A stretch of 34,078 bases of DNA from an uncultured Clostridia bacterium (GTDB taxonomy: Bacteria > Bacillota > Clostridia > TANB77 > CAG-465), in assembly GCA_944388575.1 (NCBI GenBank), contig CALXJF010000016.1, forward strand, positions 1 to 34,078, in the 5' to 3' direction. Below the pieces are notes generated by a model, which saw nothing but the letters and a program-made list of their open reading frames with translations, searched no databases and was not told the DNA's origin. The position numbers and the translations under genes were made by a program. Shown piece by piece: positions 1 to 34,078 of this stretch (positions are counted from its first letter, which is position 1; each line of letters opens with the position of its first letter).

Positions 1-172
1 ATTAAATTTTCATTACAAAACCATTACAGCAGATACGTTTTAGCTTTTTTTATTTTAAAAACCATTATCTAGTAACTTTTTAAAATTCTTTTAAAATGTA
101 TTGTATATTTTTTATGTTTAGTGTAAAATATAATATGATAAATATATCAATTTGTACGGAGGATAAAATATA

Positions 173-1891
173 ATGAACTATTTAGATAAATTAAAAGAAA
201 AATGTAACTTAGATGACAATTTCATGAATATAATTTACCAAATATTTGATAAACTTCTTTCTTTTGGATATATTAATAAACGTCAAGAAAAATTGTTAGA
301 AAAAAGATTATATAATAATATTGATATAGTTATATTTGGAAATGAAATTGTAGTAGATTACAAAAGTGGATATTATGATGCAATAAAAAAAGAATTATAT
401 ATAAAAGATATTAACAATATTGAATCAATATATTTAAGAATCCTTTACGCATTAACTACTATAGAGATTTCAAGAGATATCTACTCTATTGGCTATTCTG
501 TAGCCGCAATATCTAAATCTAGCTATAAAATAATTCATAATGATTTTGGAATAAATAGAGCCATTATATCAAATCTAGTATGCAGATTATTATATACTCT
601 TCCCGCAACTCTTGAACTTATGCCAACATATAGATCATATGAAAATGATTTTTTAGGAAATAAAATTACAAGTGATAATGATATTTATTTTCTTGAAGGA
701 AAATTACTTAGCCAATTATGCTATATTTTAAACATTTCAGAAGAAGATTTCTATATAAATCTATTTACTAACCCAAGAAAATATTTAAAAAAATTCTTTT
801 CTAAAACAAAATTTAAAGATTCTTCTACTTTTCTTAGTATACTTGATGAAACAAGTAGAAAATACTCAAATTATAACAAACTGGTATTTTTAAATAAAAT
901 GTTAGATGATAATTATTTAAACATTAAGAAAAATATTCTAAAAGAAGATGAAAAAAATAAATTATTAAAAGAACAAGATAAAATAAAAATGGTAATTAGG
1001 AATTCTCTTGAGCCTCTAATTGAACATAAAGATGAAAATGACGATTATGAATTTGAAGATATAGAATCAAGTTTATCTGAAAAAATAAATGAACTTGAAG
1101 AACTCATACAAAATAATATAGTAAAAATACAAGATATTTTAATTGATACATTGTTTGAAAATGAGTTAAAATATTCAAATATAGAATATGCAATTAAACT
1201 AAAAAAATTAAATGAATTATTAATAATTCCTAATGAAATTGTAGAAAATAAAACCTATGAGGTTATTGCTCATAAAATTTTAAATACATTTGAAAATACT
1301 GCAAGCAATTTAATCGAAAAAATAAAATACAGTTTAGTAAATGAAATTTTCTCTAGTGATAAGTATGTAAAAATATACAAGAATATGGGATTTAGGAAAA
1401 TTGAAGGGATTGAACTTGGAAGTATTAACTCCGCTCTTGTGGCTGTTACTATTGATGAAAGTTTTGTCCAACTAGTAAAAGTAGATAATTTAAATCAAAA
1501 ATCAAAAGATCTAAAAAACAATTCTAATACTATAAGATTGGACAGTCTTGGATACTTACTTAATAATCCCTCTGCCCAGTCTGATATAAATTATATAGAA
1601 AGAATATTTACTAAAATAAAAACTAAATTTACTGAGTTTGCAAGTACAAGAATTGAAAACATGTTTATCTGTAATATAGATAAAAAACAAATTATAGTAA
1701 TTCCTACTAACGATAAATTTACTATAATACAAATTACAGAAAAAGGAAAAGATATTAACTGCAAACTTCTAAAACTTTCTGAGAATTATTTAATATTCAC
1801 TAATAACACTAATACTAATATGCCAGTACTATATAATAAAGATGAAAGTACTTTAAAGAAACTATTGTCTTTATTTGCATTTTTTACTTAA
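173..1891 (+). CDS. Unrecognised 572-aa protein
   Basis: I do not recognise this protein. It is predicted to be soluble, with no signal peptide or membrane segment, and is rich in Lys, Asn, Ile and Glu. The N-terminal half (about residues 1-230) looks helical. A charged helical stretch at about 240-330 (runs such as KEDEKNKLLKEQDK) may form a coiled coil. The C-terminal part (about 400-560) alternates hydrophobic strands, for example around NSALVAVTIDES, and could be a small alpha/beta domain. The ATG at 173 follows a good GGAGG site about 8 bases upstream, so the start is well supported. The gene stands alone on the plus strand and is closed by a strong hairpin terminator. No CGG codon occurs in it. 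The function is unknown. Confidence 0.85.
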   Translation: MNYLDKLKEKCNLDDNFMNIIYQIFDKLLSFGYINKRQEKLLEKRLYNNIDIVIFGNEIVVDYKSGYYDAIKKELYIKDINNIESIYLRILYALTTIEISRDIYSIGYSVAAISKSSYKIIHNDFGINRAIISNLVCRLLYTLPATLELMPTYRSYENDFLGNKITSDNDIYFLEGKLLSQLCYILNISEEDFYINLFTNPRKYLKKFFSKTKFKDSSTFLSILDETSRKYSNYNKLVFLNKMLDDNYLNIKKNILKEDEKNKLLKEQDKIKMVIRNSLEPLIEHKDENDDYEFEDIESSLSEKINELEELIQNNIVKIQDILIDTLFENELKYSNIEYAIKLKKLNELLIIPNEIVENKTYEVIAHKILNTFENTASNLIEKIKYSLVNEIFSSDKYVKIYKNMGFRKIEGIELGSINSALVAVTIDESFVQLVKVDNLNQKSKDLKNNSNTIRLDSLGYLLNNPSAQSDINYIERIFTKIKTKFTEFASTRIENMFICNIDKKQIIVIPTNDKFTIIQITEKGKDINCKLLKLSENYLIFTNNTNTNMPVLYNKDESTLKKLLSLFAFFT

Positions 1892-1906
1892 TTTATTATA
1901 TAATAT

Positions 1907-1952
1907 AAAAAAACAAGAAATAAATCCACATAGACTTATTTCTTGTTTTTTT
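1907..1952 (+). terminator. Rho-independent terminator after the 572-aa gene
   Basis: There is a perfect 17-bp inverted repeat (1907-1923 with 1936-1952) with a 12-base loop. The 3' arm ends in seven T residues. It starts 16 bases after the stop codon of the upstream gene. The A-run on the 5' arm means it could also stop minus-strand transcription. Confidence 0.85.
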
Positions 1953-2013
1953 ATACACCTTAAAGTATTATTAAACAATTATATCATAAATTACAATTAC
2001 TATAACCTATTAT

Positions 2014-2134
2014 TTATAACATAGTAGTTTTATCGAATTCTTTAAATTCTAAATTTTTACCATTTAAACTAAACTCCTCATATTCTTGTTTTTTTATCAT
2101 CAAAAACAATATCTTCCCGATTATAATTATACAT
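2014..2134 (-). CDS. Small ORF, frame restored by skipping the C of a CGG codon
   Basis: An ATG at 2134 sits 7 bases after a good AAGGAGAG ribosome site. The zero frame reads MYNYN, then CGG as codon 6 (2117-2119), and stops after 18 codons at 2078. If the C of CGG is skipped, the reading continues as Gly-Lys-Ile-Leu-Phe and runs to a TAA at 2014, giving a 39-aa product whose second half contains EEFSLNGKNLEFKEF. The total length is 3n+1, the same as for the interrupted gpsA, smpB and O-methyltransferase genes. An alternative shift point is the A7 run (T7 at 2089-2095 on the plus strand), which would also join the frames. No family is recognised. The strong ribosome site argues that it is translated. 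Confidence 0.4.
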
Positions 2135-2275
2135 AAAGAAATCTCTCCTTATCTTTTTTTTAATAATTTCATTTATTATATTATAATAAATATAAATATT
2201 TTAATAAATTTATTATAAAACTTTTATGTATAATTGTCAACAGAATTATTTATTTACTTTTTTATAAATAATAAA

Positions 2276-2641
2276 TCACGAAAAATTATTATATAAAAAA
2301 CTAATAACAAGTGCAACTAGTATTAAAATATAATAATTAGTTACAAACTTGCTTATACTTTTTACAAATGTATCCTTATTGAAAATAAAATCATATACAA
2401 GCATAACTATTGAAATTATAACTATTATAAATATAGGTATTGCTAATATATTATATGTAAAAGTTTCTATAAATCTAAATTCAAAAATGCATCTAAAAGC
2501 TCTAGTAAAACCACAAGCAGGACAAGAAATATTAAATGTGGATTTAAAAAAACAAGGTATATTTATTCCATATATATAAAATATATAATATAGACCAAAT
2601 ATACCAATTAAAATAGCTATACTAACTATTCTATTTTTCAT
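2276..2641 (-). CDS. DUF2752 membrane protein
   Basis: This is a 121-aa protein with three predicted membrane helices (about residues 5-28, 58-82 and 98-118). Between the first two lies the DUF2752 signature CPACGFTRAF at about residues 40-49, with the Cys-x-x-Cys pair and Gly-x-Thr-Arg motif. The length fits the family. The biochemical role of DUF2752 is not established; the paired cysteines suggest metal binding or redox chemistry at the membrane. The ATG lies 1 base downstream of the stop of the TM2 gene, so the two are probably co-transcribed and translationally coupled. Confidence 0.85.
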   Translation of the reverse strand: MKNRIVSIAILIGIFGLYYIFYIYGINIPCFFKSTFNISCPACGFTRAFRCIFEFRFIETFTYNILAIPIFIIVIISIVMLVYDFIFNKDTFVKSISKFVTNYYILILVALVISFLYNNFS

Positions 2642-2642
2642 A

Positions 2643-3086
2643 TTAATCTTTTAAAGGTACTCCTGATGCATCTTTCTTTTGATCTCCACTAAGAATTAAT
2701 ATTCCCTCAATTAATCCCCAAATACCAGAAACTGGAGATAAAAAGCCACAACTAAGCACAGTAATTAATAATTGAGCCACTGCTTTTCCTGTAAATCCCA
2801 AATAAAAATTATGTACCCCAAAAGTGCCTAGAAATATACCAAATAAACCAGCTGCTAATTTAGATTTTTGTTCAGTTGTCACTCTAGCACCGTTATTACT
2901 TGTTGTATTTGCACTATTGGTATTTGTTGAAGAATTATCATTAATAGGATTATTATTTACTACTTCTTCAACAACCTCAACTTTTTGAGCATCATTATTA
3001 ACTGTTTCTGTTTTTAATTTAGCTTCACATTCTTCACATAGCTCTCTATCATCTTCAATTTTTCTGCCACAATTCCTACAATACAT
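2643..3086 (-). CDS. Zinc-ribbon / TM2-domain membrane protein
   Basis: This 147-aa protein has an N-terminal zinc ribbon (MYCRNCGRK, with Cys 3/6 and Cys 17/20), followed by an Asn/Thr/Ser-rich linker at about 45-75 and a C-terminal TM2 domain. The TM2 domain has two hydrophobic helices with the typical GxxGxHxFYLG-type sequence, seen here as GTFGVHNFYLGF. The ATG follows a near-perfect AAAGGAGGA ribosome site. It is the first gene of a two-gene unit with the DUF2752 gene; TM2 and DUF2752 proteins often co-occur in Firmicutes. The TM2 family has no firmly known function in bacteria. The domain assignment is confident, the role is not. Confidence 0.9.
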   Translation of the reverse strand: MYCRNCGRKIEDDRELCEECEAKLKTETVNNDAQKVEVVEEVVNNNPINDNSSTNTNSANTTSNNGARVTTEQKSKLAAGLFGIFLGTFGVHNFYLGFTGKAVAQLLITVLSCGFLSPVSGIWGLIEGILILSGDQKKDASGVPLKD

Positions 3087-3119
3087 TTTTATTCCTCCTT
3101 TACATTATATTTATATTAT

Positions 3120-3153
3120 AACATAAATATTTATGAGTGACAACATTTATGTT
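3120..3153. repeat. Inverted repeat between O-methyltransferase and TM2 gene
   Basis: Arms of 9 bp (3120-3128 with 3145-3153) enclose a 16-base loop, just downstream of the O-methyltransferase frame and upstream of the TM2 gene. It could be a weak terminator for the aminoacyl-tRNA synthetase operon or an operator for the TM2 gene. There is no clear T tract, so the call is tentative. Confidence 0.3.
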
Positions 3154-3160
3154 AATTTAA

Positions 3161-3767
3161 TTATTTTTTTATACTAATTGCTACTCCATCTCCAATATTA
3201 AAAATAGTCGTATCTAAAGTATCGTCTTCACTTACTCTTTTAATATATTCTCTTAATCTATTAGTAGCTGTTCTATGTCTATGTTCATTATATCCGTGAT
3301 AAAACTCTTCCTTTAAAATACACATTATCTGCAATTATCACTCCGCCTTTTTTTATAAGACGCATCGCATTTTCTAAGAAAACTAGATACTGCCCTTTAG
3401 CTGCATCAATAAATATAACATCATATTTACATTTATTTTCATCTAGTTGTCCCAGGTAATCCACAGCATCTGCATGCTCTACCTTAATCTTATTACTTAA
3501 GTTTAACTTTTCTATATTTTGAATAGCTTTATGATACATTTCTTCACTTTTTTCAATAGACAAAATTGTTGCATCTTCTCCAGCCAAATATTTAGAAAAA
3601 TTTATTGCAGAATATCCTATTGCAGTTCCTATTTCAAGTATTTTATTAGGTCTCTTTAATTTTAATACTAGTAAAATTAAATCTAATGAAACATCTTGTA
3701 ATATAGGTACATGATTATTAATAGCATATTCCTTAATTTCCTTTAAAATTAACTCGTTTTCTTCCAT
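3161..3767 (-). CDS. SAM-dependent O-methyltransferase family 3 (TrmR-like), frameshifted at CGG
   Basis: This is a class I methyltransferase of the O-methyltransferase 3 family, which includes the Firmicutes tRNA 5-hydroxyuridine methyltransferase TrmR. Visible motifs are KILEIGTAIGYSAI (SAM-binding motif I, about residues 42-55), DVIFIDAAKGQY (about 116-127) and VIIADNVYFKG. The zero frame ends after residue 159 (Val-Leu-Ser-Arg-Ile-stop at 3288). The missing C-terminus lies in the next frame: EHRHRTATNRLREYIK, then TTIFNIGDGVAISIKK and a stop at 3161. The shift falls at the CGG codon 3294-3296; skipping its C gives Val-Leu-Ser-Gly-Tyr-Asn-Glu-His. The total is 607 bases (3n+1), about 201 aa. 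The ATG has a GGAG site. It is the last gene of the hisS-asnS-aspS-gpsA run. A standard pipeline would call it a pseudogene. Confidence 0.8.
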
Positions 3768-3781
3768 TGTAACTCCATCTT

Positions 3782-4754
3782 TTAATATTTAATATATCTT
3801 AAAATATTTTCTATTCTTTCATTTCTATATAATGAATTATATAGAAATTCCAATGATTTTATTTTTATTTGTTTTTCTTCTAATAATTTTAAGAGTGAAT
3901 CTAAAGTATATAACCCTTCAACAGTTGATAACTTCATTTCATTTAAAGCTTGGTCTAAATCCATTCCTTTACCAATGTAATGGCCTAAAGTATAATTCCT
4001 ACTTTTTAAACTCATACAAGTTAAAAGTAAATCTCCTACTCCAGCATATGAAAAAATAGTATGAGCCTTTCCACCTAAAACTTCTACTATAATTCTCAAG
4101 TCATTTAATACACAAGTAAGTATTGACGCTCTAAAGGATTCATTTTTATTTATACTATCAACCATCCCTACAAGTATTGCAAATACATTTTTAGCCGCTG
4201 CACAAACTTGTACACCAATTATATCATTTAACGTTTTGACTACTATGTTCTCATTTTCTAAACAGACTTTAACTGCCATGTTAGCTACTTGTGATTTAGA
4301 AGCAACAACTAGGCCCGCTTCACTTCCTTTAGCAAGCTCTATAGCAAAAGAAGGACCTGATAACATACAAATATTTTCTGACGAAGTCTCTTCAAAAACT
4401 ACTTCACTCAGTAGTTTATTACTAGACTTCTCTATTCCCTTAGAAACTAAACAAATGACCTGATCTTCTTGTAAATAAAGAGATAGTTCTCTTGCTACTT
4501 CCCTTACCGCATTAGTAGGAACTGCTAAAACAACAATCTTTGCTTTATCAATACATTGTTTTATATTACTTGTTATCTCGATATTTTTAGGAATTCTTAC
4601 TCCGGGGCAACACTCTCTTGTTCTCTCTATATAACAAAATCGTATCAGCTTCTTCTTTATATTTTGCCCACATAGAAACCTTATTATCGTTGTTATAAAA
4701 TACTTTAGCAAGTGCTATTCCATAAGCCCCCACTCCAAGTATAGATATTTTCAT
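3782..4754 (-). CDS. gpsA: Glycerol-3-phosphate dehydrogenase [NAD(P)+], frameshifted at CGG
   Basis: GpsA reduces dihydroxyacetone phosphate to sn-glycerol-3-phosphate for phospholipid synthesis. The true start is the ATG at 4754 after AGAGGAG, giving MKISILGVGAYGIALAKVF with the GxGxxG nucleotide-binding motif. This frame stops soon after codon 51, which is CGG (4602-4604). Skipping that C yields LPGVRIPKNIEIT, the expected family sequence, and the frame then runs unbroken to 3782. Downstream motifs are VVLAVPTNAVREV, LSGPSFAIELAKG, the AAAKNVFAI catalytic Lys segment and GVGDLLLTC. The total is 973 bases (3n+1), about 323 aa, which is normal for GpsA. Nearly all of the protein is intact apart from this one base. 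Because gpsA is normally needed for lipid synthesis, a real null allele is unlikely. Confidence 0.9.
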
Positions 4755-4801
4755 ATATTCTCCTCTTTTCTTCTGTACAATATTTAACTATATTTTTCTA
4801 A

Positions 4802-6559
4802 TTATTTTTCTTCTTGAATTACTTTTATATGAACGTCTCTTAATTGTTCATCTGATACGACAGATGGTGCTTTCATAAGAACATCTCTTGCTTTACTATT
4901 CTTTGGAAAAGCTATTACCTCACGTATATTATTCTCTTCTAAAAGCAACATAATCATTCTATCAATTCCTGGTGCCGCACCTGCATGAGGTGGTGCTCCA
5001 TATGAAAAAGCATTAAATAATGATCCAAATCTTCTTTTTACATCTTCTTCTGTATAACCAGCAATTTCAAAAGCTTTTATCATTATATCTGTGTCATGAT
5101 TTCTTACAGCTCCAGATGCTAGTTCATAACCATTACACACCATATCAAATTGATAGGCAATAATGTCAAGTGGATTTTTATTTTCTAAACTATCCATTCC
5201 TCCAACAGGCATAGAAAATGGATTGTGGTTAAATTCAATTTTTCCATCATCATTTAATTCATACATAGGAAAATCATTAACAAAACAAAATCTATAAACA
5301 TTCTTTTCAAGTAAATCTAGTCTATTTCCAAGTTCAATACGTATATCACCTGCATTACTACAAGCTTTTAAATACTCATCGGCTATAAAAAATATAGCTT
5401 CCTCTTCTTTAAAATCTAGCTTAGCTTTTAAACTATCTAACATTTCACTTGTTACAAATTTAGAAATAGTTCCTGTAAGATTTTTATCATTATCTAATCT
5501 TATCCAAGCAAGACCTTTTAATCCTAAGTTAGATATAGCAAAATCAACCATAGAGTCAAAAAATCTTCTTGAAACATCCTTAGAATTTATTTTTATTGCC
5601 TTTATTGTCTTTCCTTTAAAAGCTCTAAAATCTGAATTTTCAAATATTTCAGTAACATCTTGTAATATTAATGGATTTCTTAAATCTGGTTTATCTGTAC
5701 CATATTTATCCATTGCCTCTTTATATGGTATCCTTACAAAAGGAGCCTTAGTTACCTCAAAATTTGTAAAATGACTAAATGTAGAAACTGCTATTTCCTC
5801 TAAAATAGCTAAAACATCTTCTTGATCAGCAAAAGACATCTCAAAATCGAGTTGATAGAATTCCCCTGGCGATCTGTCAGCTCTTGGGTCTTCATCTCTA
5901 AAACAAGGTGCTATTTGATAATATTTATCAAAACCTGAAATCATCAGTAATTGTTTAAACTGTTGTGGAGCTTGTGGTAAAGCATAAAACTCTCCCTTAT
6001 GTAGTCTACTTGGCACTAAAAAATCTCTTGCTCCTTCAGGTGATGAACTAGTAAGAATTGGAGTTTGTATTTCAACAAATCCAAGATCTGTCATTTTATC
6101 TCTTAAAAATTTTAATACATTAGATCTAAAAACTATTTTTTTATGTATTTCTTCATTTCTTAAATCTAAAAATCTATATTCTAGTCTTAAGTCTTCTTTA
6201 ACCTTTTGACTATCTTCTACTTGAAAAGGCAAAATATTTTTAGCCTTTCCTAAAACTTCAATACTTTCAATTTTTACTTCAATTTCTCCAGTCTCTATAT
6301 TTTCATTAACCGTTTCCTTATCTCTCTTTAAAACTTCACCTTTAACACAAATTGTTGATTCAACATTTATCTTATGGATCTTTGAAATTAAGTTTAAATC
6401 TGTAACTACAAGTTGTGTAATACCATAGTGATCTCTTAAATCTATAAATATCATAGCTCCCAAGTCTCTTATAGTTTTTACAAAGCCAGATAATTTAACT
6501 TTTTGGCCAACGTTTTCTACTCTTAATTCGTTACACTTATGTGTTCTATATACGTGCAT
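4802..6559 (-). CDS. aspS: Aspartyl-tRNA synthetase
   Basis: This is a class II aminoacyl-tRNA synthetase of bacterial length (585 aa). It has an N-terminal OB-fold anticodon-binding domain (about 15-105, GFVKTIRDLGAMIFIDLRDH), motif 2 around FRDEDPRADRSPGEFYQLD, the bacterial insertion (GAD) domain in the middle, and motif 3 as GAAPGIDRMIMLLLEE near residue 545. It charges tRNA-Asp in the cytoplasm; whether it is non-discriminating cannot be told from sequence alone, and the presence of asnS next door suggests direct Asn charging also exists. The ATG follows AAAGGAGAG. It is co-directional with asnS (20-base gap) and gpsA. CGG occurs in it only out of frame. Confidence 0.97.
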   Translation of the reverse strand: MHVYRTHKCNELRVENVGQKVKLSGFVKTIRDLGAMIFIDLRDHYGITQLVVTDLNLISKIHKINVESTICVKGEVLKRDKETVNENIETGEIEVKIESIEVLGKAKNILPFQVEDSQKVKEDLRLEYRFLDLRNEEIHKKIVFRSNVLKFLRDKMTDLGFVEIQTPILTSSSPEGARDFLVPSRLHKGEFYALPQAPQQFKQLLMISGFDKYYQIAPCFRDEDPRADRSPGEFYQLDFEMSFADQEDVLAILEEIAVSTFSHFTNFEVTKAPFVRIPYKEAMDKYGTDKPDLRNPLILQDVTEIFENSDFRAFKGKTIKAIKINSKDVSRRFFDSMVDFAISNLGLKGLAWIRLDNDKNLTGTISKFVTSEMLDSLKAKLDFKEEEAIFFIADEYLKACSNAGDIRIELGNRLDLLEKNVYRFCFVNDFPMYELNDDGKIEFNHNPFSMPVGGMDSLENKNPLDIIAYQFDMVCNGYELASGAVRNHDTDIMIKAFEIAGYTEEDVKRRFGSLFNAFSYGAPPHAGAAPGIDRMIMLLLEENNIREVIAFPKNSKARDVLMKAPSVVSDEQLRDVHIKVIQEEK

Positions 6560-6579
6560 ATAACTCTCCTTTCAATCTA

Positions 6580-7974
6580 TTAATAAAGACAATTCCCAGG
6601 TGTTCTTGGAAATGGTATTACATCTCTTATATTTTGCATTCCAGTAAGATACATAACTAATCTTTCAAAACCTATACCAAAACCAGAATGAATACAAGTT
6701 CCAAATTTTCTTGTATCTAAATACCAAGAATACTCTTCTTCATTTAATCCTAATTCTTTCATTCTATTTCTTAATTTATCAAGATTTTCTTCTCTTTGTG
6801 AGCCACCTAAAATTTCTCCAATTCCAGGAACTAATAAATCAACGGCTCTTACAGTTTTATTATCATTGTTTTGTTTCATATAAAAAGCTTTTATATCTTT
6901 TGGATAATCTGTAACAAATACAGGCTTTTTATATATAATCTCTGTTAAATATCTTTCATGTTCTGTCTGTAAATCTGTTCCCCACTCAACCTTATACTCA
7001 AACTTATCATTATGTTTCATTAATATATCTACAGCTTCAGTATATGTTATTCTTACAAAATCAGAAGATACAATACTATCAAGTCTTGATTTTAAATCTT
7101 TATCAATAAATTTATTAAAAAATTCGATTTCCTCTTTAGCCTCTTTAAGAACTGTTGAAATAATGTATTTAATCAATTCTTCTGCAATAGCCATATCTCC
7201 TTCTAAATCGCAAAAAGCCATTTCAGGTTCTACCATCCAAAACTCTGCTGCATGTCTAGTCGTATGTGAATTTTCAGCCCTAAAAGTAGGTCCAAAAGTA
7301 TACACGTTAGAAAAAGCCATAGCCATACATTCTGCTGATAATTGTCCAGATACAGTTAATCCTGTCTTTTTACCAAAGAAATCTTTTGAAGGAGCTTCTC
7401 TTAAATCATCAAGAGTAGTAACTCTAAACATCTCTCCTGCTCCTTCACAATCTGAAGAAGTTATAATTGGAGTATGAACATAAATAAATCCTTTATTATA
7501 AAAGAATTCATGTATTGCATGAGCTATTATTGATCTAACTCTAAAAACAGCAAAAAATGTGTTTGTTCTAGGTCTTAAATGTGCTACTTCTCTTAAAAAT
7601 TCCATAGAATGTCTTTTATTTTGTAATGGATATTCTGGTGTAGAAACACCAGAAATATCTACTTTTTTAGCTAATATTTCAAAGGGTTGTTTAGCTTCTT
7701 TAGTAACTTTTAAAGTGCCTTCTACAATTATACTAGAACCAATATTTAAACTTTCTATATCCTTATAATTATTAAGACTACTTTCTTCTATAACTATTTG
7801 AGCAGATTTAAAAAAACTACCATCATTTAATTCTATAAAAGCTATAGATTTTGAAGAACGTAAGTTTCTTACCCAGCCACAAACAATCACATTTTTTTGA
7901 TCTAAGTTTTCAAATGTATTATAAGTCTCCTTTATAGTTACTCTATCTTTCAAATTTAATTTTTCATTTTTCAT
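6580..7974 (-). CDS. asnS: Asparaginyl-tRNA synthetase
   Basis: This 464-aa class II synthetase charges tRNA-Asn. It has an N-terminal OB fold (about 15-115, [21 protein letters not shown]), a catalytic core with [12 protein letters not shown] and the motif 2 region [19 protein letters not shown], and motif 3 near the C-terminus ([15 protein letters not shown]). The HTTRH-AEFW signature distinguishes AsnRS from AspRS. It lies between hisS (10-base gap) and aspS (20-base gap), on the same strand, as part of a synthetase operon. No T-box leader is seen upstream, so regulation is probably through the promoter ahead of hisS. Confidence 0.97.
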
Positions 7975-7984
7975 TTAAATTCTC

Positions 7985-9244
7985 CTATTCGTTAATAACA
8001 ATTTCTTTTAAAATATCTTCTGATAATAAGTTAATTTTTCTTTGTTTTCCATCTTGCATATTTTTTAATATACATGTATTATTATTTAGTTCTTCTTCCC
8101 CAACAATACAAATATATTTAGCGTTTATTCTATTAGCATATTTTAATTGCGCATTAAAACTTCTATTACATATATCAATATCAGTAGCTATATTATTATC
8201 TCTTAAACTAGACACAATATTTCTACAAACTGTATATGCTTTTTTTTCTAATACTACAAAATATACATCAACATTTTTTTCTAATTTATTTACTAATTTT
8301 TCCTTTAATATAAGGACTAACCTATCCATTCCAAGCCCAAATCCAACCGCTGGAGTAGAAATTCCTCCTAAAGTTTCAATTAATTTATCATATCTTCCAC
8401 CTGCACATACTGCAAAATTAAAGTTGTTTGAAATGAACTCAAAAACCGTTTTATTATAATAATCTAATCCTCTTACAATTTTTTTATCTACAATATATTT
8501 TATGTTTAATTCTTCTAAAGTCGATTTTACATTTTCAAAATCTATACTACATTCCTCACATAAAAAATCTGTAATCATAGGTGCTTCTTGTAATACATGT
8601 TTACAATTTTCCTCTTTACAATCAAGCATCCTTAAAGGATTTTTTTCATATCTAACCTTACAAGTATCACACATTTTAGACAGATTAGGTTTTACATATT
8701 CCTTTAATTTTTCTATATACTTTGCTCTACAAGTAGAGCAACCAATTGAATTTATATTCAAAGTTATATCATCTAATAAATTAAGTCTTTTAAATAAATC
8801 ATATGCTAACATCATAACTTCTATATCGGCTAAATATGACTTACTACCAAAAAATTCTATTCCAAATTGAGCAAACTCTCTATATCTTCCTTTTTGCATC
8901 TTTTCATATCTATACATGTTAGCTTCATACCAAAGTTTTACTGGACTTGTTAGAGAGGACATACCATTTTCTATATATGCTCTTACTACTCCTGCTGTAA
9001 GTTCAGGCCTTAAAGTAATACTTCTTCCACCTTTATCTAAAAAAGTATACATTTCTTTATTAACTATATCTGTATCATCTCCAACTCCACGTGCATATAG
9101 TTCAGTTGCCTCAAACACAGGTGTCCTTATTTCTTCTATACAATACGCAGAGCATATCTCTCTTATATTTTTTTCTATATATTGCCATATCTTTATATCT
9201 TCACCAAAAATATCTTTTGTGCCTTTTTGTCTTGAAATTCTCAT
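7985..9244 (-). CDS. hisS: Histidyl-tRNA synthetase
   Basis: This class II synthetase charges tRNA-His. Visible features are RQKGTKDIFG at the N-terminus, motif 1/2 sequences (TLRPELTAGVVRAYIE, then YEANMYRYEKMQKGRYREF), a Cys-rich insertion (CSTCRAK, CDTCKVRYE, CKEENCKH), the histidine-specific motif GLDYYNKTVFEF and GRYDKLIETLGG, and a C-terminal anticodon-binding domain. I chose the ATG at 9244 because GGTGA lies 6 bases before it. A longer reading from the GTG at 9253 is possible, but that GTG is inside the ribosome site and almost at the predicted transcription start. It is the first gene of the hisS-asnS-aspS-gpsA-methyltransferase run. Confidence 0.96.
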   Translation of the reverse strand: MRISRQKGTKDIFGEDIKIWQYIEKNIREICSAYCIEEIRTPVFEATELYARGVGDDTDIVNKEMYTFLDKGGRSITLRPELTAGVVRAYIENGMSSLTSPVKLWYEANMYRYEKMQKGRYREFAQFGIEFFGSKSYLADIEVMMLAYDLFKRLNLLDDITLNINSIGCSTCRAKYIEKLKEYVKPNLSKMCDTCKVRYEKNPLRMLDCKEENCKHVLQEAPMITDFLCEECSIDFENVKSTLEELNIKYIVDKKIVRGLDYYNKTVFEFISNNFNFAVCAGGRYDKLIETLGGISTPAVGFGLGMDRLVLILKEKLVNKLEKNVDVYFVVLEKKAYTVCRNIVSSLRDNNIATDIDICNRSFNAQLKYANRINAKYICIVGEEELNNNTCILKNMQDGKQRKINLLSEDILKEIVINE

Positions 9245-9261
9245 ATCTTTCACCGTGCATA

Positions 9262-9290
9262 ATTATATCATAAAGCCCTATAATATTCAA
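9262..9290 (-). promoter_or_regulatory. Sigma-A type promoter for the hisS operon
   Basis: On the minus strand there is TTGAAT (9285-9290), a 17-base spacer and a perfect TATAAT (9262-9267). Transcription would begin about 10 bases before the hisS ATG, leaving a very short leader with only the GGTGA ribosome site. This excludes a T-box or attenuator for this operon. Confidence 0.6.
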
Positions 9291-9291
9291 T

Positions 9292-9341
9292 AAATCAGTA
9301 AATATTTTAAAAACAAAAATCAGTAAATATTTTAAAAACAA
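9292..9341. repeat. Two-copy 25-bp tandem repeat upstream of hisS
   Basis: Two identical adjacent 25-bp units (9292-9316 and 9317-9341) begin AAATCAGTAAATATTTT. The first unit abuts the hisS -35 box. It may be a simple slippage duplication, or an AT-rich upstream promoter element that was duplicated. Confidence 0.8.
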
Positions 9342-9372
9342 AAATATACACTATTTAAACTGCATTTTAAGA

Positions 9373-9421
9373 TATAAAAAATAAAGGATACCAATACATT
9401 CATATTTGATAACCTTTATTT
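9373..9421 (-). terminator. Terminator after the biosynthetic island operon
   Basis: On the minus strand there is a stem with a 9-bp perfect outer part (9413-9421 with 9379-9387) plus further imperfect pairing inside. It is followed by a run of U residues (complement of 9376-9380 and beyond). It separates the ketoacyl synthase gene from the hisS promoter. Confidence 0.6.
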
Positions 9422-9457
9422 ATTGTCACTTTAGATTATAATAAATCTATGAACTAA

Positions 9458-10372
9458 TTATAGTTTTAACACCAAGCCATTTATAATCAAACCAGCCGCT
9501 GTGCCCATCAAAAGTACATTTTCTCCACTTATTATTTTTCTTTCGTCTAAAGCCTTTTTTAAAGCAAAAGGAATAGAAGCAGATACCATATTACCATAAT
9601 TTTTTACAATATTAATATATGGCTTTTTTATATTAGAACGTTTCATAACTATATCTAATATTCTGCTTGCTTGATGCGGAACTACATAATCAATATCATT
9701 ACAATTATTACACATCTCTTTATAAACTGCTGGAAGTTCTTGTAATATCAATTTTATTGCATTTATTCCATTCATTCTAAAAAAATATTTTCTTCTATTT
9801 TCATCACATAGCTCATGAACTGTTAGTCCTGCAGCACCGCCTAAAATCTCAGTGTCATGTGCTCCTTTAGGAAACGTTTTTTGTAACGAATATATAACAC
9901 CTTTGTCCTCATTAGTAGCTTCAACAATAGTTGCAACTGCACAATCACTAAAAAGTTCATATGTTTCTTTACTTAAATTGTCTAAAGCTTTAGAAGGAAC
10001 ATCTGATGCAATTATCAATACTTTATTGTATCTATTTGCATCTAAAAAATATGAAACAATATCTAGTGCTGAAATATAACTAGTACAGGTAGTGTTAATA
10101 TCTATACACGGTATACCTCTAAAATCATCAAATTGCTCATAAACTAATGAAGACATATTAGGGATTAACTGGTAAGGAACTGCACAACACGATATAATCA
10201 AATCGATGTCAGAAATAGAAAGATTTGTACTTGCAAATACTTTTTTTATTGCACCAACTGCTAAAGACATTTGTGTTTCTTGACCTGAGATCCGATACCT
10301 TGTCTGATCACCAAATATCTCAGTTTTTTGTGGTAAATTATATTCTATTCCTAAAATTTTTAATCTTCTCAT
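9458..10372 (-). CDS. 3-oxoacyl-ACP synthase III (KAS III / FabH-like)
   Basis: This 304-aa thiolase-fold condensing enzyme has the KAS III Cys-His-Asn triad visible: Cys96 in INTTCTSYISALD, His233 in VVPHQASRILD and Asn261 in YGNMVSASIPFA. It would catalyse a decarboxylative or non-decarboxylative Claisen condensation of acyl thioesters. It lacks the neighbours of primary fatty-acid synthesis (no fabD, fabG or acpP) and instead ends an operon with an adenylate-forming enzyme, an MBL-fold hydrolase and an NAD-dependent reductase. This points to a specialised acyl product, somewhat like OleA in olefin clusters. Codon 27 is an in-frame CGG (10292-10294) in GDQTRYRIS, where Arg fits and the zero frame continues correctly. 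This codon use is unlike the native genes of the window. Confidence 0.88.
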   Translation of the reverse strand: MRRLKILGIEYNLPQKTEIFGDQTRYRISGQETQMSLAVGAIKKVFASTNLSISDIDLIISCCAVPYQLIPNMSSLVYEQFDDFRGIPCIDINTTCTSYISALDIVSYFLDANRYNKVLIIASDVPSKALDNLSKETYELFSDCAVATIVEATNEDKGVIYSLQKTFPKGAHDTEILGGAAGLTVHELCDENRRKYFFRMNGINAIKLILQELPAVYKEMCNNCNDIDYVVPHQASRILDIVMKRSNIKKPYINIVKNYGNMVSASIPFALKKALDERKIISGENVLLMGTAAGLIINGLVLKL

Positions 10373-10390
10373 AATTACACTCCTTAAATT

Positions 10391-11665
10391 TTAAAACATT
10401 CTTCTTACTCTAATCAATTTAGTAGAGCCGTCAAAATTATAATCTTTAAACTCTATTTTAGGCATTTTAAAAGAAAGATCCTTAGAGAGTTTTGTAAAAG
10501 CTTGTATAATATCTTCTTTTGATTGATTAAAGTTTTTGGAAACAATATATATTTTTATGCGATTTTTTTCCACCTGTTCAACTCTATACTGCTCAACATC
10601 ATCAGCCAAAAGTATACATCTTCTTATATAATCTGGATAAACTTCTACTTCTTTATTTAGATTATTTTCAAAAATAAATATATCATCTTGTCGCCCCTCA
10701 ATTTTTTTTATTTTACAAAAAAAAGAACCACAACTACATTTTTGATTATCCTCTACCAATATATCATTTAATCTATACCTTATAATTGGTTGAGATGTTC
10801 TACACATATCTGTAATGATAGGAATAAATCTTTTGTTTTCTTTATCTATATATTGCTTTTCTAGTTTTATAATATCTTCATTGATGTGTAAATTTCCGGC
10901 TGAACAGGTATATGCTAAGAACCCCTCTGTACATTGATATATCTGATCTACTCTTAATCCAAAACATCTCTCTATCTTTTCTCTATCACTATCCTCTAAA
11001 ATTTCTGCTACCGATATAATTTTCCTAGGAGATATATTTACAGAAGATGATTTAACAAGTTGTAATAAAACCTGTGGCGGTGATACTAATATATCTGGAT
11101 TGAATTCATTTAATTTTAATATATTTTCATTTATATTATTATACATATCAAAATATTTAAAACTAATATTCTTAGAACCTATTGTTTGATACAAATTACT
11201 ATCTGCTCTTAGGAACATCGCAATCTTATACTTATGAAAAATAGAAGAATATAGACATCTAGCAAGTATAGCACCTGTCCACATACATCTTTCTTTATCA
11301 CTAACTATAAACACACCCCTATGTCCTGAAGTTCCAGAAGATAATCCTACAGTATATTTACCAACTTTAGGTTTAAAGTTTCTTGATATCTCACCTTTAA
11401 TACTTACATTAAATGCTTCATCTAATTTCATATTAACGGTATTTATTATATTAAAATTCTCCATAAATTCTTTTTTATCTATAATAGGAATATTTTGAAA
11501 CTTCTCTATTTTTGACTTATTATAAAATTTTGACTTAATAGATACTTTTTTTATTAAATGTTTTAGCTTCTTATTTTGATATTTTTCTAAACATCTTCTT
11601 GAATTAAATCTATGAAAATATTTAAAAATCACATAATAGAACAAAATCCGTAATTTTTCAAACAT
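10391..11665 (-). CDS. CapK / F390-synthetase-like adenylate-forming enzyme
   Basis: This 424-aa protein belongs to the ANL superfamily in the phenylacetate-CoA ligase/CapK branch. Visible motifs are the phosphate-binding loop GLSSGTSGHRGVF (about residues 107-119), a core YQCTEGFLAYTC-type segment and RYRLNDILVEDNQKCSCG near residue 318. It would activate a carboxylic acid as acyl-AMP and pass it to CoA, a carrier or an amine; the substrate cannot be told. It is 18 bases upstream of the ketoacyl synthase in the same operon. Codon 6 is CGG (11648-11650), read as Arg in the zero frame; skipping the C would give an early stop, so this gene appears to use standard decoding. The N-terminus (about 1-60) is basic and may bind membrane. 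Confidence 0.8.
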   Translation of the reverse strand: MFEKLRILFYYVIFKYFHRFNSRRCLEKYQNKKLKHLIKKVSIKSKFYNKSKIEKFQNIPIIDKKEFMENFNIINTVNMKLDEAFNVSIKGEISRNFKPKVGKYTVGLSSGTSGHRGVFIVSDKERCMWTGAILARCLYSSIFHKYKIAMFLRADSNLYQTIGSKNISFKYFDMYNNINENILKLNEFNPDILVSPPQVLLQLVKSSSVNISPRKIISVAEILEDSDREKIERCFGLRVDQIYQCTEGFLAYTCSAGNLHINEDIIKLEKQYIDKENKRFIPIITDMCRTSQPIIRYRLNDILVEDNQKCSCGSFFCKIKKIEGRQDDIFIFENNLNKEVEVYPDYIRRCILLADDVEQYRVEQVEKNRIKIYIVSKNFNQSKEDIIQAFTKLSKDLSFKMPKIEFKDYNFDGSTKLIRVRRMF

Positions 11666-11681
11666 AATTTATACCTCCATA

Positions 11682-12470
11682 CTATACATTATCATGACTA
11701 CATATTAAACAATATTCACGCTGCTCTTTTAAAAAGTTTTTTATTTTTTGTTGAGTAGATAAATACTTTTTTATATCTTGATGAATAACCTTAGGAGCAA
11801 TTCTTAGTGTTAATTTGCTTAAAATTTCAGCTCTAAGCCAACATGCATCTGCTACAAATATAATCTTATTAGATGGAATAATAAGCCCTATTTGACCTTT
11901 TACATGACCACTAAGCTCTACAGCTAATATGTTTTTATCTCCAAAGATATCAACCACTCTATTAAAATACTTCGTATTTATTACTTGCATTTTATCTATA
12001 TCTATTAATCTTTGCAAAAAATCTTTAGGAATATCTTCTTTACACACTAAAAGATTATTTAAAGATTTTTTAAATAATGTAAAAGATGTAATGAATTTAG
12101 CCTTTTTAAATTTCTTTATTTCTCCTATATGGTCTGGATGAAAATGCGTTAAAAAAACGTAATTAATTTCTTCAGGCTCTATGCCATCTTTTTTCAATTG
12201 ATAAGTAATAGTATCTTCCTTATTAATCACAGCGTAGTTTAATTTATTATACACTATTTTAACAAGATTTAAACTCTTAATAGACTCTCCATATCCAGTA
12301 TCAACTAAAATAAGCCCATGTTCTTTATGTTTAATTAAAATGCAATTAGCAAAAAACTTAAATTTACTACCATATTTATATTCTTTATACAGTAATCCTA
12401 AGTCATTTATACAGTATCCACATTTATACACCTTAACTATTTCTATTGAATTGTTTATACCACTTAGCAT
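11682..12470 (-). CDS. MBL-fold metallo-hydrolase
   Basis: This 262-aa metallo-beta-lactamase-fold protein has the zinc motif HFHPDH at residues 109-114 (in FLTHFHPDHIGEI), LILVDTGYGES upstream, and later zinc-ligand regions LSGHVKGQIGLI, FVADACW and CSHDN at the C-terminus. It is probably a thioesterase- or lactonase-like hydrolase acting on the product of the neighbouring condensing enzyme, in the position that an alpha/beta hydrolase has in ole clusters; this role is inferred. Its ATG at 12470 lies 38 bases inside the end of the upstream reductase gene, suggesting translational coupling. No in-frame CGG is present. Confidence 0.82.
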   Translation of the reverse strand: MLSGINNSIEIVKVYKCGYCINDLGLLYKEYKYGSKFKFFANCILIKHKEHGLILVDTGYGESIKSLNLVKIVYNKLNYAVINKEDTITYQLKKDGIEPEEINYVFLTHFHPDHIGEIKKFKKAKFITSFTLFKKSLNNLLVCKEDIPKDFLQRLIDIDKMQVINTKYFNRVVDIFGDKNILAVELSGHVKGQIGLIIPSNKIIFVADACWLRAEILSKLTLRIAPKVIHQDIKKYLSTQQKIKNFLKEQREYCLICSHDNV

Positions 12471-13431
12471 ATTCTTCTATCCCCTTTTCTAATGTAATAA
12501 TAGGCTTATAATGTAATTTATTCTTTGCCTTAGTTATATCTAATGTTTGCGAATTACCTATAGTACATACAGTATATCTTGTTAAAATTGGCTCTTTATA
12601 TATATTTAAAAGTTTATGTACACTTTCAAGTATATATGCAACTGTATACATAAATTTAAAATTAACATGTATGTACCTTGGTTTTTCATCTATTAAGCCA
12701 AACAATAAATTTAATAGATAGTCAACATTTACACTTTGATCGTTAGTAATATTAAAGATCTCATACTTATTATCACCCAAGTCATACTTTAAACTTAACA
12801 TTACAGCCTCTACTACATTTGTAACATGAGTAATATCAATTATACTTTTTCCTTTATTGATGTATGGAATACCTATTTTTTTATTAACGTTTATCAGCCG
12901 TGGGATAATACTTGTATCTCCTATTCCAAAAATTCCTCTTGGACGTAAAATAATAAACTTTGTATCAGAAGAAAACGTACTTTTTATAATCTCTTGTTCA
13001 GCTAATAACTTAGTCTTTATATAATATGTAAAATCATTTACACTTGGACAATCCTCCTCTTTAATACCAAACCTATCTTTAGAATTAGTATATACACTTG
13101 GTGAAGAAATATGTATACATCTTTGTATTTTATTATGTTTACACACTTGTATTATATTTCTTGTTGCTATAACATTATTGAGCATAAAGTCTTCTTCTTT
13201 TCCCCATACTGTAGATAAAGCTGCAGTATGTATTATACAATCTACTCCATTTGAACATTTTATTAATTGCTCTATGTCTATTAGATCAAGATTATGAAAT
13301 TCAATATCATTAATGATATCTATTTCTTTTCTATGTCGACTAACTCCTATTACTTTATGTCCTTCACTTAGTAATCTTTTAGCAACATACTGACCTAAAA
13401 AACCTGTTACACCTGTTAATAGTACTTTCAA
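12433..13431 (-). CDS. NAD(P)-dependent extended-SDR reductase/epimerase
   Basis: This extended short-chain dehydrogenase has the N-terminal nucleotide-binding motif LLTGVTGFLGQYVAK, the catalytic Ser region IHISSPSVY, the Tyr-x3-Lys pair in YYIKTKLLAEQ and LRPRGIFGIGD. It resembles 3-beta-hydroxysteroid dehydrogenase/OleD-like reductases, which reduce beta-keto acyl products. I chose the TTG at 13431 (MKVLLTG) because AGGAG lies 9 bases upstream; the in-frame TTG at 13440 is too close to the site. It is the first gene of the four-gene operon, behind a consensus promoter. Codon 181 of the longer reading is CGG (12898-12900) in SIIPRLINV, where Arg is the expected family residue, and the C-skipped frame hits a stop at once. 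Confidence 0.85.
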   Translation of the reverse strand: MKVLLTGVTGFLGQYVAKRLLSEGHKVIGVSRHRKEIDIINDIEFHNLDLIDIEQLIKCSNGVDCIIHTAALSTVWGKEEDFMLNNVIATRNIIQVCKHNKIQRCIHISSPSVYTNSKDRFGIKEEDCPSVNDFTYYIKTKLLAEQEIIKSTFSSDTKFIILRPRGIFGIGDTSIIPRLINVNKKIGIPYINKGKSIIDITHVTNVVEAVMLSLKYDLGDNKYEIFNITNDQSVNVDYLLNLLFGLIDEKPRYIHVNFKFMYTVAYILESVHKLLNIYKEPILTRYTVCTIGNSQTLDITKAKNKLHYKPIITLEKGIEEYAKWYKQFNRNS

Positions 13432-13505
13432 ATTGATCAACTCCTTTTATTTAATAACTAAAAACAATTAAAATTTTAATTGCTTAAACAATTTACTGTA
13501 GACAA

Positions 13506-13541
13506 ATTATATCACAGTGATTTAATTATGTCAATTTGACA
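13506..13541. promoter_or_regulatory. Divergent promoter region with overlapping -35 palindrome
   Basis: On the minus strand a consensus TTGACA (13529-13534), a 17-base spacer and TATAAT (13506-13511) drive the reductase-to-KAS operon. On the plus strand a second TTGACA (13536-13541) faces the glycosyltransferase gene, though its -10 box is poor. The two -35 boxes form the palindrome TGTCAATTTGACA, which could also be an operator. Confidence 0.7.
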
Positions 13542-13616
13542 CTAAAGTATTAATTTTAGCTTATTTATATTTACAGTAATTTTAAATTATGTTATAAATA
13601 ACATTAGGTGATTATT

Positions 13617-14780
13617 TTGAAAACAATTATATTTTTTTCTACTCCTGCTCAAGGACACATAAATGCCGTATATCCAATAATAAAAAAAATGTCAAAAAAA
13701 TATAATATTATTGTATTCTCTTCAAAAAAATATAAAGATTTTATCTTGTCTTTAAATGCAAAATTTATCGAATACCCAATAAATTTTGACGATTACCATT
13801 TAGATGAAAAAACTTCCAATTTTTATAATTTAGCAAAAAACTTAATGTGTTTAAATAGAAAACTATATAAGTTGTTAATAAATGAAATACAAAAAATCAG
13901 TCCAGACCTCATCATATATGATTCTATGTGTTCATTTGGAAAACTTATATCATATAAACTTAATATAAAATCAGTATGTTTTGTAACAACTTTAGCATTT
14001 AATTGGTATATATATTTTTTAAAAGGAATGTTTATATACGACATACCTCTTTTTATAAAAAAAGGAGGTTCCTTACTCAATTTAATAAAATCTGAACGTG
14101 ACTTTAGAAAAGAGTTTAAACTTCCAAAATTAAATATTATGGATTTATTTATAAATGAAACAGACAAAACACTAGTCTTTACCCCACCCGAATTTCAACC
14201 ATTAAGAATAACTTTTCCAAGTAACTTTTATTTTATAGGAACGACTATTAAAGATAGACTAAAAGTTTCAGCTAAAGATATCAACATAGAGAAGTTTAAT
14301 GTAGTAGACATATATATATCCCTTGGAACGATATTTACTGAAAAGGAATTCATATTATCTAAATTTGTGGATATGTATAAGAATTCAAACTCAAATATTG
14401 TAATATCAGCTGGAAAATTATTTAAAAATTATCAAAATTATGATAACATTATTTCTAGTAGAAATATAAATCAATTAAAAATTTTAAAAAAAAGCCGTAT
14501 ATTTGTAAATCATGCAGGTCTAAATAGTGTATACGAAAGTATATACTTAGGTACTTATCAAGTGTGTATACCACAACAAAACGAACAATTATTAGTTGCA
14601 AAAATTATTCAGAGAAAAAAATTAGGAAAATACTTACGTTTTAAAAATAATAAAAATTTTTTCAAAAAAATAAAATATGAAGATTACTCGAAAAATATTA
14701 ACAAATATAGTAAAATATTCAAAAAATATAATGCCACTAAAATAGCTATAGATATCATAAATGATTATATTAGTGATTAA
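13617..14780 (+). CDS. MGT-like UDP-glycosyltransferase (GT1 family)
   Basis: This GT-B glycosyltransferase of about 387 aa resembles macrolide glycosyltransferases. The N-terminus IIFFSTPAQGHINAVYPI is the acceptor-side signature of the MGT/UGT group. The C-terminal donor-binding region includes IYISLGTIFTEKE and NHAGLNSVYESIYLGT, followed by the CIPQQNEQ sugar-nucleotide motif. It would transfer a sugar from a UDP-sugar to a lipophilic acceptor, plausibly the product of the divergent KAS operon. I chose the TTG at 13617, which follows AGGTGA at 5-6 bases, over the GTG at 13608 inside the ribosome site. Both divergent genes start with TTG-AAA. The very high Lys/Asn/Ile content matches the local AT bias. 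Confidence 0.82.
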   Translation: MKTIIFFSTPAQGHINAVYPIIKKMSKKYNIIVFSSKKYKDFILSLNAKFIEYPINFDDYHLDEKTSNFYNLAKNLMCLNRKLYKLLINEIQKISPDLIIYDSMCSFGKLISYKLNIKSVCFVTTLAFNWYIYFLKGMFIYDIPLFIKKGGSLLNLIKSERDFRKEFKLPKLNIMDLFINETDKTLVFTPPEFQPLRITFPSNFYFIGTTIKDRLKVSAKDINIEKFNVVDIYISLGTIFTEKEFILSKFVDMYKNSNSNIVISAGKLFKNYQNYDNIISSRNINQLKILKKSRIFVNHAGLNSVYESIYLGTYQVCIPQQNEQLLVAKIIQRKKLGKYLRFKNNKNFFKKIKYEDYSKNINKYSKIFKKYNATKIAIDIINDYISD

Positions 14781-14784
14781 AATC

Positions 14785-14860
14785 AAGATCTATAATAAAT
14801 ACTATTGCAAAATTTAATAAGCAAATTCTTATTCAAATTATGCTATTTATTATAGATCTT
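14785..14860. repeat. Long inverted repeat between convergent genes
   Basis: A perfect 17-bp inverted repeat (14785-14801 with 14844-14860) has a 42-base AT-rich interior, starts 5 bases after the glycosyltransferase stop and ends 17 bases before the stop of the convergent gene. It is probably a bidirectional transcription barrier, but it lacks a classical T tract. Confidence 0.6.
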
Positions 14861-14876
14861 TGAACCATAAAACACT

Positions 14877-15737
14877 CTATTTTTCTAAACTATAATCTGA
14901 AATTAAATACTTTCCTTCTTTTTTTACTAATGTCCATGTACTAATTTCTAAAGAATTACTATCTATACTTCCTGAATCTATATTACTTTTTAATAGAGAT
15001 TGCTGTGTATTTACTTCATCAAGCATTTCTTCATCTGAGATATTCATAAGTAAATTCTTCATATTGGAATCTGAATAAATCTTCTCTTCTGGAAGAGTAT
15101 CTTCGTTTCCTATATCATATTCTCTATGAATATATAATCTATATGATCTAACTGTAGCTTTATCACTATATTCTTTAATTTCATAAGGTACCTCAACTAT
15201 ATAGTCAAAATTACTTCCAGCATACCCTCTAGCTACAATAACATAGTTTTCCGTCTCAGTATTATATGTATCATCTTCAAAAACAGCTTTATGTTTTAAA
15301 TTAGTAGCATCTTCAAAGATTGTACTAGCTACCTCTTGTAAATCCTTTTTTGTAATATAACTCCCAATATAATCTTCACCCTCTCTTAAATAACTAGAAT
15401 ATTCTTGATAAGTAGTCATCAAAGAAAAAGTATACATTATTTTGAAATCATTACTTAAACCATTTGCATCTAGCTCATCATATAATTTTTTAGAATATAT
15501 ATTTGGTATTAGAATTTTAGACAATATTTCATTTCCAACTTTACTATCTAATGCCACTTCTTCTCCTTCTTCATCTAAAAGCTGTGAACTTTCCTCTTCA
15601 ACTATATTATCGTCTTGCATAGTTTCTTCATTTTTGTTTTCAACTTCATTATTTAAATTAACTAATATTATTCCTAAACAAACACTTACAATAATTGCAC
15701 AAATAATTAATATTACTATTATAACTTTTTTCTTCAT
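14877..15737 (-). CDS. Membrane-anchored extracellular protein, unknown function
   Basis: This 286-aa protein has an uncleaved signal anchor (about residues 4-27, VIIVILIICAIIVSVCLGII), an acidic linker (about 30-65) and an extracellular domain (about 70-286) of mixed helices and strands, with segments such as YVIVARGYAGSNFDYIVEV and LEISTWTLVKKEGKYLISDY. The C-terminal strand pattern recalls NTF2-like or DUF-type secreted domains, but I do not recognise a family. It starts with ATG after AAAGGGGG, 22 bases downstream of the recO stop, and is probably the last gene of the era-yqzL-recO unit. No sense CGG is present. Confidence 0.8.
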   Translation of the reverse strand: MKKKVIIVILIICAIIVSVCLGIILVNLNNEVENKNEETMQDDNIVEEESSQLLDEEGEEVALDSKVGNEILSKILIPNIYSKKLYDELDANGLSNDFKIMYTFSLMTTYQEYSSYLREGEDYIGSYITKKDLQEVASTIFEDATNLKHKAVFEDDTYNTETENYVIVARGYAGSNFDYIVEVPYEIKEYSDKATVRSYRLYIHREYDIGNEDTLPEEKIYSDSNMKNLLMNISDEEMLDEVNTQQSLLKSNIDSGSIDSNSLEISTWTLVKKEGKYLISDYSLEK

Positions 15738-15759
15738 ATATCCCCCTTTAATTATATTA

Positions 15760-16470
15760 TTATATACTACTTGTCATAGCATCAGCAAATACTTGTCCAA
15801 ATAGTTTAAAATCTGACGTTTCTTTAAGTTCAAAAGAAAATATCTTTTTTATATCAACTGCAAGTACATATCTAATAGCAATTAAAGTTGATTTTGAGAT
15901 TTTGATATATCTTCTCTTATCTAAACTTGTACATTTTTTACAATAAAAGTTATTACTAACATAATCATAATATATCTCATTATTTTCTAAATCATTCTGG
16001 CAATTTGAACACATATTAACTCTTGGAGCAAATCCAAGTATTTGAAATAATTTTATTTTAAATGTAGATATTAAAACATTTACATCTTTATCATATTTAT
16101 CAATAACATATATAGTATTTAAAAATAGCTTTAAAATTTTATCAGTATCTTGATTTTCATCTGTAATAGCATTTAACATTCTTGTTAAATCAAATATAGG
16201 AGTTAACTTATCAAGATCAACTCTTAAATTATAAAAAGTATTGATGACTTCAGCATTATTTACATAATAAAAATTTCTACTTTTATATAATACAAATTCG
16301 CTATACACTAAATATTGAGCATTTGCAAGAATTGGACTATTTGTTTTTTTTGCTCCTCTAGCAATACATGCTATTTTTCCTAAGTCATCCGTTAATAAAG
16401 TTATTATTTTATCATTTTCTTTATATGTTGTTTCCTTTATTACTATTCCTTTCACTTTTATCAAGTTCAC
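15760..16470 (-). CDS. recO: DNA repair protein RecO
   Basis: RecO works with RecR in loading RecA onto single-stranded DNA at gaps. The N-terminal OB fold reads NLIKVKGIVIKETTYKENDKI, matching the family start, and the middle carries the four-Cys zinc site MCSNCQND...FYCKKC near residue 150-175. The length of about 236 aa is typical. I chose the GTG at 16470 because AGGTGA lies 8 bases upstream and gives the family-type N-terminus; the GTG at 16482 is inside this ribosome site. The start overlaps the 3' end of yqzL by 50 bases. Confidence 0.93.
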   Translation of the reverse strand: MNLIKVKGIVIKETTYKENDKIITLLTDDLGKIACIARGAKKTNSPILANAQYLVYSEFVLYKSRNFYYVNNAEVINTFYNLRVDLDKLTPIFDLTRMLNAITDENQDTDKILKLFLNTIYVIDKYDKDVNVLISTFKIKLFQILGFAPRVNMCSNCQNDLENNEIYYDYVSNNFYCKKCTSLDKRRYIKISKSTLIAIRYVLAVDIKKIFSFELKETSDFKLFGQVFADAMTSSI

Positions 16471-16600
16471 TAAAAACGTCACCTTTTTCCTTTAGTACAT
16501 TTTGCATATTATTATTTATTTCCATTAATTTTTTATATTCAATAAAACTTTCAACATTTCCAGTTTTATAAAAATGATCCCAAGCTATTTTTTCATACAT
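16421..16600 (-). CDS. YqzL-family small protein
   Basis: This 59-aa protein lies between era and recO, where Firmicutes carry yqzL. Its N-terminus AWDHFYKTGNVESFIEYKKL matches the family pattern (Trp, aromatic, Thr-Gly-Asn, then a helix). The C-terminal half is polar and extended compared with the usual roughly 45-50 aa. The ATG at 16600 follows AGGTGA by 5 bases; the GTG at 16609 lies within that site. It overlaps recO by 50 bases, indicating coupled translation. Function is unknown. Confidence 0.75.
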   Translation of the reverse strand: MYEKIAWDHFYKTGNVESFIEYKKLMEINNNMQNVLKEKGDVFSELDKSERNSNKGNNI

Positions 16601-16669
16601 AATACTCACCTACTAATATTATTTTATGTATTTTTAAATGCTATATACGAAAAATAATGTCAAATTATA

Positions 16670-17584
16670 TCAAAATTTGCTTCTTATATTTTTAATATAA
16701 TTTTCATTTTGTTGCCAATTTTCTCTAACTTTAACCCAAATTTTTAAATTAACTTTATCTTCTAACATAGACTCTATATCTGCTCTTGCTAAACTTCCAA
16801 TCTTCTTTAACATATTACCATCTTTTCCAATTATTATCCCTTTATGAGAATTTTTTTCACAAATGATATCTACATCTATATCATAAATAGCTTGCTTTTC
16901 TCTATTTTTCCTTTTTTTAAATTTTTGAACTTCGACTTTTATACCATGCGGTATTTCTTCATCCAATAAATTAAGAGCCTTTTCTCTTATAATTTCTTCT
17001 GTTAACTCTCTTTCTGTCATATCTGTAATATCTTCTTCTGAATATATTCTTTCACCCTCAGGTAAATATTCTTCTATTTCTTTTATAAGTAAATCTATTC
17101 CATCATTTTTAAAAACAGAAATAGGGATTATCTCCTTAAAATTACCACCTATAGATTTAAAAAAATCGTCATATACTTTTATTATCTTTAAAATTTTTCC
17201 TTTTTCAATTTTATCTATCTTATTTATTGCTAAAATTACTTTGGATTTCGAATTTACAATATTCTTCATTATATTTTCATTAGCTATATCAATAGTAGGT
17301 CTTGAAGCATCCACCAAATATATAATAACATCTACAGATGCTATAGCTGCTTCAACGCCTTTCATCATATATTCTCCCATTTTATGCTTTGGTATATGAA
17401 CTCCCGGAGTATCTATAAAAATCATCTGAGAATTTTTATTAGTTATTATTCCTTTTATATTATATCTTGTTGTTTGAGGTTTTGGAGTAGTTATTGCTAC
17501 TTTAAATCCAACTAATTTATTTACAAGAGTTGATTTACCCGCATTAGGCTTACCAACAACTGTTATATATCCACATTTAAACAT
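16670..17584 (-). CDS. era: GTPase Era
   Basis: Era binds 16S rRNA and aids maturation of the 30S subunit. The 304-aa protein shows the GTPase motifs G1 GKPNAGKST (residues 11-19), the switch region TTRYNIKGI, G3 DTPG, G4 NKID, and a C-terminal KH RNA-binding domain with GKDGNMLKKIG. Length and order are standard. It is the first gene of the era-yqzL-recO unit. The ATG is the first codon of MFKCGYITVVG. CGG occurs in it only out of frame. Confidence 0.97.
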   Translation of the reverse strand: MFKCGYITVVGKPNAGKSTLVNKLVGFKVAITTPKPQTTRYNIKGIITNKNSQMIFIDTPGVHIPKHKMGEYMMKGVEAAIASVDVIIYLVDASRPTIDIANENIMKNIVNSKSKVILAINKIDKIEKGKILKIIKVYDDFFKSIGGNFKEIIPISVFKNDGIDLLIKEIEEYLPEGERIYSEEDITDMTERELTEEIIREKALNLLDEEIPHGIKVEVQKFKKRKNREKQAIYDIDVDIICEKNSHKGIIIGKDGNMLKKIGSLARADIESMLEDKVNLKIWVKVRENWQQNENYIKNIRSKF

Positions 17585-17609
17585 ATTAATACCTACCTTT
17601 TATTATGTA

Positions 17610-17638
17610 ATTATATCAAAAATTATTTAAAAATACAA
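17610..17638 (-). promoter_or_regulatory. Promoter for the era-yqzL-recO unit
   Basis: On the minus strand there is TTGTAT (17633-17638), a 17-base spacer and a perfect TATAAT (17610-17615), about 26 bases upstream of the era ATG. It is back to back with the promoter of the plus-strand small-protein cluster. Confidence 0.5.
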
Positions 17639-17666
17639 TGATTTAAAAATTATAATATTTATTAAG

Positions 17667-17696
17667 TTAACAAAACTTTTTAATAAGTCATATAAT
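17667..17696 (+). promoter_or_regulatory. Promoter for the small Cys-protein cluster
   Basis: TTAACA (17667-17672), an 18-base spacer and TATAAT (17691-17696) lie 21 bases upstream of the first ATG. The ribosome site GAGGTGAT follows. It looks like an ordinary vegetative sigma-A promoter rather than an obvious sporulation-specific one. Confidence 0.55.
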
Positions 17697-17717
17697 AAAT
17701 GTAACGAGGTGATTTTA

Positions 17718-18044
17718 ATGGACAGAATATGTTACACATTAACTGTAAGACAAAGAAAATGTATAAATGGAATTGCAAGTAGTATAGATAATGTTTATAC
17801 AAATGTCGCTGTAAATAGTGTAATACCTCTAAGTTTTGGATATTCACTTACATTTATTTCTAATAACACAAATAGTGCTACAGTACAAATATCAAATCCA
17901 GATCAAATACCAAACATGATTTTTAATATTCCAAGTGGAAATTATAAAATATTTGATCTTCCAACAAGTGCAGGTAACTTAAGAGTATTTATAGGTGCTA
18001 CTGTAATAGACTGTGGAGATACTGTAGTATGTTGTAGAATGTAA
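17718..18044 (+). CDS. Small beta-rich Cys-containing protein (possible surface appendage subunit)
   Basis: The protein has 108 aa starting MDRICYTLTVRQRKC, with Cys near the N-terminus (two) and a Cys cluster at the C-terminus (DCGDTVVCCRM). The middle alternates short hydrophobic strands and Asn/Ser turns, consistent with a single beta-sandwich or jelly-roll domain. There is no signal peptide. I chose the ATG at 17718, 5 bases after GAGGTGAT, over the GTG at 17709. It is followed 13 bases later by a second small Cys protein. Cysteines placed at both ends resemble subunits cross-linked between neighbours, as in DUF3992 endospore appendage proteins, but I cannot assign that family with confidence. 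Confidence 0.75.
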   Translation: MDRICYTLTVRQRKCINGIASSIDNVYTNVAVNSVIPLSFGYSLTFISNNTNSATVQISNPDQIPNMIFNIPSGNYKIFDLPTSAGNLRVFIGATVIDCGDTVVCCRM

Positions 18045-18057
18045 AGGAGGTTATTTA

Positions 18058-18351
18058 ATGGATACATATAATGTTAATCTAACTGTTGAAGATACATTAA
18101 TTAATGGCTGTTGCAAAAATACTGAGAAAAAAAATATATTAATAACAAGCCCATCGCAAACAGTTTCTCTTCAAGATTGTTATATAATAAATGTTGTGTT
18201 TATAACAAACAATATGTTTACTGTACTAATACAAAATGGAATTCAAGTTATTGTCAGAAATATTTATACTTCATTTACAACTGATATTTGTCTACCTTCC
18301 AACTGTAAACAACATTTACTTAGTATAAGTGGAACAGTAGTTCCAAAGTAA
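18058..18351 (+). CDS. Small beta-rich Cys-containing protein, second in cluster
   Basis: The protein has 97 aa with the N-terminal sequence NVNLTVEDTLINGCCKNTEK (Cys pair at about residues 18-19), central QDCYIINVVF and C-terminal DICLPSNCKQ. It is predicted to be mostly beta strand, with no signal peptide or membrane helix. The ATG follows a perfect AAAGGAGG site. It shares general layout, strand pattern and Cys richness with the preceding gene, and the two are probably co-expressed subunits of one structure. The family is not recognised. Confidence 0.75.
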   Translation: MDTYNVNLTVEDTLINGCCKNTEKKNILITSPSQTVSLQDCYIINVVFITNNMFTVLIQNGIQVIVRNIYTSFTTDICLPSNCKQHLLSISGTVVPK

Positions 18352-18357
18352 AGAAAA

Positions 18358-18581
18358 ATGTTTAACAATATGTGTAACAATTGTGATAATATAGGTAACA
18401 ATGTAGTACTTCTTGGTGCTTTAATTTCCATTACTTTAGCTAAAAATTTAAGTGTAGTAGAACAGGATTTTCTTGGAAATTTACTTCAAGTAATTACTCA
18501 AAATCTATTTTTATGACTGCTACAGCTAATGAATATGAAAAAGAAAATCATTCGCAAAATACTAACGATACTCGTTCTTAA
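18358..18581 (+). CDS. DUF6774-like small hydrophobic protein, frameshift at a T run
   Basis: The zero frame (18358-18516) gives 52 aa: MFNNMCNNCDN, then NVVLLGALISITLAKNLS and FLGNLLQVITQNLFL, ending at TGA. A second frame opens at the overlapping ATGA (18513) and reads MTATANEYEKENHSQ to a TAA at 18581. Adding one T to the T5 run just before the stop joins them as NLFFMTATANEYE, which continues the pattern of small clostridial proteins with a hydrophobic helix followed by a Leu/Thr/Ala segment (my recollection of DUF6774-type proteins). So one base seems to be missing here, or slippage joins the frames, or two overlapping peptides are made. This shift is -1 in type and not at CGG. Confidence 0.5.
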
Positions 18582-18854
18582 AAAATAATTTTAAGTTAGA
18601 TTTACTCATTATCTATTGAATAATTATAACTTAAAATATATATTAGTACAATTATTATTAGACAAAGTATTCTTTTCATTAGCACTAAAAACTAACAATA
18701 CAAGCAGAACTACTAATATTAATAAATATATTTATCAACACCCCTCTACCAATCAAATTATACTATATCTGTTAAAATTTGTACATTATTACAACTAATT
18801 TTTCATATTAATTTTGTTATGTTACAATAGATGTGAAACAAAATATATACAAAA
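18582..18854. other. AT-rich intergenic stretch, no gene seen
   Basis: This region lies between the small-protein cluster and a transposase remnant. No ORF with a ribosome site and no structured RNA is apparent. An open frame of 60 codons here lacks a ribosome site and looks like chance. Confidence 0.6.
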
Positions 18855-18911
18855 AGTGATTCAACTGATATAATTGAAATAACCACACATCAAAAAAGGA
18901 GTTGAATCACT
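18855..18911. repeat. Inverted repeat at the 5' edge of a transposase remnant
   Basis: AGTGATTCAACT (18855-18866) is repeated inverted as AGTTGAATCACT (18900-18911), ending at the ATG of the transposase fragment and spanning its ribosome site (AAAAGGAG). It could be part of an insertion sequence end, or an mRNA hairpin that hides the ribosome site and limits transposase expression. Confidence 0.6.
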
Positions 18912-19055
18912 ATGTATAGTACATCAGAAAATTTAGAAAATACAAGATATTTACCTCATAAAGTTGAAAACAGAGTTGCTGCTGTAAAAATGCTACGTAA
19001 CTCACCTAAAGACTCTATCGCTAGTATTTGTAGAAAATTTGTTATTCATTTGTAA
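18912..19055 (+). pseudogene. Transposase N-terminal fragment
   Basis: The 47-aa ORF contains TRYLPHKVENRVAAVKMLRN followed by SIASICRKF, which looks like the first helix-turn-helix of an IS3/IS481-type DDE transposase. It then ends at TAA, and nothing further of a transposase follows before smpB. It has a good AAAAGGAG ribosome site. It is a truncated insertion sequence remnant rather than an active element. The exact IS family is uncertain. Confidence 0.6.
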
Positions 19056-19150
19056 TATTTGTTTTTATATAACTTAATAAAAAAATATTAAATAAAAAAT
19101 TAACTATTGAAAAATAGCTTTAACAAGCGTTTTTTTAATCAATATTATTA

Positions 19151-19189
19151 AAACCTCAATAATTGATATTTAATACATTATTGAGGTTT
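19151..19189. terminator. Hairpin after smpB
   Basis: A 12-bp perfect stem (19151-19162 with 19178-19189) with a 15-base loop lies 5 bases beyond the restored smpB stop. T-rich sequence on the plus side and moderate U content on the minus side allow action in either direction, most likely ending the secreted protein-radical SAM-smpB operon. Confidence 0.6.
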
Positions 19190-19193
19190 ATTT

Positions 19194-19656
19194 TTATTTC
19201 TTAAATAAATTTATCTTTTTTTTATCTTCCTTATCTTTTAAAGCTTGTCTTTTATCGTACAACTTCTTTCCTACACAAAGACATAACTCGAGCTTTACCC
19301 ATCTACCGAGATGTGTAAATTTTACTTGGAACCAAGGTATATCCACCTTGTTTAGTATAATTTAAAAGTTTTAAAATTTCATTTTTATGAAGTAATAATT
19401 TTCTATTTCTAGTTGATTCAACATTATTGATATTTCCCATTTCATATGGAGCAATATACATATTTTTTAAGATAACTTCATTATTTCTTATTAAGGCAAA
19501 AGAATCTTTTAAGTTAGCTTTCCCCTCACGTATAGACTTAACCTCCGTACCTTTTAGTTCAAGTCCACACTCTATTTTTTCTTTTATTTCATACTTAAAT
19601 CCTATGTCTCTATTATTAATAGATATATTTTTAAATTTATTTTCTTTTTTATTCAA
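19194..19656 (-). CDS. smpB: SsrA-binding protein SmpB, frameshifted at CGG
   Basis: SmpB binds tmRNA and rescues stalled ribosomes. The zero frame gives the N-terminal two thirds (LELKGTEVKSIREGKANLKD, NMYIAPYEMGNI, RKLLLHKNEI, TKQGGYTLVPSKIY) and stops with Ser-CGG-TAG at 19303. Skipping the C of CGG (19306-19308) gives Ser-Gly-Arg-Trp-Val-Lys-Leu-Glu-Leu, then VGKKLYDKRQALKDKEDKKK and a stop at 19194, which is the normal SmpB C-terminus and length (about 153 aa). The TTG at 19656 follows AGGTGA and seems the best start; GTG at 19665 is the alternative. It lies downstream of the radical SAM gene. A rescue factor whose own gene needs a +1 shift is notable. Confidence 0.88.
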
Positions 19657-19696
19657 AGTATTCACCTATCTTTACAATATATTTTTTTAATATATT

Positions 19697-21499
19697 CTAC
19701 TTTTTACTTAAGAACTTACAGCTAGAAATTTGATTTACGCCACAACCAGCACATTTTAAAGAACACTTTAAAGTAGTTGTTTCTTCTAAAGCCTTAGTAT
19801 ATTCTCTTTTTAAAAATTCCTTAGTAACTCCATGCATTATATTGTCCCATACAAATTCATCATCTAAATTATACTCTTTATTTGCATAATCTTTTGGATC
19901 AATACCAGTTTTTTCAAAAGCCTTTTTCCAAGCATCTAAATTTAACTTTTCTTCCCAACTATCAAACTTAGCACCTGCTTTAAATGCTTCATATACCAAA
20001 TCGCAAATTTTTTCATCTCCACGAGATATAACAGCTTCAAGTCTACTAATTGATGGATTATGCCAATTATATTTTATACATTTATTAGTTAATTTTTCTT
20101 TTAAAAATTGTTGTTTTAGTTCTATTTTATCTATTGTATTTTGTCCAAACCACTGAAATGGTGTATGAGGTTTTGGTACAAATGTAGAAGTTGATACAGT
20201 AACATTGCATTTTCCACTTCTTTTTTCTCTTGGTAATGAATAATATAACTCAACTATACTATTAGCTAGACTAACTATTTCTTCTAAATCATGATATGTC
20301 TCTGTTGGAAGTCCTATCATAAAATATAATTTAATATTAGACCAACCATTTTCAAAAGCTAATTTACAGCCCCTTAATATATCCTCTTTTGTTATATTTT
20401 TGTTTATTACATCTCTTAACCTTTGAGAACCAGCTTCTGGTGCAAAAGTTAAAGAACTCTTTCTTACTTCTTGAATTTGTTTTAGTATATTTACGTCTAT
20501 CGCATCAATTCTTATAGAAGGGAGTGATATTCCAACCCTTTTGTCTTTACCAAGCTTAATAAGTCCCTCGGCTAATTTATTAAAATCGCTATAATCTATT
20601 GTACTTAAAGAACATAAAGAGATTTCATCCTGACCAGTTTTTTCAATAGATTCTTTAGCCTGAGATAATAAAGTATCTACGCTTTTTTCTCTAACAGGTC
20701 TATATATATATCCTGCTTGGCAAAATCTACAACCTCTTGTACAACCACGAAATACTTCTAATGATATTCTATTTTGAATAATATCTGTACTAGGAACAAC
20801 TGTATCTGTTGGATAAGACACTTTATTCATATCTTTAATGACAACTTTTTCTATTTTATCATTTTTTTTATGCAATACTGGTATATATACACCTTTTATG
20901 TCCTTAATACTCTTTAAATATTCTATTTTAGGTAACTTTTTTTCTTTCCACTCAATATATTTTTGTGTAACCAGATCAATTAGCTCTTCACCCTCACCAA
21001 GCATAATCATATCAATAAACTTTGACATCGTATAAGGATTACAAGCACATGGTCCTCCCGCAAAAACAAAAGGATCATTCTCTCCTCTATCTTTTGAAAG
21101 TATAGGGATACCTCCTAAATCTAACATATTTAATACATTTGTATAACTCATCTCGTACTGTAAAGTAAACGCTACAATATCAAATTTATCTATACTATCT
21201 TTTGATTCTAAAGCATATAGTTTTACACTTTTTGTTCTCATTGTTGCCTCAAAATCAGTCCATGGTGCAAAAACACGCTCACACCATGTATCTGCTCTTT
21301 TATTTAATACATTATATAATATTTTCATACCTAAATTTGACATGCCTATATCATATATATCAGGGAAACAAAACGCAAATCTACATTTTACATCATCTTT
21401 ATTTTTTATAACTTGGTTATATTCACCACCAACATATCTAGCTGGCTTTTCTACCTTTAATAAATCTTGTTTAGTAATATTGTTAAACATTAAAGCCAT
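19697..21499 (-). CDS. B12-binding-type radical SAM protein (TIGR03960-like)
   Basis: This 600-aa protein has an N-terminal cobalamin-binding-like Rossmann region (about 30-200, beginning KPARYVGGEYN) and a radical SAM core with the 4Fe-4S motif CTRGCRFCQ at about residues 254-262 in EVFRGCTRGCRFCQAGYIYR. It ends with a Cys-rich tail CSLKCAGCGVN. This matches the TIGR03960 family found across Clostridia, whose reaction is not firmly known. In many relatives it is followed by a TIGR03936/DUF2344 partner; none is present here, and smpB follows instead. An ATG at 21490 (MFNNITKQ) is better spaced from AAGGAG than the ATG at 21499. CGG appears only out of frame. Confidence 0.9.
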   Translation of the reverse strand: MALMFNNITKQDLLKVEKPARYVGGEYNQVIKNKDDVKCRFAFCFPDIYDIGMSNLGMKILYNVLNKRADTWCERVFAPWTDFEATMRTKSVKLYALESKDSIDKFDIVAFTLQYEMSYTNVLNMLDLGGIPILSKDRGENDPFVFAGGPCACNPYTMSKFIDMIMLGEGEELIDLVTQKYIEWKEKKLPKIEYLKSIKDIKGVYIPVLHKKNDKIEKVVIKDMNKVSYPTDTVVPSTDIIQNRISLEVFRGCTRGCRFCQAGYIYRPVREKSVDTLLSQAKESIEKTGQDEISLCSLSTIDYSDFNKLAEGLIKLGKDKRVGISLPSIRIDAIDVNILKQIQEVRKSSLTFAPEAGSQRLRDVINKNITKEDILRGCKLAFENGWSNIKLYFMIGLPTETYHDLEEIVSLANSIVELYYSLPREKRSGKCNVTVSTSTFVPKPHTPFQWFGQNTIDKIELKQQFLKEKLTNKCIKYNWHNPSISRLEAVISRGDEKICDLVYEAFKAGAKFDSWEEKLNLDAWKKAFEKTGIDPKDYANKEYNLDDEFVWDNIMHGVTKEFLKREYTKALEETTTLKCSLKCAGCGVNQISSCKFLSKK

Positions 21500-21506
21500 A
21501 CTCCTT

Positions 21507-23156
21507 TTAATTATTTCTACTACTATTTTTTAAATCTTCAGTAATTTTCTCATTATATTCTTTAGTAATAATTTTATTAACTTCTATAATTCTATTTAAT
21601 CTATTCTTTATATTATTAGTGAAACTACTTATTTCAATCACCAAATCTAAATTATATAAAGAAACATCTTTCTCAAGTAAGTCTGGCAGTTCTAAATAGA
21701 TATATTTTATATCAGAAATACTACTATAATCAGTGTATTTTGACAAGCTTGATATTTTATTTGTAGTATCTTTAATAAGCATATTAATATTATCTAAATA
21801 AAACTTATTTTCTATTGATAAAAATTCTTTATATAAATTATATAGTTCTTCTAATAGTTTATCTATCTCATCATCAGAAAGTTCTTTTGTCACAATATTT
21901 GTTACTTCTTCTTTATTCACTACTTCCTCATTAATATCTGATGTATACTCTACCCCTTTAATTCTATTTAAAATAGTTTCTCCTAAATTTTCTTTTATCT
22001 TCTCATCCAAGGAGCTTAAACTACTATTTAAAGTATCAATCAATTGGGTATCTGTAACATCATATACTTTAATCTCTTCAGTAGCAGTAGCTTGTTCTAT
22101 ATTATTATTCTCATTATTTAACTCTTCTGTGTTTTCTATATTTTCATCTACATTTTCAACATTTTTTATTTCTTGTTTAATACTAGCTTCATTTATATAT
22201 TTTGCCACGTTATCTCTTCTTTGTTGTATATCATTTCTTAAATTTGCAAAAATAGTTTCAAAATCAAGATTATTAACCATATTAGTGTTTAACTCATTTA
22301 CACTTTGCTTTAACTGTAGATTAATTGCTTCTAAATTTACAACATTTTTTTCATATTCTGTTAAAGTATCATCATCAATCAATACATTTTCTAATATTTC
22401 TTGATAATTATATATTTTATTATTAATATCTATATATATTTTTTGATATTCAATATATTTTTCATTATCTATTCTTGATAAATTAATTTTTGTTAAATTC
22501 TTATCTAATTCTTTCATCCCATTTTTAATATTAGTAAGTCTAGACTTTAAATCAGAAATCTTTTCTTGCTTTTCTTTTGGAATATACTCAGAATATATTT
22601 TTATAATTTGCTTATCTAAGAATTCATTTACAGATTCAACCTGTTCAAAATACTGCATGAGTTTTAAAATACAAGTATTTGCATCACTTAAAGTTATATT
22701 CTCATCAAATTTTATATCTCTAGTTATAACTACAATTGAACCAACTGAAAAACTTGGAACTTTAAGGCTATTTGTTTTTATAATATCTTTTATAGAATAA
22801 CCTCTAGCAACATCAGCAGCTGATACCTCACTTGTAATCTTAAGTTTTTGATTACAAACAGATACCAAACCAAAAATTGGGGTATCTATATTTAATCTTA
22901 TTGCAGGATAATTTTTATACTCATCCTTTTCTTTTATTTTACTTAGTTTTGTATCTATCTTTGATATTTCCTGTCTTATTTCTTCTTTACATTCATTTAT
23001 ACTCTTTAATGCCAATTGTTTATTCTCACTAATTTCAGTATCCGTTCCTGTTTCCACATTTTGATCCATCTCTTCAGCCAAAACAACATTATTTATACTT
23101 ATATACATAAAAACAAATAGTAGTGATAAAAACAATACTAAATGATTTTTCCTCAT
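21507..23156 (-). CDS. Secreted coiled-coil protein, unknown function
   Basis: This 549-aa protein has a signal peptide (about residues 1-27, NHLVLFLSLLFVFMYISINN, cleavage after VVLA) and no other membrane segment. The mature part is highly charged and largely helical, with long coiled-coil stretches at about 40-70, 185-310 and 430-545, and an acidic Asn/Glu linker near residue 335-360. One short strand-rich segment at about 75-165 (FGLVSVCNQKLKITSEVSAA) may be a small folded domain. It is 7 bases upstream of the radical SAM gene, so they are likely one operon. The ATG follows CGGAGG at 11 bases. No family is recognised; a cell-envelope role is inferred from secretion only. Confidence 0.82.
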   Translation of the reverse strand: MRKNHLVLFLSLLFVFMYISINNVVLAEEMDQNVETGTDTEISENKQLALKSINECKEEIRQEISKIDTKLSKIKEKDEYKNYPAIRLNIDTPIFGLVSVCNQKLKITSEVSAADVARGYSIKDIIKTNSLKVPSFSVGSIVVITRDIKFDENITLSDANTCILKLMQYFEQVESVNEFLDKQIIKIYSEYIPKEKQEKISDLKSRLTNIKNGMKELDKNLTKINLSRIDNEKYIEYQKIYIDINNKIYNYQEILENVLIDDDTLTEYEKNVVNLEAINLQLKQSVNELNTNMVNNLDFETIFANLRNDIQQRRDNVAKYINEASIKQEIKNVENVDENIENTEELNNENNNIEQATATEEIKVYDVTDTQLIDTLNSSLSSLDEKIKENLGETILNRIKGVEYTSDINEEVVNKEEVTNIVTKELSDDEIDKLLEELYNLYKEFLSIENKFYLDNINMLIKDTTNKISSLSKYTDYSSISDIKYIYLELPDLLEKDVSLYNLDLVIEISSFTNNIKNRLNRIIEVNKIITKEYNEKITEDLKNSSRNN

Positions 23157-23323
23157 TATAAATCAGTCCTCCGATTTTACTAAATTATACCACGATATCT
23201 TTAATATGTAAAGAAAAACGCTAGTAATTTAACATTATCTGATATAAAATCTAAAATAACAACCGATAAGGAAAAATAGCAAATAATTTTTCAAGTATTG
23301 TTGCAGTTAACTAAACAATTTCA

Positions 23324-23371
23324 AAAAAATGTCGTTGTATTTACAAATTGTAAAAATCAACGACATTTTTT
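23324..23371 (-). terminator. Terminator of the envelope-protein operon
   Basis: A 14-bp perfect inverted repeat (23324-23337 with 23358-23371) with a 20-base loop lies 10 bases after the stop of the 1284-aa gene on the minus strand, with a run of U residues in the 3' arm. Confidence 0.85.
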
Positions 23372-23380
23372 ATTATATTC

Positions 23381-26300
23381 TTATTGTAGTTCGACAGTTA
23401 CAGGCACAGTATCATAAGTCATACCTGTTGATTTAGAACCTACAGCTAATATAACTTTTCCATTTTTTAATGGAACCAATGCTTTAGGAGCTTCATCATT
23501 TAATATTTGTACTACACCAAAATCAATTGTACTTGTACTAGAGTCATTTACTAAATAAAAATCTGTCAATCCAATGTAATATTTATATGTATCTTGATCC
23601 TCACTATTTTGACTTAATTCAGTTCCATCAGATAATCTTATTATAGGTTGAAAACCATAACTAAAATTACCAGTCAATTTATAGCTATTTTTATCAAATT
23701 GTACATTAGTAATATTAAGATTTCTATTTGTTGTTGTAGTTGCATGATCGATCTCTTCTACCACTCCAGTAACACCACTACCAGATGATACTGTTTCATC
23801 TGTGATTACTAATTTAGTTTTAGCAATTACTTTATTATCAGACTTTAATGCAATTCCTAGCTCACATTCACCAGCATATCTTGCTTCAATCGCTAATTGA
23901 TTATTACTATTAACAATAACTACAAGCTGTTCGGTAGCATATGTGCCAGATTTTACTCCAGATACATTAACTAACTTTAACTGAGATAAATAATTTTTAT
24001 ATTCTTGAGTTGTAGCAACTCCATTAGGTTGATCCCAATCCTTAGATGGATCTAATGTTTTTCCACTAGTAAGTTTAATAATTGGATAAAATTGTACTCC
24101 TCCATCTGAAGTAGATATATTATAAGTTGATTTAGCAAACTTTACCTCTCTTATTTGTTCATCTTCATCTATACCTATAGAATCAAATCCTACAGAACAC
24201 CTAATACTAGGATTATTTGCCACATACGCAGTAAGAGTACCAGAACCATTTACTCCTTTTACAACAGATGCACCATTATTAATTATCTTTACTAAAGACT
24301 CATTACTACTAGTTATAACAATCTGTCTTAATAATCTTTGATATTCAGTATTATTTACTATATCTGGTTCTGTAACCGGATTAAACGATCTTCCACTTGT
24401 TAAATTAATAATTAAATTAAATCCCCAATCATGTTCTGTATTTAACTCATAACGATCCTTTGCAAAACTTATACTTGCTATCTCAGCATCTGTTGATGCA
24501 ATTCTTATACTACTTGAGACCTCAGGATTAGATACTGATGTAACTGTTAAAGTAGCAGTTTTATTAGGTTCATTAGCAACAATACTTCCTTCAGAAGTAA
24601 CTGTATACGCGTCAGTATCACTAACTGAAAAGACTACATCTTTGTTTGTAACACTTTCTGGAAGAACAGAAACTCCTACATTATAATATGTCCCAACCTG
24701 CAACGGACTATCATTAACATAATCTACAGTTTGAGCAGTATTTGGATCTACTGGAAATACTATCTCTTTAACTGGATTAGTAATCTCCTCTTCTTGCGTA
24801 TCTTGAACTACTTTAACTGGTATTTCTACTTTTTGATCATTAAATTTAACTGTAATCTTTCCGTCTCCAAGTTTTTTCCCTGTAATTGTAACTAAATCTT
24901 CATCATAATCTAATATAAAACTACTTCCACTTCTTGTGACTGTAGCTCTTTTAGAAACATTTTCTACATTTCTAAATCTAAGAGTCTCACCAATTTTTAC
25001 TGTTATTTCATTATTTTCAAGAATAGACTGTAAACTTGCAAGTTCTGAATCAGAAATAACACTCTCTATATTAATTGTTGTACTTTTACCACCAGAATCT
25101 AAAGCACGAGCAGTAAGCTTAGTTTTCACTCCAGGTGTTAAAGCTATAACATTTTTTCCATCAACAATAAAGTTTTCTGTATCTTCAACTTCGATAGTAT
25201 AATCAGATAAAGATGCATCTGTTGGTAAAACAGAAAATTCCATTGTATAAGGCTCATTTGTTGTTAATAAATATGTATTAGATTTTTTTGGTATGTCTGA
25301 AATAAATTTTAATGAAGCAACTAATGTAACATCTTCTTGTATATCTAATGTAATTGTTGCTGTCGCATCTTCCCTATCCTTAACGCTAACTGTAACATCT
25401 ACTTTTCCTGGCTTTAAAGGTGTCACTCTACCATTTTTATTTATTTCAACATATCCTTCTTGTGAAGCAGACCACACTAATTCGTAATCTTTCTTTGGAA
25501 TATTAGTATCTATTGTTGGTTTTAAAGTAAATGAATTTCCCTCTTCTATTACCATACTTTCTTGATCAAAAGAAATGTTAATATATTGTACCTCTGTTCC
25601 TCCAGCTTGCTCTTTCTCTGCCATTGTAGCAACTACTTCAAATTTAGTCTTTGCAGTTTTTGTCTTATTTCCAATTTTAATCTTAGCAGTTAATGTACCA
25701 GATCCAGTTCCAACAAATCTAATAGAACCATCTTCATTAACTTCCATAATATCTTTTTTGCTACATGAAAAATCCACTGGATAATCTTCAGCACCTTCTG
25801 GTTTTACCATATCAAAAGTATAAGATTCACCAACAACAAAGGCATACTTTCCTTTATACTCTTTTATTTTATTAGTTTCTGGATCTATAGGAAATGAAAA
25901 AGTTCCCTTTTGCATTGCCTCTTCTTGATCTCCTGATACTTGAATTCTTATTTGACCATTTGATTTATTATTTTCAGCAAGCATACCTTTTATTGTTGTA
26001 GTACCTTTTGCAAGAGCTTTAATATTACCATTTTCATCTATTGAACACACTTTACCATTAGTTGAAGTATACTTAACACTTCCATTATCTATATCTTGTC
26101 CTTCTTCTCTCATAGAAATATTTAAAGTATCTCCAACATTTAAAGTTACTGTAGTATCTGTAATCTCATCATTTTTAGAACTATCTATTACTTCTAAATC
26201 ATCGGAATGAATTATAATCTCTTTAGTTGCTGAAACTCCACCAGTAGGATAAGAAGCTGTTATTGTAACCTTTCCAGCCTTTTTTATAACTACTTCTGCT

Positions 26301-27235
26301 TGATTGTTTTTTCCATTTGACGCAACATCAGCTATAGATGTATCGCTTGATGACCACTCAACACTACCAGACTTTATTCCAGAAGTCACTGGAGATTCAT
26401 ATATTCTCATAGATTTTCCAGTATAGGTAACTATACGTTGCTCTTGTTGAAATTTTATAGAACAATTTGTCTTACTAGATGAGGTATTATTATTATTTGT
26501 TGTAGTATTTGAATTGTTATTGGTAGAATTGTTATTATTCTCTTTAGACGAATTACTTGATTTTTCGTCCGATACTACTTCAAAATTAACACTTGCATAA
26601 GTATTTGTATCTTTTATATGTGCAAATAATACACCTGTTCCTTCCTTTTTAGCTATTACACTCTTATCTATATCATTTATTTCAAGTAATCCTTGATTAC
26701 CTTCTTCGTAAAATTCAACATCATCTAATGTGTATCCTGATGGTAAATTCATTTTAAATTTTGTCTCTTCCCCTACTACAAAAGCATCTTTCCCAACATA
26801 TTGTTTTACCACTTTATTAACTACTGGGAAACTAAAATCTCTTTCAACCACTTGAAACGAAGTAGTTGCCTCATACTCTTTACCATCTACTGTAATAGTA
26901 GCTACTAGTGTACCTCTTCCAAGCTTGATACCTGTTACTGATTGCACTCCATCACTACCTGTTTTTACTTCTAATAAATCAGCATTATTTTTTTCAGAAA
27001 ATTTAACATCCTTTTTAGAAACTCCATCTGGTAAAATCATATTAAATCCAAAATTTTCTTCTAAAGGAAATTCATATGTTTTTACTTTTCCATTTTCCTT
27101 AGCAAAAGAAAAATCTTCTCTTGTATCTGCAGCATATACATTATTAAAAGTAGTATATGCAATTGAAACCACGCCTAATATACAAGATAGAATCATTACT
27201 CCTACTATTATACTTATTCCTAGTTTTTTCTTCAT
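23381..27235 (-). CDS. Large secreted Ig-like (Big_2-type) repeat protein
   Basis: This 1284-aa exported protein has a signal peptide at about residues 1-35 (cleavage near VYAA). Repeated beta-sandwich modules follow. An early module type occurs about three times (near 40-130, 133-222 and 455-545) with FxFP, AFVVGE and a Pro-Gly turn. Big_2-type Ig domains carry the consensus of Gly-x-Leu/Val-Thr-Ala-x-Ile at strand ends. A Ser/Asn/Thr linker spans about 223-256. The last 320 residues hold three copies of a different module with FxKxxYxL and ILxSG-type motifs. There is no LPXTG, SLH or other anchoring motif at the C-terminus. It ends a three-gene operon with two signal-anchored proteins, so it is probably a cell-surface protein that may associate with them. 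The ATG follows AGGTGA. Confidence 0.85.
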   Translation of the reverse strand: MKKKLGISIIVGVMILSCILGVVSIAYTTFNNVYAADTREDFSFAKENGKVKTYEFPLEENFGFNMILPDGVSKKDVKFSEKNNADLLEVKTGSDGVQSVTGIKLGRGTLVATITVDGKEYEATTSFQVVERDFSFPVVNKVVKQYVGKDAFVVGEETKFKMNLPSGYTLDDVEFYEEGNQGLLEINDIDKSVIAKKEGTGVLFAHIKDTNTYASVNFEVVSDEKSSNSSKENNNNSTNNNSNTTTNNNNTSSSKTNCSIKFQQEQRIVTYTGKSMRIYESPVTSGIKSGSVEWSSSDTSIADVASNGKNNQAEVVIKKAGKVTITASYPTGGVSATKEIIIHSDDLEVIDSSKNDEITDTTVTLNVGDTLNISMREEGQDIDNGSVKYTSTNGKVCSIDENGNIKALAKGTTTIKGMLAENNKSNGQIRIQVSGDQEEAMQKGTFSFPIDPETNKIKEYKGKYAFVVGESYTFDMVKPEGAEDYPVDFSCSKKDIMEVNEDGSIRFVGTGSGTLTAKIKIGNKTKTAKTKFEVVATMAEKEQAGGTEVQYINISFDQESMVIEEGNSFTLKPTIDTNIPKKDYELVWSASQEGYVEINKNGRVTPLKPGKVDVTVSVKDREDATATITLDIQEDVTLVASLKFISDIPKKSNTYLLTTNEPYTMEFSVLPTDASLSDYTIEVEDTENFIVDGKNVIALTPGVKTKLTARALDSGGKSTTINIESVISDSELASLQSILENNEITVKIGETLRFRNVENVSKRATVTRSGSSFILDYDEDLVTITGKKLGDGKITVKFNDQKVEIPVKVVQDTQEEEITNPVKEIVFPVDPNTAQTVDYVNDSPLQVGTYYNVGVSVLPESVTNKDVVFSVSDTDAYTVTSEGSIVANEPNKTATLTVTSVSNPEVSSSIRIASTDAEIASISFAKDRYELNTEHDWGFNLIINLTSGRSFNPVTEPDIVNNTEYQRLLRQIVITSSNESLVKIINNGASVVKGVNGSGTLTAYVANNPSIRCSVGFDSIGIDEDEQIREVKFAKSTYNISTSDGGVQFYPIIKLTSGKTLDPSKDWDQPNGVATTQEYKNYLSQLKLVNVSGVKSGTYATEQLVVIVNSNNQLAIEARYAGECELGIALKSDNKVIAKTKLVITDETVSSGSGVTGVVEEIDHATTTTNRNLNITNVQFDKNSYKLTGNFSYGFQPIIRLSDGTELSQNSEDQDTYKYYIGLTDFYLVNDSSTSTIDFGVVQILNDEAPKALVPLKNGKVILAVGSKSTGMTYDTVPVTVELQ

Positions 27236-27236
27236 A

Positions 27237-27791
27237 TTATTTCACCTCTTGCAATGTCATAGTATAATTAATATCATCAATAACAATATCCTTTACATTT
27301 GTAATATCACCAGTTATATCCACTGTAACGTCAATTACTCCTGTACTTGGTAATACAACTTCATCAAAATCTATTATTGATACTATGTTTCCTGAATTAT
27401 CTTTTAATTGGAATTGAAATTTACTACTTTCAATAATCATATTATTATTATTAGATATCTTAAATGAAATTACACTAGTTTTAGAATTCATGCTATAAAC
27501 ATTAAAATCCGTAAAATCTAAATTCATCCATTTTTTATCTTTTTTTACATCTTCACTAATATTAGTTTTCTTTCCAAACTCATCCTTAGAAACATTCTCA
27601 TTTCCAGATATATCAGGAAGCGTCGCACTTACATATAATGTTTTATTATATAAATCTTCCCCTGTAGTTTGAATATTATTTCTAGTAACTAAAACTGTAA
27701 CAAAATATATTCCACCTATTAATAATATTAATGCTATAATAACGATAATAACTATTAAAATAATTTTATTCTTTTTATCCATATTCATCAT
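27237..27791 (-). CDS. Signal-anchored extracellular protein, FxLYD-like (copy 2)
   Basis: The protein has 184 aa with an N-terminal membrane anchor (about 7-33, IILIVIIVIIALILLIGGIY) and an extracellular beta-rich domain of about 110 aa. Segments such as VISFKISNNNN, FQLKDNSGNI and VDITGDITNVKDI match the neighbouring 166-aa protein, so the two are paralogues. The pattern of a conserved strand, an Asn-containing turn and a final Gly-Asp-Ile strand is like the FxLYD/DUF3426 type of domain. The start may be either Met1 or Met2. It lies 1 base before the ATG of the large Ig-like gene. Confidence 0.75.
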   Translation of the reverse strand: MMNMDKKNKIILIVIIVIIALILLIGGIYFVTVLVTRNNIQTTGEDLYNKTLYVSATLPDISGNENVSKDEFGKKTNISEDVKKDKKWMNLDFTDFNVYSMNSKTSVISFKISNNNNMIIESSKFQFQLKDNSGNIVSIIDFDEVVLPSTGVIDVTVDITGDITNVKDIVIDDINYTMTLQEVK

Positions 27792-27802
27792 AACAATCCT
27801 CT

Positions 27803-28303
27803 CTATATTTGTTTGTACACAATCTTACTTATTTGTATATCTGTCAGATTTGCTATATCTCCTTTTATTTGCAAAGATACTTGTTTTCTACTAAGTCCTT
27901 CTATTGTCTCTGCATTATCTGTTATTCTACCTATAATATTACTATACTGATCTAAAATCTTTAATTCATATTCTCCTAATTTTTTATCTTCTGAATTAGG
28001 ATTATATATTTCAAAAGTTAATGTACTTATTCCATCGTTAGTTGAAACATCAAAGCTATCAAAAATAAATCCATCAACACTTTTTTGAGATAAAATTCCT
28101 TTACTCGAATTTATTCTATTACCATCACTATCAATTACTACGTTTTCTTCACCCGAAATAGAAGCAATCTTATCCATACTTAAGCTTGTACTACCAGAAT
28201 CCTTTGAAACTGTAGTAACAATAATCATAACAATAGCAAATAATACTAAAACAACTCCAAGAGTTATAAGTATTGTAAACATGCTAGGTCTTTTTAATTC
28301 CAT
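27803..28303 (-). CDS. Signal-anchored extracellular protein, FxLYD-like (copy 1)
   Basis: The 166-aa protein has one N-terminal membrane segment (about 8-31) and an extracellular domain containing STLTFEIYNPNSEDKKLGEY, IGRITDNAETI and LQIKGDIANLTDI. This aligns with the downstream 184-aa paralogue, especially at the GDI(A/T)N(L/V)xDI end. It is the first gene of the three-gene envelope operon. The ATG follows AGGAGG. Function is unknown; the pairing with a giant Ig-like protein suggests an export or surface assembly accessory. Confidence 0.75.
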   Translation of the reverse strand: MELKRPSMFTILITLGVVLVLFAIVMIIVTTVSKDSGSTSLSMDKIASISGEENVVIDSDGNRINSSKGILSQKSVDGFIFDSFDVSTNDGISTLTFEIYNPNSEDKKLGEYELKILDQYSNIIGRITDNAETIEGLSRKQVSLQIKGDIANLTDIQISKIVYKQI

Positions 28304-28394
28304 ATTGTTCCTCCTATATACACCAATATTTTAATCAAATTATATCATATTATCTTATTTTTTTATATATACTATCTTTATTTTATTATTTTTT

Positions 28395-28426
28395 AACATT
28401 CTTGAAATGTTAATGTAACATTCTTG
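28395..28426. promoter_or_regulatory. Operator-like direct repeats ahead of the envelope operon
   Basis: The decamer AACATTCTTG occurs at 28395-28404 and 28417-28426, spaced 22 bp start to start, two helical turns. The first copy also forms an interrupted dyad with AATGTT (28406-28411). The position, 92-123 bases upstream of the operon start, suits a site for a dimeric response regulator. Confidence 0.4.
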
Positions 28427-28456
28427 TAATACGTATGAACATATCAACAAAAATTT

Positions 28457-28603
28457 ATGCTAGTTAGAAAAAATAAAGAAAATCAGAAACTTACTCAAGA
28501 TTTTGAAAATTGGAAAAAACAGGCTAAAGAAAAAATTAATGATATGAAAAAAGGCAAACTTACTGAAAATGAAGTTTATGAATGGATTTTGAAAAATAAA
28601 TAA
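28457..28603 (+). CDS. Small charged ORF, possibly a gene remnant
   Basis: The 48-aa ORF is MLVRKNKENQKLTQ followed by FENWKKQAKEKINDMKKGKL and ENEVYEWILKNK. The helical Trp/Lys pattern resembles the C-terminal tails of proteins on clostridial mobile elements, and the lack of a good ribosome site suggests it is a truncated relic. It is closed by a clear terminator, so it was once part of a real transcript. Confidence 0.4.
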   Translation: MLVRKNKENQKLTQDFENWKKQAKEKINDMKKGKLTENEVYEWILKNK

Positions 28604-28608
28604 TCATT

Positions 28609-28643
28609 AAAGGATTTTGAAAATAAATATCTCAAAATCCTTT
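28609..28643 (+). terminator. Terminator after the small charged ORF
   Basis: A 12-bp perfect stem (28609-28620 with 28632-28643) with an 11-base loop and a T tract follows the stop at 28603 by 5 bases. It also separates the plus-strand ORF from the minus-strand radical SAM cluster. Confidence 0.8.
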
Positions 28644-28657
28644 TTATAATATACATT

Positions 28658-29011
28658 TTAGGCTAATTCGTATATAATTTTATTAATTACAAAGTATAAT
28701 ATTGCAGTTATAGCAATAATTCCTATTGTTACTAATATTTTCTTCTTTTTACTACTTTTACTCTTCTTAAAATAAATTATCAGTCCTATCAATAATGCTA
28801 TAGGAATTATAAAAGTTCTTGCTATTCTCCAAATTATAGTTACTGTACTTGGTCTAGCAACACCATATAATGAAACTGGTGGCGGTCCATATAAATCTTG
28901 TATATCTAATGCACTTGGATTTATAGCTGCGAAAATTTTATTTGGAAAAGATATAATTGCTAAAACTATTGCAACTATCACTTTTTTTACTTTTGAAATA
29001 AACTTTTTCAT
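28658..29011 (-). CDS. Exported two-helix membrane protein with YG-P motifs (candidate rSAM substrate C)
   Basis: The 117-aa protein has a basic start and hydrophobic signal segment ending at NKIFA (about residues 1-28), then DLYGPPPVSLYGVARPS, a membrane helix (about 62-81), a basic cytoplasmic loop KKSKSSKKKKI and a second helix (about 94-113). It is clearly a paralogue of the next upstream gene: the two share FIIPIALLIG(L/I)IIY(F/L)KKSKSSKK(K/R)KI. Here the YG motif occurs twice. It is co-directional with the radical SAM/SPASM gene, last in the cluster. TrbC/VirB2-type pilins share the signal plus two-helix layout, but no secretion genes are nearby. I infer that it is a target of the radical SAM enzyme. 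Confidence 0.75.
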   Translation of the reverse strand: MKKFISKVKKVIVAIVLAIISFPNKIFAAINPSALDIQDLYGPPPVSLYGVARPSTVTIIWRIARTFIIPIALLIGLIIYFKKSKSSKKKKILVTIGIIAITAILYFVINKIIYELA

Positions 29012-29021
29012 ATGTTCTTCC

Positions 29022-29354
29022 TTATATTACATTATTTATTATATAATTAATTACAAAATATAAAATTGCAAAAATACCTATTGTAATTAATACTGTAATA
29101 ATTTTTCTTTTCTTACTACTTTTGCTTTTTTTCAAATATATTATTATCCCTATTAATAAGGCTATTGGTATAATAAATATTCTACAAACATTCCATACAC
29201 TATTAATGAAATTATTTTTTACTGGTTCTGGATCAGGTATTCCATACATAGGGGTTATAGCCATATAATCTACTGCAAATACTTTTGTTGGTATTGTTAA
29301 TAAAAATGCACCTAGTCCTATTAAACCTTTTTTTATTCTTTCAACTAATTTCAT
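29022..29354 (-). CDS. Exported two-helix membrane protein with YG-P motif (candidate rSAM substrate B)
   Basis: The 110-aa protein has a signal segment with cleavage near TKVFA (about residue 27), then VDYMAITPMYGIPDPEPVKN, a first membrane helix (about 58-78), the basic loop KKSKSSKKRKI and a second helix (about 88-107). Sequence and layout match the 117-aa neighbour 10 bases downstream and, more distantly, the 103-aa protein upstream of the radical SAM gene. The Tyr-Gly-Ile-Pro-Asp-Pro segment lies 10 residues after the predicted cleavage site. It has a good AGGAGG site and begins 9 bases after the radical SAM stop. Confidence 0.78.
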   Translation of the reverse strand: MKLVERIKKGLIGLGAFLLTIPTKVFAVDYMAITPMYGIPDPEPVKNNFINSVWNVCRIFIIPIALLIGIIIYLKKSKSSKKRKIITVLITIGIFAILYFVINYIINNVI

Positions 29355-29363
29355 AAATACCTC

Positions 29364-30452
29364 CTACATCTCATTAATCATATTATAAGTACACTTATTT
29401 TGCTCATTATCAATAAAATTCCAAGTGTGAAAAGCTCCACCTAAACAATATTCCCATTGTTCACATTTGCCACATTCTTCACATTTTGTTCTGTCTTTAT
29501 TTCTAAACTCTTTATACTTGTTATCCCATACATCTTTAAAATTATCTGTTCTGATATTTCCTTGTATGAATCTTTTTATTCTAGGTACGTTAGGGCAAAC
29601 AAATAAATCACCATTATATAAAATACTTGCAACATTTATTCCAGTTCTACAATAAAAATAATGTTTTCTAACTTCCTTCTCATAATCTAATCCTAAAAAT
29701 CCAGGGCAACCATATGTAAGTTCTAGTCTTTTATCATTTTTCTTTGATTTAATAAAATCAAGTAATTGTCTTATTTCTTTTCCATTAAGCAATAAATCAT
29801 TATTTTCATTCGCTCTACCTATTGGATCCATTGAAACCAATCTCCACGAGTCCAACCCTAAATCTAACATTACATTGTATAGTTCATCTAATTGATTTAT
29901 ATTTTCTTTATGAAATACTGTAGTAACTTGAAGATGTTTTACAAAATCTGCCTCTTTTAATTTCTTTATATTATTAGTTATTATCTTATATGAACCAGGA
30001 ACTCCTCTAAATGTATTGTGCGTTTTCTCTAATCCATCAATACTTATAGAAATTGTTTCCATATTAGCCTTTCTTAATTTCTGGATATTTTCATCATTTA
30101 ATAAAATACCATTTGTAGTCATTCCCCAATGAAAACCTAGCTCATTTGTTGCATATTCCATTACTTCGCACAAATCTTGTCTAACCAAAGGTTCTCCACC
30201 TGTAACATTTATTAATATTTTACTTGCATCCATATCATTTGCTATTTGTTTAAAAGCTGATTTAATTTCCTCTGTTGTCAATTCTCCATCATATTTTTTC
30301 TTTTCAGCACTACTTCCACAATGCTTACATTTAGCATTACAAGTTAAAGTACATTCCCAGAATAAATCAATTAATGTATGTTTTTCTCTTTCTTGTTCTT
30401 TATAATTTTTCATTAAAGTTAATTCGCCTAATTTATATATCTTTTTTAACAT
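29364..30452 (-). CDS. Radical SAM/SPASM protein-modifying enzyme
   Basis: This 362-aa radical SAM enzyme has the 4Fe-4S motif Cys38-x3-Cys42-x2-Cys45 in WECTLTCNAKCKHCGSS, the SAM-binding GGEPLVRQDL, and SISIDGLEKTHNTFRG. The C-terminal SPASM domain has Cys residues in YGCPGF, YFYCRTG, FVCPN and the cluster CEECGKCEQWEYCLGG. SPASM enzymes commonly modify ribosomal peptides or proteins (thioether or C-C crosslinks). The fold and opening WECTLTCNAKCKHCGSS resemble the rSAM/lipoprotein system enzymes (TIGR04133, from memory). It sits between three small exported paralogues, one upstream and two downstream, all on one strand. The ATG at 30452 follows AAGGTGG. No sense CGG is present. Confidence 0.88.
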   Translation of the reverse strand: MLKKIYKLGELTLMKNYKEQEREKHTLIDLFWECTLTCNAKCKHCGSSAEKKKYDGELTTEEIKSAFKQIANDMDASKILINVTGGEPLVRQDLCEVMEYATNELGFHWGMTTNGILLNDENIQKLRKANMETISISIDGLEKTHNTFRGVPGSYKIITNNIKKLKEADFVKHLQVTTVFHKENINQLDELYNVMLDLGLDSWRLVSMDPIGRANENNDLLLNGKEIRQLLDFIKSKKNDKRLELTYGCPGFLGLDYEKEVRKHYFYCRTGINVASILYNGDLFVCPNVPRIKRFIQGNIRTDNFKDVWDNKYKEFRNKDRTKCEECGKCEQWEYCLGGAFHTWNFIDNEQNKCTYNMINEM

Positions 30453-30467
30453 TATTATTCCACCTTA

Positions 30468-30778
30468 TTAAAAAACATTTTTTATTAATATTCTAATTAG
30501 TATATAAGCTAAAACAACTCCTATACTTATAATTGTTTTTTTCAAAATACTGCCTGTGCTTTTTATTAAAAATACTATTAATCCAATTAGCATTATTACT
30601 GGTACTATTATTGTTAAAGCAATATTCTGTGAAGTCGAAGTTTCTCTAACAGGTTCAAAAACCCCATAATCACATACTGTTTCCATTTGTACATTTACTG
30701 CATATGCTTTTACAACTAATGCTTTTAAAGCTATAAAACCAGCCGTTAAAACTTTTCCTATTTTTTTAATATTTTCAT
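30468..30778 (-). CDS. Exported two-helix membrane protein, start in another frame across an A7 run (candidate rSAM substrate A)
   Basis: The reading from ATG 30686 gives only 72 aa (METVCDYGVFEPVRETST, then two membrane helices), but the same frame continues upstream as KKIGKVLTAGFIALKALVVK and AYAVNVQ, a clear signal peptide. The apparent start, ATG AAA ATA TTA AAA AAA at 30778, is one base out of frame and meets TAG. The A7 run there is a classical -1 slippery heptamer A-AAA-AAA directly before the stop, so shifting or transcript slippage would produce a 103-aa protein like its two paralogues. Alternatively one A has been lost. The motif Asp-Tyr-Gly-Val-Phe-Glu-Pro follows the predicted cleavage site. 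This lies just upstream of the radical SAM gene. Confidence 0.65.
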
Positions 30779-30799
30779 AGATAAAATTAACTCCCTCTA

Positions 30800-30904
30800 T
30801 TATTTAGACGATTTATGATGTCGTTTTTGTTGGTTTTTTACCAAAATAATTCCAAAAATTATTGTTAATATTAGAAATATAGCAGAAACACTAAGCAAGC
30901 TCAT
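30800..30904 (-). CDS. 34-aa single-helix membrane peptide
   Basis: The ORF is MSLLSVSAIFLILTIIFGI followed by ILVKNQQKRHHKSSK: one membrane helix and a short basic tail. It starts 12 bases after the stop of the sigma-factor gene and ends 22 bases before the next gene. It is probably translated with the sigma factor. Function is unknown; an anti-sigma or chaperone role is possible but not shown. Confidence 0.5.
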   Translation of the reverse strand: MSLLSVSAIFLILTIIFGIILVKNQQKRHHKSSK

Positions 30905-30915
30905 TTCAATCTTAT

Positions 30916-31626
30916 TTATTGAATTGTTGCAGTTGTACTTTCAGTAGCAAATCCATCTATTGAAGATGGTGCTATAGAATCAATTGTTTGATGCCCATTT
31001 TGCTTTGTATTATTCGTTATATCTGTTTTTGATGATTTTTCTTCAATTTTAGTTTTACTTTTTATATATAATAATGAAGTTATAATAAACATAGATAAGT
31101 TACTTAATAATATTTTTAATGTATGTACGGATTTATAATATTTCCATTGTACTGTTGCTGTTGGCATACCTAATATAAGTCCAATTTCTTTAAAAGTAAA
31201 ATTTGTAAGAACTTTTAATGAAACAATTTCCTTCTCTTTTTTTTCTAAACCATCTATCATTTTATTATAAGTATTTCTATCAATTATTTCGTTTATTTTA
31301 TTGTCCTTGTCAGGAATATCATATATTGTATCTATGTCAATATCGTTATGTTGTTTTCTTAAATAATCTATCGTTTGATTTTTGGTTATAGTATATAGCC
31401 AACTTAATTCATTATTATTTGGTATATTTTCAATAGGACTTTGTAAAATTTTTAGAAAAATCATTTGAGATATTTCTTCAGCTATATTTTTATCTTTTAC
31501 TATAATAAATGAAATGTTTATAACTAACTTTTGATATTTGACATATAGTTCTTCTATCGCTGTTTTTTCTCCACTCTTTATCTTTTGGAATATATTATGA
31601 ATTTCAACTTTATTTAAATCTTTCAT
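30916..31626 (-). CDS. ECF-like sigma factor with C-terminal membrane helix
   Basis: The 236-aa protein has sigma region 2 (about 20-90: EELYVKYQKLVINISFIIV, then KNIAEEISQMIFLKIL and WLYTITKNQTIDYLRK) and region 4 (about 125-175: KEKEIVSLKVLTNFTFKEIG, then TVQWKYYKSVHTLK), as in extracytoplasmic-function sigma factors. Unusually, it continues through a short hydrophobic segment (LSMFIITSLLYI, about 183-194) into a 40-residue Ser/Thr-rich tail, which would sit outside the cell. A tethered sigma factor would need release or would act at the membrane. It is the first clear gene of the radical SAM cluster on this strand and probably directs it. Confidence 0.85.
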   Translation of the reverse strand: MKDLNKVEIHNIFQKIKSGEKTAIEELYVKYQKLVINISFIIVKDKNIAEEISQMIFLKILQSPIENIPNNNELSWLYTITKNQTIDYLRKQHNDIDIDTIYDIPDKDNKINEIIDRNTYNKMIDGLEKKEKEIVSLKVLTNFTFKEIGLILGMPTATVQWKYYKSVHTLKILLSNLSMFIITSLLYIKSKTKIEEKSSKTDITNNTKQNGHQTIDSIAPSSIDGFATESTTATIQ

Positions 31627-31682
31627 ATCATTACTATTAATTATTCTCCATTTCTCATTTTTCGATTTTAATATACCATATT

Positions 31683-31871
31683 TTATATTTTTTTACAACA
31701 TACTTTTGGTATCAAATTTGACTTTTTTCTTTTTGAGTACAAACTTTTTATATATTCTGCTAATATACCTACACAAATCATACATATCCCAAATGCTATA
31801 AGCATTATAATTTGGGCATTTCTTTCCTTTTCTGGCAATCCCATTAAGTAAAAAAAATAATCACTCCACAT
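31683..31871 (-). CDS. Small single-pass membrane protein
   Basis: The 62-aa protein has an amphipathic N-terminus (MWSDYFFYLMGLPEKERN), one membrane helix (about 21-40, IIMLIAFGICMICVGILAEY) and a basic tail ending in PKVCCKKI. It lies 56 bases upstream of the sigma-factor gene on the same strand. It might be the cognate membrane regulator, but no anti-sigma motif is seen. The ribosome site (AGAAGTGAT) is moderate. Confidence 0.55.
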   Translation of the reverse strand: MWSDYFFYLMGLPEKERNAQIIMLIAFGICMICVGILAEYIKSLYSKRKKSNLIPKVCCKKI

Positions 31872-31892
31872 CTATATCACTTCTTGTTATTT

Positions 31893-31913
31893 TATAACTG
31901 TTTTTCAGTTATA
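31893..31913. promoter_or_regulatory. Small palindrome between divergent genes
   Basis: TATAACTG (31893-31900) and CAGTTATA (31906-31913) form an 8-bp inverted repeat with a 5-base T loop, in the 109-base gap between the small membrane gene and the ribbon-helix-helix gene. It may be an operator for the latter. Confidence 0.4.
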
Positions 31914-31980
31914 TTTTATATACCATATTTTAAGTATAATTTCAATAGATATAAAAATAATATGAAAATAGGTTATATTT

Positions 31981-32169
31981 ATGGAAAAGTTTGTGATGAA
32001 AAAATCTACAGAAGCAAATATTTATAAGAGTATTAGATTTCCAGTTGAAATAAATTCTCAAATTATTGATATTGTAGAAAAAGCTAACAAAGGGCTAGAT
32101 AAAAAAGAATATTCTTTCAATGGCTTTGTTGTTTCAGCTTGTGAATTTGCTTTAAAACATATGAAATAA
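31981..32169 (+). CDS. Ribbon-helix-helix-like DNA-binding protein (YlcI/YnfO- or CopG-like)
   Basis: The 62-aa protein contains IYKSIRFPVEINSQIIDIVE, a beta strand then helix, and YSFNGFVVSACEFALKHMK, a second helix with the N-x-F-V-x-x-A-x-x-x-A pattern of Arc/CopG-like relatives. Such proteins autoregulate mobilization and toxin-antitoxin genes. It faces the MobV gene (convergent, 27 bases apart) and is likely part of the same mobile element. Met1 or Met6 could be the start. Confidence 0.65.
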   Translation: MEKFVMKKSTEANIYKSIRFPVEINSQIIDIVEKANKGLDKKEYSFNGFVVSACEFALKHMK

Positions 32170-32200
32170 TAAGGAGCAAACCCATAAGTTTGTTCCTTAT
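32169..32200. terminator. Bidirectional terminator between the RHH gene and mobV
   Basis: A 13-bp stem with one G-U pair (32169-32181 with 32188-32200) and a 6-base loop lies between convergent genes, starting at the stop of the ribbon-helix-helix gene and ending inside the last codons of the relaxase gene. Confidence 0.65.
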
Positions 32201-33384
32201 CTTTCCATTTCTAAATCTTTTTCTCTTTCTTCTCGCTTAATTTGTTCTTCTGCATCTAAATAAGTTCTTGTTTCTCTTTCAAAATCCCTAATTAAAGTAT
32301 CTCCTGTACCCATATCAAAGTTTACACAGATCCATTCTATAAATTTATGGATAGTTTCTCTAAATTTGTCTATAACCTTATGCAAATAGCCATTTTCTTT
32401 TTCTAATTTATTAATTCTATATTCGTATTTCCATTCCAAATTATCTTCTTTTTGTTTATATTCAGCCTTTATATTATCTACTTGCTTATGCAAATCTATA
32501 TTGTCAGCCATAATCTTGTTTCTCTCTTTTTGATACTTTTCTGCTTCTTCTACCATTTTAGCTTGTCTTAATAATTGTTGGTGCATTAATAAATTATTTT
32601 GATATAATTCGTTTATTAAATCATCTTTTGGTTTTATAATATCTTCTAAAATCTTTTCATCTCTTTTCTTTGATAATCTATTTATATTAATATCAGTAAT
32701 ATTTGGAACATCTGGTAATTCTAATTTCATATTTTGTAGTTTTTCTTTTGTCTTGTCAAAATTAGTTATTTCTTTATATTCTTTTATATCAATATGTTCT
32801 CTTTCTGTTTCTTCTTTTGGTACACCTCTTTCTAATTCAAAACTGTGTGAAGTCATATATTGATAAAAAGCATCTTGTAATCTCCTATAACTATCTTTTT
32901 CTTTCCAAAATTCGCTACAAGCTAGTTTATCAATGTTATTTCCTTTTTTATCTTGTGTATGAACTACAGGTAGAAAAATTAAGTGCATATGTGGAGTTTC
33001 CTCGTCCATATGCACTTTCGCAGACATTATATATTGTTCACCTAAATTTTTATATTCAGCCACAAAATTGTATGCTGTTTCGAAGTATCTTTTTGTTTCT
33101 TCTTCGCCTATTTCTTCAAAGAATTGTTTATCAGAAGTAATAATATATTCACAAGCTATATTGCTAACTGTTTTTATTTGACCTTTCAAATTATATTTTT
33201 CTCTCATCATATCAAATTCTTTGTCATATCTGTATTTAGGACTTTTCAATGAGTAATTCAAGTATGTTCTTTCCTTATCTATATTATCATTTGAATAATT
33301 TTTATTTCTTCTTTCGTTGTGTCTGTATATTCCTTTTAAATTTTCTCTTTTGTATTTTGTGTTTCTAATAATCGCAAAACTCAT
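32197..33384 (-). CDS. MobV-family relaxase (Pre/Mob plasmid recombination protein)
   Basis: This 395-aa relaxase nicks oriT during plasmid or element mobilization. The N-terminal domain shows motif I-like YRHNERRNKNYSNDNIDKER, and the metal-binding motif HMDEETPHMHLIFLP near residue 128. The C-terminal half (about 240-345) is a long charged coiled coil, as in MobV proteins. The length is typical of small mobilizable elements. The ATG follows GAAGGAGG. Upstream lies a hairpin-rich noncoding block, the expected position of oriT. No conjugation genes are seen, so transfer would need a helper. Confidence 0.92.
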   Translation of the reverse strand: MSFAIIRNTKYKRENLKGIYRHNERRNKNYSNDNIDKERTYLNYSLKSPKYRYDKEFDMMREKYNLKGQIKTVSNIACEYIITSDKQFFEEIGEEETKRYFETAYNFVAEYKNLGEQYIMSAKVHMDEETPHMHLIFLPVVHTQDKKGNNIDKLACSEFWKEKDSYRRLQDAFYQYMTSHSFELERGVPKEETEREHIDIKEYKEITNFDKTKEKLQNMKLELPDVPNITDININRLSKKRDEKILEDIIKPKDDLINELYQNNLLMHQQLLRQAKMVEEAEKYQKERNKIMADNIDLHKQVDNIKAEYKQKEDNLEWKYEYRINKLEKENGYLHKVIDKFRETIHKFIEWICVNFDMGTGDTLIRDFERETRTYLDAEEQIKREEREKDLEMER

Positions 33385-33437
33385 CTCTAAAACCTCCTTC
33401 TAAATTTTTAGCCGATTTTTTCAGCTCGTATAATGGG

Positions 33438-33837
33438 CGATAGCTTGGCTATCGTAAGAGGTAATACAAGCAAAATGCAAGGTATTATTATAGTAGCTAC
33501 TATGAGTTTACTAACTGCTTCCACACCTCGCATTTTTACTTTGTATTGTAACACACTACAACACTTTTTTACGCTATTGCTAAAAAGTGTCAGTGTGGCA
33601 GGAGTTCCTGCACCCCCAAAAACTAAAAATAGCTTTACTGTATTTTTAGTTTTTCCATAAAAATATAACAAGTATATTTTTATGCTTACCCATAATTTGC
33701 TATACGCAATTTATGGGTAAGAGAGCCAAGAAAAACATTTTATATTTTTTCTTGACTCATTTTGAAACCTACTCGGTTTCAAAATCCCAAAATAAAAGCA
33801 TAGGTTTTACTTTTAACAAAACCTACACTTTTATTTT
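33438..33837. repeat. Dense hairpin array upstream of mobV, candidate oriT
   Basis: About nine stem-loops lie in 400 bp. They are 33438-33454 (7-bp stem), the palindrome 33490-33503, 33561-33590, 33618-33654 (14-bp perfect stem), 33659-33681 (9 bp), 33685-33721 (11 bp plus inner pairs), 33727-33754 (9 bp), 33759-33785 (11-bp perfect stem, 5-base loop) and 33789-33837 (18 of 20 paired). Open frames across it on both strands are by-products of the palindromes and have no ribosome sites. The position directly upstream of a MobV gene suggests that the origin of transfer is in this block, but the nick sequence was not recognised. Confidence 0.6.
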
Positions 33838-33852
33838 GTTTTATAGCGACTA

Positions 33853-34078
33853 CTACGATGTAAAATTATTATTTGCATATAAGCTATTCCAATCAAAGCC
33901 TTCTTTTTCATAATCTCGTTGTTCATAATTGCAATACCCTTTATTATTATTTTTATATTTATTTATATTATATTTATTATCCTTAAACTTTTCTTCAATA
34001 GGGTATTAGTTTTCTAATATCTACTTCTTTACTATTTTCTTTATATACCATTTCAATATTTATATAACCTTTATCTTT
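33853..34078 (-). CDS. C-terminal part of a mobile-element protein, partial and frameshifted
   Basis: The frame entering from the window edge reads GYINIEMVYKENSKEVDIRK, then Leu-Ile-Pro-Tyr and TGA at 33995-33997. Skipping one base at the TGA opens a frame that runs to 33853 with EEKFKDNKYN, an Asn/Lys-rich linker and NYEQRDYEKEGFDWNSLYAN. That end, with Gln-Arg-Asp/Glu-Tyr and a short aromatic tail, is of a kind seen at the C-termini of clostridial mobile-element proteins. No start codon with a ribosome site exists for the second segment, so it is probably the true tail of the same gene. The family is not identified. Confidence 0.4.

Follow-up and report, generated by a model that had tools for sequence, protein, structure and literature searches.

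A radical SAM/SPASM enzyme and adjacent YG-motif membrane proteins in an uncultured Clostridia bacterium: a putative protein modification system

Genes of the locus

The window (the whole 34,078 nucleotide stretch of DNA analyzed) displays a gene cluster in which one radical SAM/SPASM enzyme is flanked by small proteins with a Tyr-Gly (YG) motif, termed here putative substrates A, B and C. The initial annotation had described this arrangement and the profile matches at the enzyme locus bear it out. The features are:

32197–33384 (−): MobV relaxase travelling with the module (PF01076, E = 1.7e-46; MobV, 130.6 bits)
30916–31626 (−): ECF-type sigma factor, optional and module-specific, ending in a hydrophobic segment and a conserved tail (PF04542, E = 2.6e-8; TIGR02937)
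30800–30904 (−): conserved 34 aa single-TM open reading frame, MSLLSVSAIFLILTIIFGIILVKNQQKRHHKSSK, optional and module-specific (frame conserved in L009, L011 and L028)
30468–30686 (−): substrate A as an ATG open reading frame of 72 aa, with DYGVFEP and two TM helices (profile search and comparison with intact homologues)
30651–30671 (−): substrate A motif, D-Y-G-V-F-E-P
29364–30452 (−): putative protein-modifying radical SAM/SPASM enzyme, TIGR04133-like, 362 aa (TIGR04133, PF04055 and PF13186 matches; invariant cysteines)
29022–29354 (−): substrate B, 110 aa, with signal peptide, PMYGIPDP linker, two TM helices and basic loop (alignment; profile match 9.5e-38)
29229–29249 (−): substrate B motif, M36-Y-G-I-P-D-P42 (alignment)
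28658–29011 (−): substrate C, 117 aa, of the same design as B with two motif copies, DLYGPPPVSLYGVARP (alignment; profile match 1.6e-37; AF2 hairpin)
28877–28894 (−): substrate C motif, copy 1, L40-Y-G-P-P-P45 (alignment)
28850–28870 (−): substrate C motif, copy 2, L48-Y-G-V-A-R-P54 (alignment)

The enzyme sequence shows a radical SAM domain (PF04055, E = 2.4e-25) and a SPASM domain (PF13186, E = 5.6e-10), and the CxxxCxxC motif and SPASM cysteines are invariant in 16 relatives. The top NCBIfam model is TIGR04133 (333.7 bits, E = 1.1e-99; the runner-up family has 172 bits). This score is below the curated cut-off of 425 bits, and no genome of the order reaches that value (238 covered). The NCBIfam entry for TIGR04133 is a hypothetical equivalog and states no chemistry. 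The TIGR04103 model gives 124.2 bits (cut-off 725) and MftC, with 147.7 bits, is among the better-scoring families. The predicted structure finds only generic SPASM/RiPP maturases in the PDB (SuiB, CteB, SkfB, anSME, PqqE); its SPASM half is of low confidence (mean pLDDT 69) and thus active sites are not comparable. An amphipathic N-terminal helix was considered as a membrane tether and was rejected, as it is inconsistent across the family. A phage or viral origin was likewise set aside, as the searches gave a single weak match (26% identity) to phage records and no match to viral contigs.

Substrates B and C begin with a basic hydrophobic helix that has K-[IV]-F-A at its end, followed by the motif-bearing linker and by two TM helices that are joined by a KKSKSSKKK loop. 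AF2 predicts a hairpin with helix pLDDT values above 90. Three exported YG-P paralogues had been proposed. This holds for B and C; the DYGVFEP protein is frameshifted in the window and its ATG open reading frame has no signal peptide. The upstream signal-peptide codons are open, with the homologous ATG out of frame. Compared with L009, L011 and L028, one T is missing near position 30760, and it is due to this 1-nt deletion that the signal peptide lacks an in-frame start. Either the frameshift is genuine or it arose in assembly. Intact homologues of substrate A are at L009:2634–2948, L011:5667–5978 and L028:931–1242.

The sigma factor that was said to head the cluster is present, and the hydrophobic stretch after its region 4 is conserved in relatives. 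However, it is not part of the core system: among about 40 loci it is found only in the window, L009–L011 and L028, i.e. the closest relatives, on a mobile module linked to MobV. The 34 aa open reading frame sits between the sigma factor and the first substrate, and the MobV relaxase is upstream of the cluster. Window DNA is shared with L011 over positions 28428–34072 and with L009 over 28437–33399. No convincing pair of terminal repeats was found for the module; the contig stops at the window end. There was no Rfam match at 28–34 kb and no tRNA in the window.

Linkage of the enzyme with YG proteins and conservation of the motif

Of the order's 238 genomes, 24 have the enzyme and 19 the substrate profile, with 17 having both (hypergeometric P = 1.4e-18). 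Of the exceptions, the G812 substrate adjoins a frame-broken enzyme gene, and in G862 the profile matches the TM region only and this looks like a false match. At the level of loci, a neighbor with Y[G/A]-x(1–3)-P is found beside nearly every enzyme gene; L024 is without an intact one. The scaffolds of these neighbors vary, with two-helix proteins, a one-helix protein (L077), lipoproteins (L037, L040, L042–L051, L082) and a soluble protein (L093). TIGR04134 lipoproteins beside the enzyme also keep the motif. Thus the motif is the constant part, since it accompanies nearly all enzyme loci whatever the scaffold. In contig L026, where UGA encodes Gly, the motif Gly is kept in all five substrates and is encoded by UGA.

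An alignment of substrate B with 29 relatives shows Y and G each conserved at 90% or more. In the two-helix relatives, Y[GA] is present in the linker of 39/39 compared with 8.8 expected by shuffling (2000 shuffles gave at most 18), and Y[GA]x(1–3)P in 32/39 compared with 2.6 expected (maximum 8); this excess is overstated, as the set was partly assembled by a YG search. At 49 sites Y is found in all, followed by G in 43 and A in 6, so that the X-Tyr-Gly site of spliceases recurs. The residue preceding Y is most commonly L (23/49) or M (8/49), and D and E also occur. Position Y+2 is variable (V, P, I, M, S, L, K) and G at +1 is nearly fixed. Thirty aligned substrates have no conserved Cys close to the motif, and the Cys-rich core associated with ranthipeptide and sactipeptide maturases was not found.

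Modification of the neighboring YG proteins by the enzyme is very probable. The system is fairly described by the initial annotation as an unusual one for modifying surface proteins. The two-helix design does resemble VirB2-type pilins and a MobV relaxase is nearby, but it is very improbable that the YG proteins belong to a mobile element or a secretion apparatus (as pilin-like two-helix proteins or holins) with the enzyme a mere neighbor or one acting on another substrate: 30 substrate proteins share no consistent Pfam family, none matches VirB2/TrbC, the hairpin has no Foldseek match in the PDB below E = 1, the enzyme association persists in many genomic settings that lack MobV, and scaffold types change where the motif stays.

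Proposed reaction at the YG site

A phylogenetic tree places the window enzyme with the annotated TIGR04133 members of L053–L055 (support 95/92). TIGR04133 and TIGR04103/GDL enzymes are together at 99/91, apart from MftC, PqqE and TIGR04347, with the provision that outgroups are few and long-branched and that some joins are possibly false according to a tool warning. A Nostoc enzyme is a TIGR04103 member (853 bits) and is approximately 27% identical to the window enzyme. It adjoins a Nif11 precursor ending in GGRGSIALYGLPPELF and a 71 aa protein. The splicease PlpX presumably belongs to TIGR04103; its reaction at X-Tyr-Gly is the removal of tyramine. Xaa-Tyr-Gly is the target of PlpX, a SPASM enzyme (PMC11002830). 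Published PlpXY sites are MYG and LYG, tags include PIRPLYGLPI and, with an engineered G, AVAAGYGVVFP, and the RiPP leader is not needed for splicing (PMC10533398).

X-Tyr-[Gly/Ala] is thus common to the YG proteins and the spliceotides, which indicates a specific reaction rather than a general decoration of Tyr or Pro. Judged from sequence, the reaction could equally well be tyramine excision of the splicease type or something else. The same even balance applies to the proposal as a whole, namely that a TIGR04133-type enzyme would modify X-Tyr-[Gly/Ala]-x-x-Pro in the N-terminal linker of adjacent membrane proteins by splicing. Several observations were counted against splicing. These are the low identity to the Nostoc enzyme and the caveats of the tree, the lack of a PlpY/RRE partner in the cluster and of a Nif11/NHLP leader in the substrates, the six YA sites, the enzyme locus L024, and D or E at position X, which is not documented among the splicease sites of PMC10533398 and PMC11002830.

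A different radical reaction at the motif has some prospect but is rather unlikely. It could be a Tyr crosslink, for instance a three-residue aromatic cyclophane in which the Tyr ring is bonded to the side chain at +2. Many SPASM enzymes, including the triceptide group, make Tyr/Trp crosslinks, Y-G-x would suit an aromatic-X-X triplet, and the closest folds are SuiB and other RiPP maturases. However, a variable Y+2 with a nearly fixed Gly at +1 is the reverse of what a crosslink to +2 would lead one to expect, and TIGR04103 is favored both by the kinship of the enzyme and by the motif. A subtler change (epimerization, desaturation of Tyr, or a reaction akin to that of mycofactocin) is distinctly improbable: MftC scores comparatively well and also targets an X-Tyr unit, but that Tyr is C-terminal where the sites here are internal, and MftC is outside the TIGR04103/TIGR04133 group.

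If splicing is the reaction, the preprotein would be made with its conserved basic signal peptide, which may also be a recognition element. The enzyme would then act on Tyr of the unfolded linker before or during Sec export, a timing proposed because radical SAM enzymes are cytosolic. A tyramine equivalent would be removed and the backbone rejoined, so that X becomes an alpha-keto-beta-amino residue and 135.07 Da is lost at each site; this step is suggested by the shared motif and by kinship with PlpX-type enzymes. Signal peptidase would free the N-terminus outside, and in the predicted topology the hairpin anchors the product with its basic loop in the cytosol. Speculatively, the surface ketoamide may react covalently with nucleophiles such as proteases, as a trap or inhibitor, or may provide a covalent anchor; such an electrophile function is unlikely. 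The wider picture, in which membrane proteins are backbone-spliced before export to give surface alpha-ketoamides and the system has spread in gut Clostridia partly by a mobile module and crossed into or from a UGA=Gly bacterium, is put forward tentatively and with somewhat less than even confidence.

Through the common site X-Tyr-Gly-x-Pro, TIGR04133 acquires a specific reaction that can be tested, and two radical SAM families with separate annotations are connected. If splicing is right, the range of backbone-edited beta-residues would come to include membrane proteins, here of gut Clostridia, in addition to peptides and soluble proteins, and the substrates, a family absent from Pfam, could be named by function. 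Tetrazine ligation is a bioorthogonal handle for GYG-type sites (PMC10533398); if splicing is right, tetrazine, or aminooxy probes for other ketoamides, would be a ready handle for detection.

Comparison with known systems

Mycofactocin MftC is also a SPASM enzyme with an X-Tyr unit as target. The target is a C-terminal Val-Tyr, handled with the MftB chaperone, and MftC differs in its position in the tree. The TIGR03913 GDL-motif/DUF1843 systems of Azospirillum and Aureibacter share a tree group with TIGR04103 and have tandem small precursors with an N-terminal YG or YA; unlike the window substrates, DUF1843 precursors lack an export signal and a membrane anchor, and no Pro pattern follows downstream.

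The TIGR04103 nif11-class radical SAM maturase 3/PlpX spliceases are similar in the SPASM domain, in the tree group and in the substrate site L/M-Y-G-x-P. They differ in that the window system has neither a Nif11/NHLP leader nor a PlpY-like partner (no RRE-like match was found among the cluster proteins) and that its substrates are Sec-exported membrane proteins.

The TIGR04133/TIGR04134 system, found in Bacteroidota and also in Treponema, differs in that the window enzyme falls short of the TIGR04133 cut-off and that the window substrates are two-helix membrane proteins with no TIGR04134 match, often with several paralogues per locus. TIGR04133 nevertheless scores far above any other family for the enzyme, and the parallel with Bacteroidota radical SAM/lipoprotein systems drawn in the initial annotation is upheld. 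In both, exported substrates are encoded next to the enzyme and carry YG-x-P shortly after the export signal. The motif is at or just after the lipobox in TIGR04134 lipoproteins of Parabacteroides (CEYGSPHAN) and Treponema (CYGMPEN) and in a Phocaeicola lipoprotein (CEYGTPSAD), and the lipoproteins of L053 and L055 match TIGR04134.

The gene cluster and its products

The cluster lies at 28.6–31.6 kb on the minus strand. In the sense of transcription its genes are:

first, minus strand: ECF-type sigma factor with a C-terminal hydrophobic segment
second, minus strand: 34-aa open reading frame with a single TM helix
third, 30468–30686, minus strand: two-helix protein with DYGVFEP (substrate A)
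fourth, 29364–30452, minus strand: radical SAM/SPASM enzyme
cluster end, 29022–29354 and 28658–29011, minus strand: two two-helix proteins, with PMYGIPDP (substrate B) and DLYGPPPVSLYGVARP (substrate C)

Only 9–15 bases separate substrate A from the enzyme, and the enzyme from substrates B and C, and there are plausible ribosome-binding sites ahead of the enzyme, B and C. Because of these features, the cluster looks like one operon. The source genome, a 1.47-Mb assembly, has 14 radical SAM matches and its nearest relatives are uncultured Clostridia.

The top NCBIfam model for the enzyme is TIGR04133 "rSAM_w_lipo" (333.7 bits; runner-up model, 172 bits). The enzyme stays below the curated cut-off of 425 bits, so it is a diverged relative and not a formal member. 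A scan of the genome collection gave 22 close relatives (70%–97% identity), all on contigs binned as uncultured Clostridia.

The initial annotation described three exported paralogues. Three two-helix YG proteins are present, however the homologous start ATG of substrate A, near 30778, leads to an early stop in that frame. Relatives are one base longer near this start (AAATTAGG vs AAATAGG) and the downstream frame remains open; this would represent either a broken gene in this genome or an assembly error.

Few columns are nearly invariant in 30 aligned substrate relatives: Lys at the signal peptide end, the motif's Tyr-Gly pair, one Gly of the first TM helix, and Lys residues of the basic loop. 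A Pfam search of the small proteins gave no fitting family. The AF2 model displays an N-terminal helix, a loosely modelled linker that bears the motif, and then a confident two-helix hairpin. The positive-inside rule predicts a position outside the cell for the motif after cleavage.

Linkage of the enzyme with YG proteins

In 238 genomes of the source order, the enzyme is found in 24, the substrate profile in 19 and both in 17 (P 1.4e-18). In one of the two exceptions (G812), where a substrate is present but no enzyme was counted, the adjoining enzyme is frameshifted; in the other (G862) the profile match is confined to the TM part. Enzyme genomes without a profile match carry other YG-P neighbours of varied scaffold:

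L040, L082: lipoproteins
L077: one-helix protein
L034 (without a clear signal peptide), L090: two-helix proteins
L036: protein with RCLYGCPMA
L093: soluble protein with VYGTP

YG-P proteins are near-constant companions of the enzyme. L024 is a single enzyme locus without an intact YG neighbour, and the downstream Pro is missing at a few sites (e.g. L025, L041). The common feature of the neighbours is the Tyr-Gly/Ala site, not the scaffold. The window cluster is a real, strongly linked protein-modification system, and modification of the YG motif by the enzyme is very likely.

L090 (1158–4005) has one enzyme amid five YG-P membrane proteins, one with repeated DIYGPAPDP units, and may represent rapid substrate expansion. 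At L036 (886–2955) the TIGR04133-like enzyme apparently continues into a fused JAB-type peptidase-like domain (HSHP) at its C-terminus, and the N-terminus of the adjoining RCLYGCPMA protein is beta-grasp-like by eye.

Mobile module and probable horizontal transfer

The tethered sigma factor does head the cluster in the window. Elsewhere, however, it and the 34-aa open reading frame are confined to the closest loci (L009–L011, L028), and many other settings have the enzyme and substrates without them. The tethered sigma factor therefore belongs to one mobile module, which it may regulate. The window and L011 have the stretch 28428 to about 34072 in common, and a MobV relaxase gene lies within it. 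The MobV-carrying module (28428–34078), common with L009–L011, is truncated by the contig end.

Locus L026 (396–6046; same contig as L088) is binned with a standard-code Clostridia genome, in which rpoB is free of in-frame stops. Its enzyme shows 74% identity, and 12 of its 14 in-frame UGA codons align with Gly. There are at least five two-helix YG-P proteins, and the motif Gly is UGA in all five. L026 thus reads UGA as Gly, as do Absconditabacteria and Gracilibacteria, and its contig probably comes from a member of these groups and was co-binned. This points to probable horizontal transfer between such an organism and Clostridia.

Relation to spliceases and rSAM/lipoprotein systems

The Nostoc sp. 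C057 enzyme, from the same search, is a TIGR04103 protein (853 bits); it adjoins a Nif11 precursor with ALYGLPPELF at its very end, and a 71-aa protein lies downstream. Presumably TIGR04103 corresponds to IPR026482, the InterPro entry of the splicease PlpX. PlpX excises tyramine at Xaa-Tyr-Gly, which yields an alpha-ketoamide; PlpXY uses MYG and LYG sites and requires no leader (PMC11002830, PMC10533398). In a maximum-likelihood tree whose outgroups are few and long-branched, TIGR04103, GDL and TIGR04133 enzymes cluster together (99/91), with MftC, PqqE and TIGR04347 outside. Because of the shared site and this kinship, tyramine excision is the best guess at what the window enzyme does, and splicing is a plausible reaction at the YG motif.

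At L052 (344–3003) a TIGR04103-like enzyme lies beside a 315-aa protein with about 10 YG-[VIA] units. Pro follows most of these units, and the protein is a candidate multi-site substrate. Tandem DUF1843 proteins with N-terminal YG/YA at L058 (2183–2896) and L059 (561–1276) lie beside GDL-type radical SAM enzymes and have the look of YG substrates for this same group of enzymes.

In other Clostridia, TIGR04133 relatives adjoin lipoproteins bearing one to four YGPP units (L037, L042–L051) or, at L038, GCGMYGPPP. Annotated TIGR04133 enzymes adjoin TIGR04134 lipoproteins with CYGMPEN in Treponema saccharophilum and CEYGSPHAN in Parabacteroides distasonis; an unannotated copy in Phocaeicola adjoins CEYGTPSAD. 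The YG-P element initially described for Bacteroidota rSAM/lipoprotein substrates is therefore confirmed. What appears new here is a variant of the TIGR04133 type: the substrates of the TIGR04133/TIGR04134 system are lipoproteins, whereas those of the window would be membrane hairpins.
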